Shown here: in pieces, positions 1-64,000 of the stretch
Numbering within the stretch: position 1 is the first letter of the stretch
Layout of the letters: each line of letters begins with the position of its first letter
Assembly (NCBI GenBank): GCA_020692325.1
Contig: JAIMKR010000011.1
Span: forward strand, 1-64,000
DNA length: 64,000 nucleotides
Direction of reading: 5' to 3'
DNA from: Desulfocurvus sp.
Lineage (GTDB): Bacteria > Desulfobacterota > Desulfovibrionia > Desulfovibrionales > Desulfovibrionaceae
Notes under the pieces: model-generated
Told to the model about the DNA's origin: nothing
The model's database searches: none
The model's input: only the letters and a program-made list of their open reading frames with translations
Position numbers and translations under genes: made by a program

Positions 1-135
1 GGAACCGTCCCGACCGGCGGCGGGTGTGGCAAGGGAGGAGAGAACCCGTGTCGGAGGGCACGGTACGATGGCGACTCGGCGGGGTCTTGTAACGGGCGTT
101 AATATCGGCGGGGGGAGCGGGAGGCTAGAAACGGC

Positions 136-159
136 ACGGGCCGCCTCCAGGCGGCCCGT
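136..159. terminator. Hairpin downstream of the membrane-protein gene
   Basis: A perfect 10-bp stem (ACGGGCCGCC / GGCGGCCCGT) closes a 4-base loop. It lies 30 bases past the stop of the minus-strand gene that ends at 189. Neither side has a long T-run, so it may be a weak bidirectional terminator. Confidence 0.5.
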
Positions 160-188
160 AAGAAATTTTACTAACGAGGGATGTCTAA

Positions 189-1262
189 TCACTCACCCAA
201 CGAAGCTAACCCTGGGAGCAGTCTCCGGCTCGGTGAGACCTCTCTGGGGATTTTTTCGAGCACATAATTATGAAGTCCTTTACGCGGCTCCCCAATACCA
301 ATCACAACAGCATATTTTATCCCGACGGTCGTGAAATAGACGTCCAACTGAAGAGGCAATTCCGCGCTTTTCCGCTCAGCCATGCTTTTGTCTACCGTAG
401 CGAGAATCTTATCTTTAACGTGTGGATCTAAACGTTCCAATAAGGCCGTGGTATGCTCATCTCCCTGGGTTATTCTTAGCCCCGGCGTACCTTCTGGGAG
501 GTCCACTCCACGCAACGAGTAAACTCCATCAGCGTAGACAAAAAAAGTTGCACTTATATCCGGCCTTGGCGCAAGATGGTCAATCGCTTCAGCTTTTACG
601 AAGTGCTGACCGCCATCAACGCTTATGGCGTCTTTCTTGCGCATGCTTCGGACAAATTTTCTGATAGGTTTTTGAGGGTCCTCACCCTTTGCTGTTTGTT
701 CCTGGGCTACAGTCGCCACAAGGGCCTTGGCTGACTGCATGGTTTTTTCCGTCGATTCCACCTGAATTTTGAGCAAACGCTCGTCATGTTCCCCCATCTG
801 ACGTTCGCGGGTTGTGATTTGCTCGGCGAGGAATTTTTCGGTATCGGCCTTGGTGTATGTTGAGTAATAAGCCCATCCGCTGCCAAGTATGATGGCGAGA
901 GTGAGCACTCTAGCTATTTGAGAGGGCTGCATTTTGCGTAGTGCCTCCTTCCCAATCTCCGTGAAATCAACTTTGAACTTGTCACTGCCATAAGAAACGG
1001 CCACGCGAAGCATGGTTCGTCTGCCACCGGTGGGAATGCCGCCGATGTCGCCAAAGGCCTGTCGCACCTGACATTGCAGATCTTGGATGAAACGTGCGCT
1101 ACTCGCGTCGACCCGCCCGTCCCTCCCGGTTCCGTGTATGGCGACTTCGACCTCTAAATGGAATTGAGACAAGTCAATTAAATTCCAAAGCGTATAGTCT
1201 GTTCCGGCAACAGACATGAAGGTCAACAGATCTCCGGCCGATCGGATTGCTATACCTGCCAT
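189..1262 (-). CDS. Unrecognised single-pass membrane protein
   Basis: The 357-residue product matches no family I recognise. Residues about 1-110 form a soluble domain, followed by one hydrophobic segment around 117-135 (RVLTLAIILGSGWAYY) and a charged, coiled-coil-like stretch with many Glu, Lys and Gln. The C-terminal half looks globular. This topology suggests an inner-membrane protein with a large domain on each side. Its base composition is visibly richer in A+T than its neighbours, which suggests recent acquisition. It lies downstream of, and in the same direction as, the repressor-linked cargo genes, 47 bases from the pseudogene remnant. It is probably prophage cargo, but a host gene cannot be excluded. 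Confidence 0.6.
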   Translation of the reverse strand: MAGIAIRSAGDLLTFMSVAGTDYTLWNLIDLSQFHLEVEVAIHGTGRDGRVDASSARFIQDLQCQVRQAFGDIGGIPTGGRRTMLRVAVSYGSDKFKVDFTEIGKEALRKMQPSQIARVLTLAIILGSGWAYYSTYTKADTEKFLAEQITTRERQMGEHDERLLKIQVESTEKTMQSAKALVATVAQEQTAKGEDPQKPIRKFVRSMRKKDAISVDGGQHFVKAEAIDHLAPRPDISATFFVYADGVYSLRGVDLPEGTPGLRITQGDEHTTALLERLDPHVKDKILATVDKSMAERKSAELPLQLDVYFTTVGIKYAVVIGIGEPRKGLHNYVLEKIPREVSPSRRLLPGLASLGE

Positions 1263-1308
1263 CTACCACCCCCATGGCATTGATTCAATTAACGGTCATT
1301 AATACCTT

Positions 1309-1459
1309 TTACTTTCCCGGTCTCACTACTACCAAGCACTGCTCCAGCTACGGCACACCGAGGATGGACCCCATCCGAGCCCCTCCACGGTCACCTTCTG
1401 TCCCTTCTTGAGCTGGGCAGCCACAGAGCGAGGAGAAGGGCAATCGCCCTTTTGCGCAT
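1309..1459 (-). pseudogene. Remnant of a second OB-fold (tRNA_anti-like) gene
   Basis: Reading the minus strand from the ATG at 1459 gives a signal-peptide-like start (MRKRAIALLLALWLP). The sequence then jumps straight to the last part of a tRNA_anti-like domain: first AQLKKGQKVTVEG, then, one frame over, MGSILGVP, a TAG, LEQCLVVVRPGK and a TAA at 1309-1311. This tail aligns with the end of the intact gene just upstream (FPQLDQCLII), and the TAG at plus 1348-1350 sits where that gene has Gln. The middle of the gene is deleted and the rest is frameshifted. The remnant begins 2 bases after the upstream stop codon, so the two were once an operon of paralogues. Confidence 0.6.
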
Positions 1460-1461
1460 CG

Positions 1462-2139
1462 CTACTTATCCGCCGCCGGGATGATGAGGCACTGGTCCAG
1501 TTGCGGGAATGTCATCATGACCCCGGAGCCCTTGCATTCCACCGTGATATTCTGCCCGGGGCTCAGCGCGCCGGCCGCCTCCGTCACGGTGCTCGCCAAG
1601 ACGGCGTCCTTCTTCAGGCTCTTGGCCTGCACCTCGAATAGACGCGCCTGGACCTGGGCGACGCCGTACTCGTCGGCGGCGAGCACCAAGTAGGGATTGT
1701 CGCCGATGTCCTTGGCGACGGGCCCCAGCTTGTCGCGCACCTGAATCCATTTGCCCTTGTACTTGGCGTCGGCGGAGACCTCGTTCGCCTTGTATTCGCG
1801 GTACAGCTGGGGGGCCGTGCAGGAGGCGTCCAGCCCGCCGGTCGAGGCTTCCTTCACCTGCCGTTCAATCCGGTCCATCAGCTGCTTCGTGGCCTTGTCC
1901 ATTGGGGCGGAGGTCGCCTGGGAAGTGTCCGCAGTCCCCGCCTGGTCCGAATGCTTCCCCGACAAGGCCGAGGCGATCACCAACACCGCCACGGCGATGA
2001 TGATGTAGTGCTTCTTGGTCAGCTTCCTTTTGGGCGGCGGCGGCGTCCCGTTCGACAACATGGGGCGGCCGCATTTGGGGCAGGTCGGCGCGGCGTCGGA
2101 GACTTGCTCGTGGCCGTCCGGGCACTGGATCAGTGGCAT
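1462..2139 (-). CDS. Zinc-ribbon membrane protein with tRNA_anti-like OB domain
   Basis: This is a 225-residue protein. Residues 5-23 form a short zinc ribbon (C-P-D-G-H then CPKC), followed by a linker and one membrane helix at about 44-60 (HYIIIAVAVLVIASAL). From about residue 110 to the end lies a domain of the tRNA_anti-like OB-fold family, recognised by the pattern of YxANEVxADxKYKGK, NPYLVL, L.PGQNITVEC and LDQCLII. That family is found in many small bacterial envelope and phage-linked proteins, and its ligand is mostly unknown. The OB domain should face the periplasm if the ribbon is cytoplasmic. The gene follows the DUF4236 gene by 57 bases and is likely co-transcribed with the prophage repressor. 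Confidence 0.7.
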   Translation of the reverse strand: MPLIQCPDGHEQVSDAAPTCPKCGRPMLSNGTPPPPKRKLTKKHYIIIAVAVLVIASALSGKHSDQAGTADTSQATSAPMDKATKQLMDRIERQVKEASTGGLDASCTAPQLYREYKANEVSADAKYKGKWIQVRDKLGPVAKDIGDNPYLVLAADEYGVAQVQARLFEVQAKSLKKDAVLASTVTEAAGALSPGQNITVECKGSGVMMTFPQLDQCLIIPAADK

Positions 2140-2196
2140 GGCGTCCTCCTTACGGTTTCACGCGGCTGGCGTGGCTGTTTCCCAGTGGACCGTCTC

Positions 2197-3342
2197 CTAC
2201 GCGAAGGGCTCAATGGTCTTCATGATGCATGTCTTGGTCATGTCGCGCCGCAGATCAAAGCCCGCCAGCGCCTCGATGGGATCAACCCGCTCCAGGTGGG
2301 TGAAGTCGATGCGTTCCCACTCGGTGCGCGGTACGCGCACGCTGAGGATATAGTCGTCCTGGACGACGCCCGTGGCTTTGTCCGCCCGCTGCGTGTAGCC
2401 GGAGATCCGCAGCTCGGTCAGCTCCGGCACGGCCCAAAAGGCCACGCTGGCGGCCAGCATGCAGATGGCGTGCACATGGCGGCCGTAGTCCTTGCGGACC
2501 TGGGTTTCGCTGCGCTGCTTCTGCTCAAGGGACGCGCCGCTCTTGCGCACGGTCCAAAAGGAATGAGGCATGTCCTCGACCTCGGGCAGGTCGATGTCCA
2601 GGGCAAGGGTCTCGGCATCCTTGAACTCGAAGCTGAAGAGCGTTTCGCGCGGCCAGTCGACCTCGCCAAAGGCGGCATCCAGCAGCTCGGAGCGACGGGC
2701 GGGATCGCTGGCGAGAGCGTTCCATCTGGTCGCGGCGGTGTTGTGCGAAGCGATGGCGTCGCGCTCGCCCGCCCATTCCCGTTGCTTCGTCGCGTCATTG
2801 CGGATCACGCTTCGACATACTTTGAAGGCGAACACTGTCCACAGCGCGGCGAGGATGAAAACCAGCCCACCAGACATGATGTTTAAAAGCAGACAGATGA
2901 GCAACGAAACGAGGAGCCAGATGCCGCCGAGGATCAACCTCGTCTTTTTCGGGGAGTGAACCTCGGGCTGGGGCGTGGTGAAGCTGCTGATAGGTTTGAG
3001 GCGTTGCTCGCGGGGAGATTTACACTGAAGGTGCAAGTCCAGGACGTCGTCGATGTCACGGTTGAGGCTTGAGGCTTGCGCCTCAAGCTCCGCGACCGTC
3101 GGCTTTTGCCGTGCGTACGTCTGCGACTGCGGCGTTGAAGTCCTGCGCCGGGGCGCTCCTCCGGAGAGCTTGGCGCGGTAGGAAATTCCGGTGCCCGGCA
3201 GTCCCACGTTGCCGTAAACGCCCCGGCTGCCCACGGTCATGGTGGCCCCGCGGACGCCCAGGGACATGCTCATTCCCGTCTTCCCGAGATTGATGCGCAG
3301 CCCCGGCGCTATCTTGATGGAACGCCTGAAACGGAGCGACAT
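2197..3342 (-). CDS. DUF4236 domain protein with membrane segments
   Basis: The first 60 residues (MSLRFRRSIKIAPGLRINLG, then a GNVGLPGTGISYR signature) are a clear DUF4236 domain. That domain occurs at the N-terminus of many small bacterial and phage proteins of unknown role. Residues about 85-110 are charged and helical. A hydrophobic pair lies at roughly 134-178 (LILGGIWLLVSLLICLLLNI and LVFILAALWTVFAFKV), and a soluble C-terminal half completes the 381 residues. The start has a strong purine-rich ribosome site (GGGAGAGGGGG). It lies 12 bases after the repressor stop codon, so repressor and DUF4236 gene are almost certainly one transcript, expressed in the lysogen. Its function is unknown; a phage-exclusion role is possible but not shown. 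Confidence 0.75.
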   Translation of the reverse strand: MSLRFRRSIKIAPGLRINLGKTGMSMSLGVRGATMTVGSRGVYGNVGLPGTGISYRAKLSGGAPRRRTSTPQSQTYARQKPTVAELEAQASSLNRDIDDVLDLHLQCKSPREQRLKPISSFTTPQPEVHSPKKTRLILGGIWLLVSLLICLLLNIMSGGLVFILAALWTVFAFKVCRSVIRNDATKQREWAGERDAIASHNTAATRWNALASDPARRSELLDAAFGEVDWPRETLFSFEFKDAETLALDIDLPEVEDMPHSFWTVRKSGASLEQKQRSETQVRKDYGRHVHAICMLAASVAFWAVPELTELRISGYTQRADKATGVVQDDYILSVRVPRTEWERIDFTHLERVDPIEALAGFDLRRDMTKTCIMKTIEPFA

Positions 3343-3354
3343 ATCCCCCTCTCC

Positions 3355-4095
3355 CTAGTTCGCTTCCCTGCACCACCAAATGACATGGCCAATGATGCGG
3401 ACCGTCTCCGCGAGATCGCCGTGCATGTCGATTTCAATCGGCTTGTAGACCGGGTTGATGCTGGTCAGGCACAGTTTTCCGGGCAGTCGGTCCACCCGCT
3501 TCACGTAGACTGTATCCTCCACGCCCACGGCATAAAGGGCGCCGCCGATCACCTCGGTCTGTGACTGATCGATGAGGGCCATGTCGCCATGCCGGATCTC
3601 CGGCTCCATGCTGTCGCCCACCACGTCCATAAGCACCATCTGCGCTGGACTCCCCTTCAGCGATATCCAGTCACGCCGGAAAGCGTACTGCCCCAGGGGA
3701 TCGGCCTCAACCTCCAGACGTCCGGTCCCGGCGGACAGGCGCGCGCGCACCTTGTCCACGTAGACCAGCTCCGCCGGAGGCCTCGCAGAGAAGTCTTCGC
3801 GGTGCGCGCCGTTCTTGGGGAAAAGTGAGCTTGATGCGTTTTGACCGAATTCCTGCAGCCCAAGAATGCAGTTCAGACTTACTCCGCGTACTCGTGCGAG
3901 ACGTAATGCCCATGCCAGGGGAAAGAGCCCACGCCGTTTTGCGTCGGAGACGCTGGATGGGGTCAAATCAAGCGCACTGGCCAACGCCGACTGATTTCCT
4001 ATTCCAACCAGCGTCTTCAAGCGAGCCATCACCTCATCGAAGGAGGGAAGGTCTTCCGGAAGCGGCTTGGCGTTGGTTTCGTTTGTCACGTTCAT
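3355..4095 (-). CDS. Prophage repressor (CI-type HTH plus S24/LexA peptidase)
   Basis: This protein is the likely lysogeny repressor. Residues about 14-75 form a Bacteriophage-CI-type helix-turn-helix (SALASALDLTPSSVSDAKRR). The C-terminal half is a LexA/UmuD-like S24 domain with the nucleophile in VVGDSMEP and the general-base Lys in TVYVKRV. Family knowledge says RecA-stimulated self-cleavage inactivates such repressors. I place the start at the ATG at 4095 (MNVTNETN, 246 residues), because the 19 residues before it come from an A+T-rich stretch that holds operator-like repeats. The gene is divergent from the early operon and appears fully intact, unlike most of that operon. Confidence 0.85.
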   Translation of the reverse strand: MNVTNETNAKPLPEDLPSFDEVMARLKTLVGIGNQSALASALDLTPSSVSDAKRRGLFPLAWALRLARVRGVSLNCILGLQEFGQNASSSLFPKNGAHREDFSARPPAELVYVDKVRARLSAGTGRLEVEADPLGQYAFRRDWISLKGSPAQMVLMDVVGDSMEPEIRHGDMALIDQSQTEVIGGALYAVGVEDTVYVKRVDRLPGKLCLTSINPVYKPIEIDMHGDLAETVRIIGHVIWWCREAN

Positions 4096-4102
4096 TTTCC
4101 AG

Positions 4103-4189
4103 TTAAATTTAAAAATTAAACCAAAATCACGCTTTACACGCATACGTCTCAAACGTAAATAAGGACATCCGAGGTTAAAAAATTAAACC
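4103..4189. promoter_or_regulatory. Divergent early/repressor control region with operator-like repeats
   Basis: This A+T-rich gap separates the repressor from the early operon. The 12-mer AAAAATTAAACC occurs at 4111-4122 and again at 4178-4189, 67 bases apart in the same direction. The second copy is also the right half of an imperfect dyad (GGTTAAAAAATTAAACC, 4173-4189). A related half-site, GTTAAATTT, sits at 4102-4110. This layout fits repressor operators that overlap divergent promoters; the regulator assignment is inference. Confidence 0.6.
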
Positions 4190-4229
4190 CACGTGAAGGC
4201 ATCTCTAAACGCGATTCGTCGGAGACGCA

Positions 4230-4678
4230 ATGTCTAAAAGGGCACCGAAAACTGACCAGGGGATGATCCAGCTGACGCTTCCCCTGTCCGAACTTCCCTC
4301 GCAAAGGCGAAGAAGCGGCTCCCTGCGGGCGAAAGAAGCCGTCAAGGAAGCGCTCAAGGGTGCTCTTGCCCATTGTGGATTCTCGCGTGAAGTCGTCGCG
4401 GATGAACTCTCCCGACTCACGGGGGAGAACATCTCCATCCATCAAATCAACAACTGGCTTTCGCCGGCCAAGGACGACCGCTCCATGCCCCTGGAATACG
4501 CGGGCGCGTGGCCGTCATCACCGGTGATCTCGGCTTCGTCCAGGTCGCCGTCGAGGCTGCTGGAGCGCTTGTCCTCACCGGCGAGCAGGCTCCGTACTAC
4601 GAGTTGGGGCGCATCACCGCCGAGGACCGCGCCCGGGCGCGTCAGCGCAAGGCCATCCTTGAGAGGATCTCCGAATGA
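4230..4678 (+). pseudogene. First early phage gene, frameshifted
   Basis: Residues 1 to about 88 read normally (MSKRAPKTDQGMIQLTLPLS, then GFSREVVADELSRLTGENIS, a small helical DNA-binding-like domain). After position about 4,500 this frame turns into Ser/Arg/Pro-rich noise. The coding signal continues one frame over from 4511: AVITGDLGFVQVAVEAAGAL, then YYELGRITAEDRARARQRKA, ending at the TGA at 4676-4678. That TGA overlaps the next ATG as ATGA, confirming the second frame as the true one. A single base lost in the GC-rich stretch near 4,500-4,510 explains the shift. The position matches the Ner/early-regulator slot of Mu-like phages. No named family is recognised. Confidence 0.7.
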
Positions 4679-4893
4679 ATTTCCGCACCCGTAAACTGCG
4701 CGCCTGGATGGCCTTGAATGGCTTGAAGGTCAGCGAGATCGCCGACGCGAACAACGTGAGCCTGACGGCCGTGTACCGCTTCATCGACGGCAACATGACC
4801 TCCGCCAAAATCTCCGACTGGTTCAAGGACCAGGGATGCCCGGCGAGCGTGCTTGCCGCCAAGAATTCCGCAACGATGAGGAAAGTCGCATGA
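4675..4893 (+). CDS. Small helix-turn-helix phage protein
   Basis: The 72-residue product carries a compact HTH pattern (LRAWMALNGLKVSEIADANN, then VSLTAVYRFIDGNM) like small Cro/Ner-type regulators. Its start codon overlaps the upstream stop as ATGA and its own stop overlaps the next start the same way, so the three genes are translationally coupled. By position it could act as a Ner-like early repressor. It is intact; the exact role is inferred from size and location. Confidence 0.65.
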   Translation: MNFRTRKLRAWMALNGLKVSEIADANNVSLTAVYRFIDGNMTSAKISDWFKDQGCPASVLAAKNSATMRKVA

Positions 4894-5198
4894 CCAAGGA
4901 CGCCATTTCATCCGCCCGCCGCGCCCTGCGCGTGCTCAAGGCCCTCAAGGGCCACGCCATCACCGGCATCAGCAACAAGGAGCTGGCCGAGGGCCTGCGC
5001 GAGAGTCCGGTCAACATCAGCCGCGCCCTGGCGGACCTGGAGGCCGAGGGGCTGGCCACCAAGCTGGACAACGGCCGCTGGGCCCACAGCGTGGCCATGC
5101 TGCAAATCGCCCAGGCCCACGTGGAGCACATGGCCAACCTGCAGGACCGCATGACCGAGATCAACCGCCGCGTTGCCGCTGGGGCGATGGCCTTTTAA
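4890..5198 (+). CDS. Small IclR/MarR-like winged-helix protein
   Basis: I place the start at the ATG at 4890, which overlaps the previous stop (ATGA); the open frame extends further upstream but only inside the preceding gene. The 102-residue product looks like an isolated winged helix: ALRVLKALKGHAITGISNKE is followed by LAEGLRESPVNISRALADLE and a wing (GLATKLDNGRW). This resembles the N-terminal DNA-binding domain of IclR regulators without the effector domain. A short C-terminal helix follows. Similar genes sit between the early regulators and transposase in Mu-like phages of related bacteria. It is intact. Confidence 0.7.
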   Translation: MTKDAISSARRALRVLKALKGHAITGISNKELAEGLRESPVNISRALADLEAEGLATKLDNGRWAHSVAMLQIAQAHVEHMANLQDRMTEINRRVAAGAMAF

Positions 5199-5212
5199 CA
5201 CGAGGAGAGACC

Positions 5213-6161
5213 ATGGAAGAGAGCAAGGTTCCCGAGATCACTCCCGAACGCGGCGCGGAGCTGGTGGCCGCGCAAAACGCCAACGCGACGGCCGACAAGG
5301 CTCTGCTGTACTACGCCGACGTGTACAAGGCCGTGGGCCGCATTGAGGCCGCCACTTTTTTCACGAAAGTCGGAAATATTTCCGCCGCGCAGTTCGCTGT
5401 CCAGGTGCGTGAAGGCAAGAAATACAAGGGGATGCCCTACAGCGACAAGGACGGAAATCGGAAATATATTTCCACTTTCGACGAGTTCTGCGAGGTCTTC
5501 CTCGGCAAAACCGGCCGCCATGTCAGGGAGCTTGTAAGCAACCTCCATACTCTCGGTGTCGACCTCTACGAGGCGGCCGAGCAGACGGGGTTCCGCACCC
5601 AGGATTACGTGGCCCTCAAGGCGCTGCCGGCGGCTGAGCAGGAGATCGTCAAGACCGCGCTGGCGGCTGAGAACAAGGATCAGGTTGGACATTCTGCAGG
5701 ACATGGCGGCCCGGCACCAGTCCGAGCGCACCGCCATGAAAAAGCAAACCGAGGACCTCAAGGCCGACCTGGACGCGCGCGACAAGCTCCTCACGACCAA
5801 GACCGAGTGGGCCGACAAGCTCGCCATCAAGCTGGAGAAACTCGAAAGCCTGCCGCCCGACCAAAAGGCGCGCCTGCGCCTGGAGCAGGAGCCGGCCGCC
5901 GCCGGCCGCATCAAGGTCGCCTGCGTCAGGGCCGAGGGCGAGCTGAACGCCTTCCTGGCCGAGGTGGCCGACGTGCTCGCCCTCGATGGGGTGAGCGTCG
6001 CCTCGGCGACCCACGCCATGGCCTCCGTGCGCTTCCTCTGCGAGAGCCTCGCGGACTTCGTGCAGACCCACAACATCGACTTCGACTTCGAGGGCATGGT
6101 CCGGCCCGAGTGGCTGCGCGAGCAGGCCGTCGCCGACCTCGGCGTCGAGGAGGGCAGGTAG
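5213..6161 (+). pseudogene. Phage protein of unknown function, frameshifted
   Basis: Residues 1 to about 157 read cleanly from the ATG at 5213 (after a GAGGAGA ribosome site) and include GRIEAATFFTKVGNISAAQF and LGKTGRHVRELVSNLHTLGV. At about 5,684 an extra base, probably a T in GGTTGG, moves the coding signal one frame forward. There it resumes with LDILQDMAARHQSERTAMKK, a coiled coil (ADLDARDKLLTTKTEWADKL), and a C-terminal domain ending VADLGVEEGR and TAG at 6159-6161. Restored length is about 315 residues. I do not recognise the family. The next gene starts 2 bases after this stop. Confidence 0.75.
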
Positions 6162-6163
6162 CC

Positions 6164-6466
6164 ATGCCGACCGGAGCGGAACTCATCGCCGAGGAACGCG
6201 CGCGGCAGATCATCGACAAGGGGTACACGCCCGAGCATGACGAGCGGCACGAGGACGGAGAGCTTGCCGCGGCGGCCATCGGTTACGCGGCGGAGGCCTT
6301 GGGGCTCAAGCACCACGGCCTCCGCGTGCCCCTGCTCTGGCCCTGGGGGCAGGAGGACTGGAGGCCCGAGGGCGGCCGGCTTGGCAATCTGATCAAGGCG
6401 GGCGCGTTCATCTCCGCCGAGATCGACCGCATCCAGGCCGAGATGGCGAGAGAGGCCGCGAAGTGA
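6164..6466 (+). CDS. Conserved small phage protein (ERARQI..GELAAAAIGYA family)
   Basis: This intact 100-residue protein belongs to a family common in tailed and Mu-like phages and recognised by three blocks: LIAEERARQIIDKGYTPEHD, GELAAAAIGYAAEA, and the W-P-W plus NLIKAGAFISAEIDRI end. Its function is not established as far as I know; the helical, acidic build recalls MazG-like folds, but the catalytic pattern is not evident. It starts 2 bases after the preceding stop, and its own stop overlaps the GTG start of the transposase. Confidence 0.7.
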   Translation: MPTGAELIAEERARQIIDKGYTPEHDERHEDGELAAAAIGYAAEALGLKHHGLRVPLLWPWGQEDWRPEGGRLGNLIKAGAFISAEIDRIQAEMAREAAK

Positions 6467-8200
6467 ACGCGACGGCCGGCGAAACCTCCTACCTGCTCGA
6501 CCTGCGTGGGCACCTTGAGGCCGCGCCGCATGGCGGCAAGGCAGCCATCGTGGCCGAGGCCGCGCGGCTGCTCGCCTGCTCGGGCCAGGAGGTCTATCGT
6601 CGGCTGCGCAAGGAGGCCGGGTACGATTCCGGCCGCAAGCCCCGCTCGGACCGCGGCCAGTGCGCCGTCCCCGAGGACGTGGCCGTCAAGGCCGCCGCCC
6701 TGGTGCGCGGGGCCACCAGGCGCAACAAGAAAAAGGCCCTGGCCATCACCACGGCGCTCGACATCCTCAAGGATAACGGCCAGGGCGCGGATGTCTCCCC
6801 CACCACGCTCGCGCGCGCCATGCGCAAGTACCGCTGTCATCCCACCATGTTGGCCAAAGGCAAGCCCGGCACGCACCTGCGCAGCACGCACCCCAACCAC
6901 ATCTGGCAGGTCGATGCAAGTATCTGCGTGCTGTTCTACCTGCCCACGGATGGCCTCAAGGTCATGCCCGAGAGCGAGTTCTACAAGAACAAGCCGCAGA
7001 ACCTGGCCCGCGTGGAGAAGCAGCGTGTCTGGCGTTACGTGGTCACGGACCACTATTCCGGCGCGTTCTACGTGCATTACGTAGTGACCCGGCGGTGAGA
7101 GCGCGGAGGCGCTGCTGGATGTGTTCCTGGCGGCCATCAGCGACCGCGGCCCGGGCGGCCCCATGCACGGCGTCCCCGAGATCCTGATGATGGACGCGGG
7201 CAGCGCCAACCTGTCCGGCCTGTTCCTCAACCTGCTGGAGCGCCTGGGCGTACGCCACCTGACGCACCTGCCGGGCAACCCGCGCGCCAAGGGACAGGTC
7301 GAACAATGCCAGAATCTGGTGGAGACGCAGTTCGAGGGTCGTCTGGCCTTCCACCGCGTCACTTGCGTGGAGCAGTTGCAACAGGCGGCGGACCGCTGGC
7401 GCCGCCACTACAACGCCTGGGCCGTCCATACTCGGCACGGCCGCACCCGCAACACCATGTGGCTCACCATCAATGAGGACCAACTACGCATCGCTCCGCC
7501 CCTGGAGCTGCTGCGCGAGCTGGTGACGACCAAGCCGGAGGAGCGCGTGGTGCGCGCAGACATGACCGACACGCACGCCGTCAAGGGCTTTGGTCGCCGG
7601 ACATACGCCCTGCACATGCTGCCCGGCGTGGTGCCCGGCATGCGCGTGCGCGTGGTGGGCAATCCCTACTAGGCCCCCGCGGTCGACGTGCTGCTCAAAG
7701 ACGAGCACGGCGAGGACGTGGCCTGGCCCGTGGTCCCGGTGGAGACCGACGAGGCCGGATTCCGCGCCGAGGCGCCCGTGTTCGGCCAGGAGTTCAAAGG
7801 GATGCCGGACACCGTGGCGGACAGGCGCGTCAAGGAAATCGCCGAGGCCGTGGGCGACACGGGCCGCGAGCGGCGGACCGGCCAGGCCCCTTACGGCCTG
7901 GATGTCTTCGCCGACGTGCGCGAGGCCCCGGTCTACCTGCCGCGCCGTGGCCGCGACCTTGGCCTGGACGCCGCCCGGCGCGAGATACCGCCCCTGAGTC
8001 ATGTGGAGGCGGCCAAGCAACTCAAGGCCGCCCTTGGCCAGGTCTGGACCGCCGAGCACTACGCCTGGATCGTTCAGCGCTACCCCGCCGGTGTTCCGGC
8101 GGATCAGATCGACGACATCGCCGCGCGCCTCGCCGCGCCGGCCAACCCGGCCGGAACCGTGCTCAAGGCCGTTTCCGGAGGAGGGAGCACCGCATGTTGA
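6463..8200 (+). pseudogene. MuA-type DDE transposase, one frameshift and one nonsense codon
   Basis: With its lesions repaired, the gene encodes about 578 residues: an N-terminal DNA-binding part, an rve/DDE core and a C-terminal Mu-transposase beta-barrel-like region. The predicted catalytic residues are Asp in HIWQVDAS (about 151), Asp in LMMDAGSAN (about 244) and Glu in AKGQVEQCQN (about 280). An extra C in the ACCCGGCGG near 7,087-7,090 breaks the frame between the first and second Asp; coding resumes as GGESAEALLDVFLAAISD. A second lesion, an in-frame TAG at 7670-7672, precedes APAVDVLLKDEHGED. No single fragment holds all three catalytic residues, so transposition by this enzyme should be dead. 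The gene begins at a GTG overlapping the upstream TGA. Confidence 0.9.
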
Positions 8201-9393
8201 ACCTGAAATCCATCATCGACGGCGTGCCCGAGCTGAGCCAGCGCATGGTGGCCGACGCGGCCGGCATGAGCCCTGCGGGCTTCTGCCAGCTCATCAACCG
8301 CGGCGCGTGGCCCAAGCGCGCGGGCATGGGCGAAATCCGCGAGCGCATCGTGGACTTTCTGCTGGCCCACGGTGTGCCCCGCGAGCAAAAGCGCGACGCC
8401 TTCGTGCGCGCCGGCGTCCGCAAGAGTGAAACCAACTACAGCCACCAGGCCGTCCGCGCGGCCGCAGAACCCAAGGAGGAGGAGCACCTTATGTTGTTGA
8501 GACGACAGGGACTTTTTCCGGAGACCAAGCGCCACTTCAAGCTGGCGCGCAATCCCTTCCAGAACGACGTTCAGGACACGACCGACGTGTTCATGAGCGC
8601 GGACATCCGCTACGTGCGCGAGGCCATGTACGCCACGGCGCGCCACGGCGGGCTCATGGCCGTGGCCGGAGAGAGCGGCAGCGGCAAGACGATCCTGCGC
8701 CGCGACCTGCTGGACCGGCTGGCGCGCGAAGGCAAGCCGGTGCTGGTCATCGAGCCCTACGTGCTGGGCATGGAAGACTCGGAAAACAAGGGCAAGACCT
8801 TGCGCAGCACGCACATCGCCGAATCCATCCTGCGCACGGTGGCGCCGCTGGAGACCGTGGCAGCCAGCCCGGAGGCGCGCTTCCGCCAAGTTCACTGCGT
8901 GCTCACGGAGAGCAAACGCGCGGGCAACACACACGTTCTCATCATCGAGGAGGCGCACGATCTCTCCACCCCGCTGCTCAAGCATCTCAAGCGCTACATC
9001 GAGCTGACCGACGGCTTGGCCTCGCTCATCGGCATCCTGCTCATCGGCCAGACCGAGCTCAAATCCAAGCTCTCCGAGAGCAACTACCAGGTGCGCGAGG
9101 TGGTGCAGCGCTGCGAACTGGTGGAGCTGCCGCCTCTGCGCGGCGACGACCTGACCGCCTACCTGCGCTTCAAGTTCGAGCGCGTTGGGGCCGAGCTGGG
9201 CATGGTCATCACCGGGGACGGCGTGGAGGCTCTGCGCGAGCGGCTGACGGTCGCCGGCGCGGGCCAGCGCGGCCGCAGCGGCGTGAGCCTGTGCTACCCG
9301 CTGGCCGTGGGCAACTTCGTCATCGCCGCGCTCAACACGGCCGCCGAGATCGGCGCACCCGTGGTCAACGCCGACGTCATCCGGTTCGTCTAA
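8194..9393 (+). CDS. MuB-like ATP-dependent target-DNA activator
   Basis: The 399-residue protein is intact. It has an N-terminal Cro-like HTH (residues about 10-40, AAGMSPAGFCQLINRGAWPK), then an AAA-type ATPase with Walker A GESGSGKT (159-166), Walker B HVLIIEEAHD (247-256), and a C-terminal segment typical of MuB/ExeA-like ATPases. In Mu, MuB polymerises on target DNA, delivers it to MuA, and gives target immunity. The start overlaps the transposase stop by 7 bases, showing the usual A-B coupling. Since MuA is broken, the protein would have no partner unless another related phage supplies one. Confidence 0.9.
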   Translation: MLNLKSIIDGVPELSQRMVADAAGMSPAGFCQLINRGAWPKRAGMGEIRERIVDFLLAHGVPREQKRDAFVRAGVRKSETNYSHQAVRAAAEPKEEEHLMLLRRQGLFPETKRHFKLARNPFQNDVQDTTDVFMSADIRYVREAMYATARHGGLMAVAGESGSGKTILRRDLLDRLAREGKPVLVIEPYVLGMEDSENKGKTLRSTHIAESILRTVAPLETVAASPEARFRQVHCVLTESKRAGNTHVLIIEEAHDLSTPLLKHLKRYIELTDGLASLIGILLIGQTELKSKLSESNYQVREVVQRCELVELPPLRGDDLTAYLRFKFERVGAELGMVITGDGVEALRERLTVAGAGQRGRSGVSLCYPLAVGNFVIAALNTAAEIGAPVVNADVIRFV

Positions 9394-9422
9394 CCCGAAC
9401 AACCCGAAAGGAGGAGACCACC

Positions 9423-9620
9423 ATGCTCGCAAGCAAGATCCGCAACGCCCGCAAGGCCCTTTCCGCTCTGGGCGGCAAAGTGAGCGATGACGTCTGGGCC
9501 GCCATCAAGTGCATCCAGAACGAGCTGGATGACGCCGGGGACCAAGCTGAGGAAATGGAGCGCAACTGGCCGGTGCCCGGAGAGCCGGCCGCAACCGCCC
9601 CGGCCACGGCCCGGGCGTAA
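9423..9620 (+). CDS. Small phage protein, unknown
   Basis: This 65-residue product starts at an ATG preceded by a strong AAAGGAGGAG site. It is mostly helical (IRNARKALSALGGKVSDDVW, then IQNELDDAGDQAEEMERNW) with a Pro/Ala-rich tail. It lies in the run of small genes between MuB and DUF3164. No family is recognised. Confidence 0.6.
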   Translation: MLASKIRNARKALSALGGKVSDDVWAAIKCIQNELDDAGDQAEEMERNWPVPGEPAATAPATARA

Positions 9621-9629
9621 GGAGCTGTC

Positions 9630-10225
9630 ATGGAAGGCTACATGGAGAACGCCCAAGGGCACCAGGTGCCCGTCGAGCAGGTGAAGGAAATCGACAAGCT
9701 CCAGGACGAGCTGGTCATGGAGGCTGCGGCCAAGGTCAAGAGCATGAAGGCCGCGCTTACCGACCTCAGGCCACTCTGATGAACGACGTGGGGGCTTTCA
9801 TCACCATCTCGGCCGAGAAGTACGAGGTCAAGGTGGGAGGCGACAAGGGCAACGTCAGCCTGCTTTCCTTCGACGGGCGCTACAAGATCGTCCGCCAGAT
9901 TGCCGAGGACATCACCTTCGGCGAGCAGCTGCAGGCGGCCAGGGCTCTCATCGACGAATGCCTGAAGGACTGGACCGAGGGCGCACGCAGCGAGCTGCGC
10001 GCCATCGTCGACCAGGCCTTCGAGATGGACAAGCGGGGCAACATCTCGACAACGCGCATCCTCGGCCTGCGCCGCCTGGACATCACGGATGGCCGCTGGC
10101 AGCGCGCAATGCAAGCCATCGGCGACAGCATCCAAATCACGGGCACCAAACCCTACGTGCGCGTGTACGAGCGCAACGACAAGGGCGCTTACACCGCCAT
10201 CCCGCTGGATATGGCAGCTCTCTAA
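9630..10225 (+). pseudogene. DUF3164 phage protein, frameshifted
   Basis: The first 49 codons (MEGYMENAQGHQVPVEQVKE, then IDKLQDELVMEAAAKVKSMK) are the normal DUF3164 N-terminus. They run into a stop at 9777-9779, after FRAME-changing sequence near 9,767. One base, probably a G in AGGCCACTC, has been lost. Restoring it joins AALTDLRATLMNDVGAF to the rest of the domain (FDGRYKIVRQIAEDITFGEQ, GNISTTRILGLRRLDI), which ends at 10225. DUF3164 proteins of about 200 residues sit next to MuB in many transposable phages; their role is unknown. The second part could be read alone from the ATG at 9779, so an automatic caller would report a shorter intact gene. Confidence 0.85.
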
Positions 10226-10250
10226 CTTGGCAACCGGAGGAGAGAAACCC

Positions 10251-10532
10251 ATGACCGAGACCACCGCATACTGTTGGCGCAGCGGGCTGATCGGCTTCGG
10301 CGAGACGGCGCCCGAAGGGACGCTGCCCATCGCCACGGGACCGGAAAAAAAGCTGCGCGCCATAGTGGACGTTTTGGCCACGCATTGCTGGGACAACCGC
10401 TCCCTCAAGGTCGGCGGCATCGCCACGGCCCTGGACAACAACGAAGCCTTCAAGGCCCTAGATTGGTTCACAAAGGAAGTGAAGCAGCGGCTGGCGGAGA
10501 CGCAGCGGGAGGTGCCCCATGCCGATGCGTAG
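10251..10532 (+). CDS. Small Mu-like phage protein, possible host-nuclease-inhibitor family
   Basis: The start is the ATG at 10251 after a GGAGGAGAG site. The 93-residue product has the pattern YCWRSGLIGFGETAPEGTLP, then IATGPEKKLRAIVDVLATHC. Small proteins of this pattern occur in Mu-like phages and are sometimes annotated as host nuclease inhibitors; I recall that annotation but cannot verify it here. It is intact and has no membrane segment or signal peptide. Confidence 0.6.
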   Translation: MTETTAYCWRSGLIGFGETAPEGTLPIATGPEKKLRAIVDVLATHCWDNRSLKVGGIATALDNNEAFKALDWFTKEVKQRLAETQREVPHADA

Positions 10533-10629
10533 GCCCGCCGTCGCCCTCGGCGTCGACGCGGCGGACGCCAAGGGACTGCTCGACGAACTGCACACCCGGG
10601 ACGCCGACCTCGCGGCCGTTGCCCACTAA
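10519..10629 (+). CDS. Possible 36-residue phage peptide
   Basis: The frame from the ATG at 10519 encodes MPMRRPAVALGVDAADAKGL and a short Asp/Ala-rich tail. It overlaps the previous gene by 14 bases and has a GGGAGG site upstream. It fills the gap before the HU gene. Nothing beyond length and spacing supports it. Confidence 0.35.
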   Translation: MPMRRPAVALGVDAADAKGLLDELHTRDADLAAVAH

Positions 10630-10645
10630 TCAAAAGGAGAGCGTC

Positions 10646-10921
10646 ATGACCAAGAAGAAACTCATCGACAGCGTCAGCGAGGAATGCGGAGTGGGCAAGG
10701 CCACCGTGGAGCGCGTGCTGGACGGGCTGGGCGGCGTGACCGCGGCCGAACTGCTGGGAGGCGGCGGGGTGCTCTTGCCCGGTCTGGGCAAGCTCAAGGC
10801 CGAGGAGCGCAAGGCGCGCATGGGCCGCAACCCGCGCGACGGCAAGCCCGTGCGGATTCCCGCGCGCACCGTGGTCAAGTTCGCGGCCGGTAAGGAACTC
10901 AAGAATGCGCTGCGGGGGTGA
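10646..10921 (+). CDS. HU/IHF-family DNA-binding protein
   Basis: This is an intact 91-residue histone-like protein. The C-terminal arm (GRNPRDGKPVRIPARTVVKF) and the end AAGKELKNAL are diagnostic for the HU/IHF family; the N-terminus MTKKKLIDSVSEECGVGKAT gives the helical dimerisation part. Mu transposition requires host HU and IHF, and many Mu-like phages of this group carry their own HU. The start follows an AAAAGGAGAG site. Confidence 0.9.
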   Translation: MTKKKLIDSVSEECGVGKATVERVLDGLGGVTAAELLGGGGVLLPGLGKLKAEERKARMGRNPRDGKPVRIPARTVVKFAAGKELKNALRG

Positions 10922-10930
10922 GGAACGGAC

Positions 10931-11482
10931 ATGAGCAGAATTCAGTACCAACACTACATCGGCAAGGGGCCGGAGGCAGAGGCGCTCATCAAGGACGTCC
11001 AGAACCGCTACACGGTGTTCCTCAATGCGGTGGTGGCGTTTCAGAACGCAATGGGGTTCAGCGGAATATAGCAGAAAGAGTCATGTGTTGCGACGCGGGT
11101 CTGCGGTCCGACCTACGGCCATAAGCTGTCCAAAGAAGAGGAGACGGTCCTGGGCCTGAAGTACGAAGGCTGCGTCGGTGCCCTTTACGCTTATTCCCCA
11201 CACCTGAACACCAAGTCCGGGAAGGCACTCCAGGGGAAACTGGACGAGGTCAACAAGCTGGCAGTCGACCGTGTGCGCCGCATCGTCGAGGTCTCCGGTA
11301 TGTTCCATGAAGTTCTTATCGGCATGACGCTTGCGCGCTCGACGTGCGGATTCACGACGGAGGCGATCTTCATGCGGGTGCCCACGGGCGACAATGACCC
11401 GAGGAATGGGGGCATGCCGACGCCTCCACCATGGCTCATCCCCGTGAAGGAATCCAAGTTCCTGGCCGCGCGGGGAAAGTGA
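10931..11482 (+). pseudogene. Phage protein interrupted by an in-frame TAG
   Basis: From the ATG at 10931 the frame encodes MSRIQYQHYIGKGPEAEALI, then VFLNAVVAFQNAMGFSGI, and meets TAG at 11069-11071. The same frame continues without shift: QKESCVATRVCGPTYGHKLS, LGLKYEGCVGALYAYSPHLN, MFHEVLIGMTLARSTCGFTT and PPPWLIPVKESKFLAARGK, with a TGA ending at 11482. It is one gene of about 183 residues with a nonsense codon, not a 46-residue peptide plus non-coding DNA. The function is not recognised. Confidence 0.75.
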
Positions 11483-11564
11483 AGCGAAAACGCCCCCCGC
11501 TCTTGGGGGCGCGGGCGGGCGTGGTGGCCCGGCCCTGACGAGCAGCCCGAACAAGGAGAGGAAC

Positions 11565-12205
11565 ATGGATCTGGACCGTTTCATCATCGCCACCGAGGCC
11601 GAGCTGTACCGGCCGGCCACGATTCTCTGCGCCCGCGCCGGCCGCAAGCTCTACGAGCCCGAGTGCTCCCGTCTGGTGCTGACCGCCAACCAGTCCGAGC
11701 TTGCTGTCTGCCTCGGCTGCCCCCAGGGGCGCGCTGTGGCCGCCACGAGCCCGTGGCCGGCGGTCCACCCGACCGTGGTGGGCGTGGATACCGCCCCGGG
11801 TGAGGACAGGACTGCGGAGGTGCTCGTCGCTCAGCGCCCGAATGGCCGCCGTAAGATCATGTCCATGCGCGTCAAGCATCCGCGCCAGCAACGCGCGTCC
11901 AAGCCCGACAGGCCGTCCTGCCTATCGTCCAGGCCGCTCCGGCCGCGCCCGTCGCCTCCGGCCTCGCGCCGCATCTGCGCAAGCTGGCCGAGGCCCTGGT
12001 CGCGCTGACCACGGACGGTCGGCTGCGCGTGAGCATGCTGGACCTCATGCGCCGCCTGCGCGCGCCCAACTACGACGCCACGGCCTCCGTGGTGGCGGCG
12101 GCCGGGCTGCGGACCTCGCGCCTGCACGGCCTGGTGGAGACCGTCCTCATCGACCACAACGCGCGCCTGCTGCTCTCGCGCGCGGCGAGCGAGGTGCGGC
12201 AATGA
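11565..12205 (+). pseudogene. Phage protein of unknown function, probable frameshift
   Basis: The N-terminal part from the ATG at 11565 (after AAGGAGAG) has a cysteine-bearing segment: ILCARAGRKLYEPECSRLVL, then LAVCLGCPQG. Beyond residue about 105 this frame becomes Ser/Arg/Pro-rich. The coding signal moves to another frame near 11,895, where a clear helical domain appears (LAPHLRKLAEALVALTTDGR, then MLDLMRRLRAPNYDATASVV) and ends at the TGA at 12203-12205, overlapping the next ATG. One base is lost between. It may instead be two adjacent genes, the second starting at ATG 11859; either way one frame is broken. Confidence 0.55.
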
Positions 12206-12396
12206 GCGGCTATGGCGCCTACATCTATGAGGGCGTTCTGCGCGGCCGCTCGGACAAGGCGATCCTCGTCGATTTCGGCGACGACGAATACTGGCTGCCC
12301 GTCAGCGTGATCGGCGCGTTCGACGACGTCGAGATCGGCCAGGCGCTGCGGCTCGAAATCCCCGAGTGGCTTCTGGACGCCCGGGGCATCTCCTAG
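12202..12396 (+). CDS. Small phage protein, unknown
   Basis: This 64-residue product is coupled to the upstream frame by an ATGA overlap. It reads as a small beta-rich domain (GAYIYEGVLRGRSDKAILVD, then YWLPVSVIGAFDDVEIGQAL). It is acidic and has no membrane segment. The overlapping start supports both this gene and the corrected upstream reading. Confidence 0.6.
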   Translation: MSGYGAYIYEGVLRGRSDKAILVDFGDDEYWLPVSVIGAFDDVEIGQALRLEIPEWLLDARGIS

Positions 12397-12405
12397 GAGG
12401 CAGTG

Positions 12406-12780
12406 ATGGCGAAACGGTTCGTCTACGACGCCACGGCGGAGGCCGTGCGCGACCAGGCCCACGCGGATCAGGCCGTGACGTTTGGCTGGTTTCATATCCC
12501 GCGCCCACGCCGGTCGGCCGTGGTCGACGCGGCCGGCGAGGCGTGCGCCCAGGCCCTCAACGCGGCCCTCGCGGCGGCGGCCGCCGGCCAAGCGCTGTCG
12601 GCACCAATGGCGGACTCGCGCTATACCATCCAGCGCGGGCGCTACGGCAACGTGCGCATCCAGGAGGATTGCCTCCCCGTGGCGTGGATCGCCCGCAGGG
12701 ACAAATCCGCGCAGGGCGAAATCGCGGCGCTGCGCATGGCCGAGGTCTGCGCCCAGGCGCTCAACAACCTGCAATTGTAG
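12406..12780 (+). CDS. Phage protein of unknown function
   Basis: The ATG at 12406 has an AGGAGG site 5 bases upstream; a GTG at 12403 is too close to that site. The 124-residue product ends in a recognisable small module, VRIQEDCLPVAWIARRDKSA then EVCAQALNNLQL, resembling the conserved C-terminus of short phage proteins that sit upstream of gp16. The first half is Ala-rich and less typical. Confidence 0.6.
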   Translation: MAKRFVYDATAEAVRDQAHADQAVTFGWFHIPRPRRSAVVDAAGEACAQALNAALAAAAAGQALSAPMADSRYTIQRGRYGNVRIQEDCLPVAWIARRDKSAQGEIAALRMAEVCAQALNNLQL

Positions 12781-12792
12781 GAGGGGTGAGAC

Positions 12793-13245
12793 ATGGCCAC
12801 GCCCGCACGCGATCTGTCCCCGTACAAGCGCAAGCTCATCAAGCTCATTCACGTGGGCAAGCGCAGTCTCGCCCTTTCCGACGCGGACTACCGCGCCATG
12901 CTCCAGGCGCAGACCGGCCGGGAATCCTGCTCCGGCATGAGCATGAGCCAGCTTGAGGCGGTGGTGGAGCACCTACGCCGCCGAGGCTTCGATGCGCCGG
13001 AGCGTCCGGCCAAGCCTGCACGGGCCGGCCAAGCGCCTGGCGGACGATCCGCAATCCAAGCTCATCCGCCACCTGTGGCTCACGCTGCACTCCATGGGCG
13101 CCATCCGCGACAGCAGCGAGGCGGCCCTGGCCAGCTACGTCAAACGGCAGACCCAGGTGGAGAGCCTGGAGTGGCTCAACGGCTACCAGGCGTCCAGGGT
13201 CATCGAGGCGCCAAGGCCTGGATCCGCCGAGTGGAGGGCTCGTAA
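12793..13245 (+). pseudogene. Mu gp16-like (DUF1018) protein with two opposite indels
   Basis: The gene starts at 12793 with a normal gp16 N-terminus (LIKLIHVGKRSLALSDADYR, MLQAQTGRESCSGMS). At about 13,029 an extra base moves the coding signal forward one frame: KRLADDPQSKLIRHLWLTLH, AIRDSSEAALASYVKRQTQV, EWLNGYQASRVIE. Near 13,213 a lost base returns it to the first frame for the end, AKAWIRRVEGS and TAA. The original frame happens to stay open, so the apparent 150-residue product contains about 60 nonsense residues in the middle. gp16 precedes mor in Mu-like phages, as here. Confidence 0.85.
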
Positions 13246-13610
13246 TGGCGACGCCGCGCGAACTCGGCATGGAGCTGCTGTAAGACTTCGCGGACAAGCT
13301 CGCCCGCCAAGCCAAGCGGGATCTCGGCGTCAGCGAGACCAAGGCCAAAGCCTTCGCGCAGGAGGCGGCGGGCAGGCTGGCGGACGACTGGGGCGGACAG
13401 TCCGTCTACATCCCCATGGACATGGTGGGCCGGCGCAGCACGCGCAATGCGCAGATCTACCGCGAGTTCACCGGCGACAATCAGGCCGAACTCGCCCTCA
13501 AGTATGGTCTGTCCACGCAGTGCATCTACCGCATCGTCAAGGTGCAGCGCGAGCTGCGCATGCCCAAGCAAGCCTCTCTTCTCAATCTCGGGCAGCCCGA
13601 TCTCGCGTAG
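13245..13610 (+). pseudogene. Mor-type middle transcription activator with nonsense codon
   Basis: The ATG at 13245 overlaps the gp16 stop. After MATPRELGMELL an in-frame TAA (13281-13283) cuts translation; the frame then continues DFADKLARQAKRDLGVSETK, WGGQSVYIPMDM, RNAQIYREFTGDNQAELALK and the C-terminal HTH YGLSTQCIYRIVK, ending with a TAG at 13608-13610. This is the full architecture of Mor/Mu-C family activators, about 121 residues. In Mu, Mor turns on the middle promoter that leads to late genes. Here both the activator and everything it would activate are gone. Confidence 0.85.
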
Positions 13611-13615
13611 TTTTT

Positions 13616-13632
13616 GTTGCAGATAGTGCAAC
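13616..13632. promoter_or_regulatory. Dyad just after mor, possible Mor-binding site remnant
   Basis: A perfect inverted repeat GTTGCA-GATAG-TGCAAC starts 5 bases after the mor stop codon. In Mu the Mor-dependent middle promoter lies directly downstream of mor and Mor binds a short dyad there. The location fits; the identity is inference. Confidence 0.4.
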
Positions 13633-13771
13633 GCTGTTTCAATGGCGGCCGTCCCGATTCTTCCCGGATTGTCCCGCCAAGTCCCACTTATCGCGATCTC
13701 CCCATCCAGTTATCCTGACCGGGATCACCCTGGACCCTGCGTATGGGGGAACGCGGCTTTTATGACCGGGG

Positions 13772-13812
13772 GGCCAAGGGACCGGCTTGAAGCCCGAAAA
13801 ACCCCCTTGGCC
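13772..13812 (-). terminator. Hairpin downstream of tyrS
   Basis: A 9-bp perfect stem (GGCCAAGGG / CCCTTGGCC) encloses a second inner stem around CGGGCTTCAAGCCGG. It begins 45 bases past the tyrS stop on the minus strand. There is no T-run, so termination would be weak or Rho-assisted. It also marks the latest point at which host sequence must have resumed. Confidence 0.5.
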
Positions 13813-13857
13813 TGCGGAGCATGTTTCACACGCCACAATGTCGTGGCTGCGCCGCCG

Positions 13858-15144
13858 TTATCCCAGCCGGACGAGTCCGTAATTCTTTTTGCCTTTGCGC
13901 AGCACGAGGAATGCGCCGTGCGTGGCGTTGACCTCGCCGAAGAAGTCGTCCTCGCCGAGCTTGCGCGTGGCGTCGGTGATTTTTTCGCCGTCGAGGGAGA
14001 CCGCACCGGCCTGGATGTCCTTGCGGGCCTGTCCCTTGGACTGGCAGAGCCCGAGGTCCACGAGGATTTGCGGCAGGTCGGGCAGGGCGTCGAAGGCGTA
14101 TTCCGTGGACGGGGCGGACTCGAGCGCGGCGGCGAGGGTGGCGGGGTCGAGGGCGCGCATGTCGCCCTTGCCGAAGAGCGCCTCGGTGGCGGCGAGAACC
14201 TTGGCGAGTTCCTCCTCGCCGTGGACCATGATGGTGGTTTGGGCGGCGAGGGCCTTCTGGGCGGCGCGTTCCTGCGGGGCGCGGGCGAGTTCGTCGGCGA
14301 GGCCGTCGATTTCCTCCTGCCCGAGGAAGGTGAAGTACTTGAGGAACTTGATGACGTCGGCGTCGTCGGTGTTGATCCAGAATTGATAGAAGGCGTAGGG
14401 GCTGGTGAGAGCGGGGCTCATGAAGATGGCGCCCTTTTCGCTCTTGCCGAATTTCTTGCCCGAGGCGGTGGTGATGAGCGGGAAGGTGAGGGCGTAGGCC
14501 TCGTCGGCGGCCTTGCGGCGGATGAGCTCGCAGCCGGCGGTGATGTTGCCCCACTGGTCGCCGCCGCCGATTTGCAGCCGGCAGCCGTATTCCTTGTACA
14601 GGTGGTAGAAGTCGTACCCCTGCAAAATCATGTAGCTGAACTCGGTGTAGGAGATGCCGACCTCTTCGCGGTCGATGCGGCCCTTCACCGACTCTTTGCC
14701 GAGCATCCAATTGACTGTGAAATGTTTGCCCACATCGCGCAACAGCTCAATGGCGGACATGTTTTTGACCCAGTCGTAGTTGTTGACCACGGTGGGTGTG
14801 ACGTCGGTGTTGCGCCGCACGAAGGCCTCGATCTGCGCCCTGATGCGTTCCGCGCGCGCCTGCACGGCGTTTTGATCGGAGAGCTCGCGCTCCTTGTCCT
14901 TGCCGGAGGGGTCGCCGATGAGCCCCGTGGCCCCGCCGAGCAGGAAGAGAGGCTTGTGCCCGGCGCGCAACATGCGCACCAGCGAGAGCAGCGGCACCAG
15001 ATTGCCGATGTGCAGGCTTTCGGCCGTGGGGTCGAAGCCGCAGTACATGGTCTGGTCCGGGGTATCGAGATATTTGCGCAGGCCGTCCGCATCGGAGACC
15101 TGATTGATGAGTCCGCGCCAGGAAAATTCGTCGAAAATATTCAT
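13858..15144 (-). CDS. tyrS: Tyrosyl-tRNA synthetase
   Basis: This class I enzyme charges tRNA-Tyr with tyrosine. The 428-residue length is typical of the bacterial TyrS. Visible signatures are the tyrosine-pocket start (YCGFDPTAESLHIGNLVPLL) with the HIGN form of the HIGH motif near residue 45, the KFGKS form of KMSKS near 230, and a C-terminal S4 RNA-binding domain (LCQSKGQARKDIQAGAVSLD). The gene follows ymdB by 12 bases, so the two form an operon. Nothing is missing. Confidence 0.97.
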   Translation of the reverse strand: MNIFDEFSWRGLINQVSDADGLRKYLDTPDQTMYCGFDPTAESLHIGNLVPLLSLVRMLRAGHKPLFLLGGATGLIGDPSGKDKERELSDQNAVQARAERIRAQIEAFVRRNTDVTPTVVNNYDWVKNMSAIELLRDVGKHFTVNWMLGKESVKGRIDREEVGISYTEFSYMILQGYDFYHLYKEYGCRLQIGGGDQWGNITAGCELIRRKAADEAYALTFPLITTASGKKFGKSEKGAIFMSPALTSPYAFYQFWINTDDADVIKFLKYFTFLGQEEIDGLADELARAPQERAAQKALAAQTTIMVHGEEELAKVLAATEALFGKGDMRALDPATLAAALESAPSTEYAFDALPDLPQILVDLGLCQSKGQARKDIQAGAVSLDGEKITDATRKLGEDDFFGEVNATHGAFLVLRKGKKNYGLVRLG

Positions 15145-15156
15145 GGGTGCTCCCTG

Positions 15157-15948
15157 TCAGTCCACATTTCTTCGCCAGGCGGAAATCGCCTCCGCCCGGC
15201 CCGTTTCGTCGTTGATGTCGATGACGGCGCCGTTGAGGGCAACGGGGCCATCGGCCACTGCAAAGCGTTCGGGCGCGGCGGTGAGGAATTTGCGCAGGAT
15301 CGGGGCCACGCTCATGCCCAGGCAGGAGTCCAGGGGGCCGCACATGCCCAGGTCCGTCATGAACGCCGTGCCCTTGTGCAGCAGCCGCGCGTCGTTGGTT
15401 TGAATGTGCGTGTGCGTGCCGACCAGCGCCGAGACGCGGCCGTCCACATACCAGCCCAGGCCGCACTTCTCGCTCGTGGCCTCGGCGTGGAAGTCGATGA
15501 GGCGGATTTTGACGTCCGGCTCCTCCGCGTCCAGCTGGGTCAGCAGGGCGTCCGCCGCGCGAAAGGGGCAATCGATGGCCGTCATGTAGGTACGGCCCAT
15601 GAGGTTCAGCACCGCCACCGGCGGCAGCCCCTCCTTGCGCACCACATGCACGCCCCGCCCAGGAAGCCCTGGCGGAAAGTTTGCTGGTCGGATGAGCCGC
15701 TGTTCGCGCGCCATGTACGACGGCATATCCTTGAATTTCCAAATATGATTGCCGCCGGTGAGGAGATCCAGGCCCGCGTTCAGCAGTTCCTTGGCCCCCT
15801 CGGCCGAGAGCCCCAGCCCGCCCGAGGCGTTTTCCGCGTTGGCGAACAGAAGGTCCGCCCCCGTTTCCGCCCGCAGCTCCGCCAAGTGCTTCTTCACCGC
15901 CGTCCGGCCCGGCCGGCCCACTATGTCGCCCAAAAACAGAATGCGCAT
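15157..15948 (-). CDS. ymdB: YmdB-family metallophosphoesterase
   Basis: The 263-residue protein is a calcineurin-like phosphoesterase of the YmdB/TIGR00282 family. Metal-ligand motifs are GDIVGRPGR near the start, NAENASGG, GGNHIWKF, DFHAEATSEK and GTHTHIQTND. In Bacillus the homologue hydrolyses 2',3'-cyclic nucleotides and affects gene expression. In many bacteria ymdB lies beside rny; here the two are separated only by the bacterioferritin gene and an intergenic repeat zone, which agrees with that linkage. It is cytosolic, with no signal peptide. Confidence 0.93.
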   Translation of the reverse strand: MRILFLGDIVGRPGRTAVKKHLAELRAETGADLLFANAENASGGLGLSAEGAKELLNAGLDLLTGGNHIWKFKDMPSYMAREQRLIRPANFPPGLPGRGVHVVRKEGLPPVAVLNLMGRTYMTAIDCPFRAADALLTQLDAEEPDVKIRLIDFHAEATSEKCGLGWYVDGRVSALVGTHTHIQTNDARLLHKGTAFMTDLGMCGPLDSCLGMSVAPILRKFLTAAPERFAVADGPVALNGAVIDINDETGRAEAISAWRRNVD

Positions 15949-16048
15949 CCCGTTAGCTTACCCGAGGCCCGCGCAATGGGCAATCCCCGGTGGGCGTCGG
16001 CGGGAAGTGGAAGAACGTGGTGGATTGTGCGACCAGGAGATGAAGAGA

Positions 16049-16091
16049 ACCGGGGGGAGAACCTTTCCGCTGGAAAGGTTCTCCCCCCGGT
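16049..16091. repeat. Perfect 20-bp inverted repeat with 3-base loop
   Basis: The arm ACCGGGGGGAGAACCTTTCC (16049-16068) is followed by GCT and its exact complement (16072-16091), then a C-rich run and TTCCAAAGGCTTTTAT. Elements with this gttctcccccc / ccttccaaa.gcttttat layout recur between genes in Desulfovibrio genomes as I recall them. It is probably a member of such a dispersed intergenic family and could act as a transcription stop for ymdB-side transcripts. Confidence 0.75.
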
Positions 16092-16192
16092 CCCCCCCTT
16101 CCAAAGGCTTTTATTGGTGACACGGGCCCGGGCCCCCACTTTGCCGCCGTTTTTATCGTCTGGCGATGTGTCTAACTGTTTTGGGGCGCTTT

Positions 16193-16242
16193 CCTGGCGT
16201 CTTTACCGCGCCGGCCAAGGCCGACGCGGTAAAGACGCCAGG
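16193..16242. repeat. Perfect 18-bp inverted repeat with nested stem
   Basis: The arms CCTGGCGTCTTTACCGCG (16193-16210) and CGCGGTAAAGACGCCAGG (16225-16242) are exact complements. The 14-base loop itself holds a 5-bp stem (CGGCC-AA-GGCCG). The whole could extrude as a 50-base cruciform or form one long RNA hairpin. No gene overlaps it. Confidence 0.8.
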
Positions 16243-16285
16243 CATAAGGAGTCCAGAGGACGAATGTCCTCTGGCGGGGATCAAA

Positions 16286-16349
16286 GGGGCGGAGCCCCTT
16301 GCAGGGCAGCGGGGCGGAGCCCCTTTACTGGGCAGGGAGGCGGAGCCCC
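16286..16349. repeat. Three tandem units built on GGGGCGGAGCCCC
   Basis: The 13-base palindrome-like core occurs at 16286-16298 and 16311-16323, with a one-mismatch copy (GAGGCGGAGCCCC) at 16337-16349. The spacings are 25 and 26 bases, and the spacer is also partly conserved (GCAGGGCAG / TACTGGGCAG). It looks like a short REP-type intergenic repeat. Together with the two hairpins above it fills most of the 540-base gap between ymdB and the bacterioferritin gene; I see no gene in that gap. Confidence 0.7.
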
Positions 16350-16490
16350 CTCGCAGGTGGTGGCAATGGGGTGGAGAGGCTCAGGGATTTTGGCTGGATA
16401 TTGGCGATTAGGCCGGCACCTCGGCTGTGAGGATAAGGGCGGATGACACGCGCCATCCGCCCTGGAACTGCTGCGGATGGAGCCCTGGAC

Positions 16491-17039
16491 CTAGCCGACG
16501 ACGGCTCCGCCTCCGGGCAGGGCGAAGCCCTTGGTGGTGCCGCCGGTGGAGGAGGGCGTGCCGGCGATGCGGGAGAGGTAGGCGTCACCGAGGTCCTTGA
16601 TGTGCCCGGCGATGTTGTCGAAGTGGTTGTAGTGGATTTGTTCCTCGTCGATGATGGACTGGAAGAGGTTCATGCTGATGTTGTCGCCGTTTTCGCGGCA
16701 GACCTGCAGGAACTGGTTGTAGGAGTCGATGGTGTTGTCCTCGAGGTCGGCGTCGAAGGGGAATATGACCCGGACGTCCTGCCCCTTGGTGAGTTTGCCT
16801 TCGGCCTGGCTGACGGGCTCGCCACCGAGCTCCTTGATGCGTTCGGCGAACATCTCGGCGTGGCGCATCTCGTCGATGGCGATGAGTTTCATGTTGGCGG
16901 CCATTTGGCCGTAGTCCTTGTCGTCGAGGTTGTAGTGCTGGTTCATGTACTGGCTGATGGCGTGGAGCTCCATGGCGCGGGCCTTGTTCAGGACCTCCAG
17001 AACCTTGGCCTTGCGGCTTTCCCTGCTTGAGGTGGCCAT
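16491..17039 (-). CDS. bfr: Bacterioferritin
   Basis: The product stores iron inside a 24-mer shell. I start it at the ATG at 17039 (MATSSRESRK, 182 residues), which has a clear AGGAGG site; the frame is open for 29 more codons upstream, but they do not look like protein. Ferroxidase ligands fit Glu24 (ARAMELHA), Glu57 and His60 (IDEMRHAEM), with a further Glu pair in the second half (LEDNTIDSYNQ, IIDEEQIHYNHF). Met58 sits between Glu57 and His60, the place of the haem axial Met in Desulfovibrio desulfuricans bacterioferritin. The last 20 residues are a Gly/Thr-rich tail. It stands alone after the rny terminator. Confidence 0.92.
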   Translation of the reverse strand: MATSSRESRKAKVLEVLNKARAMELHAISQYMNQHYNLDDKDYGQMAANMKLIAIDEMRHAEMFAERIKELGGEPVSQAEGKLTKGQDVRVIFPFDADLEDNTIDSYNQFLQVCRENGDNISMNLFQSIIDEEQIHYNHFDNIAGHIKDLGDAYLSRIAGTPSSTGGTTKGFALPGGGAVVG

Positions 17040-17135
17040 TTGCGGATGCCTCCTGTGGAAGGTTGATTCCGTTGGCGCGCCTGAGCGTGGATAGTCAAAG
17101 GTAAGACATTCGTTTGTCTGCTGCAAGCGGGGGGT

Positions 17136-17172
17136 AAAAAAAGGCCGGGCGGATGAATATCCGACCGGCCTT
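17136..17172 (-). terminator. Rho-independent terminator of rny
   Basis: On the minus strand, AAGGCCGG and CCGGCCTT flank an inner stem (CGGAT-ATTC-ATCCG) and are followed by a seven-T run. It lies 20 bases past the rny stop codon. Confidence 0.9.
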
Positions 17173-17192
17173 CTGGTGGGCGAAGATGGCGT

Positions 17193-18761
<1,569 letters not shown>

Positions 18762-18884
18762 GCGCTGCTCCTTGCCGGTTATGTTGACAGGCCACATGGG
18801 CCTGATTCGCGCGCGGGCGCCGCTAATGGCGGGCGCACACGCTCGTGGGAACCGTGTTCGGGGCAGGCGTCTTGGAGAGTCGGC

Positions 18885-19066
18885 GGGCGAGGGATCTTGG
18901 TCAGGTCGCCCAATAGGCAAAGGCCTCCCGGGCTGAATAGCCCCGGGGCGCCGTGTTGCTCTTGGAGTTTTGAACCTCGTTTAACGAGGTGGGTTCCCCC
19001 GGTCCTCCGTCAGGCTGCCCGCCGAATGGCGGGTATGCACACAGGAAGGACTTCGGCGGATCCCTT
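18885..19066 (-). ncRNA. ssrS: Probable 6S RNA
   Basis: Between zapA and rny, on their strand, is a 180-base segment that can fold as one long rod. The ends pair (GGGATC at about 19064 with GATCCC at about 18891), and hairpins inside include CCCGCC-ATTC-GGCGGG, CCTCGTT-AA-ACGAGG and CCCGGGGCT-ATT-CAGCCCGGG. Size, closing stem and position next to zapA all fit 6S RNA, which binds the housekeeping RNA polymerase in stationary phase. A good promoter ends a few bases before the predicted 5' end. No open frame of note occupies the region. I infer the identity from position and fold only. Confidence 0.6.
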
Positions 19067-19070
19067 ATGA

Positions 19071-19099
19071 TGCATATTGGCTCAAGAACTCAAAAACAA
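19071..19099 (-). promoter_or_regulatory. Promoter of the probable 6S RNA
   Basis: On the minus strand, TTGTTT (19099-19094) and TATGCA (19076-19071) are separated by 17 bases, and the expected start near 19066 coincides with the outer end of the RNA closing stem. Confidence 0.5.
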
Positions 19100-19161
19100 T
19101 CACGAACTCCCCAGGGTTATGTTCCAAGAATCGCTATGCGCAAGGCCGAATGTCCGGCCTA

Positions 19162-19413
19162 TTATCGCCTCTCCAAGAGCTCCTGCATACGGGCTTCAAG
19201 TCCCGCCTGCTTCCGCCGCACCTCAAGATAGTCGTCCGCCATCCCAAGCGCCAGAAGCGTGAGCAGTTTCTCCCTGCTGACATACCGGGTTCCCTTGCTC
19301 AGCTCGGCGAAGCGTTCTTCGAGCAAGGCCGCGGCCTCCTGAATGCGTTGTTGATCCGCATCCGTCTTGAAGGAAATATCCAGACCGTTGACGGTGATGG
19401 TATAGCTCGGCAT
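19162..19413 (-). CDS. zapA: Cell division protein ZapA
   Basis: The 83-residue product is the small FtsZ-ring stabiliser ZapA. It starts with the characteristic beta hairpin (MPSYTITVNGLDISFKTDAD), then the family helix (QRIQEAAALLEERFAELSKG) and YVSREKLLTLLALGMADDYL, ending in a coiled coil. It follows the ZapB-like gene by 6 bases and precedes the 6S RNA. Confidence 0.92.
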   Translation of the reverse strand: MPSYTITVNGLDISFKTDADQQRIQEAAALLEERFAELSKGTRYVSREKLLTLLALGMADDYLEVRRKQAGLEARMQELLERR

Positions 19414-19419
19414 GACGGT

Positions 19420-19614
19420 TTATCTAGCCGCCTGATTTTCGCCGAGCGATGCCTGCACCTTCGTCAGAAGGGCCTCAATACGGTCCTGGATCTCCTTCCG
19501 CTTCCCGGCCTCACTCTCGACCTGCGCCGAGAGGGCCGCGTTTTCCTCTTCTAACTGGTGAATGCGCTGCAGCATTTCCGCGAAGCGCGTTTCCAGCCTT
19601 TCGATCAGTTCCAT
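19420..19614 (-). CDS. zapB: ZapB-like coiled-coil division protein
   Basis: This 64-residue product is one continuous heptad coiled coil (MELIERLETRFAEMLQRIHQ, LEEENAALSAQVESEAGKRK), the size and build of ZapB. It is placed directly upstream of zapA and 32 bases after glmU. In E. coli ZapB and ZapA together bundle FtsZ filaments. Short coiled coils carry little sequence signal, so the name rests on the pairing with zapA. Confidence 0.75.
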   Translation of the reverse strand: MELIERLETRFAEMLQRIHQLEEENAALSAQVESEAGKRKEIQDRIEALLTKVQASLGENQAAR

Positions 19615-19646
19615 GGTGCAAACCCTACCGCTTCCGTTTTGCGAAA

Positions 19647-21023
19647 TCAAGGATTCTTGCGGCGGCGCTCGATATTGCTCTGGCGGCCGCGCGCCACGGC
19701 CAGCACGCCTTCGGGCACATCCTTGGTGATGACGGAACCGGCGGCGACCAGCGCGCCCGCTCCAACGTTCACCGGGGCCACGAGGGCGGTGTTGCTGCCG
19801 ATGAACGCGCCCGGCCCGATGTCGGTCTTGTGCTTGTTCTTGCCGTCGTAGTTGCAGGTGATGGTGCCCGCGCCGATGTTCGTCCCGGCACCCACCGTGG
19901 CGTCGCCCAGGTAGGTGAGGTGGCTGGCCTTGGCCCCCTTGCCCAGGCTGGCCTTCTTCATCTCCACGAAGTTGCCCACCCGGGCGTCCTCGCCCACATC
20001 GGCCCCGGGTCGCAGGCGGGTGTAGGGGCCGGCGACCGCGCCGACGGCCACGTGCGCCTCCTGCATGTGGCAGAATTCGCGCACCGTCGCCCCGGGATCG
20101 ATGATGCAGTCCTCCAGCTGGCAGAATGCGCCCACGCGCGCGCCGCGCCCCACGCTGGTGGTCCCCAGGATGCGGCAGGGCCCGGTGATTTCCGCGCCCG
20201 GCGCAACCGCCGCGCGTGGGCCAACGACGACCTGCCCCTGCTGATGCAGCAGCACGCCGTCCGCGAGCAATCGCTCGACTATTCGGCCGCGCAGGCGTTC
20301 CTCGGCGTTGGCCAGCTCCAGCGGCGAGTTCACGCCGAGCAGGTCCTGGCCGCCCTCGCGACGCAGGGCGCGCACGGTCAACCCTGCCTGAACGCCCAGG
20401 CCCACGAGATCGGTGATGTAGTACTCGCCGGCGCGGTTGGCGCTGGTGAGGGAGAAGAGCGCCTCCTCCACCGATGCGGCAGAGAGGCAGAATATGCCTG
20501 TGTTGACCTCGCCGGTGTCCTGGCCGTGGATGGCGGGATCGAAGTCCTTGGCCTCCACGATGCCGGCGACTTGCCCGTCCGCGTCGCGCAGCACCCGGCC
20601 AAAGGCTCCGGCGTCGGGTAACACGGTGGTCAGAAAGGTTATGTCCGCTCCATCGCGCGCATCGGCGAGGAGTTCCTCGATATCCGCGGCGGTGACGAGC
20701 GGGGCGTCGCCGTTGACGACAATGCAATGGCTGGCACCGCTCTCGCGCACGGTTTCCCAGGCCACCTGCAACGCGTGGCCGGTGCCCTTCTGTTCCTCCT
20801 GAACCACGAAGTCCCCGGCGAGTTCTGGATGCGCGGCGCGCACCATGTCCACCCCGTGCCCCACGACGGTGAGCACGCGCCCGGCCACGGAGGAGGCCGC
20901 ATCGGCCACGTAGCGCAGCATGGTTTCGCCCAGCAGGGTCTGCAAAACCTTGGGCTTGTCGGAATGCATCCGCGTGCCCTTCCCGGCGGCGAGGATGACG
21001 GCGATGGTGTTCTCGTGGGGCAT
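19647..21023 (-). CDS. glmU: Bifunctional GlmU: GlcN-1-P acetyltransferase / GlcNAc-1-P uridylyltransferase
   Basis: GlmU makes UDP-N-acetylglucosamine for peptidoglycan and LPS. The N-terminal uridylyltransferase has the nucleotide loop VILAAGKGTRMHSDKPKVLQ (residues about 9-28), QEEQKGTGHALQ and NGDAPLV. The C-terminal half is a left-handed beta-helix of hexapeptide repeats with the acetyltransferase segment RLRPGADVGEDARVGNFVEM, KASHLTYLGDATVGAGTNIG and CNYDGKNKHKT. The length of 458 residues is normal. It follows the ATP synthase terminator, so it likely has its own promoter or relies on readthrough. Confidence 0.97.
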   Translation of the reverse strand: MPHENTIAVILAAGKGTRMHSDKPKVLQTLLGETMLRYVADAASSVAGRVLTVVGHGVDMVRAAHPELAGDFVVQEEQKGTGHALQVAWETVRESGASHCIVVNGDAPLVTAADIEELLADARDGADITFLTTVLPDAGAFGRVLRDADGQVAGIVEAKDFDPAIHGQDTGEVNTGIFCLSAASVEEALFSLTSANRAGEYYITDLVGLGVQAGLTVRALRREGGQDLLGVNSPLELANAEERLRGRIVERLLADGVLLHQQGQVVVGPRAAVAPGAEITGPCRILGTTSVGRGARVGAFCQLEDCIIDPGATVREFCHMQEAHVAVGAVAGPYTRLRPGADVGEDARVGNFVEMKKASLGKGAKASHLTYLGDATVGAGTNIGAGTITCNYDGKNKHKTDIGPGAFIGSNTALVAPVNVGAGALVAAGSVITKDVPEGVLAVARGRQSNIERRRKNP

Positions 21024-21079
21024 AGCGGCTCCTTTGCGAATCGTTGCGCGGCGGAATCTCGCATTTTTTCCGCAAAATG

Positions 21080-21112
21080 AAAAGGCAGGCCGGGAAAAAC
21101 CCGACCTGCCTT
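21080..21112 (-). terminator. Terminator of the ATP synthase operon
   Basis: A stem of AAGGCAGG and CCTGCCTT with an inner CGGG/CCCG pair and an A/T loop is followed on the minus strand by TTTTCATTTTG. It starts about 30 bases past the atpC stop. Confidence 0.85.
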
Positions 21113-21140
21113 GTTTATGGTCTTGGCGTCACAGGGACGA

Positions 21141-21563
21141 CTAGCAGGTGCCGGCCTTCTCCCCGGAGTTGCGGCAGTTCAGCCGCGCGATGGACCGACG
21201 CAGCGCCGCCTGGGCGCGGGCGTAATCGACCTTCTCCTGGGCGCGGGCAAGACGCTGCTGGGCGCGCTCCTGCGCGTGGCGGGCGCGCTCAATGTCGATG
21301 TCCGCCGCTTTTTCCGCAGCCTCGGCCAGGACGATGACCTTGTCGGGCGTGACCTCGGCGAACCCACCGGAGACGAACACGTAGTGCGTGTGGCCGTCAT
21401 CCTTGTAATACAGGTTGCCGATGCCCAGCGCGGACAGGAAGGGGATGTGGCTCGGCAGCACGCCGAACTCCCCGAGCGCGCCGGGAGCACCCACATAGTC
21501 CACATCCTGCGAGAGGACCTTGTGGTCGGGCGTCACGATTTCAAGCAGCAGTTTGTTGGACAT
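21141..21563 (-). CDS. atpC: F1Fo ATP synthase epsilon subunit
   Basis: The epsilon subunit belongs to the central stalk and can brake ATP hydrolysis. The 140-residue product has the N-terminal beta barrel ([40 protein letters not shown]) and the C-terminal helical hairpin ([20 protein letters not shown]). It follows atpD by 11 bases and ends the operon. Confidence 0.96.
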
Positions 21564-21574
21564 GGCGTCCTACC

Positions 21575-22993
<1,419 letters not shown>

Positions 22994-23869
22994 TTAACCT
23001 TTCAGCGCCTCAGCGCCGCTAACGATGTCCATAAGGTCCGTGGTAATGGCCGCCTGGCGCGTCTTGTTGTACAGAAGCGTCAGACTGTTGATCAAGTCGT
23101 TGCAGGAATGCGTGGCGTTTTCCATGGAGGTCATGCGGGCGGCATGTTCGCTGGCGGACGTGTCGAGCATTCCGCGATAGACCTGAACCTTCACGTAGCG
23201 GGGCAGAAGCTCTGCGAGCAGCCCCTCCACGGAAGGCTCGTAGATGTAGTCCTTGCCCGAACCCGCGACGACTTCTGCCTTGGCTTCCCTGCTAATGGGC
23301 AGGATCTCCTGCATCACGGGAAGCTGCTTGATCATGTTGACGAACTCGCCGTAGCAAAGCACGACCTCGTCGAGCGTGCCGTCCAGGAAGCCATTGATGA
23401 GCTCGTTGCCCAGCTTGCTGGCCAGGCTGAAGTCGAAGTGCGCCATGACGTCGCGGTACTGGACCACGACCTCGAAGCCGCTCTTGACGATGGCGTCACG
23501 ACCGCGCTTGCCGACGCAGAAGAACTTCACGTCGAGTCCTTCCGCCTTCTTCGCGCGGGCGAGTTTCAGCGACTCTTTAATGATGTTCGCGTTGAAACTG
23601 CCGCACAGGCCGCGGTCGGAGGTGACAACCACAATGCCGATGGTCTTTTTCTGCTCGCGCTTCGCCAGAAGCGGATGGACCGACTCGTCCGCTCCCGACG
23701 CCAAATCGCCAAGCATCTCATCGAACTTCTTCGCGTAGGGCTTGAACCGCTCGATGCGGCTTTGCGCGTTGCGAAGCTTCGCCGAGGCCACCATGTTCAT
23801 GGCCTTGGTGATCTGCTTGGTCTTTTTGACCGCGCCGATTTTTGTTTGGACGTCCCTCAGGGATGCCAT
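22994..23869 (-). CDS. atpG: F1Fo ATP synthase gamma subunit
   Basis: Gamma is the rotor shaft of F1. The 291-residue product has the conserved N-terminal helix (MASLRDVQTKIGAVKKTKQI, then TKAMNMVASAKLRNAQ), the central VVVTSDRGLCGSFNANIIKE segment, and the C-terminal helix SLTLLYNKTRQAAITTDLMD. It lies 18 bases after atpA. Confidence 0.97.
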   Translation of the reverse strand: MASLRDVQTKIGAVKKTKQITKAMNMVASAKLRNAQSRIERFKPYAKKFDEMLGDLASGADESVHPLLAKREQKKTIGIVVVTSDRGLCGSFNANIIKESLKLARAKKAEGLDVKFFCVGKRGRDAIVKSGFEVVVQYRDVMAHFDFSLASKLGNELINGFLDGTLDEVVLCYGEFVNMIKQLPVMQEILPISREAKAEVVAGSGKDYIYEPSVEGLLAELLPRYVKVQVYRGMLDTSASEHAARMTSMENATHSCNDLINSLTLLYNKTRQAAITTDLMDIVSGAEALKG

Positions 23870-23887
23870 TGCGTCCTCCTCGCGCCG

Positions 23888-25400
<1,513 letters not shown>

Positions 25401-25408
<8 letters not shown>

Positions 25409-25952
25409 CCCTCTTGATGGTTTCTTTCAAAATGTTCAGCTGCGCGCGCAGGCTGGCATCAAGCACGGAGTCGCCGATCTGCAGAACGACGCCGCCGAGA
25501 ATTTCGGCGTCGGTCGCGAACGAGAGCTCCAGCTTCTTGCCGGTCTGCTGCTCCAGCCGTTGTTTCAGTTCCACCTTCCTTGGGTCGGAAAGAGCGACGG
25601 CGGTGACGAGTTTGCCGGAAACGACGCCATTCTTGTCATCGAGCATGGCGCCGAAGTCCTCGGCTATTTCAGGCAGGGAGATGAGACGGTCCTTGTCGGC
25701 CAGAAGATCCGCGAAATTGGCCACCATCTTGTTCAGGCCCATTTCCTGGATGATCTGTCCAAGAACCTTCTTCTTCTCCTCGACGCTGAAGACCGGGTTG
25801 TGGAAAAACCGCATGGCCTCCGGCGAGCCCGCCAGTGCCTCAGCCAGCCCGGACACCTGCGCGCCGTAGTTCTCAAGCTCGGCTTCGCCGTGCTTCAGCC
25901 CCACTGCGAACAGCGCCTTGGCGTACCTGCGCGCGACGATGTTCCCGCTCAA
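25401..25952 (-). CDS. atpH: F1Fo ATP synthase delta subunit
   Basis: Delta ties the peripheral stalk to F1. The 183-residue product starts with the typical [20 protein letters not shown] and ends with the conserved [20 protein letters not shown] segment. It overlaps atpF at the start (ATGA) and atpA at the end, so translation of the three is coupled. Confidence 0.96.
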
Positions 25953-26524
25953 TTGAGCACCACCTTTGTTAAGTATTCATCCACGAGGCGCTCGTGATCC
26001 TGAGCGGTGAGCTTCTCGCGTACTGTTTTCGTGGCCTGGGCGATAACCTGGTCGGCGATCTCGGCGCGCACGCTGTCGAAGGCGGCCCGCGCCTCGTTCT
26101 CGGCGCTGGCGGCGGCCTGGACGCGCATGGCCTCGGCGTCCTTGGTGGCTTTTTCGATGATGGCGGTCTTGATGGCCTCGCCCTGGCTCTTGGCCTCGGC
26201 GATGAGGGCGGCCTTCTCCTGCTCCAGGTTGCGGATGCTTTCCTCCACGCCCTTGAGCTTCTTCTCGGCCTCGACCTTACGCAGATCCAGATCCTCGAGA
26301 TCCTTCTTGATCTGGTTGTGGCGTCCGCCGAAGAACGCTCCCACCTTCGCCCCGAAGAACCTGTACAACAGGTAGGCGAAGATGACGAAGTTCACCACGC
26401 GCAGGGCGAAGTTGCCCCACGGCAGCCCCTCGGCCTCGGCGCCTTCGCCCCCGCTGGCGTGGGCCAGCGCGCTGAACGCCAGCACGCCGATCAGGGCCAG
26501 AACTGTTTGCCGTGCAACTTTCAA
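25949..26524 (-). CDS. atpF: F1Fo ATP synthase b subunit, with N-terminal extension
   Basis: This 191-residue stalk subunit has an N-terminal hydrophobic segment resembling a signal peptide (VLALIGVLAFSALAHASGGE), a membrane helix at about 38-60 (NFALRVVNFVIFAYLLYRFF), and a long charged coiled coil. A cleavable-looking leader before the membrane helix is seen in other Desulfovibrio b subunits. It pairs with the b'-type gene 24 bases upstream. Confidence 0.93.
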   Translation of the reverse strand: MKVARQTVLALIGVLAFSALAHASGGEGAEAEGLPWGNFALRVVNFVIFAYLLYRFFGAKVGAFFGGRHNQIKKDLEDLDLRKVEAEKKLKGVEESIRNLEQEKAALIAEAKSQGEAIKTAIIEKATKDAEAMRVQAAASAENEARAAFDSVRAEIADQVIAQATKTVREKLTAQDHERLVDEYLTKVVLN

Positions 26525-26548
26525 AATGTTCCCCCTCCTTCCTCTGGC

Positions 26549-26971
26549 TTAAGCCTGGCCAAGGATCTTGGCGGTGGCCTTCAGCGCGAATTTCTCCACG
26601 TCGGCGGCGAGCGCCTGCTTGGCGCCGTTCACCTGCGCGGCGATAGCCTCCTGCGCGGCCTTCATGGTCGCGGCGACATCCTTGCCGGCGGCGGCCATGA
26701 TCTTCTGCTCCTCGCCGGTGCCTGCGGCGCGCATTTGTTTGCGCAGCTCCAGACCCTCGCGGCGGGTGGTGTCAATGGCCTGCTCGTAGCCCTTCAACTT
26801 CTCGTCGGCGTTGGAGCTGAAGCTCTCGATGGAGGACAGCTGGTCGGCCATGAACGTGTTGCGCTTGCTGATTATTTCCCGGATGGGCTTGATCAGCAGC
26901 CAGTTCAGAACCACCACCGTGATGAGGAAGTTTATGAGCTGAATGAAAAAGGTATAGTCGAGATCAATCAT
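26549..26971 (-). CDS. atpF': F1Fo ATP synthase b'-type subunit
   Basis: This is a second, shorter b-like subunit (140 residues): a membrane helix at the N-terminus (FFIQLINFLITVVVLNWLLI), then a coiled coil with REIISKRNTFMADQ. I start it at the ATG at 26971; a GTG 15 bases upstream is in frame but lacks a better ribosome site. Heterodimeric b/b' stalks are the rule in Desulfobacterota and photosynthetic bacteria. The operon starts here; atpB and atpE are not in the window. Confidence 0.92.
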   Translation of the reverse strand: MIDLDYTFFIQLINFLITVVVLNWLLIKPIREIISKRNTFMADQLSSIESFSSNADEKLKGYEQAIDTTRREGLELRKQMRAAGTGEEQKIMAAAGKDVAATMKAAQEAIAAQVNGAKQALAADVEKFALKATAKILGQA

Positions 26972-27029
26972 TGCGGCCCCCAGCACTTTGGAAATAATGA
27001 TTGTGAAATTTGGTCCAAAGTCACCGGGG

Positions 27030-27058
27030 GAACTACCCTATCCCCGGAGACCTGTCAA
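27030..27058 (-). promoter_or_regulatory. Likely promoter of the ATP synthase operon
   Basis: On the minus strand TTGACA (27058-27053) and TAGTTC (27035-27030) are 17 bases apart, about 60 bases upstream of the atpF' start and downstream of rodA. The -35 box is perfect, the -10 box poor. Confidence 0.45.
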
Positions 27059-27218
27059 AGCCTTTTTTCGATTTTCCCGGCTCGTAGATGCCGGGAACCC
27101 GTTGGGAAGCAAAGATTTTTGAAAACCTTCGAGAAAATCCCCCAGTGGAGTCCAGGCTTGTGAAAACTGTGCCATGACGCGCCCGCCGAAGGCCTTTCCG
27201 GTGTCCCCGGCGGGAATT

Positions 27219-28334
27219 TTACGTCTGTTTGAACAGGTAGCGGCGCATGGAAATGTTCAGCACCAGCCCGACCAGACAGAAGTTCACGATGGTGGCGCTG
27301 CCGCCATAGCTGACGAAGGGCAGGGGCACGCCGACCACTGGCATGAGCCCCATCACCATGCCCATGTTGATGAGAATTTGCCAGAAGAAATAGAAGAACA
27401 CGCCGGCCGCCAGGTAGCTGCCGTAGGGGTCCTTGGCGTCTCGCGCGACCACGGCGATCTGGTACAGGTAGGCGCAGAACAGACCGAGTATGACGATCAT
27501 GCCGAAGAAGCCCCATTCCTCGCCGAAGACCGCCACGGCGAAGTCGGTGTGCTTTTCCGGCAGGAAGCGCAGCTGGCTTTGGGTGCCGGCCAGAAAGCCC
27601 TTGCCGAACAATCTGCCCGAACCCACGGCTATTTCCGATTGGAGGATGTGGTAGCCGGAGCCGAGCGGATCGGTGGCGGGGTCGAGGAAGGCCAGAATGC
27701 GCCGTTTTTGATAGTCCTTGAGGACGAACCAGAACAGCGGCAGCACGCTGGGCACCAGCACGCACAACGTGCGGAACAGCCAGGGGACGATGCCCCGGTA
27801 AAGGATGAGCCCGGTGAGCAGCAACAGAACCAACATGCCCGAGCCCAGGTCCGGTTGCTTGATGATGAGCAGCGCCGGCAGGGCGCCGAGGCCGATGACC
27901 GTTCCCAGTTCCTTGGCCGTGAGACGTTCGTTGCTTTCCGACAGCAGCCGCGCACCGAGCAGCAGCACGGCGAACTTGGCCAGCTCGCTGGGCTGCACGC
28001 TGAACACGCCGAAGTCCAGCCAGCGTCGCGCGCCCATGACGGTTTTGCCCACGAAGGGCACGGCCAGCAGCAGCACCATGGTGACGGCGTACATGGGCCA
28101 GGCCAGGGCGTTGAGGCGGCGGTAATCGAAGGTCATGAACGCGGCCATGCCGAACACGCCGATGGCGCCCCAGATCATCTGCTTCTGGTAGAAGTTCTCC
28201 ACCTGCACGCCGTCGCCCATGCGCACGCCGCTGGCGGAGTAGAGGTTGAGCACGCCGATGGCGAACAGCGCGCCCAGCACGCCCACCAACCGCCAGTTCA
28301 CATGGTAGAACATCCGCCTGTCGATGGGGCTCAT
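27219..28334 (-). CDS. rodA: RodA peptidoglycan glycosyltransferase (SEDS family)
   Basis: RodA polymerises glycan strands of the lateral wall with PBP2. The start is the ATG at 28334, overlapping the mrdA stop as ATGA; the frame stays open upstream only within mrdA. The 371-residue product has about ten membrane helices, the SEDS segments GARRWLDFGVFSVQPSELAK (with the catalytic-type WLDFG...QPSE stretch), KQPDLGSG, LPEKHTDFAVAVFGEEWGF and VPLPFVSYGGSA. It closes the mre operon. Confidence 0.96.
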   Translation of the reverse strand: MSPIDRRMFYHVNWRLVGVLGALFAIGVLNLYSASGVRMGDGVQVENFYQKQMIWGAIGVFGMAAFMTFDYRRLNALAWPMYAVTMVLLLAVPFVGKTVMGARRWLDFGVFSVQPSELAKFAVLLLGARLLSESNERLTAKELGTVIGLGALPALLIIKQPDLGSGMLVLLLLTGLILYRGIVPWLFRTLCVLVPSVLPLFWFVLKDYQKRRILAFLDPATDPLGSGYHILQSEIAVGSGRLFGKGFLAGTQSQLRFLPEKHTDFAVAVFGEEWGFFGMIVILGLFCAYLYQIAVVARDAKDPYGSYLAAGVFFYFFWQILINMGMVMGLMPVVGVPLPFVSYGGSATIVNFCLVGLVLNISMRRYLFKQT

Positions 28335-30271
28335 TGCTGGTCCGCCTCCTGCTGCGGCTGTTCCTGTTCGGAGCTGGCCGCCGGCGTCTCGCCCGACGGG
28401 GCCTCGGGGAACTGCGGCTCCACGGTGTCGATGGGGGCCGGTCCGTTGGCTGGGCGTTCGCCGCCCTCCAGGTCCTTGGGCGGCAGCTCGCGCTGGCCCA
28501 TGAACAACGCGTTGATCATGGCCTTGACGATGGGGCCGGCGGCCGCGCCGTGCATTCCGTGCTCCATCATGGCCACGATGACGTAGCGCTTGCCGCCGCG
28601 TTCGGCGAAGCCGGCCATCCAGGCGTGGTCGCGGTACTTGAAGGGCACGCCCTCGCCCATGCGGTGCATCTCCTCGGTCAGGCGCATCACCTGCGCGCTG
28701 CCGGTCTTGGCGCCCACGGTCACGCCCGGGGTGATGATGCGGTGGCAGGTTCCGCGCGGGTCCTCGACGGTCTGCACCATGTCGTTCTTGATGATTTCCA
28801 CCTGGGCGGCGGTCAGGGGCACGTGGCCGGTGACCTGGGGACGCTGGCCCTTGATGAGCAGCGGTTTGATGAGCTTGCCGCCGTTGAGGATGGCCCCGAT
28901 GTAGCGCGCCACCTGCAGGGGCGAGACCACGGTGTAGCCCTGGCCGATGGACATGTTCAGATCCTCGCCGCGAGTCCAGCGCACGCCGAAGCGCTTGAGT
29001 TTCCATTCGCGGCTGGCGATGAGTCCGCTCTTCTCATGAGGCAGGTCGATGCCCGTGGGCGAGCCGAAGCCGGCGGCCTTGGCGAACTCGCTCATGCGGT
29101 CCACGCCGAGCTTCATGCCCAGACGGTAGAAGTACACGTCGCACGACTCGACGAGCGCGCGCTCCAGATTCACCGTGCCATGGCCCTTGCGCTTCCAGCA
29201 GTGGAAAATGTGGTTTCCCATGGCGAGCTCGCCCGAGCAGGTCACCGTGTCCAGGGGATCGACCGCGTCGTAGTGCAGGCCGGCGCCGGCCATGACAAGT
29301 TTGAAGACCGAACCGGGCGGATACACGCTCTGCGTGGCGCGGTTCTGCAAGGGATGCAGGGGATCGTCGCGCAGCTCCGCCCACTGCGCGTTGGACAGGC
29401 CGTTGGTGAACATGTTGGAGTCGTAGCTCGGCTCGCTAACCAGGGCGTGCACCTCGCCGGTGTCGGGGTCCAGCACCACCACCGCGCCGCTTTTGCCATC
29501 CAGCAGCCTGTGGCCCAGCTGCTGCAGGCTCAGGTCGATGGAGAGGAAGACCTCCTCTCCGGCCCTGGGCTCGGCCTGCAACTCCTCGGAAAGCCGGCGG
29601 CCGGTCACGTCCACCTCGATGAGGCGCTTGCCCTTGGCGCCGCGCAGGCGTCCGTCCAGCGTCTTCTCCAGGCCCTGCTTGCCCACGTAGTCGCCCAGCG
29701 AGAGGGTGGAATCGGCCTGCATCTCGGCCTCGTTGGCCTCGGCCACGTACCCCAGCACGTGCGAGAGCAGGTGCCCATAGTTGTACTTGCGCCGCGTGCG
29801 CGAGATGATCTCCAGCCCCGGCCAGCGCACGACCGCGCCCTCCACCTTGGCTATGGTGTCGTAGGTCATGTCCGGCACGAGCACCAGCGGCTCGAAGCTC
29901 TTCACCTTGGGCTTGTTGCGGTTGTAGACCTCGGTGAGCTTGTCCAGCGGGATGCCCGAGAGTCTGGACACCTCGGCCAGGGTGGCGGGGATGTCTTCGC
30001 AGTCCTCGCGCACCAGCCCTAGGGCGAAGGCCGGTTCGTTCACCGCCAGCAACTCGCCGTTTCGGTCGCGCAGGAATCCTCGCGGGGCGAAGATGTACTC
30101 CACCCGCAGCTGATTGTTGCGGCTTTTCTCGGTGAACACCGGGCCCAGGTGTATCTGCAGGTACCACAAGCGCACGGCGAACAGCAGGAACAGCGCCAGA
30201 ACCAGGAACTGGAGCAGTGCGGGGCCGAAGCGCGGCATGGCCTGTGTTGAGGCGCTAAGTAGATTCTTCAT
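28331..30271 (-). CDS. mrdA: Penicillin-binding protein 2, transpeptidase
   Basis: PBP2 crosslinks peptidoglycan during elongation. The 646-residue product has one N-terminal membrane helix (LQFLVLALFLLFAVRLWYLQ), a PBP dimer domain (IFAPRGFLRDRNGELLAVNE), and a transpeptidase with SVFK (SxxK nucleophile in PPGSVFKLVMAG), a SCD triad in place of SxN (ALVESCDVYFYRLG), and KTG in VGAKTGSAQ. The C-terminal 60 residues are an acidic Pro/Gln/Glu-rich tail. The start overlaps mreD. Confidence 0.96.
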   Translation of the reverse strand: MKNLLSASTQAMPRFGPALLQFLVLALFLLFAVRLWYLQIHLGPVFTEKSRNNQLRVEYIFAPRGFLRDRNGELLAVNEPAFALGLVREDCEDIPATLAEVSRLSGIPLDKLTEVYNRNKPKVKSFEPLVLVPDMTYDTIAKVEGAVVRWPGLEIISRTRRKYNYGHLLSHVLGYVAEANEAEMQADSTLSLGDYVGKQGLEKTLDGRLRGAKGKRLIEVDVTGRRLSEELQAEPRAGEEVFLSIDLSLQQLGHRLLDGKSGAVVVLDPDTGEVHALVSEPSYDSNMFTNGLSNAQWAELRDDPLHPLQNRATQSVYPPGSVFKLVMAGAGLHYDAVDPLDTVTCSGELAMGNHIFHCWKRKGHGTVNLERALVESCDVYFYRLGMKLGVDRMSEFAKAAGFGSPTGIDLPHEKSGLIASREWKLKRFGVRWTRGEDLNMSIGQGYTVVSPLQVARYIGAILNGGKLIKPLLIKGQRPQVTGHVPLTAAQVEIIKNDMVQTVEDPRGTCHRIITPGVTVGAKTGSAQVMRLTEEMHRMGEGVPFKYRDHAWMAGFAERGGKRYVIVAMMEHGMHGAAAGPIVKAMINALFMGQRELPPKDLEGGERPANGPAPIDTVEPQFPEAPSGETPAASSEQEQPQQEADQQ

Positions 30272-30722
30272 GGCGTTTGAGCCGCTCGGGGAAGAGGTTT
30301 TCCGCCACGTACCAGAGCACTGGGTAGATAAGGGCCTGCAGCAGGCATTCCATCAGGATGCGCTGCACGGGGAAGGCGCGCATCTCCAGCACGGCCATGA
30401 GGTAGAGCAGCAGGAAGTGCGCCAGACCGAGGGCCACGCCCAGCAGGGCCTGGAACTGCAGACTGCCCGGATCGAGCAGCCAGCGCCCCAGGGTGAGCAG
30501 GGCGAACAGCGTGGCGTACCACAAAATTCCATAGCCAAAGGCCAGCCCGCCCGCGCCTTCCTGAATGGCCATCCAGATGATGGTGAGGGCGATGGTGACG
30601 CCCGGCTTTTGCCAGCGCAGGCTTATGACCATGCCGGGGGCGAAGAAGTCCACCCCGGGCACCAGCGCCTGGCACCAAATGCCGCACACGGTGAAAACGA
30701 ACCACCACAGGGCCGCGAGCAC
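30255..30722 (-). CDS. mreD: MreD-like rod-shape membrane protein
   Basis: This 155-residue protein is almost wholly hydrophobic with about five membrane helices. Sequence conservation in MreD is low, so the call rests on size, topology (LTIIWMAIQEGAGGLAFGYG in the middle) and the position between mreC and mrdA. It overlaps mrdA by 17 bases and follows mreC by 4. Confidence 0.88.
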   Translation of the reverse strand: MLAALWWFVFTVCGIWCQALVPGVDFFAPGMVISLRWQKPGVTIALTIIWMAIQEGAGGLAFGYGILWYATLFALLTLGRWLLDPGSLQFQALLGVALGLAHFLLLYLMAVLEMRAFPVQRILMECLLQALIYPVLWYVAENLFPERLKRHEEST

Positions 30723-30726
30723 GTCG

Positions 30727-31572
30727 CTACTCCCACAGGGGGCGGGCGTCTTCTGGCTGTGCCGCGCGTTTAAGCAGCAGCACCTCCTCCAGGTGGGGCA
30801 AATCCACCAGGGGCCTCGCCTGCACGTCCATGAACAGGGTGCCTTCCTCGCGCTTCACGCTGGTCACGCGCGCCACGGGCAGCCCCTTGGGGAACACGCC
30901 GTCCATGCCGGAGGTGACGAGGATCTCGTTGGGCTCCAGCGAAGAGGTGAAGCCCACGTACTTGACCACGAGCGGATCGCCCGCGCCCATGCCGTAGATA
31001 ACGCCCTCGGCGCGGTTGTCGCGCCCCACCACGGCGATGCGGCTCGACGGGTCGGTCAGCAGCAGCACCGTCGAGACCTTGAGGCCGGCGCGGAAAATGC
31101 GGCCCACCACGCCGTCGATGGAGATCACGGGGGTATCCTCCACCGCGCCGGAGCTTTTGCCCCGGTCCACCAGAATGGTCTCCAGCAGGGCGGTTGGACC
31201 CACGCGCTGGGCCACCACCCGTGCGCCCCCGCGCGTCCATTCCGGCGGGGGCGGGAAGCTCAGCAGCTTCTCCAGCCTGGCCGTGGCCTCGGCGCGCTCG
31301 CGCAGGGTCATGTTCTCCAGGCGCAGGGCGTTGACCTGGGCCTGCAAGGCCTCGTTCTGCTGCTTCAGGCCCACCAGATCGACGTAGCGATCGACGAAGC
31401 CCTCGCCCTTGTGGCCGAGCCATTTGCCCGGCCGTAGCACCATTCCCACACTGTCCAGCCCGGAATAGGTGCTCAGGCGTGTCAGATGTCCGGAGCGCAG
31501 GTTCCAGGTGTACAGGCTCAGATAGACGAAGAGCCCGGCGACGAGGAAGATGGCGACTTTTTTCGGGTTCAC
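30727..31572 (-). CDS. mreC: MreC rod-shape-determining protein
   Basis: MreC links the MreB cytoskeleton to PBP2 in the periplasm. The 281 residues show one N-terminal membrane helix (VAIFLVAGLFVYLSLYTWNL), a coiled coil (GLKQQNEALQAQVNALRLEN), and the double beta-barrel MreC core with VDRGKSSGAVEDTPVISIDG and VVGRIFRAGLKVSTVLLLTD. The stop is 1 base from the mreB downstream region, and mreB-C-D are tightly packed. Confidence 0.95.
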   Translation of the reverse strand: MNPKKVAIFLVAGLFVYLSLYTWNLRSGHLTRLSTYSGLDSVGMVLRPGKWLGHKGEGFVDRYVDLVGLKQQNEALQAQVNALRLENMTLRERAEATARLEKLLSFPPPPEWTRGGARVVAQRVGPTALLETILVDRGKSSGAVEDTPVISIDGVVGRIFRAGLKVSTVLLLTDPSSRIAVVGRDNRAEGVIYGMGAGDPLVVKYVGFTSSLEPNEILVTSGMDGVFPKGLPVARVTSVKREEGTLFMDVQARPLVDLPHLEEVLLLKRAAQPEDARPLWE

Positions 31573-31573
31573 G

Positions 31574-32674
<1,101 letters not shown>

Positions 32675-32734
32675 CTAAACGCAATTGCCGCGGAACAGCC
32701 TCCCGTACCAAAAGAACATCCGGCAGGCAATACG

Positions 32735-33721
32735 ATGCGGACCACAGTTTTCATAAAGGATGCCCGACCCCTCTGGCGCGGGGTCGGCATCTTCTTTCGG
32801 GAAGTCCTCGGCGGACCGGCGCGCAAGGTGCCGCTCGACGCCGGCTTCTCCTGCCCCAATCGCGATGGAACCCTCGGCCGTGCCGGCTGCTCGTTCTGCA
32901 ACGCCGCCGGCTCGGGCACTGGACGCCACGCCCGGGGGCAAAGCCTGGCCGAGCAGTGGGCGGCGCTGGTCCCGCGCGTGCGCGCCCGGACTCCCAAGGC
33001 CCGGCTCATCGCTTACCTGCAGGCCTACACCAACACCCACGCCAGCCCCGAACGCCTGGCCGCCGTTCTTGCGGAAACGGTCGCGCTGCCTGACGTCTCC
33101 GGCCTGTGTCTGGGCACCCGGCCGGATTGTCTGGACGTGGGCGCGGGCGAGGCCCGCCTTGATGTCCTCGCCGGCGTTGTGCGCCTTGACCTGCCCTTTG
33201 TCCAGCTCGATTTGGGCCTCCAGTCCGCCGACGACGCTGTTTTGTCGCGCGCCGGCCGTGGGCACGACGCGGCCTGTTTCGCGGCGGCTGTGCGGGCTGC
33301 GACGGCGCGGGGATTGTACGTCTGCGCGCACCTCATGTTTGGTCTTCCCGGAGCCGGGTCGGACGACCTTTCGCGTAGTGTGGCGTTCGTGAACGATCTG
33401 CCCGTGGCCGCCGTGAAGTTTCACAACACGTTGGTGTGCCGGGGCTCCGGCTTGGCGCGGGAGTGGGCGGCCGGACGCTATGTCGCGCCGGAGCGTTCGG
33501 CCTATGTGGAAGCGCTCATCGGGGCGCTGGAGCGCCTGCGGCCGGATGTGTGCGTGGAGCGGGTTTTCGCCGATCCCGCGCCGGGCGAGCTGCTGGCCCC
33601 GGACTGGGCCGTGGACAAGGCCGGGGCGCTGGACGCGTTGCGGCGCGAGATGCTACGGCGTGGAACGTGGCAGGGTCGGCTGTGTCCGGCCGCGCCGTCG
33701 GCGAATCCCCCCATGAGATAA
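32735..33721 (+). CDS. Radical SAM protein, YhcC/TIGR01212 family
   Basis: The start is the ATG at 32735 (MRTTVFIKDARPLWRGVGIF, 328 residues); the frame is open upstream over the mreB promoter region. The iron-sulfur cysteines follow this family's spacing: CPNRDGTLGRAGCSFC. Other family marks are YLQAYTNTHAS, GLCLGTRPDC, LDLGLQSADD and HLMFGLPGAG. The exact substrate of the family is not known; a role in RNA modification or metabolism has been guessed. It is divergent from mreB and followed 11 bases later by the alkyltransferase gene. Confidence 0.9.
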   Translation: MRTTVFIKDARPLWRGVGIFFREVLGGPARKVPLDAGFSCPNRDGTLGRAGCSFCNAAGSGTGRHARGQSLAEQWAALVPRVRARTPKARLIAYLQAYTNTHASPERLAAVLAETVALPDVSGLCLGTRPDCLDVGAGEARLDVLAGVVRLDLPFVQLDLGLQSADDAVLSRAGRGHDAACFAAAVRAATARGLYVCAHLMFGLPGAGSDDLSRSVAFVNDLPVAAVKFHNTLVCRGSGLAREWAAGRYVAPERSAYVEALIGALERLRPDVCVERVFADPAPGELLAPDWAVDKAGALDALRREMLRRGTWQGRLCPAAPSANPPMR

Positions 33722-33732
33722 GGAGGTTCCCC

Positions 33733-34257
33733 ATGTGTCGCGCCAAGAGAACGTTTTCGTCCCCGGACCGCGAGGAGCTGGTGGCCGCGCCCCCGCTTTC
33801 CCTGCGGATATTATGGCGCGACGGCTGGATTGCGCAATTGTGCCTCGGCCGTGCCGAGGTCGACACGCTCGCCCCGGACGCCAGCGATGCGGCGCGCGGC
33901 CTGCACGCGGCTCTGCGTTCGCTCGCCGCCGGCCGGCCCGAAGCCTTTCCGCCCCTGCCGCTGGATTGGGAGCGCGTGCCGCCGTTTTCGCGCAAGGTGC
34001 TGCGCGCCCTCTACGAGCATGTGCCCGCCGGCGTCACCGTGACCTACGGCGAGTTGGCCGCCCTGGCAGGGGAGGGCGGCAAGGCCCGCGCCGTTGGACA
34101 GGTCATGGCGCGCAATCCCTGGCCGCTGGTCGTGCCCTGCCACCGCGTGCTCGGCGGCGGTGGCGCGCTCACTGGTTACACCAATCCCCACGGCCTGGAC
34201 CTGAAGGCGCTGCTGCTTTCGCTGGAGGGGGCGCATCCGGCCGGCGGCGGACGCTAG
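33733..34257 (+). CDS. ogt: O6-alkylguanine-DNA alkyltransferase
   Basis: This suicide repair protein removes alkyl groups from guanine. The 174-residue product has the diagnostic VPCHRVL with the acceptor Cys at about residue 136, the preceding TYGELAALAGEGGKARAVGQ with RNPWPLV, and a helix-turn-helix minor-groove binder. The N-terminal domain is short, as in the Ogt type. An AGGAGG site precedes the ATG. The last 70 bases of the gene are part of a tandem duplication. Confidence 0.93.
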   Translation: MCRAKRTFSSPDREELVAAPPLSLRILWRDGWIAQLCLGRAEVDTLAPDASDAARGLHAALRSLAAGRPEAFPPLPLDWERVPPFSRKVLRALYEHVPAGVTVTYGELAALAGEGGKARAVGQVMARNPWPLVVPCHRVLGGGGALTGYTNPHGLDLKALLLSLEGAHPAGGGR

Positions 34258-34402
34258 CCGGGCGAACTTCGCGAAGAGCCGGCGGGTCGCGCCGCAATAT
34301 CCATGGCCTGGACCTGAAGGCGTTGCCGCTTTCGCTGGAGGGGGTCCGGCCGGCGGCGGACGCTAGCCAGTCGGGTTTATTCACGAAAAACCGGCGGGGC
34401 GC
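34183..34402. repeat. Tandem duplication of the ogt 3' end
   Basis: The segment 34183-34295, covering the last 24 codons of ogt and 38 bases beyond, is repeated with mismatches from 34296 to about 34402. The second copy still encodes a recognisable NIHGLDLKALPLSLEGV, but it has no start and lies outside the gene. Both copies end in CCGGCGGG followed by a CGCG-rich run. The offset is 113 bases. The rest of the gap to 34,553 shows no gene. Confidence 0.8.
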
Positions 34403-34553
34403 GTCGTCGAATTCGGCGGATGTCATTGTCGCGTGGATCACGTGACGTCACGGAATAACAGCCCATCGATTCGGAAGGACCATTCTTGCGCGCCGCGTCT
34501 GACGGAAGCGGCGGAGTGGGGGAGAAGGGGGCGTCCCAGGACTTCCACGCGGC

Positions 34554-35291
34554 TCAGCGTTTGTGCTTGGCCTTCGAATGCTTGTGGACGCCGCGCCCCG
34601 TTCCGGCCTTGGCGTTGGTGTGAATCCTGGCCTTGGACTTGGCCTTGACCGTGGATTGGGCCTTGTCCTTGGTGTGAATCCGGGCTTTGGACTTGGCCTT
34701 GACCGTCAATCTGGTTTTGTCCCTGGCGTGGATTTTGGCCTTGTGGATGGCGCCGCCGGCCTTGGCCCTGACGGCCTTGGGCTTGCGGCCGCGCCGGGCC
34801 TTGACCTTGGCGGCCTTCGCCGGGGTTTGGGCTCTGACGGTTTTGGCCGGGGCCTTGGTCGGAGCCGATTGGTACATGGGGGCTTTGCCGACACCCAGAA
34901 ACCCCGGGTGCACACCGAGGTCGCCGGCGGCCTGGCCCCAGGAGCGGCCGTCATGGCGCAGCTGCTCCACCTGCGCCTGGCTCACGCCGGCCACATGGGC
35001 CAGCGTCTCCACGCGGGTCCGCTCCAGGCGTTCGTCCGAGGCGGCGAGAGCCTCGTGAGCCTTTTTCGCCTCCTCGCCGCCCTTGCGGCGGGCGTTGTAC
35101 GCATCGGTGCGCAGGCGGGCGTTTTCGTGCAGTTCCATGTCCATGCGGTGCAGCACGGGATCGTCGCCGAAGGCGTGCGCGTTTTCTTGCGGCGCGCCGA
35201 GCAGAAAAAGGGCCAGGGCTGCACCGGTCAGAGCGCGTTTGCAGGTCGCAGAACGAAAGGCCACGGCGAGCCGGTGAAGTGCCGTCATCAT
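34554..35291 (-). CDS. Exported Lys/Ala-rich protein with histone-like repeats
   Basis: I do not recognise a named family for the whole 245 residues. It starts with a signal peptide (TGAALALFLLGAPQENAHAF, cleavage likely after AHA at about 40). A helical charged domain follows to about 100, then a small conserved-looking motif (VSQAQVEQLRHDGRSWGQAA, LGVHPGFLG). From about 150 to the end it is a very basic Lys/Ala tail with two near-identical 18-residue units (STVKAKSKARIHT type) and a His/Lys end, resembling histone H1 tails. A polycation secreted to the envelope could bind cell wall, LPS or DNA; that is inference. Start is ATG 35291 or the adjacent ATG 35288. Confidence 0.75.
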   Translation of the reverse strand: MMTALHRLAVAFRSATCKRALTGAALALFLLGAPQENAHAFGDDPVLHRMDMELHENARLRTDAYNARRKGGEEAKKAHEALAASDERLERTRVETLAHVAGVSQAQVEQLRHDGRSWGQAAGDLGVHPGFLGVGKAPMYQSAPTKAPAKTVRAQTPAKAAKVKARRGRKPKAVRAKAGGAIHKAKIHARDKTRLTVKAKSKARIHTKDKAQSTVKAKSKARIHTNAKAGTGRGVHKHSKAKHKR

Positions 35292-35326
35292 TCTCTCCGC
35301 AAAAGGTCGCCGGGGGGCGGCGTCTG

Positions 35327-36598
35327 TCAGGTTCGCGCCGGGGCGCGCTCGGCCCCGGGTTCGGAAGGCTCCGGGCGGGGGGCGGCCGGGTCGGCGTCCG
35401 ACCCCGTCGTCTGGGCGCGCCGCGCTGCGGAGATGAAGGCCAGGGCGAGCGTGGCCGCCGTGGCCGGAGTGTGCAATGCCGTGGCCAGGCCGCCGCACAG
35501 CGCGAGAACCGCCAGCAGCCCGTAACCGAAGCGCCGCCGGCCGCGCAGCGCGCAGAAAAGCGCCGCGCCCAGCGCCAGCAGCGGGCCGCCGACGCCCCAT
35601 CCCGCGAACAGGCGCAGCAGCGAGGAGGGAATTTGGAACACGGAGACGGGCAGGCCCTCGGTCTCCTCGTCCTCTTCGGCGCCCTGGAGTTCGGGCATGG
35701 CCTCGGCCATGGGAACGTCGAGCGCGAGTCCAGTGGCCAGCGCGACGGGGTCCTGGCGCATGGCTTCCGTCGTGGCGGCGAGATACCAGCCCAGCCCAAG
35801 CTCCTCGGATGGCGTCGGGGCCATGCGCTGCAGCGGCAGCAGCATCCCTATCCATATGGCGAGCGTGCAGGCCAGCGCCATGCCCGCGCGCGGCAGGGTC
35901 CGTCCGCGTTCGAGGAACAGGCACAGGACAGCGCCGGCCGCCAGCCCCGTCCGGGAGCCGGAGGCCAGCAGGCCCGCCAGGATGAGCCAGCGCGCCAGTC
36001 TCGGCTGGCCGGGAACCGGCTCGTCGTCGAGGGTGGCGCATAGGGACACGGCCAGCAGGCAGCCCACGGCCTCGGTCGTGCCGGGCGCGTTGCCCAGCAG
36101 CAGCCCGCCGCCGGCGACCACGCTTTTCGCCGTGATGGCCGTGAGCAGAAAATCGAGAACGGACAGCGCGCCGAGCACCGCCCCGGCCTGCGCCAGCGAC
36201 TCGCGCCGGGGCGCGCCGAAGCTCCAGATCCATAGCGCGGCGAAGCCGACCAACGCCGGCAGGCGCAGTTCGTCCAGCAGGGGGGCATAGTCCGCCGTCT
36301 GGGCCAGCGCCACGGAAAGCACCTTGGTCAGGGCCCAGCCGGCGACGGAAAGCGCGCAGGCCAGGGTCACGGTGAGCCACGGGCCATGGCTGTGCCCGGC
36401 GCGCGAGCGCGCGGACGCGAAGAGGCTGGCCAGGGCGGCCAGGGCCGCCAGCGTGGCCCACAGCGCCAGACCGTCCAGGCCGAAACGCAGGCCGAGAGCG
36501 GGCTTGCCGGCGAGCCTGCCGGCGAGAAGCGCCACGGGCGCGGCTATGAACGCCGCGAAGTAGGGCAGCGGCGCGAAAAGCGGAGCCGGGCGGTTCAT
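35327..36598 (-). CDS. Polytopic membrane protein, O-antigen ligase/polymerase-like
   Basis: I start it at the ATG at 36598, which has a GGAGG site; the frame is open upstream over non-coding DNA. The 423-residue product has about ten hydrophobic helices separated by short loops, one longer periplasmic loop at about 270-320 (SEELGLGWYLAATTEAMRQD), and a short charged C-terminus. A GLLASGSRTGLAAGAVL stretch resembles the SRTGL signature in O-antigen ligase (Wzy/WaaL) proteins. No sugar-transfer partner genes are nearby. It lies 35 bases upstream of the Lys-rich protein gene, so the two are probably co-transcribed. Confidence 0.6.
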   Translation of the reverse strand: MNRPAPLFAPLPYFAAFIAAPVALLAGRLAGKPALGLRFGLDGLALWATLAALAALASLFASARSRAGHSHGPWLTVTLACALSVAGWALTKVLSVALAQTADYAPLLDELRLPALVGFAALWIWSFGAPRRESLAQAGAVLGALSVLDFLLTAITAKSVVAGGGLLLGNAPGTTEAVGCLLAVSLCATLDDEPVPGQPRLARWLILAGLLASGSRTGLAAGAVLCLFLERGRTLPRAGMALACTLAIWIGMLLPLQRMAPTPSEELGLGWYLAATTEAMRQDPVALATGLALDVPMAEAMPELQGAEEDEETEGLPVSVFQIPSSLLRLFAGWGVGGPLLALGAALFCALRGRRRFGYGLLAVLALCGGLATALHTPATAATLALAFISAARRAQTTGSDADPAAPRPEPSEPGAERAPART

Positions 36599-37060
36599 CG
36601 GTGGCCTCCGGGCCGTGGAATATGGGCGGGGAACGTATGCAGCATGGGCCTCATCCGGGGATGTGTCCCCGAAAGGGGCTCTTAGCGCGTCCGGCCCGCG
36701 CGGTAAAGCCCGCGTGGCCATATCTCCGGTCCGATGCGCCCGGCGCGGCCCTCTTCCTCCGTCTGGCGTGACGCTTCCGGGAGGCGCGCGTTTTTGAGAC
36801 CGAGTCGCGATGAAGGCGGCGGGAGGGCAAAACCGGTGGGCGGGTGAGGCCGACGGAAGGGCGGGGATGGCGATGCGACACGCCGGCGCTTTTGTCGTCG
36901 ATCTGGCCGTTATGCTCCGGTCCCGGGTGTCGGTCGCCGGGGCGTCGTCGTCCAGCCGCCCCTGGGGCGCGGAGCGTCGCGTCCCCGCGGGAGTCGGGGC
37001 ACACGATGGGGCCAGGGCCTCCCGACGGTCATCCCCCCACGTGGGTGGGGATAGGGGGCT
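36599..37060. other. Gene-free interval
   Basis: This 462-base stretch separates two minus-strand genes. It holds short GC-rich hairpins, including CCCCAC/GTGGGG just past the kup stop codon, which may end the kup transcript. I see no convincing coding frame, RNA gene or repeat in it. Confidence 0.5.
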
Positions 37061-39040
37061 CTAGAGTCTCACCTGGGTGCCCAGCTCCACCACGCGTCCG
37101 GGCGGAATGCCGAAGAAGGTCGTGGCGTTCCAGGCGTTGCGCGACATGAAGGCGAACAGGCTCTTGCGCCAGGAGCTCATTCTGGATGGCCCGCCAGTGA
37201 GCAGGCTCTCGCGGCCCAGATAGAAGGTGGTGTTCATGAGTTCCACGTTCAGGCCGTGGCTCTTGGCCTGTTGCAGAATGTCCGGCACGTTGGGGGTCTG
37301 CATGAAGCCATAGGTGGCGATGATGCGGAAGAAGCCGTGCCCCAGGCTGGTCACGGTCAGCCGTTGTCCGGCGGGCACGAAGGGCGACTCCGCCGAGACG
37401 ATGGACAGCAGCAGGATCTGCTCGTGCAGCACCTTGTTGTGCTTGTAGTGGTGCAGCAGGGTTATGGGCGTGCCCGTGCTGGAGACGGACATGAACACCG
37501 CCGTGCCGGGGACGCGCACGGGCGGCTTGCCGGCCACCAGGCTGTTCAGGAACAGGTCCATTGGCAGACCCATGGACTGGAACTGCCGGCCGAGGGCGGC
37601 CTTGCCCTCGCGCCAGGTCACCATGCCCAGCATGATGAAGCCGGCCACGGTGAGGGTGAACCAGCCGCCGTCGAAAATCTTGAGCAGGTTGGAGACGAGG
37701 TAGGTGATGTCGAACAGGAGGAACAACGTGATGAGCGGGGCGGTCTTCCACACGCTCCAGCGCCACAGCGTGTGCACCACGAAGAAGAAGATCACCGAGG
37801 TGATGGCCATGGTGGCCGTCACGGCGATTCCGTAGGCCCCGGCCAGGCCGCTGGAGCTCTTGAAGGCCAGCACCAGGCCGATGCAGGCGAGCATCATGGC
37901 GTTGTTCACGCCGGGCAGGTAGATCTGCCCCTTGGTCTCGGCGCTGGTGTTGATGATGTGCATGCGCGGGCAGTAGCCCAGCTGCATGGCCTGCTGGGTC
38001 AGCGAGAACACGCCGGAGATCATGGCCTGGCTGGCGATGACCGTGGCGATGGTGGCCAGCGCCACCATGGGGTAGAGCAGCACCTGCGGCACCAGCGCGA
38101 AAAAGGGGTTGAAGGCCATGTCCGGCCGGGCGAGCAGCAGCGCTCCCTGGCCGAAGTAGTTCAGCACCAGCGAGGGCAGCACGATGGCGTACCACGACAT
38201 ACGGATGGGCCGGCGGCCGAAGTGCCCCATGTCGGCGTAGAGCGCCTCGCCGCCGGTGATGCACAGCACCACGGAGCCGAGTACGATGAGTCCGTGCCAG
38301 TGGTTCACGACGAAGAAGCGCACGGCGTGGATGGGGTTGAGCGCGACCAGGATGTGCGGCTGGCCGGCGATGGCCATGACGCCCAGCGTCGCCAGCACCG
38401 AGAACCAGAGGATCATGAGCGGGCCGAAGACGCGGCCGATGCGCTCCGTGCCGCGTTTTTGCACCCAGAACAGGGCCACCAGGATGACGCACGTGCCGGG
38501 AATGATGAAGGGCTCGGCCGCGTTGGTGGCCACGTTCATGCCTTCCATGGCCGAGAGCACGGAAATGGCCGGGGTGATGATGCCGTCGCCGTAGAGCAGG
38601 GCCGCGCCGAACAGGGCGGAGGTGATGAGCAGGGTGTGGCGCGTCTTGTCCGAGCGTTCCACCGAACTTTTGACCAGCGCGAGCAGGGCGAAGATGCCGC
38701 CCTCGCCCTTGTTGTCCGCGCGCATGACGAACATGACGTACTTGAGGCTGACGACGATGAGCAGCGACCAGAAGATGAGCGAAAGCACGCCGAGGATGTT
38801 TGGCTGCGAGAGCGCGATGGCGTGCTCGCCGTGGAAGCATTCCTTCACGGCGTACAGCGGACTGGTGCCGATGTCGCCGTAGACCACGCCGAGGGCGGCC
38901 AGGGCGAGGGTCATGGTGCGGCCGTTGCCATGCCCGTTGCCGTGCTCACGCGCGGCGGCCTCCGCGTCCAGGGACGCGGGGGGCTGCGCACCGGCGGGTG
39001 CGGACGCGGAGACGGAACCGGGCTCTTGCGCGGCGGACAT
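37061..39040 (-). CDS. kup: Kup-type potassium uptake transporter
   Basis: Kup imports K+ with protons. I start it at the ATG at 39040 (MSAAQEPGSV, 659 residues), placed by its GGAGGT site; the frame runs open through the riboswitch but that is leader RNA. The core has about 12 membrane helices with the family start ALAALGVVYGDIGTSPLYAV, SLIFWSLLIVVSLKYVMFVM and the motif NKGEGGIFALLALV. The C-terminal 200 residues are a soluble domain (PFVPAGQRLTVTSLGHGFFR). It is preceded by its own c-di-AMP riboswitch. Confidence 0.95.
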   Translation of the reverse strand: MSAAQEPGSVSASAPAGAQPPASLDAEAAAREHGNGHGNGRTMTLALAALGVVYGDIGTSPLYAVKECFHGEHAIALSQPNILGVLSLIFWSLLIVVSLKYVMFVMRADNKGEGGIFALLALVKSSVERSDKTRHTLLITSALFGAALLYGDGIITPAISVLSAMEGMNVATNAAEPFIIPGTCVILVALFWVQKRGTERIGRVFGPLMILWFSVLATLGVMAIAGQPHILVALNPIHAVRFFVVNHWHGLIVLGSVVLCITGGEALYADMGHFGRRPIRMSWYAIVLPSLVLNYFGQGALLLARPDMAFNPFFALVPQVLLYPMVALATIATVIASQAMISGVFSLTQQAMQLGYCPRMHIINTSAETKGQIYLPGVNNAMMLACIGLVLAFKSSSGLAGAYGIAVTATMAITSVIFFFVVHTLWRWSVWKTAPLITLFLLFDITYLVSNLLKIFDGGWFTLTVAGFIMLGMVTWREGKAALGRQFQSMGLPMDLFLNSLVAGKPPVRVPGTAVFMSVSSTGTPITLLHHYKHNKVLHEQILLLSIVSAESPFVPAGQRLTVTSLGHGFFRIIATYGFMQTPNVPDILQQAKSHGLNVELMNTTFYLGRESLLTGGPSRMSSWRKSLFAFMSRNAWNATTFFGIPPGRVVELGTQVRL

Positions 39041-39046
39041 GGGCGT

Positions 39047-39230
39047 ACCTCCGATGATGGCGGTGATCGCGGGGCGGCCCCATGTTGGTGTGGAGGTCTT
39101 CCCCTTCGCGGCCTGCGAGGTTAGCTGACGGGCTGGGACCGAAAGGTGTCCCGCGCCGTTGTGCGGCGCTGCGCCCCGTTGGGGAGTGTGGGTCCCCCGC
39201 TCCCGGACGGCTTGTCCGGGATTCGGCAGG
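39047..39230 (-). promoter_or_regulatory. c-di-AMP (ydaO/yuaA) riboswitch of kup
   Basis: Read on the minus strand, the leader contains the aptamer blocks GCCGAATCCCGG, GGGAGCGGGGGACCCA, GACACCTTTCGG and CCCGTCAGCTAACCTCGCAG, the order known for ydaO riboswitches. The aptamer spans about 39230-39108. After it, GACCTCC (39098-39092) is complementary to the GGAGGT ribosome site of kup (39052-39047), giving a direct way to block translation. c-di-AMP normally switches such K+ importer genes off. Confidence 0.9.
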
Positions 39231-39235
39231 GAGCA

Positions 39236-39265
39236 TTCATACCCGTGGCGTCGAGATGGTGTCAA
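39236..39265 (-). promoter_or_regulatory. Promoter of the kup riboswitch transcript
   Basis: TTGACA (39265-39260) and TATGAA (39241-39236) are 18 bases apart on the minus strand; the start would fall at the 5' edge of the aptamer. The second riboswitch has the identical pair with the same spacing. Confidence 0.8.
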
Positions 39266-39422
39266 GCCCGTCCGCCGGGGGCCGAGGGCCGGGGGGCGGG
39301 GCATCCACACCATTCAGCCCGTCCGGGGCGGGTCGTGCGGGGCCGGGCGGTGCGGGCGCCCGGCCCCCAGGTTGTCGGCGGAGCGCTCCCTCGGAGGTGG
39401 GAGCCGTCCGCCGTGACCCGCG

Positions 39423-41408
39423 TTACAGCCGGATGGGCATGATGACGAAGGGCACGCCCTCCCTGTACAGCCGGCGCTGCACGGCGAACACGATGTGGTT
39501 GTGCAGCAGCCGGGTGATGAACGTCTCGTTGGGGAACACCAGCTGCCCCCCGAAGAACACCGCGCGGGGAAAGCGCCGCAGGATGTCCGGCGTCAGGCCC
39601 GCCACCTCCTCCACCACGTCCACGCCGATGGCGCTCACGCCCTCGGCGTACACTCCGCGCCCGCGAGCGAAATCCACGTAGCGGTCCAGGTCGGCGCGGA
39701 TGTGCGTGGCGAGCGCCTCCATCTCCTCTTTGCCCTTGAACACGCCGGCGTCCACCAACCCCACCTGCACGAAGACGAGGTTTCTGAATTCGCCGGAGAA
39801 GAGCTTGTGCATTCCCAGCAGTGTGTGCATTCCCAGGCCGTTGTAGCCGTTCACCAGCAAAACCGCTGTCTTGCCGGCAGGGTCCGGCGCTGGGTCGGCC
39901 GGCAGAACGGCCTCACTGGGCGCGGCGAGGAAGGTCGGGTCGGCCTCCAGCGCGGGCAGCAGCTCATCCAGATGCTTGAGCATGACCCAGGTCTGATCGT
40001 AATGCCGGCGGATATACAGGGCCAGCGCCGCCACCGCGCCGGTCACCGCCAGCGTGGCCCAGCCGCCCTCGAAGAACTTGACGGCCGTGACGGTGACGAG
40101 GATGAACGCGCACAGGACGAGTCCCAGACCGTTGAGCGCCAGCCCCTTCCGCCAGCCCGGCTCCCGGCCTCGCGCGCCCAGCCAGTGGCGCACCATGCCC
40201 AGCTGCGAGAGGGTGAAGGTGACGAACACGTTGATGGAGTAGAGCACGATGAGCAGATCCACCGAGCCGCCGCTGATGAGCATGAGCACGAGGGAGGCCC
40301 CGCCCATGAGCAGGATGCCCTTTTGGGTCACCAGCCGGTCGGAGAGCATGGCGAAGCGCGTGGGAAACCAGCGGTCCAGGGCCATGTTGGCCAGCACGCG
40401 CGGGCCGTCCAGAAAGCCGGTTTGCGCCGCCACGAAGAGGATCGCCGCCTCGGAGATGAGGGTGACGAGCACGAAGGCGTGGCCTGGCGCGCCCCAATGC
40501 GCGGCGATGGCCTCGAAAAGAACGGCGTTGAGCGTTTTGCCGCGCGTTTCGGCCACGCCGTAGAGAATGTACGCCAGGATGAGTCCCATGACCGTGACGG
40601 AGAGCGATACGGCCATGCAGGTCATGGTGCGCCGGCCCGTGCGCACGCGCGGTTCGCGCAGGATGGCCAGACCGTTGCTCACGGCCTCCAGGCCGGTGTA
40701 CGTGCCCGCGCCCATGCTGTACGCCCGCAGCAGAATCAGAATGAGTCCGATCATGCCCAGTTGGCTGTGGGCGGCCCGGGCGTCGTTCGCGGTGCGCGCG
40801 GCGATGGCCGGCAGGTCGCCCAGGTGCGCCCCCACGCCCCAGAGTATGGCGAAGGCGTGGGTGACGACGAAGATCACGAAGATGGGCACCAGCGCCGTCA
40901 CCGATTCCTTGACCCCGCGCAAATTGAGCAGGATGAGCCCGAGGACCCCGAGCATGGCCGTCGCCAGCTTCAGCCCGGCCAGCCCCGGCGGCAGGAAACT
41001 GAACAGCGCGTCTGCCCCGCTGGCCACGGAGAGCGTGATGGTGAGCGCGTAGTCCACCAGCAGCGCGCAGCCGGAGATCATGCCGACTTTCGGCGAGAGC
41101 AGCTTGCTGGCCACCACGTAACCGCCGCCGCCCGAGGGAAACAGCTCGATGATTTGCGAGTAGCTGGCGCTGATGACGAAGATGGTGGCCACGGAGGCCA
41201 GCCCCACGAACAGCGCCAGAAACGTGTGGTGCCCCAGGGCCAGGTAGGCCTCGGCCGGGCCGTAGCACGAGGAGGACAGTCCGTCGCTGCCCAGCCCCAC
41301 CCAGGCGAAGAAGGCGATGAGCGACAGGTGGTGGAAGATGGACTGATCGCCCAGGCTGAGCGACTTGCCGAGGAACAGCTCCTTGATGCGGCGCGCGGTT
41401 GGCGACAT
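39423..41408 (-). CDS. KimA-like APC-family potassium transporter
   Basis: The 661-residue product starts at the ATG at 41408 after a TAGGAGG site. It has about 12 membrane helices of the APC fold (GLGSDGLSSSCYGPAEAYLA near the N-terminus matches the family's ion-binding first helix, followed by SGGGGYVVASKLLSPKVG), then a soluble C-terminal domain (AGKTAVLLVNGYNGLGMHTL). Bacillus KimA, formerly YdaO, is a high-affinity K+ importer ruled by a c-di-AMP riboswitch, and the same riboswitch class lies upstream here. A general amino-acid permease is the alternative, but the leader makes K+ far more likely. Confidence 0.85.
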   Translation of the reverse strand: MSPTARRIKELFLGKSLSLGDQSIFHHLSLIAFFAWVGLGSDGLSSSCYGPAEAYLALGHHTFLALFVGLASVATIFVISASYSQIIELFPSGGGGYVVASKLLSPKVGMISGCALLVDYALTITLSVASGADALFSFLPPGLAGLKLATAMLGVLGLILLNLRGVKESVTALVPIFVIFVVTHAFAILWGVGAHLGDLPAIAARTANDARAAHSQLGMIGLILILLRAYSMGAGTYTGLEAVSNGLAILREPRVRTGRRTMTCMAVSLSVTVMGLILAYILYGVAETRGKTLNAVLFEAIAAHWGAPGHAFVLVTLISEAAILFVAAQTGFLDGPRVLANMALDRWFPTRFAMLSDRLVTQKGILLMGGASLVLMLISGGSVDLLIVLYSINVFVTFTLSQLGMVRHWLGARGREPGWRKGLALNGLGLVLCAFILVTVTAVKFFEGGWATLAVTGAVAALALYIRRHYDQTWVMLKHLDELLPALEADPTFLAAPSEAVLPADPAPDPAGKTAVLLVNGYNGLGMHTLLGMHKLFSGEFRNLVFVQVGLVDAGVFKGKEEMEALATHIRADLDRYVDFARGRGVYAEGVSAIGVDVVEEVAGLTPDILRRFPRAVFFGGQLVFPNETFITRLLHNHIVFAVQRRLYREGVPFVIMPIRL

Positions 41409-41418
41409 GGCGCGCCTC

Positions 41419-41526
41419 CTACAGGGCCGCCGCGGAGCGGCGGGCGTTGCGGGGACGTGGGGCGTGATGCTGGCGGCGGACCATGCGCGGCAGGGGCCGG
41501 AAAACGGCCAAACGGACGGCGGGCAT
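41419..41526 (-). CDS. Possible 35-residue leader peptide
   Basis: Between the riboswitch and the KimA-like gene lies a short frame with a strong ribosome site (GGAGG, seven bases before ATG). It encodes MPAVRLAVFRPLPRMVRRQH and a further 15 residues rich in Arg, His and Ala, and ends 10 bases before the transporter start. Its ribosome site is one arm of the riboswitch hairpin. It may couple translation to the transporter or be a chance frame. Confidence 0.45.
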   Translation of the reverse strand: MPAVRLAVFRPLPRMVRRQHHAPRPRNARRSAAAL

Positions 41527-41532
41527 AAAAAT

Positions 41533-41579
41533 ACCTCCGGTACGAATGAATGCGGGGGATGGCCCCGTGTACCGGAGGT
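41533..41579 (-). terminator. Expression-platform hairpin of the KimA-gene riboswitch
   Basis: An 11-bp perfect stem (ACCTCCGGTAC / GTACCGGAGGT) is followed on the minus strand by ATTTTTA. It can serve as an intrinsic terminator and also hides the GGAGG of the short leader frame. It begins 11 bases after the last aptamer block, as expected for an OFF switch. Confidence 0.75.
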
Positions 41580-41589
41580 CTTCCCCTTC

Positions 41590-41712
41590 GACGCCTGCGA
41601 GGTTAGCTGACGGGCTCGGACCGAAAGGTGTCCTACGCCGTGTGAGTCCGGCGATGCGCCCCATGAGGATGTGGGTCCCCCGCTCCCGGGAAACGCTCCC
41701 GGAATTCGGCGA
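41590..41712 (-). promoter_or_regulatory. c-di-AMP (ydaO/yuaA) riboswitch of the KimA-like gene
   Basis: The minus strand has the same ordered blocks as the kup leader: GCCGAATTCCGGGAGCG, GGGAGCGGGGGACCCACA, GACACCTTTCGGTCC, and CCCGTCAGCTAACCTCGCAG. The 3' half including AAGGGGAAGACCTCC is nearly base-for-base the same as in the kup leader, while the middle stem differs, so the two are paralogous copies under selection. Confidence 0.9.
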
Positions 41713-41717
41713 CACAA

Positions 41718-41747
41718 TTCATACGACGGATGTCGGAAACCTGTCAA
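41718..41747 (-). promoter_or_regulatory. Promoter of the KimA-gene riboswitch transcript
   Basis: TTGACA (41747-41742) and TATGAA (41723-41718) with an 18-base spacer on the minus strand. Boxes and spacing match the kup promoter exactly. Confidence 0.8.
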
Positions 41748-41970
41748 CATCCCTCGGTTGCCAAGCACGCGCGGCCGGGCTACCATGAAGAACAGCCGTC
41801 GGCGGAGGAGGGGGCGCGTCGGGATTCCTTTTTCCCCATAAAGGAACGTCCGTTGCGCGCCGATGAGTGGGAACGAGCCCCCGGAGGGGCGTGGCGGCTG
41901 GCGCCATGACCGGGCGCGGCCGGGCCCTGCGTCGCGTCGCGGGCCGCAAGTCTCAAGTCAAGGGGAACAC

Positions 41971-42843
41971 ATGTTTGCGATCATCGGCCTCGTCGTCGTC
42001 CTGGGCGCCGTCATAGGCGGTTACCTCATGGAGGGCGGCAACCTGAGCGTGCTTTGGCAGCCCATCGAGTTGCTCATCATCGGCGGCGCCGGTTTCGGCA
42101 CCCTGCTCGTTGGCTCGCCCCTCAAGGTGAACATCACCATAGCCAAGAACCTCGTCACGGTGTTCACGGGCAAGCCCAAGGGCAAGGCCGAGTACATGGA
42201 CATTCTGCTCGTGCTCTTCGACCTGCTCTCCCTGGCCCGGCGCGAGGGCGTCATCGCGCTGGAGGCCCACGTGAACAAGCCCGACGGCAGCGCCATTTTC
42301 ACCAACCGGCCCAGCGTGCTGAAGAACCACGCCGTGCTCGACTTCATCTGCGACAACTTCAAGGCCTACACCGCCGCCAGCATGGAGCCCCACGAGTTCG
42401 AGGCCCTCATGGACATCGACATCGACGCCCACCACGAGGACGCCTTGCAGGCCCCCACCAACCTCAACCGCGTGGCCGACGCCTTTCCCGCCCTGGGCAT
42501 CGTGGCGGCGGTCATGGGCGTGGTGCTCACCATGGGCAAGATCTCCGAGCCTCCCGAGGTGTTGGGCCACTCCATTGGCTCGGCGCTGGTGGGCACCTTC
42601 CTCGGCGTGCTCCTGGCCTATGGCGTGGTCGGCCCGCTGGCGGCCATGATGGGCGCCTTCGTGCAGGAGGGCAGCACCCAGCTCAACGTGGTCAAGGCGG
42701 CCATGAACGCCTTCGCCATGGGCTGGCCGCCGGCCATGGCCCTGGAGTCCGCCCGCCGGGCCATTCCCTCGCACGACCGGCCCGGCTTCGACGAGCTGGA
42801 GGATACCCTGCGCCAGAACAAGAAGGCCGGCGGGGCCGGATAA
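41971..42843 (+). CDS. motA: Flagellar motor stator protein MotA
   Basis: MotA and MotB form the ion channel that drives the flagellum. I start MotA at the ATG at 41971 after an AAGGGGA site (290 residues). It has four membrane helices (first FAIIGLVVVLGAVIGGYLME), a cytosolic loop with YMDILLVLFDLLSLARREGV, and the family signature RVADAFPALGIVAAVMGVVL. MotB follows 12 bases later. Confidence 0.95.
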   Translation: MFAIIGLVVVLGAVIGGYLMEGGNLSVLWQPIELLIIGGAGFGTLLVGSPLKVNITIAKNLVTVFTGKPKGKAEYMDILLVLFDLLSLARREGVIALEAHVNKPDGSAIFTNRPSVLKNHAVLDFICDNFKAYTAASMEPHEFEALMDIDIDAHHEDALQAPTNLNRVADAFPALGIVAAVMGVVLTMGKISEPPEVLGHSIGSALVGTFLGVLLAYGVVGPLAAMMGAFVQEGSTQLNVVKAAMNAFAMGWPPAMALESARRAIPSHDRPGFDELEDTLRQNKKAGGAG

Positions 42844-42855
42844 CGAGGCGGAGCG

Positions 42856-43830
42856 ATGGCCGAGAACAGACCCATCATCATCAAGAAGATCAAGAAGGGC
42901 CACGGCGAGGCCCACGGCGGCGCGTGGAAGGTGGCCTACGCCGACTTCATGACGGCAATGATGGCGTTCTTTCTGCTCATGTGGCTGCTCTCCATGGTGG
43001 TGCCGGAAAAGCGCGCCGGTGTGGAACAGTACTTCAAGGAATTCAGTTTGTTCGATAAGCAGGGCTCCCTGGACGTGCGCCAGGGCGGGGCCATGATTCC
43101 CGACCAGGACAAGCCGCCCGTGCCCCAGCGCGATCAGCTCACCGAACCGGCGGAGGACGGCAAACAGCCCGCCGTCCAGCCTGAGCAGTTGAAGGGCCGC
43201 CTCGAGCGGACGCTGGAGCTGAACATGCCCGAGATCAAGAACCAGATCGCCGTGGATGTCACCGAGACCGGCGTACGTATCGAGATCGGCTACGACGAGA
43301 ACGACCCGCTCTTCGCCAAGGGCAGCCCGGAGCTCACAGCCAAGGGCGCCAGGGCCATCCGGCTCATCGGCACGCAGCTGCGCGACCTGCCCAACAAGGT
43401 GGAGGTGGAGGGCCATACCGACGCCGTCAACTACTCCGGCGGCCGCTACACCAACTGGGAGCTTTCCACCGACCGCGCCAGCGCCGCGCGCGTGGCCCTG
43501 CAGCAGGGTGGCCTGCCGCCGGAACATCTGGCCCGGGTGTCCGGTTTCGCCAGCACGCAGCCGTTGATCCCGGATAATCCGTCCGATCCGCGCAACCGGC
43601 GCATCAGCATCCTTGTGCGCAACTACGTGCCGCCCAAGGAGGGCGGCCTGGTGGACGCCGTGGGCGGCCGCCAGAAGCCCAAGGAACCCAGTATCGCCGA
43701 GCAGGTCAACGCCACCATCGACAAGATGCTCTCCGCCGAGGGCCGCGAGCGCGCCGCCAAGGCCGCCACCGCGGCCGAGGCCAAGGCGGCCCAGCAGGCC
43801 AAGCCGGCGGCCAAGGGAGGCCACGAATGA
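42856..43830 (+). CDS. motB: Flagellar motor stator protein MotB
   Basis: The 324-residue product has the single membrane helix with the ion-binding Asp at about residue 30 (YADFMTAMMAFFLLMWLLSM), a plug/linker, and an OmpA-like peptidoglycan-binding domain (VEGHTDAVNYSGGRYTNWEL, SDPRNRRISILV). The presence of Phe/Met rather than extra acidic residues near the Asp is ordinary for proton-type MotB. A Lys/Ala-rich tail ends the protein. Its stop overlaps the PilZ gene start (ATGA). Confidence 0.95.
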   Translation: MAENRPIIIKKIKKGHGEAHGGAWKVAYADFMTAMMAFFLLMWLLSMVVPEKRAGVEQYFKEFSLFDKQGSLDVRQGGAMIPDQDKPPVPQRDQLTEPAEDGKQPAVQPEQLKGRLERTLELNMPEIKNQIAVDVTETGVRIEIGYDENDPLFAKGSPELTAKGARAIRLIGTQLRDLPNKVEVEGHTDAVNYSGGRYTNWELSTDRASAARVALQQGGLPPEHLARVSGFASTQPLIPDNPSDPRNRRISILVRNYVPPKEGGLVDAVGGRQKPKEPSIAEQVNATIDKMLSAEGRERAAKAATAAEAKAAQQAKPAAKGGHE

Positions 43831-44603
43831 GCGCCGAGGATTCGCACCACCCGTCATCGGCGGAGATTTCCCTGCGGCCAGGCGCACAGGTGTTCGTCGT
43901 GCTGCACAAGGATCCCCTGCGCGAGCGCATCGACGTGCGCGAAAGCCGCGTGCTGGACCTTGAGCCGGACGTGATTTTCCTGGCCCAGACCGACCCGCCC
44001 GTGCCGCGAGCATTGAGCGGCGGGGAAGTTGAGGTGGCCGTGCTGGCCGGTGGCGGCGATGGCGAGCCGAAACGCCCCATGGGCTACATGGCGCGTCTGC
44101 TCGACGTGACTGACGAGTTTCCCGTCGAGCGCCGCAGCGTCATCGATTCCGTGGAGCCCAGGGAGGATGGGGGAGTCGTCCCGGCGTTGGCCGTGAGCGC
44201 TCCGCTTCCCGGAGATTTCTTCGAGACCAGCCTGCGGATGCACTACCGCGTGCCCGTGGATTCGGAAATGCGCGTGGTCATTCTGCTGGAGGATTTCGAG
44301 TCGCTGGAGCTGCTGGATTTTTCCGCCGGCGGGGCGCGCGTGCGCCTGAAAACGAGCGAACCGGCGGCGGCGGACCTGAACGTGGGCCGGTCGATCCCCT
44401 TCCGGCTGCTGTTCCTGGGCTCGGGCTACGCGGCGGGCGATGGCGTGGTGCGCAGCCTGCAAACGAGCGACGACGGCGAAAGCATGGTCATCGGGTTGTT
44501 CTTCACCAACATGGAGATCCGCGACATCCGCTACCTGGAGCGCATGGTGGCGCGCACGGTCTCCGCCTGCCGCCAGCGCGAGCGCGACGCCGATTACATT
44601 TAG
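43827..44603 (+). CDS. PilZ-domain protein, flagellar-brake (YcgR-like) type
   Basis: The 258-residue product has an N-terminal YcgR-like beta domain (about 14-130, ISLRPGAQVFVVLHKDPLRE) and a C-terminal PilZ domain with the c-di-GMP motif RMHYR (RxxxR) and DFSAGG (DxSxxG). YcgR proteins bind c-di-GMP and slow the motor by touching the stator or rotor. Translational coupling to motB supports that role here. The operon ends with a good terminator 32 bases past the stop. Confidence 0.85.
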   Translation: MSAEDSHHPSSAEISLRPGAQVFVVLHKDPLRERIDVRESRVLDLEPDVIFLAQTDPPVPRALSGGEVEVAVLAGGGDGEPKRPMGYMARLLDVTDEFPVERRSVIDSVEPREDGGVVPALAVSAPLPGDFFETSLRMHYRVPVDSEMRVVILLEDFESLELLDFSAGGARVRLKTSEPAAADLNVGRSIPFRLLFLGSGYAAGDGVVRSLQTSDDGESMVIGLFFTNMEIRDIRYLERMVARTVSACRQRERDADYI

Positions 44604-44634
44604 TCGCGCCGCGTGGAACGGCGTTCGGAAATGG

Positions 44635-44672
44635 AAAGGCCCTGGCGGAAACATTCGCCGGGGCCTTTTTCG
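44635..44672 (+). terminator. Terminator of the motA-motB-PilZ operon
   Basis: AAAGGCCC-T-GGCG and CGCC-G-GGGCCTTT flank an 8-base loop, followed by TTTTTCGTTT on the plus strand. It also lies just past the stop of the convergent DUF2950 gene. Confidence 0.9.
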
Positions 44673-44685
44673 TTTCGCGAATCCT

Positions 44686-45648
44686 TTATTGGGGAAGCCG
44701 CCACGTGTCGTCGGGGTTGTAAAGCTGCATTCCGGCGGCGATGTTCGCCGTGTCCGGACCGAGATTCTTGGTCCGGACGATGCCGTTGCCGTTGACGACG
44801 AAGGTCAGGATTCCCGTTTCGCCATACTGGGCCGGATACGCCAGCAGGGCGAAACCCTTGGTCAGGTGCCCTTCGACGATATACGTCATGGCCCCTCCCG
44901 AGGCCGATCCGCCCTGACCGGTGAGGATGCGGTAAAGGTAGCCGTGATAGGGGCGCGGCGCCTGATTCCCATCGACCTGGGCCGTGGCGAACAGCGGTCC
45001 GAGGGGGCTTTCCGGCTTTCCGGCCTCGGTGGGCCAATAGAGTCCGTCGTGTTTTCCGGGACTGCTCATGATCCGCGTGGCGTATTCGGGCGTGCCGTCG
45101 GGCAGGCGGTGGGTCTGGGCATACTCGCGTTGGGCCGTCACGTACGCCCGGCAGACTTCCTGCACGTCCAACTCGTGCCGGCCGATGCGGCGGTTGAGGA
45201 TCTCCTGCGCACCCGCCACGGCGTCAAAGCGCCAGCGTCCGTCCCGCTGCGTCAGGGGAATGGGCATGGGCCATTTGCGTTCCCCCAGCACCAGCATCAC
45301 CGAGCCGTCCGCGCGTTGTTCCAGGGTATGGAACCTGTTGTAGGCGTTGACGAACTGCGCACGATGGCGCTTGTCCGCCTCGGGATCGTCGGAGTGAACG
45401 AGCTTGGCCGCCTCCGGTCCCAAAACACGCAGGATGGCCGGCACGTCGTCGGCGCGATCGGCGTCCAACAGGGCGTCCACGGCTTGGTCCGGTGTGGCGA
45501 AGGTCTGCTGGGCAGTGGCTTGTTGCGTCGTCGTCGCGGCCGGTGCGGCGGAAACGTAGGGACCAGCCAGGGAGAGGGCCGCGAGCAGGGCGGCCTGGGC
45601 CACCAGACGCGAGAGATCGCGGGGAACAAGCGAAGCATTCTTCAACAT
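44686..45648 (-). CDS. DUF2950 exported protein
   Basis: The 320-residue product has a signal peptide (AQAALLAALSLAGPYVSAAP) and the DUF2950 fold marks: TFATPDQAVDALLDADRADD, VLGERKWPMPIPLTQRDGRW, GAQEILNRRIGRHEL and PYHGYLYRILTGQG. DUF2950 genes commonly lie beside DUF3300 genes in proteobacteria, as here. The biochemical role is unknown; it is expected in the periplasm. The stop is 13 bases from the operon terminator above. Confidence 0.9.
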   Translation of the reverse strand: MLKNASLVPRDLSRLVAQAALLAALSLAGPYVSAAPAATTTQQATAQQTFATPDQAVDALLDADRADDVPAILRVLGPEAAKLVHSDDPEADKRHRAQFVNAYNRFHTLEQRADGSVMLVLGERKWPMPIPLTQRDGRWRFDAVAGAQEILNRRIGRHELDVQEVCRAYVTAQREYAQTHRLPDGTPEYATRIMSSPGKHDGLYWPTEAGKPESPLGPLFATAQVDGNQAPRPYHGYLYRILTGQGGSASGGAMTYIVEGHLTKGFALLAYPAQYGETGILTFVVNGNGIVRTKNLGPDTANIAAGMQLYNPDDTWRLPQ

Positions 45649-45681
45649 GGTGTCCTCTTCTGTGCCGTCGAGGCGGTCGTT

Positions 45682-47139
45682 TTACCTGTGCTCAAAGGGG
45701 CGGTCGCCTTGCCGCCCTTCCTGGCCCCGTTGCGGGCCGTGGCCTTCCTGCTGCCTGGGCTGCTTTTCCGGGCTTCGCTGCGCGGCGTTTCTCTCCGCCT
45801 GCTGCCTGCTCTCGCGGCCCTGTTGCGCGTGGGCGCGGGCATCCGCGCCGTGCGCGTAGGATTCGAACAGGGGTGACACCTGCCGTGGCGTCTGTTGCGC
45901 CTGGCGCTGGGCTGGCTGGTGTTGGAACGGCTGTGCCGGGCGGCTGGTCTGCTGCGTTGGCGTCGGACGTTGGAATTGTTGCGTCGGTCGGCCTGTCTGC
46001 TGCTGCGTGAGCGCTTCCTGCGGGCGCTGGGCCGGCTGCGCCTGCATCGGTCTGAATTGGCCCGGTCCGCTGGGATGTTGCTGCTGCGTGAGCGCTTCCT
46101 GCGCGCGCTGGGCCGGCTGCGCCTGCATAGGTCTGCCGGGGGCCTGGAACTGGCCCGGTCCGGCGGGATGCTGCTGGGGCGCGGACGGCCTGGGACGCAT
46201 GGCCGCGGGGCGTTGCGCCAGGGAGGGAGACCCCTCGGCGAAACCGCGGAAGTTCCGCCGGATCTTGTCCGAGGTGTGTTGATACATGGCGCGTACGGCT
46301 GGGCTGCGGTACGGCACGCCCATGCGGTGAATGGGATCATGCCGCCATGTGCCCGCCTGCAGGGGCGGGCGGCCGAAGTTGATGCGGCGGTAGCGTTCGT
46401 TGTCCACGATGATGACGCGGCGGTGCCAGTCCCAACGTTCCCAGGCCCAGAAGGACGAGAGAACGGGCAGGCCGAGGCTGAAGCTGAAGGAACCCTCGTG
46501 GATGGTCAGCCGGAAGAGAGGGCGGAAGACCACCGGGGGATGGGTCGGGTAGGGCCATGGGCCGTAGACCACGGCTGGATCGTAGTAGGGTACGTACACG
46601 ACCTGCGGCGTGGCGGGAACCACCCGGATGACCTCCCGCTCCACCACGATGGTCTGCTGCGGGGTGGAGCGCAGGGAGCCCGCGTTTTGCGCCTGCCAGC
46701 GCAGGCGCTGCACGGAGTCCATGACCGCCTGCTGCTCGGCCATGAAGGCGTCGCCGAGCTGTTCGGTCCATTGCAGGTCGTTATCCATGAGTTGCAGGAC
46801 TTGCGGAAAGGGAACGAGGGATTTGACGCTGGGCTCCCACGGCTGTTGCTGCAAGGCGGCCTCCAGGTTCGGGCCGCGCAGGTTCGCGTTGTTCGGATCC
46901 TTCAACCAGCGGTCGGCCTGCACCACCTCGAGGGGGTAGGTCGCGGCCATGAGGATCTGCTCCACCAGGGCGTCCGGGTAAAGGGCCACGGGGGCGAGCA
47001 GCTGGTCGAGTTGTTCCGGCGAGTATGGCGGGGGGCTGGCCGGCTGTTCCTGGGCGGTGGCGAGCGTCGGCAGGGCCAAACACAAGAACATGGCGGCGGT
47101 CTGGAACCAACGCCGGGGCCGGAAACGGGTGAAGCGCAT
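45682..47139 (-). CDS. DUF3300 exported protein
   Basis: A signal peptide (FQTAAMFLCLALPTLATAQE) is followed by the DUF3300 domain: YSPEQLDQLLAPVALYPDAL, EQILMAATYPLEVVQADRWL, LVPFPQVLQLMDNDLQWTEQ and VYVPYYDPAVVYGPWPYP. The last 170 residues are low-complexity Gln/Pro/Arg/Ala sequence with internal repeats (QQHPSGPGQF, PMQAQPAQRPQEAL types). It likely forms the first gene of the pair with DUF2950, 33 bases downstream. Its function is unknown. Confidence 0.9.
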   Translation of the reverse strand: MRFTRFRPRRWFQTAAMFLCLALPTLATAQEQPASPPPYSPEQLDQLLAPVALYPDALVEQILMAATYPLEVVQADRWLKDPNNANLRGPNLEAALQQQPWEPSVKSLVPFPQVLQLMDNDLQWTEQLGDAFMAEQQAVMDSVQRLRWQAQNAGSLRSTPQQTIVVEREVIRVVPATPQVVYVPYYDPAVVYGPWPYPTHPPVVFRPLFRLTIHEGSFSFSLGLPVLSSFWAWERWDWHRRVIIVDNERYRRINFGRPPLQAGTWRHDPIHRMGVPYRSPAVRAMYQHTSDKIRRNFRGFAEGSPSLAQRPAAMRPRPSAPQQHPAGPGQFQAPGRPMQAQPAQRAQEALTQQQHPSGPGQFRPMQAQPAQRPQEALTQQQTGRPTQQFQRPTPTQQTSRPAQPFQHQPAQRQAQQTPRQVSPLFESYAHGADARAHAQQGRESRQQAERNAAQRSPEKQPRQQEGHGPQRGQEGRQGDRPFEHR

Positions 47140-47403
47140 GGGCGAACCTACCTTTCCACTACGGCGCGGCGGAGACTGGGGGACGCGGACGGCCCCGATG
47201 GCTCTCCGCTACACTTTCCCCGTGTGGTGTCAATGGGCAGGCGGCCTGGCCGCCGCGCGTGACGGGAGACGGCGTCGCGGACGGATCGCAAACGGCGTCG
47301 AGCTGCACGCTGATGATGGCGTCGGGTTGGTGTTCGGTCTTGCGGGAGGTGAGGAGCGTCTTGTGGTTATGTGCGCGCTGGCGGGGCGGCCGCGCGTGTG
47401 AAA

Positions 47404-47440
47404 GGGGTCCGGCGCGTCGTTGGGGCGAGCGCCGGACCCC
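47404..47440 (-). terminator. Terminator after cytochrome c553 gene
   Basis: A 12-bp perfect stem (GGGGTCCGGCGC / GCGCCGGACCCC) with a 13-base loop starts 10 bases past the cytochrome stop on the minus strand. Only three T residues follow. Confidence 0.75.
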
Positions 47441-47449
47441 GCGTTGGCG

Positions 47450-47761
47450 TTAGAACTTGCTCACGTAGCCGGCCAGGGCCTTGATGTCGCCATCGGAGAG
47501 TTTGGCGGCCTGGCCTTCCATGACGGCCTTCTTGGCTCCCCCGTACTTTTTGGCCTTGTAGCCATCCATGGCCTTGGTGAAGGCGTCCGCACCCATGCCC
47601 TTGAGGGGTTTGCTCATGGCGGCCTTGGAGCCGTCGGCCCCGTGGCAGCTGGCGCATTTGGCCGCGTACAGGGACTTGGCGTCCTTGCCGGCTGCCAGGG
47701 CCGCGCCGGCGACGAGGCTCAGGCTCAGGGCCATTGCGAGAACGAGATAGCGCTTTTTCAT
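47450..47761 (-). CDS. Cytochrome c553 precursor
   Basis: This class I c-type cytochrome is an exported one-haem electron carrier. The 103-residue product has a signal peptide (YLVLAMALSLSLVAGAALAA), the haem site CASCH near residue 36-40 (AAKCASCHGADGSKAAM), and the distal Met in AVMEGQAAKLSD. Mature length of about 79 residues equals that of Desulfovibrio cytochrome c553. I choose the ATG at 47761, as the in-frame GTG one codon upstream lies too close to the GGAGG site. The partner is often a formate dehydrogenase or oxidase elsewhere in the genome. Confidence 0.93.
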   Translation of the reverse strand: MKKRYLVLAMALSLSLVAGAALAAGKDAKSLYAAKCASCHGADGSKAAMSKPLKGMGADAFTKAMDGYKAKKYGGAKKAVMEGQAAKLSDGDIKALAGYVSKF

Positions 47762-47878
47762 CACGACCTCCCGAAAGGTGCGTTCATGTTGTTCGCCCGG
47801 CCTTCCGGCATGCGCCGGAATCCGGGTGGAAGTTCTCTCTCACCCCATTGCATAAAAACGCGATGCGCGCCAGTGCCC

Positions 47879-48490
47879 CTAGCCCTTGAGCTTGCCGGCG
47901 ATCTCCGCCAGCCGCTTGGCCTGGAAGCGCATCCCGTCCAGGTCGCGTTCGCTCGGCCTGCGCGAGCCGTCGCCTCCGGCGATGGTGCTGGCGCCGTAGG
48001 GCGAGCCGCCCACGATTTCGTCCACGCCCATCTGCCCGGTGAAGGAGTAGGGCAGGCCCACCACGATCATGCCGTGGTGCAGCAGGGTGGGGATGAACGT
48101 GAGGATGGTGGATTCCTGACCGCCGTGCTGCGTGCCGGAGCTGGTGAACACGCCCGCCGGTTTGCCGATGAGCGCGCCCTTGGCCCACAGCCCACCGGTG
48201 GAGTCGAGGAACTGGCGCATCTCCCCGGTCATGTTGCCGAAGCGAGTGGGGCTGCCAAAGAGGATGCCGTCGGCCTCGGCCAGCGTGTCCGGCGTGGCGA
48301 TGGGCACCTCGGCCTGGGCCTTCACGGATTCGAGCGCGCCCATCTTGCCCAGGATCTCGTCGGAGAGCGTCTCCGGCACGCGGTAGACCCGGGCCTTGGC
48401 GCCGGGGATGCTGGCGACGGCCTCGGCCGCGGCCTTGGCCATGGTGAAGATGTGTCCGTAGAGGGAGTGGTAGACGATGGCGATGTTCAT
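47879..48490 (-). CDS. wrbA: NAD(P)H:quinone oxidoreductase, WrbA type
   Basis: WrbA is a flavodoxin-like FMN enzyme that reduces quinones with two electrons. The 203-residue product has the FMN phosphate loop YHSLYGHIFTMAKAAAEAVA, the isoalloxazine segment GSPTRFGNMTGEMRQFLD, TSSGTQHGGQESTILTFIPT and GSPYGASTIAGGDGSRRPSE. A perfect palindrome lies 24 bases upstream of the start. It is the last gene in line with the signalling operon, 36 bases after the HD-GYP stop codon. Confidence 0.95.
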   Translation of the reverse strand: MNIAIVYHSLYGHIFTMAKAAAEAVASIPGAKARVYRVPETLSDEILGKMGALESVKAQAEVPIATPDTLAEADGILFGSPTRFGNMTGEMRQFLDSTGGLWAKGALIGKPAGVFTSSGTQHGGQESTILTFIPTLLHHGMIVVGLPYSFTGQMGVDEIVGGSPYGASTIAGGDGSRRPSERDLDGMRFQAKRLAEIAGKLKG

Positions 48491-48513
48491 GAGACGCCTC
48501 CGACGTTTTGGGG

Positions 48514-48530
48514 TTAGGAATTATTCCTAA
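48514..48530. promoter_or_regulatory. 17-base perfect palindrome before wrbA
   Basis: TTAGGAATTATTCCTAA has 8-base arms around one central base. It covers the stop codon of the HD-GYP gene and lies 24 bases before the wrbA start. The 7-1-7 inner core is the layout seen in Fur/PerR-type boxes, but the letters do not match those consensus sites. It is an operator candidate for wrbA. Confidence 0.5.
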
Positions 48531-49603
48531 TCATCGTCCTCGCGATGGGAACTGTCCAGGGAATCTTCGCCAAAATCCCAAAGTTTTTGCGTCGATTGTG
48601 TAAGCGAGTACCCGCACTCGCGGAAAAGCGTCAGGCAGGCGTCGGCCACGCGCTCGTCGTACAGCCTGCCGCGGTTCTGTTCGATTTCCTCCAACGCTCG
48701 GGCCTGGCCCAGGCTGGAGCGGTAGGGCCGTTCGGAGCACATGGCGTCCACCACGTCGGCCACGGCCAGAATGCGCGCCCCCTGCGTGATGAACGACCCG
48801 GTGAGCCCTTGCGGGTAGCCGGAGCCGTCCATGCGCTCGTGGTGCTGGCGGATGATGACCGCGATGGGCCAGTCCTGATCCAGGTGTTTTAGAAGCTCGT
48901 AACCCACCTGCGGATGCATGCGGATGAGCGAGAGCTCCTCCTCGCGCAGAATGCCTGGGCGGGTGAGCAGGTCGGCCGGGACGAAAACCTTGCCGACGTC
49001 GTGCAGCAGGCCGGCCACGCGCAGGGTCTCCAGGTCGCGGGGCGTCATGCCCAGCTCGCGGCCAATGGCCAGGGAGAGCGCCGTGACACGTTGTTGATGC
49101 CCGGCGAGGTATGGGTCGCGCGCCTCCACCAGGGAGGAGAAGCCGCGCACCACGCCCTGCAGCAGCGCCTTGCAGCGGCGCATGGCGGCCAGTTCGCGTC
49201 GGTCGCGCTCCAGGCGCGCGCGCTCCAGGCTTTGGCGCACCTCCAGCAGCAACAGCTCCGGCGGGCAGGGCTTGGTGAGAAAACGGTACACGTAGCCCAG
49301 GTTGGCGGCGTCCATGGCGACCCGCAGGTCCGCGTGTCCGGTGAGCAGCACGCGCACCGTGTCCGGGCATTGGCGGGAAACGCGCGAGAGCAGTTCGATG
49401 CCGTCCATGCCGGGCATCTTGAGGTCGGAGACGACGACGTCGAAGGGGCCCTCCGCCGCCAGCGCGTCCAGCGCCCCGCGTCCGCTCGCGGCGGTGCGGA
49501 TCTCCATCTCCGGCCGCAGCAGCCGCGCCAAGGATTCGAGCAGGGCCGCGTCGTCGTCCACAAGCAGAACGCGCCCCGCAGCGTCTGGGCGTTCGCCGGT
49601 CAT
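48527..49603 (-). CDS. Response regulator with HD-GYP output domain
   Basis: The start is the ATG at 49603, overlapping the upstream stop (ATGA); 358 residues. The receiver domain (residues about 12-125) has the acidic pair VDDD, the phospho-acceptor in VVVSDLKMPGMDG and the LTKPCPP Lys. The HD-GYP domain shows LLHDVGKVFVPADLL and HHERMDGSGYPQGL, so all metal-binding and GYP residues are present. Such enzymes hydrolyse c-di-GMP. It is the last member of the four-gene signalling operon and the only one with an apparently active c-di-GMP phosphodiesterase. Confidence 0.95.
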   Translation of the reverse strand: MTGERPDAAGRVLLVDDDAALLESLARLLRPEMEIRTAASGRGALDALAAEGPFDVVVSDLKMPGMDGIELLSRVSRQCPDTVRVLLTGHADLRVAMDAANLGYVYRFLTKPCPPELLLLEVRQSLERARLERDRRELAAMRRCKALLQGVVRGFSSLVEARDPYLAGHQQRVTALSLAIGRELGMTPRDLETLRVAGLLHDVGKVFVPADLLTRPGILREEELSLIRMHPQVGYELLKHLDQDWPIAVIIRQHHERMDGSGYPQGLTGSFITQGARILAVADVVDAMCSERPYRSSLGQARALEEIEQNRGRLYDERVADACLTLFRECGYSLTQSTQKLWDFGEDSLDSSHREDDD

Positions 49604-50766
49604 TTGCCGGCCTCCCCACCCATGGGTTCGATGACGGCCACGGGCTGGTTGATGCGGATGGTGCGGGAGTTGTCGATGAGGAATTCGATGACGGTCTCGT
49701 TGAGTTCGCGGCCCTTGGCCATGAGCAGCAGCGTCTCGTCCCCGCGCACGCCATACAGGTCCTCGGCCAGGACCATGCCCGGAGTCAGTCCGTTGAGGTA
49801 GACCTTCTGCAGGGTGTAGCGCGCCTGCTCCCGTATCACCTCGGCCAGGGCGGCCACCACGGCCGGATCGTACACGCCCTTGCGGCGGTCCAGCTTGGTT
49901 ATGGCGTCGCCCTTGCCCAGGCCGTTGGCCAGCAGGATGTCGAAATCGGCCACGGCCTTGATGATGCGCGCGCCCAGCGGAATGGCCTCGCCCTTCACGT
50001 CGTCGGGAGGCGCGCCGCCGCCCTCGAACTGCTTTTCCTGATAGGCCACGATGGAGGCCACGCGGTCCATGCGCGGAATCTTGGAGATGAGCCGCGCGCC
50101 GAAGGCCGGGTGACCCTGGAACTGCCGCACCTCGCCCTCGGCCAGGGGCTTGCCCTTCTCCACCTTGACGATGAGCGAGTCGGGCAGGGTGATGAAGCCG
50201 ATGACCGAGAGCATGGCCGCGGTCTCGGTCTCCCAGGGGCGCGGATCGGCCAGGCGTTTGCACACCCCGCGCACGAAGGGCAGAAAGCGCGAGATGCGGC
50301 CGAACACGTCCGGCTTGACCAGGGAGATGAGGTCGCAGAGCACGGAAACGCTGCCGGTGAGGGTTTTTTCCAGAAGCTCGCGTTCGGCCAGCACAAGGTC
50401 GTGCATGCGGAAGGCGTCGGCCAGGACCTTTTCCAGGGTCTCCGGCGGGCAGGGTTTGGTGAGCAGGCGGAAGATGTTGCCCTCGTTCACGGCCTGGATG
50501 GCGATTTCCAGATCGGCGTGGCCGGTGAGCAGCACGCGCACCGTGTCCGGGCTGCCGTGGCGGATGACGCGCAGCATGTCCACGCCGTTCATGTCGGGCA
50601 TGTTGTAGTCGCTCACCACCACGGCGAATGGTCCCTGCCGGGCGGCGGCCTCGATGCCCGCCTTGGCCCCCTCCGCCGTGGTCAGCTCCACCTTTTTGCG
50701 CAACTGCCTGCGGAAACTCTCCAGTAGATTCTGGTCGTCGTCGACCAGCAGCACCTTTCGATTCAT
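49600..50766 (-). CDS. Response regulator with degenerate HD-GYP-like domain
   Basis: I start it at the ATG at 50766, which overlaps the previous stop (ATGA); 388 residues. The receiver domain is complete (LVDDDQNLLESF, VVVSDYNMPDMNG, LLTKPCPP). The C-terminal part aligns with HD-GYP proteins by layout, but the metal HD pair is replaced (AAMLSVIGFITLPDSLIVKV) and the GYP block reads EKQFEGGGAPPDD. It should not hydrolyse c-di-GMP and may act by binding. The end (GVYDPAVVAALAEVIRE) keeps the family's closing pattern. Confidence 0.9.
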   Translation of the reverse strand: MNRKVLLVDDDQNLLESFRRQLRKKVELTTAEGAKAGIEAAARQGPFAVVVSDYNMPDMNGVDMLRVIRHGSPDTVRVLLTGHADLEIAIQAVNEGNIFRLLTKPCPPETLEKVLADAFRMHDLVLAERELLEKTLTGSVSVLCDLISLVKPDVFGRISRFLPFVRGVCKRLADPRPWETETAAMLSVIGFITLPDSLIVKVEKGKPLAEGEVRQFQGHPAFGARLISKIPRMDRVASIVAYQEKQFEGGGAPPDDVKGEAIPLGARIIKAVADFDILLANGLGKGDAITKLDRRKGVYDPAVVAALAEVIREQARYTLQKVYLNGLTPGMVLAEDLYGVRGDETLLLMAKGRELNETVIEFLIDNSRTIRINQPVAVIEPMGGEAGK

Positions 50767-51974
50767 TCGTCCTCTCCCTTCAGTCCCATGACGAGCGCGT
50801 GGTTCTTCCATGCCTGGTAGCGTTCGGAACCGCCCAGAATATCCAGGCGTGGCGATTGCGGCTCCACGTGGGCGTACTGCTCGTGGAAGATGAAGATGTC
50901 GTGGTCGAGCAGGTTGGCGAAATGCACCACCTCCGCCGGGTCCAGAACGCCCCGGCCGGGAGTCGTCTCATGGTGGCGGGCCACTGCCTCCACCACGGGC
51001 GCGGGCAACCCCCACAGTCCCAGCAGGTATGCCCCCACGGCCGCGTGGGTCAGGCCCAGCTGCTCGGTCTCAACGTCGGCCACGCGGCGGTTCTCCCTCC
51101 GCACGGTATCGTACACGCGGGTGCATTCCTCGGGACAGTATGCGTCCAGCAGCAGCTTGCCCACGTCGTGCAGCAGGGCGGCGATGTAGGCGTGGTCGGC
51201 GTCGTCCTTGCCGAGTTTCTCCTGCTTGGCCATGTTTCTGGCCATGGCCGCCACGCGCATGCAGTGGCCCCAGAGCATGGGCAGGGAGAAATTCCGCCGC
51301 GCGCGGTTCTCGAAGCTCTTGAAGATGTGCAGCGAGAGGATGACCGAGCGGATGACGCCCACCCCGAGCACGATGACCGCCTGCTGCGGCGTGGCGATGT
51401 GCCGGGGCAGGCCGAAGTACGCGGAGTTCACCAGCTTGAGGATGTTGGCGCTCATGCCCACGTCACCGGTCACGATGTCGCCGATGACCTTGGGCGAGGG
51501 GTCGCCCTTGGCCAGCTCGGCCGTGATGCGGTTGTACACGTCAGGCAGCACGGGCAGGTGCTCGATGCGGGCGATCTTGTCCAGCACGGTTTTGTTGGGC
51601 ACCAGATCGCGGGCGCCGAGCGCCTGCTCCAGCGCGCCCACCAGCTGGTTCTCGTCGCAGGGCTTGGTGAGGTACTGGTGCGTGGGCGCGATGCTCTGGC
51701 CCACCAGTTCCTGGTCCGAGTAGCCGGAGAGGGCGAAGCGGATGGTGTCCGGGTGGTCGCGCATGACGCGCCGCAGAAGCTCGGGGCCGTCCATGCCGGG
51801 CATGCGCATGTCCGAGACAACGGCGTCCACCTTCTGCGCGCCCATGATTTTGAGCGCCTCGGCCCCGGAGTTGGCGAAGATCATCTCCCACTTGTCGCGC
51901 ATGGGGCGCAGCATGCGCTTCAGCCCCATGAGGATGTTCGGCTCGTCGTCCACGAAAAGGATGGTTCGTTTCAT
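50763..51974 (-). CDS. Response regulator with HDOD output domain
   Basis: The start is the ATG at 51974, overlapping the kinase stop (ATGA); 403 residues. The receiver domain has FVDDEPNILMGL, AVVSDMRMPGMDG and YLTKPCDENQL. The HDOD domain follows from about 135 (IEHLPVLPDVYNRITAELAK, VGMSANILKLVNSAYFGLPR, AVIVLGVGVIRSVILSLHIF) and, unusually, keeps an HD-like LLHDVGKLLLDAYCPEE. HDOD proteins are signalling hubs without known catalysis. Confidence 0.95.
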   Translation of the reverse strand: MKRTILFVDDEPNILMGLKRMLRPMRDKWEMIFANSGAEALKIMGAQKVDAVVSDMRMPGMDGPELLRRVMRDHPDTIRFALSGYSDQELVGQSIAPTHQYLTKPCDENQLVGALEQALGARDLVPNKTVLDKIARIEHLPVLPDVYNRITAELAKGDPSPKVIGDIVTGDVGMSANILKLVNSAYFGLPRHIATPQQAVIVLGVGVIRSVILSLHIFKSFENRARRNFSLPMLWGHCMRVAAMARNMAKQEKLGKDDADHAYIAALLHDVGKLLLDAYCPEECTRVYDTVRRENRRVADVETEQLGLTHAAVGAYLLGLWGLPAPVVEAVARHHETTPGRGVLDPAEVVHFANLLDHDIFIFHEQYAHVEPQSPRLDILGGSERYQAWKNHALVMGLKGEDE

Positions 51975-54900
51975 GACTCTCCGCCGGTTTTCGTCTGCTG
52001 CAGGGGCAGGCGCACCACGAAGGTGGTGCCCTCCCCGGCCGTGGTTTCGAAGAACAGCTGGCCCTTGTGCTTCTCCACCACGATGGAGCGTGAGATGGTG
52101 AGGCCCTGGCCGGTGCCGCGCCCCACCTCCTTGGTGGTGAAGAAGGGATCGAAGATCTTGGGCTGCACGGCCTCGGGAACGCCATTGCCGTTGTCGGTCA
52201 CGCGGATCTCGGCCCAGGGCGCGGCGAGCTTGGTGGTCAGGGCGATGCGGCCCTCGCGGTCCGGCTCCTTCTTTTTGGCGTCGGCGATGGCGTGGGCGGC
52301 GTTGATGATGAGGTTGAGCACCACCTGGTTGATTTCTCCGACCATGCACACGACCAGGGGTAGCTGTGGGTCCAGATCCAGCGTCAGCTCCGCCACGTAC
52401 TTCCATTCATTGCGCGAGACCGTGGCCGTGCTGCGCATGGCCTCGTTCAGATCCGCCGGGGCCATGACGGCCAGCCCCGGATGCGCGAACTGCTTCACCG
52501 AGCGCACAATGGTGCTGATGCGTTCCACGCCCTCCAGCGTCTGCGTGATGGCCCCCGGCACCTCCTCGGCCAGGTAGTCCACGTCGCGTTCGGCCATGAG
52601 GGCCTCGAAGGCGTCGGCGCGATCCGCCGGCGCGCCGGCCTCCCTGGCCGCGCTCAGGAACTCGCGCGCGCCGGCGATGACGGCGAGCAGGTCCTCCAGC
52701 GCGCCCTTGATGAACTGGATGTTGTTGCCCACGTATTGCGCCGGGGTGTTGATCTCATGGGCGATGCCGGCGGCCAGCTGGCCAATGGCCTCCAGCTTTT
52801 GCGATTGCAGCAGCTGCGACTCCAGCCCCTTGCGGTCGGTGGTGTCGGTGATGACGGCGAAGAATCCAGAGGCTTTGCCTTCCTCGTCGGCGTAGGGCGA
52901 GGGCGAGACCAAGCTGTAAATGTGCCGGCCGGCGGCGTGTTCCCAGAGGATCTCCTCGGAGCCGGCGTGCTCCGGCCGCATGGCGCGTATTTCGCCGGAG
53001 AGCATCTGCTCCAGGCGTTGGCGGCTGGCCGGGTCGGCGAATTCGGTGGCGTTGCGGCCGGTCAGTTCGGCGCGCGTGCGGCCCAGCATGGCGCAGAAGC
53101 GGTCGTTCACGTAGGTGATGAGCCCCTTCTTGCGTGTCATGATGAGTCCCTCGTGCATGCTCTCCACCAGGGAGCGGTAGCGCGCCTCGTTGCGGCGCAG
53201 GCGCATTTCCGCCCGCACGCGGTCGGAGATGTCGGTGATCATGCCCACGGAGCCGGTGAAGCCGCCGTCCGGCCCGCTCAGCCGGGAGGCGTTGAGCATG
53301 GTCCAGAGGCGGTGGCCGTTCTTGTGGCGGAAGCGCAGCTCGTAACGGTCGGAATGGCCCTTCCTGCGGCGATCGAGGTTGCGGCTCAAAAGATCGTGGT
53401 CGAGGGAATCGGTCAGCTCGAAGAGGTTTTTGCCGAGGAACTCCCGGGCGGAGTAGCCGAACATGGCCAGGGCGCTCGGGTTGGCGTAGGTGACGAGCGC
53501 CTCGGCGTCGATGTTGATCACGGCTTCCTGCGCGGTCTCCACGATGATGCGGTAGCGTTCCTCGCTCTTGCGCAGTCCCTCCAGGGCGCGCATGCGCTCG
53601 GTGATGTCGCGGTGGGTCACCACGGCCCCGACCAAACCCTTGGCCAGCGGGGTCACCTGCAGAACGAACCACCGTCCCTCGGCGCCGGGTCCGCCGGGAT
53701 ACTCCATGCGGAAGGCGCGGGTCTTGCGCGCCAGCACGGTGCTTATGCCCTCCAGCGCGGCGGCGGCGTGGGCGTTTTCCGGCGCGGCGCGGCAGGCGGC
53801 CAGATAGTCATCGCCGATGCCCAGGCGCGTGTCGGAGGTTTCCCCCGCCGGGGTGCTGGCGGAGCCGCCGGCCGCCCAGGAGCGGTTGACCATGGTGAGC
53901 GTTCCGCCGCGGTCCAGCACGCAGATGTAGGCGGGCAGGGCGTCGAGGATGGCGCGGGCGAGCCCCTCGCTGCGGCGCAGGGCGGTGGAGGCCCGCAGGC
54001 GCTCGATGGCGTTGGAGAACAGCAGGCAGATCTGCTCCAGCACGCGCGAGCCGGTCAGCCGCGAGGCGTCTTGCGGCCGCGCGGAGGCCAAAAGCAGCGC
54101 GCCGATGAGCCGGTCCTTCACGGTCATGGGCAGGGCGCACAGGCTGGCCACGCCGATGCGCGTGAGCATGTCGCGTTCCTTGGCCCCGGCCGGGGGCATG
54201 TGGCTGACGTCGCGGATGAATACGCGCTCGCCAGCGAGGATGCGCTCGATGAACCAGGGGGCCTTGCCGCGTCCGATGTGGGCGAGCTCCCCGGCGGACT
54301 CCGGCGTGGCGCCGCTTTGATAGGCACGGCGGAAGCTCGTCCGGCCATTCTCCATAAGGTACACCAGGCCGCGGTCCATGCCCAGGAACCCGTGCAGTTT
54401 GGTCAGCGACTCCTCCAGGGCGCGGGGCAGTTCGGCCTCGGTGGAGTTGTTGAGCCGGGCGGATATGCCGGCCACCAGCGCCTCCATCTCCAGCCGGCGT
54501 TCGATCTCGGCCTGGGCGCGCAGGCGGCTGGTGATGTTGCGGCCGGTGGTGATGAGGGCCGTTTCGCCCATGTAGTCCTGGGCCTGGCAGAGCAGCTCCA
54601 CCGGGATGGAGAAGCCGTCGCGCCGGGAGAGCGTGGCCTGAAAGAGTTCCGGCTCGCCGCGCAGGGCGTTTTGGAAATGGCCGACGGCGTTCGCGCGGTC
54701 GGATTCGGCGAGATTCGCCAGCAGGTCGCCGCCGCGCAGGCTCTCGGTCGGGGTATTCAGCCATATGCCGGCGTTCTTGTTGGCGTCGAGGATGCGGCCG
54801 GTCGCGTCGTGGATGAAGATGGCGTCGGCCGCGGAGTCGAAGAATTCGCGGAACTGCCGCTCGGACCGGCTCAGCAGGGAAAGGGAGAGGCGCGTCTCCA

Positions 54901-56152
54901 GCACGCGCTCCACCTGCCGGGTCATGGCGGCCAGCATGGGGGCCTCCCCGGGCGAGAACGCCCCGGCGTCCAGGGGGCTGCACAGCCGGATGAATCCCCG
55001 CTGCCGGCCGAGCACGGAGAGCGGCTCCTCCAGGCTCGCATCGCAGCGGTCCAGGTCGGGACCTGATTCGCTTTGATATTCCCGGTCGTCGAAGATCACG
55101 CGCGCGGTCACTGTCTGCTGGGCGTTCCAGCAGGCGGGCAGCTCGCGGGCGACGTTGGCCAGCAGCTCGTCGGCGTCGTTCACGTCGCGGGCCAGGGTCT
55201 CGGAAAGGCGGTTCTGGCCCGAGGCCTCGCGCAGCTGGCCGCGCAGTTCGCTGGCGATGCGCGCCTGTGACTCGCTGGCGGCGCGCAGGGCGGTAACGTC
55301 CTGCAGCACGGCCACCATGCCCTCGAATTCGCCGTCCACGCCGAACAGCGGGTACACGCGCGTGTCCAGGAAGGCCAGTTTCTCACCCGTGGCCAGCCTG
55401 CCGATCTCGCTCTGGTCGTCGGCGTCCGGGGCGGCGACGGTCCCGGCGGCAAGACCGCCGCGCAGGCGCTCCAGGGCCGGCCCCACCCATGGGAGCAGGT
55501 CCTGCAGGTGGCGGCCGAGGAAATCCTCCCGGGCCCGGCATTCCCCTCCGTCCTTGCTCAGCCAGCGGCAGGCGGCCTCGTTCAGATCGGTGACCAGGCC
55601 GGCCGTGTCCGCCAGGAGAACGGCGCTGGGCAGGGCCTGGAACACGGCGGACATGCGGTGGCGTTCATTGAGCGTCCGCAGGGTGGCCCGCCGCAGCTCG
55701 TCATGCTCGTCCGGAGCTTCCTCCGCGAAGGTCGCCGCGGCCCCCACGCTCAGACGGTCGAAGAACCGGCCGACGAAACGCCGGGCCGGACCGCGCGATC
55801 TTGGCGTGAGGCCGCCCTCGTCCACGAGGTCCATATACCCTTGGCGGAAATAGGCCAGCAGGCCCAGGTATGGCACGAGGCTCACCCCGCGATCGCGGTG
55901 GCGGCGCGCCTCCTGCGTGGCGAAAAGAGTGAGGTGGTCCGCAGCGTTGGCGTCGTTCGTCTCCAGTTCCAGACCGGCCAGGCCGCCGGGCAGGGCCTGC
56001 TGCAACGCGCCCGAGATGCCCCGGATCGACGCTTCCCAGAACAGCCGTAGGGCCGGCAGATAGCTCGTGTAGCCGTGTTCGCGCGCATAGGAGCGCACAC
56101 GGTCCACCAGCCAGTTGTCACTTTCGCGCAGCAGCCGGGCGAATTCCCGCAT
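51971..56152 (-). CDS. Soluble multi-PAS/GAF sensor histidine kinase
   Basis: This 1,393-residue kinase has no membrane helix. I start it at the ATG at 56152 (MREFARLLRESDNWLVDRVR). In order: an N-terminal helical sensor region (about 1-160), PAS (from 164, MSAVFQALPSAVLL), PAS (432, FREFFDSAADAIFIHDATG), GAF (557-717, LGMDRGLVYLMENGR), PAS (734), PAS (866, ETAQEAVINIDAEAL), PAS (994), a HisKA box with the phospho-acceptor His at about 1132 (AGIAHEINTPAQYVGNN) and a HATPase domain from about 1240 (VVLNLIINAAHAIADAKKKE, NGNGVP, GTGQGLTI). It heads the operon with three response regulators, presumably its targets. Confidence 0.95.
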   Translation of the reverse strand: MREFARLLRESDNWLVDRVRSYAREHGYTSYLPALRLFWEASIRGISGALQQALPGGLAGLELETNDANAADHLTLFATQEARRHRDRGVSLVPYLGLLAYFRQGYMDLVDEGGLTPRSRGPARRFVGRFFDRLSVGAAATFAEEAPDEHDELRRATLRTLNERHRMSAVFQALPSAVLLADTAGLVTDLNEAACRWLSKDGGECRAREDFLGRHLQDLLPWVGPALERLRGGLAAGTVAAPDADDQSEIGRLATGEKLAFLDTRVYPLFGVDGEFEGMVAVLQDVTALRAASESQARIASELRGQLREASGQNRLSETLARDVNDADELLANVARELPACWNAQQTVTARVIFDDREYQSESGPDLDRCDASLEEPLSVLGRQRGFIRLCSPLDAGAFSPGEAPMLAAMTRQVERVLETRLSLSLLSRSERQFREFFDSAADAIFIHDATGRILDANKNAGIWLNTPTESLRGGDLLANLAESDRANAVGHFQNALRGEPELFQATLSRRDGFSIPVELLCQAQDYMGETALITTGRNITSRLRAQAEIERRLEMEALVAGISARLNNSTEAELPRALEESLTKLHGFLGMDRGLVYLMENGRTSFRRAYQSGATPESAGELAHIGRGKAPWFIERILAGERVFIRDVSHMPPAGAKERDMLTRIGVASLCALPMTVKDRLIGALLLASARPQDASRLTGSRVLEQICLLFSNAIERLRASTALRRSEGLARAILDALPAYICVLDRGGTLTMVNRSWAAGGSASTPAGETSDTRLGIGDDYLAACRAAPENAHAAAALEGISTVLARKTRAFRMEYPGGPGAEGRWFVLQVTPLAKGLVGAVVTHRDITERMRALEGLRKSEERYRIIVETAQEAVINIDAEALVTYANPSALAMFGYSAREFLGKNLFELTDSLDHDLLSRNLDRRRKGHSDRYELRFRHKNGHRLWTMLNASRLSGPDGGFTGSVGMITDISDRVRAEMRLRRNEARYRSLVESMHEGLIMTRKKGLITYVNDRFCAMLGRTRAELTGRNATEFADPASRQRLEQMLSGEIRAMRPEHAGSEEILWEHAAGRHIYSLVSPSPYADEEGKASGFFAVITDTTDRKGLESQLLQSQKLEAIGQLAAGIAHEINTPAQYVGNNIQFIKGALEDLLAVIAGAREFLSAAREAGAPADRADAFEALMAERDVDYLAEEVPGAITQTLEGVERISTIVRSVKQFAHPGLAVMAPADLNEAMRSTATVSRNEWKYVAELTLDLDPQLPLVVCMVGEINQVVLNLIINAAHAIADAKKKEPDREGRIALTTKLAAPWAEIRVTDNGNGVPEAVQPKIFDPFFTTKEVGRGTGQGLTISRSIVVEKHKGQLFFETTAGEGTTFVVRLPLQQTKTGGES

Positions 56153-56277
56153 GGCCTTCCCCCCGTGGTTGGGCGCGGCCGCCGGCCGGGGAAGCCGGAA
56201 GCCAATATAGAAAGAAGGTGCCATAATTTCGCGGCATGGGCAACAGCCGCGCCGTGAGTCGATCGATGTGGTGGAAC

Positions 56278-56316
56278 TTGACTATGCTATTGTATTGCTA
56301 TATTGCTATATGACGA
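56278..56316 (+). promoter_or_regulatory. Promoter and repeat-type operator of the ArsR operon
   Basis: A TTGACT -35 box (56278-56283) is followed by A+T-rich repeats: TATTG (56288-56292) and two abutting TATTGCTA units (56293-56300, 56301-56308), then TATGACG. The -10 box must lie within these units, so a bound ArsR-type repressor would block it. The GGAGG ribosome site follows at about 56322. Confidence 0.6.
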
Positions 56317-56332
56317 AATCAAGGAGGCGCGC

Positions 56333-56776
56333 ATGAAAACGCGGCGCAAGTCGGAAGATGTGGAAATGGACGATCTCGTCCGGGTCATGAAGGCCCTGTC
56401 CGATCCCGGGCGGGTGCGCGTGTTGAAGCTGCTGCGCGCGGGCGAGCTGTGCGCCTGTGAGATCATCCGTGGGCTCGGCCTGGCTCAGCCGACGGTCTCG
56501 CGGCACATGCGCGTGCTGGCCGACGCCGGGCTGGTGCGCCCGCGCAAGGCCGGGGCGTGGGTGCGCTACAGCCTGGCGGGGGAAGAGGCCTCTTTGGCGG
56601 CGCGGGCCATGCTGGCGCTTCTGGACGGCTGGCTGGAGGACGACGAGGGCGTGCTGGCCCTGCGGGCGGCGGTTGCGGACCGTTTGGCGCCGCTGGACAA
56701 GCCGCTTGGCCTGGGTCATGACGAAGCATCCGCCTCTTGTGGCGCGCGCGGCCCCGAAGCCGGGAGACACATATGA
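56333..56776 (+). CDS. ArsR-family metalloregulator
   Basis: The start is the ATG at 56333 (MKTRRKSEDVEMDDLVRVMK, 147 residues) behind AAGGAGG. The winged helix shows MKALSDPGRVRVLKLLRAGE, ELCACEIIRGLGLAQPTVSR (the ELCAC metal-binding form of the alpha-3 helix with two Cys) and HMRVLADAGLVRPRKAGAWV. Family knowledge: arsenite or similar thiophilic ions bind the Cys pair and release DNA. A C-terminal extension of about 50 residues ends in an extra Cys (SASCGARG). It is the first gene of an operon whose next gene overlaps it (ATGA). Confidence 0.93.
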   Translation: MKTRRKSEDVEMDDLVRVMKALSDPGRVRVLKLLRAGELCACEIIRGLGLAQPTVSRHMRVLADAGLVRPRKAGAWVRYSLAGEEASLAARAMLALLDGWLEDDEGVLALRAAVADRLAPLDKPLGLGHDEASASCGARGPEAGRHI

Positions 56777-57903
56777 AGTTGCTGGAGACGGGGCGCGAGG
56801 CGAACAGGGGCTGCTCCTGCGCAGGGGGCAAATGTCCCGCCGGCGAGCCGGTCGCACCATCCGGGGGCGGGACGCTCAAGGGACGGCTGGCCCTGATCGT
56901 CGCCCTGGCGTTCGTGTGGTGGTTCGTGTACGGAATGCTGCCGGCATTCGCGGGCTATCTGGCGTATGATCTGCTCGGACTCGCCCGGGGAAGCCGGCTG
57001 GGCGGCGCGGCGGAGTTCTTTTTCTACGATACGCCGAAAGTGCTCATGCTGCTGCTGCTGGTGGTTTACGGCGTGGGCGTGGTGCGCAGTTTCTTTACGC
57101 CCGCGCGTACGCGCCGTCTGCTGGCCGGCAAAAGCGAGGCGGCGGGCAACGTGATGGCGGCGCTGCTCGGCACGGTGACGCCGTTCTGCTCCTGCTCGGC
57201 GGTGCCGCTGTTCATGGGTTTTTTGAGCGCCGGGGTGCCGCTGGGCGTCACCTTCTCCTTCCTCATCGCCGCGCCCATGGTCAACGAGGTCGCCGTGGGG
57301 CTGCTGTACGTGCTGCTTGGCTGGAAGGTGGCGGCGTTGTATATGGGAACCGGGCTGGCCGTGGCCATCGTCGCCGGGTTCGTCATCGGCCGGCTGAACA
57401 TGGAGCGGCACCTGGAGGACTGGGTGCGGGCCGCGCGTCCGAATCTCGCCGCCGCGGGGGCGGCCGAACCGGACGAGCCGGAGCCCGATTGGGCCGGCCG
57501 GCTGGACGCCGGGACCCGGGCCGTGCGCGACATCGTGGGCAAGGTGTGGCCCTGGGTCGTGGCTGGCATCGCCGTGGGCGCGGGCATTCACGGCTACGTG
57601 CCCGAGGGCGTGCTGTCCGCCATCATGGGCAAAAGCGCCTGGTGGAGCGTGCCGGCGGCGGTGGCGCTCGGCGTGCCGATGTACTCCAACGCGGCGGGCA
57701 TCGTGCCCGTGGTGCAGGCCCTCCTGGAGAAGGGCGCGTCGCTCGGCACCGTGCTGGCGTTCATGATGAGCGTCATCGCGCTGTCGTTGCCGGAGATGGT
57801 GATTTTGCGCAAAGTGCTCAAGATGCGGCTCCTCTGCGTCTTCGTCGGCGTGGTGGGGCTGGGCATCCTGCTGGTGGGGTATTTGTTCAACATGGTGCTG
57901 TAG
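56773..57903 (+). CDS. ArsP/DUF318-type permease
   Basis: The 376-residue membrane protein has about eight helices in two halves, with the family's conserved Cys block PFCSCSAVPLFMGFLSAGVP and GVPMYSNAAGIVPVVQALLE. A Cys-rich N-terminus (NRGCSCAGGKCPAGEP) could pass metal or thiol ligands to the channel. ArsP of Campylobacter exports trivalent organoarsenicals; other members have unknown cargo. A redox-active disulfide protein and thioredoxin in the same operon fit an arsenic- or thiol-related task. Confidence 0.9.
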   Translation: MKLLETGREANRGCSCAGGKCPAGEPVAPSGGGTLKGRLALIVALAFVWWFVYGMLPAFAGYLAYDLLGLARGSRLGGAAEFFFYDTPKVLMLLLLVVYGVGVVRSFFTPARTRRLLAGKSEAAGNVMAALLGTVTPFCSCSAVPLFMGFLSAGVPLGVTFSFLIAAPMVNEVAVGLLYVLLGWKVAALYMGTGLAVAIVAGFVIGRLNMERHLEDWVRAARPNLAAAGAAEPDEPEPDWAGRLDAGTRAVRDIVGKVWPWVVAGIAVGAGIHGYVPEGVLSAIMGKSAWWSVPAAVALGVPMYSNAAGIVPVVQALLEKGASLGTVLAFMMSVIALSLPEMVILRKVLKMRLLCVFVGVVGLGILLVGYLFNMVL

Positions 57904-57930
57904 CGGGCGGCTCGCCGCCGGGAGGTGACA

Positions 57931-58575
57931 ATGGCCGAGGGCAAACGCATGTTCAGCAAGGGCGAACTCACCGGCGCGGTCGTCGCCGCGCTCGCCGTGG
58001 GCTTCTTCCTCGGTTCCATGTTCATGGAGCTGAAGCCCGGGGCCAACACGCCTCCGGCCATGAGCCTGCAACGGAGTGAAACGCCCGGCGGACCCGCCGG
58101 CATGGGCGACCAGGGCATGGGCGCGCCGGGCGATGGCGGCGCTTCGCGCGAGATGATGGCGCAGTTGCGCGACCTGCAGACCGCCGCGCAGAACAATCCC
58201 AAGGACCAGGGCGCGTGGATCGACCTGGGCAACGCTTATTTCGACGCGCATCAGCCGCAGCTGGCCGTGGGCGCGTACGCCAAGGCCGTGGCGCTGGGAC
58301 AGGTGAAACCCGACGTGTGGACCGACTACGGCACCATGCTGCGCGAATCCGGCCAGGCGAGGAAGGCCGTGGAGTGCTTCGACGCCGCGCTGCGGCAGGA
58401 TCCCGTCCACCACAACGCGCTGTTCAATAAGGGTGTTGTGCTGCTGCACGACCTGAACGACCGCGCCGGCGCCCTCACCAGCTGGGAGACGCTGCTCCAG
58501 GCCGACCCCGCCGCCAAGGCCCCGGACGGAACCCCCCTCAAGGACATGGTGGACGGTCTGCGCAAGAAGGGATAA
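57931..58575 (+). CDS. Membrane-anchored TPR protein
   Basis: The start is the ATG at 57931 with GGAGG upstream (214 residues). One N-terminal membrane helix (LTGAVVAALAVGFFLGSMFM) anchors a periplasmic Gly/Pro/Met-rich linker and three or four TPR-type repeats (AWIDLGNAYFDAHQPQLAVG, DVWTDYGTMLRESGQARKAV, HNALFNKGVVLLHDLNDRAG). TPR proteins of this form occur beside DUF318 permeases in Desulfovibrio-like genomes. It may scaffold the exported thioredoxin. Confidence 0.85.
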   Translation: MAEGKRMFSKGELTGAVVAALAVGFFLGSMFMELKPGANTPPAMSLQRSETPGGPAGMGDQGMGAPGDGGASREMMAQLRDLQTAAQNNPKDQGAWIDLGNAYFDAHQPQLAVGAYAKAVALGQVKPDVWTDYGTMLRESGQARKAVECFDAALRQDPVHHNALFNKGVVLLHDLNDRAGALTSWETLLQADPAAKAPDGTPLKDMVDGLRKKG

Positions 58576-58615
58576 TGCCCGCCGGTTAGGTGGGGAAAGG
58601 CAACAGGAGACGCTT

Positions 58616-58849
58616 ATGCTCATCGAGATATTTGGGCCCGGTTGCGCCAAGTGTCACGAGACGGAGAAACTGGCGCGCGCCGTTCTGAATGAGGCCGGCC
58701 TGGACGCTCAGGTGGCGAAGGTGACGGATTTCAAGGACATGACCGCGCGCGGCGTGTTCGCCACCCCGGCAGTCGCCGTGGATGGCGCGCTCAAGTGTTC
58801 GGGCCGCGTTCCCTCCAGAAAGGAGCTACTCGCATGGTTCGGAAAGTGA
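58616..58849 (+). CDS. Redox-active disulfide (thioredoxin-like) protein
   Basis: The 77-residue product is a minimal thioredoxin fold of the redox-active disulfide protein 2 type (TIGR00412), with the active site GPGCAKCHETEKLARAVLNE (Cys-Ala-Lys-Cys), the cis-Pro in FATPAVAVDG, and no signal peptide. It should act in the cytosol, perhaps reducing a ligand or ion before the permease. Its end overlaps the next gene by 16 bases. Confidence 0.92.
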   Translation: MLIEIFGPGCAKCHETEKLARAVLNEAGLDAQVAKVTDFKDMTARGVFATPAVAVDGALKCSGRVPSRKELLAWFGK

Positions 58850-59226
58850 TGCGGCGCGCGGCGCTGGCGTTCGGGCTCGCGTGTCTGTGCGTGATGGCGA
58901 TGGCCGCTTCCGGTCTGGCCGCCGGGCCGGAGCCGGTGGTGCCGGTGAAGGGCATGGTGACCCTGGTCGATTTCGGGGCCGACTACTGCCCTCCCTGCCG
59001 GCTCATGGTTCCGGTGCTGCAAAACGCGCGTAAGGACTACCACGGCCGCGCCTCCGTGGTCGTGGTGGATGTGACCGAGCACGCGCCGCTGGCCACCCGG
59101 CTCGGCGTGCGGGTCATTCCCACGCAGATTTTTTACGACCGGCAGGGTCGCGAGGTGGCCCGCCACGAGGGCTATCTGGACCGTCGGGAGTTGGCCGGCC
59201 AGCTGGACCGGATGCTCGCCCGATAG
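58834..59226 (+). CDS. Exported thioredoxin-family protein
   Basis: I choose the ATG at 58834, 10 bases after AAGGAG. The 130-residue product has a signal peptide (RRAALAFGLACLCVMAMAAS) and a thioredoxin domain with the unusual active site YCPPC in place of WCGPC (VDFGADYCPPCRLMVPVLQN), and the cis-Pro in RVIPTQIFYD. CPPC sites are seen in thioredoxins that reduce rather than isomerise. It ends the operon; a strong terminator follows. Confidence 0.92.
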   Translation: MVRKVMRRAALAFGLACLCVMAMAASGLAAGPEPVVPVKGMVTLVDFGADYCPPCRLMVPVLQNARKDYHGRASVVVVDVTEHAPLATRLGVRVIPTQIFYDRQGREVARHEGYLDRRELAGQLDRMLAR

Positions 59227-59247
59227 CCGTCCGGCGACGATGACGAC

Positions 59248-59284
59248 AAGGGGGGACCGGCGTTTGCCGATTCCCCCTTTTTTT
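59248..59284 (+). terminator. Terminator of the ArsR-permease-thioredoxin operon
   Basis: AAGGGGGGA and TTCCCCCTT pair around a short CGGC/GCCG inner stem, with a run of eight T after the stem on the plus strand. It lies 22 bases past the thioredoxin stop codon. Confidence 0.92.
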
Positions 59285-59444
59285 ATGCGTCCCTCACGCG
59301 CTGTTTCCGGCTCCGGCCGTCCTCCCGCTGGGGTGGCCACGGGGCGATGGGTTCGGGGCCAAGCCGTGTCCGCCGGCCGGATCGGGCCTTGCGACGCCGC
59401 GTCCCCGCTTGACATTCCGCCCCGATGATGGTGCGCCAGCGCCC

Positions 59445-60482
59445 ATGCGTAATGATGACGCCTCCCCCGGTTCCTCCCCCCTCCCCGCGTTTGCCGGTCG
59501 CCCGGCCGGACGGGTGTGCGGCCGGCTGGCCCCCAGTCCCACGGGCCTTCTGCACCTGGGCAACGCCTGGGCCTTTCTGCTGGCCTGGCTGGCCGCCCGC
59601 GCGGACGGTGGCCGGGTCGTGCTGCGCATGGAGGACATCGATCCCGATCGTTCGCGCCCGGAATTCGCGCGCGCGGCGATGCGTGATCTGGTCTGGCTGG
59701 GCCTGGACTGGGACGAGGGCCCCGACCGGGGCGGGCCGAACGGGCCGTATGTCCAAAGCGGTCGCGGCGACGCCTACGCGGCGGCCCTCGCCGCGCTTTC
59801 GGCCATGGGGCGCACCTATCCCTGCTTCTGCACGCGCAAGGAGCTGCGGGGGCTGGCCGCCGCGCCCCACGCCGAAGACGGTTCGCCCGTGTACCCGGGC
59901 ACCTGCCGGAACCTGTCCCCCGCGCGCCGGGCGGAGTTCGAGCGCCAGGGCCGACGGCCCTGCCTGCGCCTGCGCTGCGAGGACGGCGAGGCCGAGGCCT
60001 TCACCGACCTCGTCGCCGGTCCCCGGCGCATGACGCTCCTCGAGTGCGGCGGCGACTTCGCCCTGCGGCGATCCGACGGTGTGGTGGCCTACCAGCTGGC
60101 CGTGGTCGTGGACGACGCGGCCATGGGCGTGACCCAGGCGGTGCGCGGCGACGATATTCTGTCCAGCACGCCCCGGCAGCTGCTGCTGCACCGGCTGCTG
60201 GGTCTGCGGCCGCCGTCCTACGCCCACATCCCCCTGGTGCTCGACGCCGCCGGCGAGCGTCTGGCCAAGCGGCATGGCTCCCTCACCCTCGCCGCCTTGC
60301 GCGACGCGGGCGTTTCGCCGCGCGCCGTGGCGGGTTATCTGGCTTTTCGCGCCGGACTGCTGGACGTGCCGGGGCGCATCGCGCCGGCGGAACTCGTCTC
60401 CGGTTTCTCCTTCGCCGCCATCCCGCGCGCGCCCGTGGTCCTGCCGGAGGACATCGCGGACATCCTCGTCCATCTGTCCTGA
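59445..60482 (+). CDS. gluQ: Glutamyl-Q tRNA(Asp) synthetase
   Basis: GluQ glutamylates the queuosine of tRNA-Asp. The ATG at 59445 gives 345 residues; a TTG 36 bases upstream is in frame but has no ribosome site. The core lacks the anticodon-binding domain of GltX, as expected. Motifs are GRLAPSPTGLLHLGNAW (HIGH type), RMEDIDPDRSRPE, a Cys zinc site (YPCFCTRKEL with YPGTC), and AKRHGSLTL (KMSKS type). Confidence 0.93.
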   Translation: MRNDDASPGSSPLPAFAGRPAGRVCGRLAPSPTGLLHLGNAWAFLLAWLAARADGGRVVLRMEDIDPDRSRPEFARAAMRDLVWLGLDWDEGPDRGGPNGPYVQSGRGDAYAAALAALSAMGRTYPCFCTRKELRGLAAAPHAEDGSPVYPGTCRNLSPARRAEFERQGRRPCLRLRCEDGEAEAFTDLVAGPRRMTLLECGGDFALRRSDGVVAYQLAVVVDDAAMGVTQAVRGDDILSSTPRQLLLHRLLGLRPPSYAHIPLVLDAAGERLAKRHGSLTLAALRDAGVSPRAVAGYLAFRAGLLDVPGRIAPAELVSGFSFAAIPRAPVVLPEDIADILVHLS

Positions 60483-60743
60483 ACCGCGCCGTTTTGTTCT
60501 AAACCGCGCCGATTCAGCGCCGGCCCTGGGCGTCATCCGTTTTCCTTTCTGGATGTGGCGCGCGCCGGGCGGTGGGGCAGTCCATGCGGACCGAAGCGGT
60601 GCGGCTCGCGTTCCTGCGGTGAGGGGCGAGGGGAGGGGAGCCAGGCGATGGGCGGCATTCCTCCGCGCCGGGCCGCCGAGGTCCCGTCCGCTCCGCGCGA
60701 CAGTTGATGACAGCCCGGGCGGCTTCGTCTATCATGCGCCGCG

Positions 60744-62294
60744 ATGAACGCCGAATCCCGCCAAATCGCCCGCCGCGCCATCACCGTGGCCGGCACGACG
60801 CTGATTTCGCGCGTGCTGGGGTTCGCGCGCGACCTCATCACCGCCTTCACCCTGGGCGCGGGCATGTTCGCCGACGCCTTCTTCGTGGCCTTCCGCATTC
60901 CGAACCTGCTGCGCAGCCTGTTCGTCGAAGGCTCGATGACCATGGCCTTCATCCCCACGTTCTCGCGCGTGCGGGCGGAGGAGGGCGAGGCGCGGGCGCA
61001 GGAGATGGCGCGTTCCGTGCTGGCCTGGCTGCTGGCCATTCTCACGGTCATCACGCTTTTCGCCATCGCCTTCGCCCCGCAGGTGACGGCGCTCATCGCC
61101 CCGGGTTTCGGCAAGAATCCCGAACAGCTGGCCACCACGGCGAGTCTGTTGCGCATCTGCTTCCCGTACATCGTGCTCATCTCGGCCGTGGGACTGTGCA
61201 TGGGCATCCTCAACGCCTCGGACCACTTCTTCGCCCCGGCGTTCGCGCCGTGCATTCTGAACGTCGGGTTCATCGTGGCCGCGCTCATCGGTTGGAAGCT
61301 CGGCCTCAACGTGGCCTACGCGCTCTCCTGGGGCGTGCTGGCGGCCGGCCTGGGACAGTTCCTGTTCCAACAGCCATACCTCACGCGCGTGGGATTCACG
61401 TGGTTCGGGCCGTGGCGCTGGCTCGATCCGGCGGTGCTGCGCATGGGCAGGCTCATGCTGCCCTCGGTGCTGGGTTCGGCCGTGTATCAGATCAACCTGC
61501 TGCTGGGCACGCTGCTCGCCTCGTTTTTGCCCGTGGGCAGCATTTCGTACCTGTACTACGCGGACCGGCTGGTGCAGTTCCCCGTCGGGGTGTTCGGGCT
61601 GGCCGTGTCCACCGCCGCGCTGCCCAGCCTTTCGCGTCTGGCCGCCGCCGGCGACATGGACGAGTTCCGCGCGGTGATCCGTTCGAGCATGCGTTTGTCG
61701 ATGTTCATCAGCCTGCCTGCCATGGCTGGACTCATCGCCCTGGCCGCGCCGCTCATCGGGCTGTTGTTCGGGCGCGGGGCCTTCGGGCCGCAGGCGATCT
61801 CCGCCACAGCCGGGGCGCTGGTGGCCTACGGCGTGGGACTGCCGGCCATCGCGCTGGTGCGGCCGTTGGTGAGCGCCTTCTACGCGCTGGAGAACACACG
61901 CGCGCCGGTGCTGGTGGCCACGTGCTGCGTGGCCGTGAACATCGGCCTCGGATTCGGACTCATGCACGTGATGGCGCACGTGGGGCTGGCCCTGGCGGTG
62001 TCCGTGGCCTCCTACGTCAACGTGGCCTGTCTGGCCGTGCTGCTGCGGCGCAGGCTGGGCCAGTGGCCGCTCATGCTCGGCCCCACGCTCAAGTGCGCGG
62101 CGGCCAGTCTGATCATGGGGCTGCTCGCCTGGTCCGTCGCGGGAACGCACGTTTTGTGGGCGCTGCTCATTCCCGTCTGGGCGGTGGCGTATTTTCTGCT
62201 CGCCGGTCTGTTCGGCCTTTCCGAGTCGCGGCAATTGGCCGGGGCGCTGAAGCGCCGGCTGGCCGCCAGGCTGGGCCGCGCGGCGGGTCGGTAG
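60744..62294 (+). CDS. murJ: MurJ lipid II flippase
   Basis: MurJ flips lipid II across the inner membrane. The 516-residue product has 14 membrane helices of the MOP/MVF fold. Typical segments are RVLGFARDLITAFTLGAGMF with the conserved Arg in FRIPNLLRSLFVEGSMTMAF, NASDHFFAPAFAPCILNVGF, and YYADRLVQFPVGVFGLAVST. Its start has no close partner gene; the 260-base gap upstream holds no gene, only a small direct repeat (AACCGCGCCG twice near 60,483 and 60,503). Confidence 0.96.
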   Translation: MNAESRQIARRAITVAGTTLISRVLGFARDLITAFTLGAGMFADAFFVAFRIPNLLRSLFVEGSMTMAFIPTFSRVRAEEGEARAQEMARSVLAWLLAILTVITLFAIAFAPQVTALIAPGFGKNPEQLATTASLLRICFPYIVLISAVGLCMGILNASDHFFAPAFAPCILNVGFIVAALIGWKLGLNVAYALSWGVLAAGLGQFLFQQPYLTRVGFTWFGPWRWLDPAVLRMGRLMLPSVLGSAVYQINLLLGTLLASFLPVGSISYLYYADRLVQFPVGVFGLAVSTAALPSLSRLAAAGDMDEFRAVIRSSMRLSMFISLPAMAGLIALAAPLIGLLFGRGAFGPQAISATAGALVAYGVGLPAIALVRPLVSAFYALENTRAPVLVATCCVAVNIGLGFGLMHVMAHVGLALAVSVASYVNVACLAVLLRRRLGQWPLMLGPTLKCAAASLIMGLLAWSVAGTHVLWALLIPVWAVAYFLLAGLFGLSESRQLAGALKRRLAARLGRAAGR

Positions 62295-62360
62295 CCCTTT
62301 CGCTTTTTCCTTCTTGTCAACGCCCGGCGGAACCTCTACGTAGGAAAATGACGCGGTGAC

Positions 62361-62393
62361 GGATGCGCGTCCGGTATTCTGGACGGCGCATCC
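62361..62393. repeat. Hairpin in the leader of the binding-protein gene
   Basis: GGATGCGC-GTCC (62361-62372) and GGAC-GGCGCATCC (62381-62393) pair with one bulge around an 8-base loop, 26 bases before the ATG at 62419. It could be a leader control element or the murJ transcript end. Confidence 0.5.
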
Positions 62394-62418
62394 GAAAACG
62401 GCGAGGGGGGACTCACGT

Positions 62419-63582
62419 ATGCGGCATCCGCGCGCGCGATTCATTACAGCCGGGGTTCTGGCGCTGCTTTTGGCGCTGGCCATCCTCGCCTGCGACCGGC
62501 GGGAGGCGCCGCCGGAGGAATTGCGCATCGGGATGCTCGCGCCCATCTCCCATCCGGTGCGTTTCACCGGGCATCTGCTGCTGCGCGCGCGCGTGGAGGA
62601 AATCAACGCGGAGGGCGGCCTGCCACTGCACGGCCGGCGCGTGCCCGTGCGGCTCTTCGTCGAGGATTCCGGCGACCGTGTGGAGCAGGCCATGAGCGCC
62701 ATGGGGCGGCTGATCGAGCGGCACCACGTGTCGGCGATCATCGGGCCGGACTACAGCCGCGACGCCATCCCCGTGGGGGCCGCGTTGGAGGCGCTGGCCG
62801 TGCCCATGCTCACGCCATCGGCCACCAATCCGGCGGTGACGCGCGGCCGGCGGTACGTCTTCCGCGTGTGCCAGGTGGACAGCGCGCAGGGCGCGGCGCT
62901 GGCCGGATACGCTGCCAACGACCTTGGGGTTCGCCGCGTGGCCGTGCTCTACGACAAGGCCGATGCCTATTCCAGGGGACTGGCCGGGGCGTTCCGCGCG
63001 GGGCTGGCCGGCCGGCCGGGGATCTCCGTGCTCATGGAGGGCTACGAGACCGGCGCGGTGGACTTCACCTCGCAGCTGGCGCGCATCCGGGCCTTCAACG
63101 CGCAGGCGCTGATGCTGCCGAATTTTCCGGAGGATCTGACCCGGCAGCTGCAACAGGCCCGGGCGGCGGGCTACTCCGGCCGGCTGCTCGGTGGCGACTC
63201 CTGGGATGCCGACCCCGGCTTTCACTCCCTGCCCGAGGCGCAGGGCGCTGTGTACAGCACGGACTTCGCCGCGGCCGCGGCCGATCCGCGTCTTTTGGCG
63301 CGCGTTTCGGCCCAGGCCGGGCGCGTGGGCGCGGAGATGAACAAGGCCACGGCGCTGTGCTACGACGCCCTGGAGCTGCTGTTCGCCGCCGCGCGCCGTT
63401 CCGACGGCGTGGACGCCACGGCGCTGCGGGCGGGGCTGGCCGGGCAGACGGATTTCGTGGGGCTCACGGGCCCCATCGCCTACGCTGGCAAGGGCGATCC
63501 CGAGCGTATGATGTTCCTCGTGGGCCTCGAGGGCGGGCGGTTGGCGCTGCGCGCGCGGCTGCCCCGTGAACCGGGGCGATAG
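62419..63582 (+). CDS. Lipoprotein substrate-binding protein (Peripla_BP_6 / LivK-like)
   Basis: The start is the ATG at 62419 (MRHPRARFITAGVLALLLAL, 387 residues). A lipobox ILAC places the lipid Cys near residue 25, with Asp next to it, the inner-membrane retention signal in E. coli. The mature protein is a type I bilobed binding protein: RIGMLAPISHPVRFTG, IIGPDYSRDAIPVGAALEAL, PSATNPAVTRG, LYDKADAYSRGLAGAFRAGL. No ABC permease genes are in view; instead a sensor gene follows 11 bases later, so it may serve signal sensing rather than transport. Confidence 0.88.
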   Translation: MRHPRARFITAGVLALLLALAILACDRREAPPEELRIGMLAPISHPVRFTGHLLLRARVEEINAEGGLPLHGRRVPVRLFVEDSGDRVEQAMSAMGRLIERHHVSAIIGPDYSRDAIPVGAALEALAVPMLTPSATNPAVTRGRRYVFRVCQVDSAQGAALAGYAANDLGVRRVAVLYDKADAYSRGLAGAFRAGLAGRPGISVLMEGYETGAVDFTSQLARIRAFNAQALMLPNFPEDLTRQLQQARAAGYSGRLLGGDSWDADPGFHSLPEAQGAVYSTDFAAAAADPRLLARVSAQAGRVGAEMNKATALCYDALELLFAAARRSDGVDATALRAGLAGQTDFVGLTGPIAYAGKGDPERMMFLVGLEGGRLALRARLPREPGR

Positions 63583-63593
63583 GAGGGGGAGCC

Positions 63594-64000
63594 GTGGGCT
63601 GGTCCGTGCGCAGAAGTCTGGTGGCCCGGTTGGTGAGCACGTATCTCGTGCTCAGCCTGCTGGTCATCGCCTGCGTGGGCGCGGTGAGCTGGCTGGCCGG
63701 CCGCGAGCTGCTGCGCGAGGCCGTGCTGGAGCGGCTGGGCTCCTCCGCGCGGCAGAAGGAGGCGGATCTCTCCATCTGGGTCGAGGAGCGCCTGCGCGAT
63801 ATGCGTTTTCTCGGAGCGCGGCTCATGGAGACGCCGGGTCTTTCCGGCGGTTCCGGCCGGTCGGATCCGCTTGGCACCGAGGTCCAGAGCCTGTTGCGCG
63901 GCTTCAAGGCCGCGCAGCCGGACGTGGTGGAGATTCTGGTGCTTTCGCCCATGGGCGGCCGGGTGCTGGCCTCCACGAGTCCGGAGAGCGTGGGCGGCTA
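63594..64000 (+). CDS. N-terminal part of a membrane sensor protein (cut by window end)
   Basis: A GTG at 63594 behind AGGAGGGGGA opens a frame that runs off the window. The visible 135 residues start with a charged tail and a membrane helix (LVSTYLVLSLLVIACVGAVS), then an extracytoplasmic helix (SSARQKEADLSIWVEERLRD) and the start of a beta-rich domain (VVEILVLSPMGGRVLASTSP), the pattern of a dCache/PAS-like sensor in histidine kinases, cyclases or chemoreceptors. The output domain is beyond the window. Confidence 0.8.
   Translation, partial: MGWSVRRSLVARLVSTYLVLSLLVIACVGAVSWLAGRELLREAVLERLGSSARQKEADLSIWVEERLRDMRFLGARLMETPGLSGGSGRSDPLGTEVQSLLRGFKAAQPDVVEILVLSPMGGRVLASTSPESVGG

Follow-up and report, generated by a model that had tools for sequence, protein, structure and literature searches.

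How two potassium transporter genes of a Desulfovibrio-like sulfate reducer, kup and a kimA-like gene, come to stand behind nearly the same RNA leader, and whether the two leaders act in the same way, is the question raised by the stretch of DNA analysed here (the window, 64,000 nt at its full length). The c-di-AMP riboswitches of the ydaO/yuaA family are known from Bacillus, in the sampled part of PMC6488665 for kimA of B. subtilis and kdpFABC of B. thuringiensis. The initial annotation had described two paralogous switches of this kind with identical promoters and proposed that one acts on translation and the other on transcription. The transporter genes and upstream elements are as follows.

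37061-39040, minus strand: kup, K+ transporter gene, 659 aa (PF02705, E 7e-186)
39423-41408, minus strand: kimA-like K+ transporter gene, 661 aa (solved KimA 6s3k, E 2.8e-58)
39094-39238, minus strand: c-di-AMP riboswitch aptamer (RF00379) of kup, 64.3 bits, E 1.3e-12
41577-41721, minus strand: c-di-AMP riboswitch aptamer (RF00379) of kimA, 87.7 bits, E 4e-19
39260-39265, minus strand: -35 promoter element of kup (TTGACA), read from the sequence
39236-39241, minus strand: -10 promoter element of kup (TATGAA), read from the sequence
41742-41747, minus strand: -35 promoter element of kimA (TTGACA), exact match
41718-41723, minus strand: -10 promoter element of kimA (TATGAA), adjoining the aptamer and spaced 18 nt from the -35

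The Rfam covariance-model search that had been proposed as a check placed both aptamers above the RF00379 gathering score of 38 bits, on the same strand as their genes, and a genome-wide search returned these two matches only. Paralogous riboswitches on two K+ transporter genes are thus confirmed, as are the shared TTGACA-18-TATGAA promoters. A pattern-based promoter scan, which requires T at -10 position 6, missed both promoters; their conservation is instead seen in leader alignments across the genus, in which TTGACA is exact at the equivalent place in 24 of 25 leaders. For all 53 hits of the family, the next downstream gene by tblastn is kup or kimA. Kup exceeds the cut-off of TIGR00794 (551.6 bits against 539.6) and falls below that of the stricter NF008015 (708.7 against 883). 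The kimA product has no NCBIfam match and is, judged by its sequence, a KimA relative. Nothing unusual was seen in either protein, and the leaders are the sole part of interest.

The genome encodes two PF02457 proteins, one of which is the cdaA product of a folP-cdaA-cdaR cluster (cdaA adjoins cdaR/YbbR), the other being a second DAC protein. The absence of a diadenylate cyclase, named in the initial annotation as an argument against c-di-AMP control, is therefore excluded, and gene content suggests that the host cell makes c-di-AMP.

Downstream of each aptamer lie two complementary segments, which had been noticed earlier and are both present.

39092-39097, minus strand: anti-Shine-Dalgarno ACCTCC of the kup leader, from complementarity and alignment
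39047-39052, minus strand: GGAGGT, the kup Shine-Dalgarno (SD) site and complement of ACCTCC, from complementarity and alignment
41569-41579, minus strand: ACCTCCGGTAC, left arm of the kimA leader's 11-bp sequestor hairpin, from complementarity and alignment
41533-41543, minus strand: right arm GTACCGGAGGT of the same hairpin, holding the SD site GGAGG (41534-41538) of an upstream open reading frame (uORF)

In the kup leader, ACCTCC can cover the ribosome site directly; in the kimA leader, ACCTCCGGTAC and GTACCGGAGGT form the hairpin. An alignment was made of 25 leaders (24 distinct), with 24 rows from the genus and one, G015, from another genus; the kup leader of G153 was excluded for its N runs. 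In this alignment, 88.4% of the cells of the SD-masking helix are paired, compared with 31-41% when the helix is slid, and changes on both sides have occurred at 5 of the 11 pairs. Hence, the leaders possess the conserved, covarying anti-SD/SD helix expected of a translational platform. The anti-SD is lost in one of the 25 (the second kup leader of G159), and the window's own kup retains just the 6-bp core of the helix. The 11-bp pairing is retained in all ten kimA leaders of the genus, with a compensated change in G157, though counts across the genus come from related genomes and are not independent events. In folding calculations, the kimA hairpin is closed by about 12 kcal/mol whether P1 is forced on or off; its opening would therefore have to be co-transcriptional or helped by the ribosome. 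Candidate helices of the apo RNA, GGGGA/UCCCC and GGGG/CUCC, are conserved, with little or no covariation.

The initial annotation overlooked an SD site on the 3' arm of the kimA hairpin, located 7 nt upstream of the ATG of a uORF that ends at the kimA ribosome-binding site.

41419-41526, minus strand: uORF of 35 codons, MPAVRLAVFRPLPRMVRRQHHAPRPRNARRSAAAL, with stop codon TAG at 41419-41421; an equivalent uORF in all ten genomes of the genus that bear kimA
41415-41420, minus strand: kimA ribosome-binding site AGGAGG, read from the sequence, overlapping the uORF stop codon

Fifteen genomes of the genus were examined, and in all ten that bear kimA the order GGAGG, 7 or 8 nt, ATG, uORF is kept. 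In each of them GGAGG lies inside the right arm of the hairpin, which suggests that the riboswitch masks the ribosome site of the uORF. The uORF stop is always before or at the kimA start: in nine genomes it precedes the kimA ATG by 9-14 nt, and in G160 the two overlap by 4 nt. The uORF is not a misread N-terminus of kimA, since it is out of frame with the gene in the window and all three relative frames (0, 1 and 2) occur among the ten genomes. A chance origin was likewise rejected: shuffled sequences give a stop within -4 to 14 with P of 0.01-0.12 in eight of the ten genomes, and the high values for G160 and G157 (0.64 and 0.74) arise because the kimA start ATGA itself supplies an out-of-frame stop. 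Likeness among the uORFs is limited to approximately the first 12 codons, the remainder being unconserved. In this head, variability at the three codon positions is 0.32, 0.32 and 0.42 when G157 and G160 are left out, at best weakly coding-like, and 0.60, 0.66 and 0.65 in all ten, with position 2 the highest. Partial burial of the kimA start site is predicted both when a ribosome occupies the end of the uORF and when none does, and accessibility therefore does not discriminate between the two states. Over all genera together, the total of kimA leaders with a uORF is 19 of 24. A 200-codon candidate in G007 was discarded, as it reads far into kimA and its GGAGG is part of the aptamer tail. In genera g39 and g7 the uORF stop is far from kimA (55-147 nt and 97 nt, respectively), and the tight overlap is not found there.

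On balance, it seems probable, with considerable reserve, that both leaders are c-di-AMP OFF switches, that kimA is gated through translation of the uORF, and that the kimA leader was copied from the kup module. Upon c-di-AMP binding, ACCTCC just 3' of the aptamer would pair with the downstream GGAGGT and hide a ribosome-binding site, which in the kup leader would be that of kup itself and in the kimA leader that of the 35-codon uORF. Given the position of the uORF stop inside the kimA ribosome-binding site, it is proposed that completion of the uORF by ribosomes leads to translation of kimA, either by termination-reinitiation or by unmasking of the kimA site.

The supposed division between translation and transcription thus stands for kup, in which masking of the ribosome site is supported, and is weakened for kimA, whose hairpin carries the uORF SD site and has a borderline terminator score. 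It is nevertheless conceivable, though unlikely, that the kimA hairpin serves chiefly for intrinsic termination and that copying of the start left the uORF as a by-product with a small contribution. The hairpin is GC-rich, thermodynamically locked and followed by TATTTTT, and at least five T occur in the 8 nt past it in 9 of 10 kimA leaders of the genus versus 3 of 14 scored kup leaders. Moreover, a hairpin with a T run was seen in 5 of 12 other-phylum kimA-locus aptamers inspected, and the c-di-AMP riboswitch of B. thuringiensis kdpFABC has been tested and works via termination (PMC6488665, sampled part). The U-tract is weak, however: the terminator d score is 0.0 for the window's kimA, between -10.3 and +2.1 in nine of the ten kimA leaders of the genus, and 22 in G160; these values are borderline against the 29-62 of five other-phylum kimA leaders, yardsticks that were chosen for their T run. 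A terminator pattern scan did not report the kimA hairpin, the loop of which exceeds the limit of the scan. Further, a terminator has no need of the GGAGG on the 3' arm and the ATG 7-8 nt later, which are kept in all ten leaders. The position of the uORF stop is also kept, and in several relatives the start of kup itself is covered by the kimA-type hairpin, in G152 and G155 without a U-tract. The U-rich tail of the kimA hairpins is compatible with some termination, as an effect added to the control of uORF translation.

A role of Rho appears improbable. According to this explanation, c-di-AMP would leave the uORF untranslated and Rho would halt transcription in the C-rich uORF region, which translating ribosomes otherwise shield. 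From the uORF to kimA, C minus G is 0.178 in the window, a value that 1.2% of background windows of 118 nt attain, and each of the 19 uORF stretches exceeds the average for the coding windows of its own kimA gene; yet for 10 of these leaders, 10% or more of the windows in the downstream coding region are equally C-rich, as are many kup starts. The distance of 55-147 nt in genus g39 is too great for simple stop-start coupling, whereas in the window's genus the closeness of the stop to kimA speaks for coupling. That the uORF is a decaying, functionless relic, with kimA translated from its own site and little affected by the riboswitch, would agree with its unconserved remainder and weak codon-position signal but is very improbable in view of the maintained and, in G157, compensated 11-bp pairing, the stop that stays in place in all ten genomes across three frames, and the kept SD and ATG.

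Control of kimA through the uORF may be regarded as having a tested precedent in the B12 riboswitch-uORF of M. tuberculosis ppe2, for which coupling was tested and termination-reinitiation is backed by reporters (PMC11260477, sampled part). As far as that part goes, ppe2 resembles the kimA leader, as proposed here, in having a translational OFF switch ahead of a uORF and a tight stop/start overlap. Translation of the ppe2 uORF was shown by experiment to be needed for the downstream gene, whereas in kimA the same coupling is predicted from sequence. The two also differ in ligand and aptamer, and the kimA uORF start resembles a copy of the start of a neighbouring regulated gene. The odc1 motif (PMC8632094, sampled part) likewise has a structured leader that hides a ribosome-binding site beside a conserved uORF; by its description, with which the comparison was made, it has no known ligand and its peptide is a highly conserved one of 11 residues. 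Both leaders share with the Bacillus ydaO/yuaA switches the aptamer family and the K+ uptake target, and OFF polarity would be expected. Unlike the Bacillus kdp switch, which in the sampled part of PMC6488665 uses intrinsic termination, the platform here would mask a ribosome-binding site, for kimA that of a uORF. Searches of the open literature found no work on c-di-AMP riboswitches in Desulfovibrio (the gene lists of Nelson et al. 2013 were outside their scope), nothing on Humidesulfovibrio and potassium, and no report of a Rho-dependent c-di-AMP riboswitch-uORF; in the literature sampled, in part, there was no case of a c-di-AMP riboswitch acting via a uORF. The kimA leader offers a concrete, testable example of possible gene control by a riboswitch acting via a uORF. 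Desulfovibrio-like sulfate reducers join the bacteria in which K+ uptake is predicted to be under c-di-AMP.

As to the origin of the kimA leader, it is proposed that copying of the kup promoter-aptamer-platform-start module took in roughly the first 12 codons of kup and that the copied start became the uORF. A head motif, M-x4-[LPS]A-x2-[RG]P, defined after inspection of the sequences, occurs within the genus in 9 of 10 uORFs and in 9 of the 14 Kup starts that can be read (15 Kup leaders, with G153 left out for N runs). It is found in none of 14 Kup starts of other genera and at 3 of 1967 ATGs of the window, one of which is the uORF itself. In G158, G156 and G165, three of the eight genomes that carry both leaders, the block of kimA/kup homology extends through codons 11-13, reaching ATG+33 to +38. 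In the window itself, the motif is absent from the Kup start, and the block in common with kup stops 47 nt before the uORF. Five of the 15 genomes have no kimA (two of these are 82-84% complete), and in four of the five a Kup start bears the motif, which favours kup as the source. Moreover, in a tree of 41 of the 53 hits that carries no support values (seven g12 kup, three g23 kup with long inserts, and two g39 kimA leaders were dropped), the kup and kimA aptamers of the genus are interspersed; the KimA alignment used 19 of 24 sequences.

The near identity of the aptamer 3' halves, which had been pointed out earlier, is present; however, most of it is conserved core, CAGCTAACC occurring in 40 of the 41 aligned leaders, and by itself it is no sign of recent duplication. 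Mean identity between kimA and kup copies is 0.81 within a genome and 0.80 between genomes, compared with 0.86 among kimA and 0.76 among kup copies; close pairs are those of G158 (0.92) and one of G159 (0.94). Because the aptamer core is conserved, the likeness of the 3' halves does not require recent gene conversion as its only cause. If the direction of copying is as proposed, the locus shows how a gene can gain a riboswitch by copying the entire start module of its neighbour.

A second copied start may be represented by the nuoA leader of G294, from genus g46 of another family. It is tentatively suggested that the module was copied from kup more than once, to kimA in one genus and to nuoA in another family, and that a stub in the kup frame became a controlling uORF. 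If true, riboswitch capture with a coding stub would be a repeatable way for genes to enter a second-messenger regulon, and respiratory complex I would be under c-di-AMP; no report linking a c-di-AMP riboswitch to nuoA was found in the open literature. Four other nuoA uORFs of g46 have a weak likeness to Kup (shuffle fractions of 0.004 to 0.21 against the Kup of G294), and only the G294 case is therefore claimed. Against the Kups of other genera, the likeness of the G294 nuoA uORF is weaker, with fractions of 0.004 for G137 and 0.18 for G136.

On the minus strand, transcription first meets the kimA part, made up of promoter, c-di-AMP aptamer, short open reading frame (uORF) and kimA itself, and then the kup part, with its own promoter and aptamer ahead of kup. 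The elements preceding the two transporter genes are as follows:

41577-41721, minus strand: kimA c-di-AMP aptamer (RF00379; Rfam, 87.7 bits)
39094-39238, minus strand: kup c-di-AMP aptamer (RF00379; Rfam, 64.3 bits)
ATG at 41526, TAG at 41421-41419, minus strand: uORF, 35 codons

These aptamers are the only RF00379 matches found in the 3.05-Mb genome, and both leaders carry the promoter TTGACA-18-TATGAA, which in each case abuts the aptamer. The initial annotation, which described two K+ transporter genes headed by paralogous riboswitches with identical promoters, is thus confirmed. An exact TTGACA is kept at the corresponding site in 24/25 leaders of the genus and 36/53 of the family, which suggests that the promoter moves together with the aptamer. 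The Kup protein matches PF02705/PF22776, scoring above the TIGR00794 cut-off and below that of NF008015, and the second transporter matches the solved KimA structure 6s3k (E 2.8e-58). The diadenylate cyclase gene sought in the genome is present: cdaA lies within a folP-cdaA-cdaR cluster, and there is a second protein with a diadenylate cyclase (DAC) domain:

L004:448-1932, plus strand: second DAC-domain protein (494 aa); DACND and DACNH, probably sensor domains, lie at its N-terminus

The five DHH-domain matches in the genome could include a c-di-AMP phosphodiesterase.

Within GTACCGGAGGT (41543-41533, minus strand), which forms the right arm of the kimA hairpin, is a GGAGG, and 7 nt past it stands the uORF ATG, which had been overlooked. 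The kimA ATG is at 41408, and the AGGAGG in front of it overlaps the uORF stop TAG. The GGAGG in the hairpin arm, together with the uORF ATG, indicates that both hairpins face a ribosome-binding site, the difference being which ORF owns that site. The proposed split into a translational kup switch and a transcriptional kimA switch is therefore only half supported: masking of the kup ribosome site stands, whereas the kimA hairpin faces the uORF site and reaches a terminator score d (a formula of the d'Aubenton Carafa type) of only 0.0. Across the genus, d lies between -10.3 and +2.1 in 9/10 kimA leaders and is 22 in that of G160; for kup it is -58 in the window and exceeds 10 in 3/14 scored leaders. 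Values of 29-62 were obtained for five kimA leaders of other phyla, chosen as yardsticks from 12 because they have a T run. At kimA, termination may contribute as well; it is not the principle common to both leaders.

The masking helix, in which ACCTCC just 3' of the aptamer pairs with the downstream GGAGG(T), was evaluated in an alignment of 25 leaders (24 distinct; one row, G015, from another genus; the G153 kup leader omitted for its N runs). In total, 88.4% of cells are paired, versus 31-41% in slid versions, and 5/11 pairs show changes on both sides; the observed values were matched in 0/500 shuffles for paired percentage, 6/500 for covariation score and 11/500 for changed pairs. G157, for example, has a compensated GGCAT/ATGCC where others have GGTAC/GTACC. 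In the window's kup leader, the helix is reduced to a six-base ACCTCC/GGAGGT core. The predicted cost of opening the ribosome site is 12.2 kcal/mol for kimA and 9.7 for kup. With the aptamer helix P1 forced either on or off, the site stays closed in folding, and no thermodynamic switch was seen; we therefore infer that switching is decided co-transcriptionally. Candidate apo helices are conserved, and their covariation is not convincing.

In the proposed mechanism, c-di-AMP would cause GGAGG to be hidden by ACCTCC, which would shut off kup directly and kimA because the uORF is not started. Without c-di-AMP, the uORF would be translated and ribosomes would terminate within the kimA ribosome site. 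The kimA part is modelled on the ppe2 B12 riboswitch of Mycobacterium tuberculosis, for which a requirement for uORF translation and an influence of stop position are reported (PMC11260477). Earlier studies of c-di-AMP and K+ uptake (PMC6488665, PMC10284832) back the OFF direction.

RF00379 was found in 41/288 genomes and 6/44 genera of the family (53 matches) and, class-wide, in 46/348 genomes and 7/59 genera, both searches with stricter filtering, at the cost of weak matches. Within the family, every match precedes either kup (29) or kimA (24); elsewhere in the class, only genus g46 had matches. In the window's genus, kimA was found in 10/15 genomes, all 10 with riboswitch and uORF. GGAGG, ATG and a uORF likewise follow the aptamer in kimA leaders of genera g39 (8/8; stop 55-147 nt upstream of kimA) and g7 (1/1; 97 nt) and are absent from those of g23 (2) and g4 (3); one scripted uORF match in g4 was discarded as spurious. 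By eye, the platform in kup leaders of g12 (L052-L055, L060-L062, L064) is of another, long type, with a strong GGTGGGG..CCCCACC hairpin and a short T-run just upstream of the ribosome site. G152 and G159 (L041, L051) each have two adjacent kup genes with their own RF00379 aptamers; that of the second kup in G159 is degenerate (54.5 bits), and its anti-Shine-Dalgarno sequence is lost.

The point of interest is the uORF, which appears to be a copy. It has the head MPAV-x-LAV-x-RPL, which comes back at the N-terminus of Kup within the genus; a motif for it, defined post hoc on sequences already seen, occurs in 9/10 uORFs, 9/14 readable Kup starts of the genus, 0/14 Kup starts of other genera and 3/1967 window ATGs, the uORF being one of the three. 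The sole uORF without it, in G157, has LAALRPF displaced in frame by two extra codons. In G158, G156 and G165, kimA and kup leaders share one block (blastn) from the aptamer through ATG+33 to +38; in the remaining five genomes with both leaders, including the window's, it stops somewhere from 47 nt upstream to 12 nt downstream of the uORF ATG. Genus kup and kimA copies are intermixed in an aptamer tree built without support values. As the motif is present in a Kup start in 4/5 genomes with no kimA match, comparison of these sequences favours copying from kup to kimA; alternatively, these genomes may have lost kimA, or their assemblies may be incomplete.

A possible second case is found in g46, a genus of another family (L163-L167, L171-L175), where 5/6 RF00379 matches precede nuoA of NADH-quinone oxidoreductase (one protein identified by PF00507, the others read from translation). 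The nuoA ATG lies 410-547 nt past the aptamer's GTCAGCTAACC; the aptamer is immediately followed by a Shine-Dalgarno-like sequence and a uORF that is 49 or 63 codons long. The sixth match, in G294, lies 17 kb off on the same contig and precedes kup (read from translation). The nuoA uORF of G294 resembles, in sequence, the N-terminus of that genome's Kup (peptide score 54, 0/500 shuffles as high; DNA score 30, 0/300). For the other four nuoA uORFs, resemblance to a Kup start is weak. Four of the five nuoA uORFs share the ending [HR]YGxIDxPSPPL[LP]. A search of an open literature library found no paper linking a c-di-AMP riboswitch with nuoA.

Two other RNAs were identified in the window, the first among small ORFs in what looks like a Mu-like prophage (genes identified by reading translations):

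11482-11551, plus strand: type II hammerhead ribozyme (RF02276; 55.0 bits, cut-off 37)
18936-19120, minus strand: 6S RNA (RF00013; 97.4 bits)
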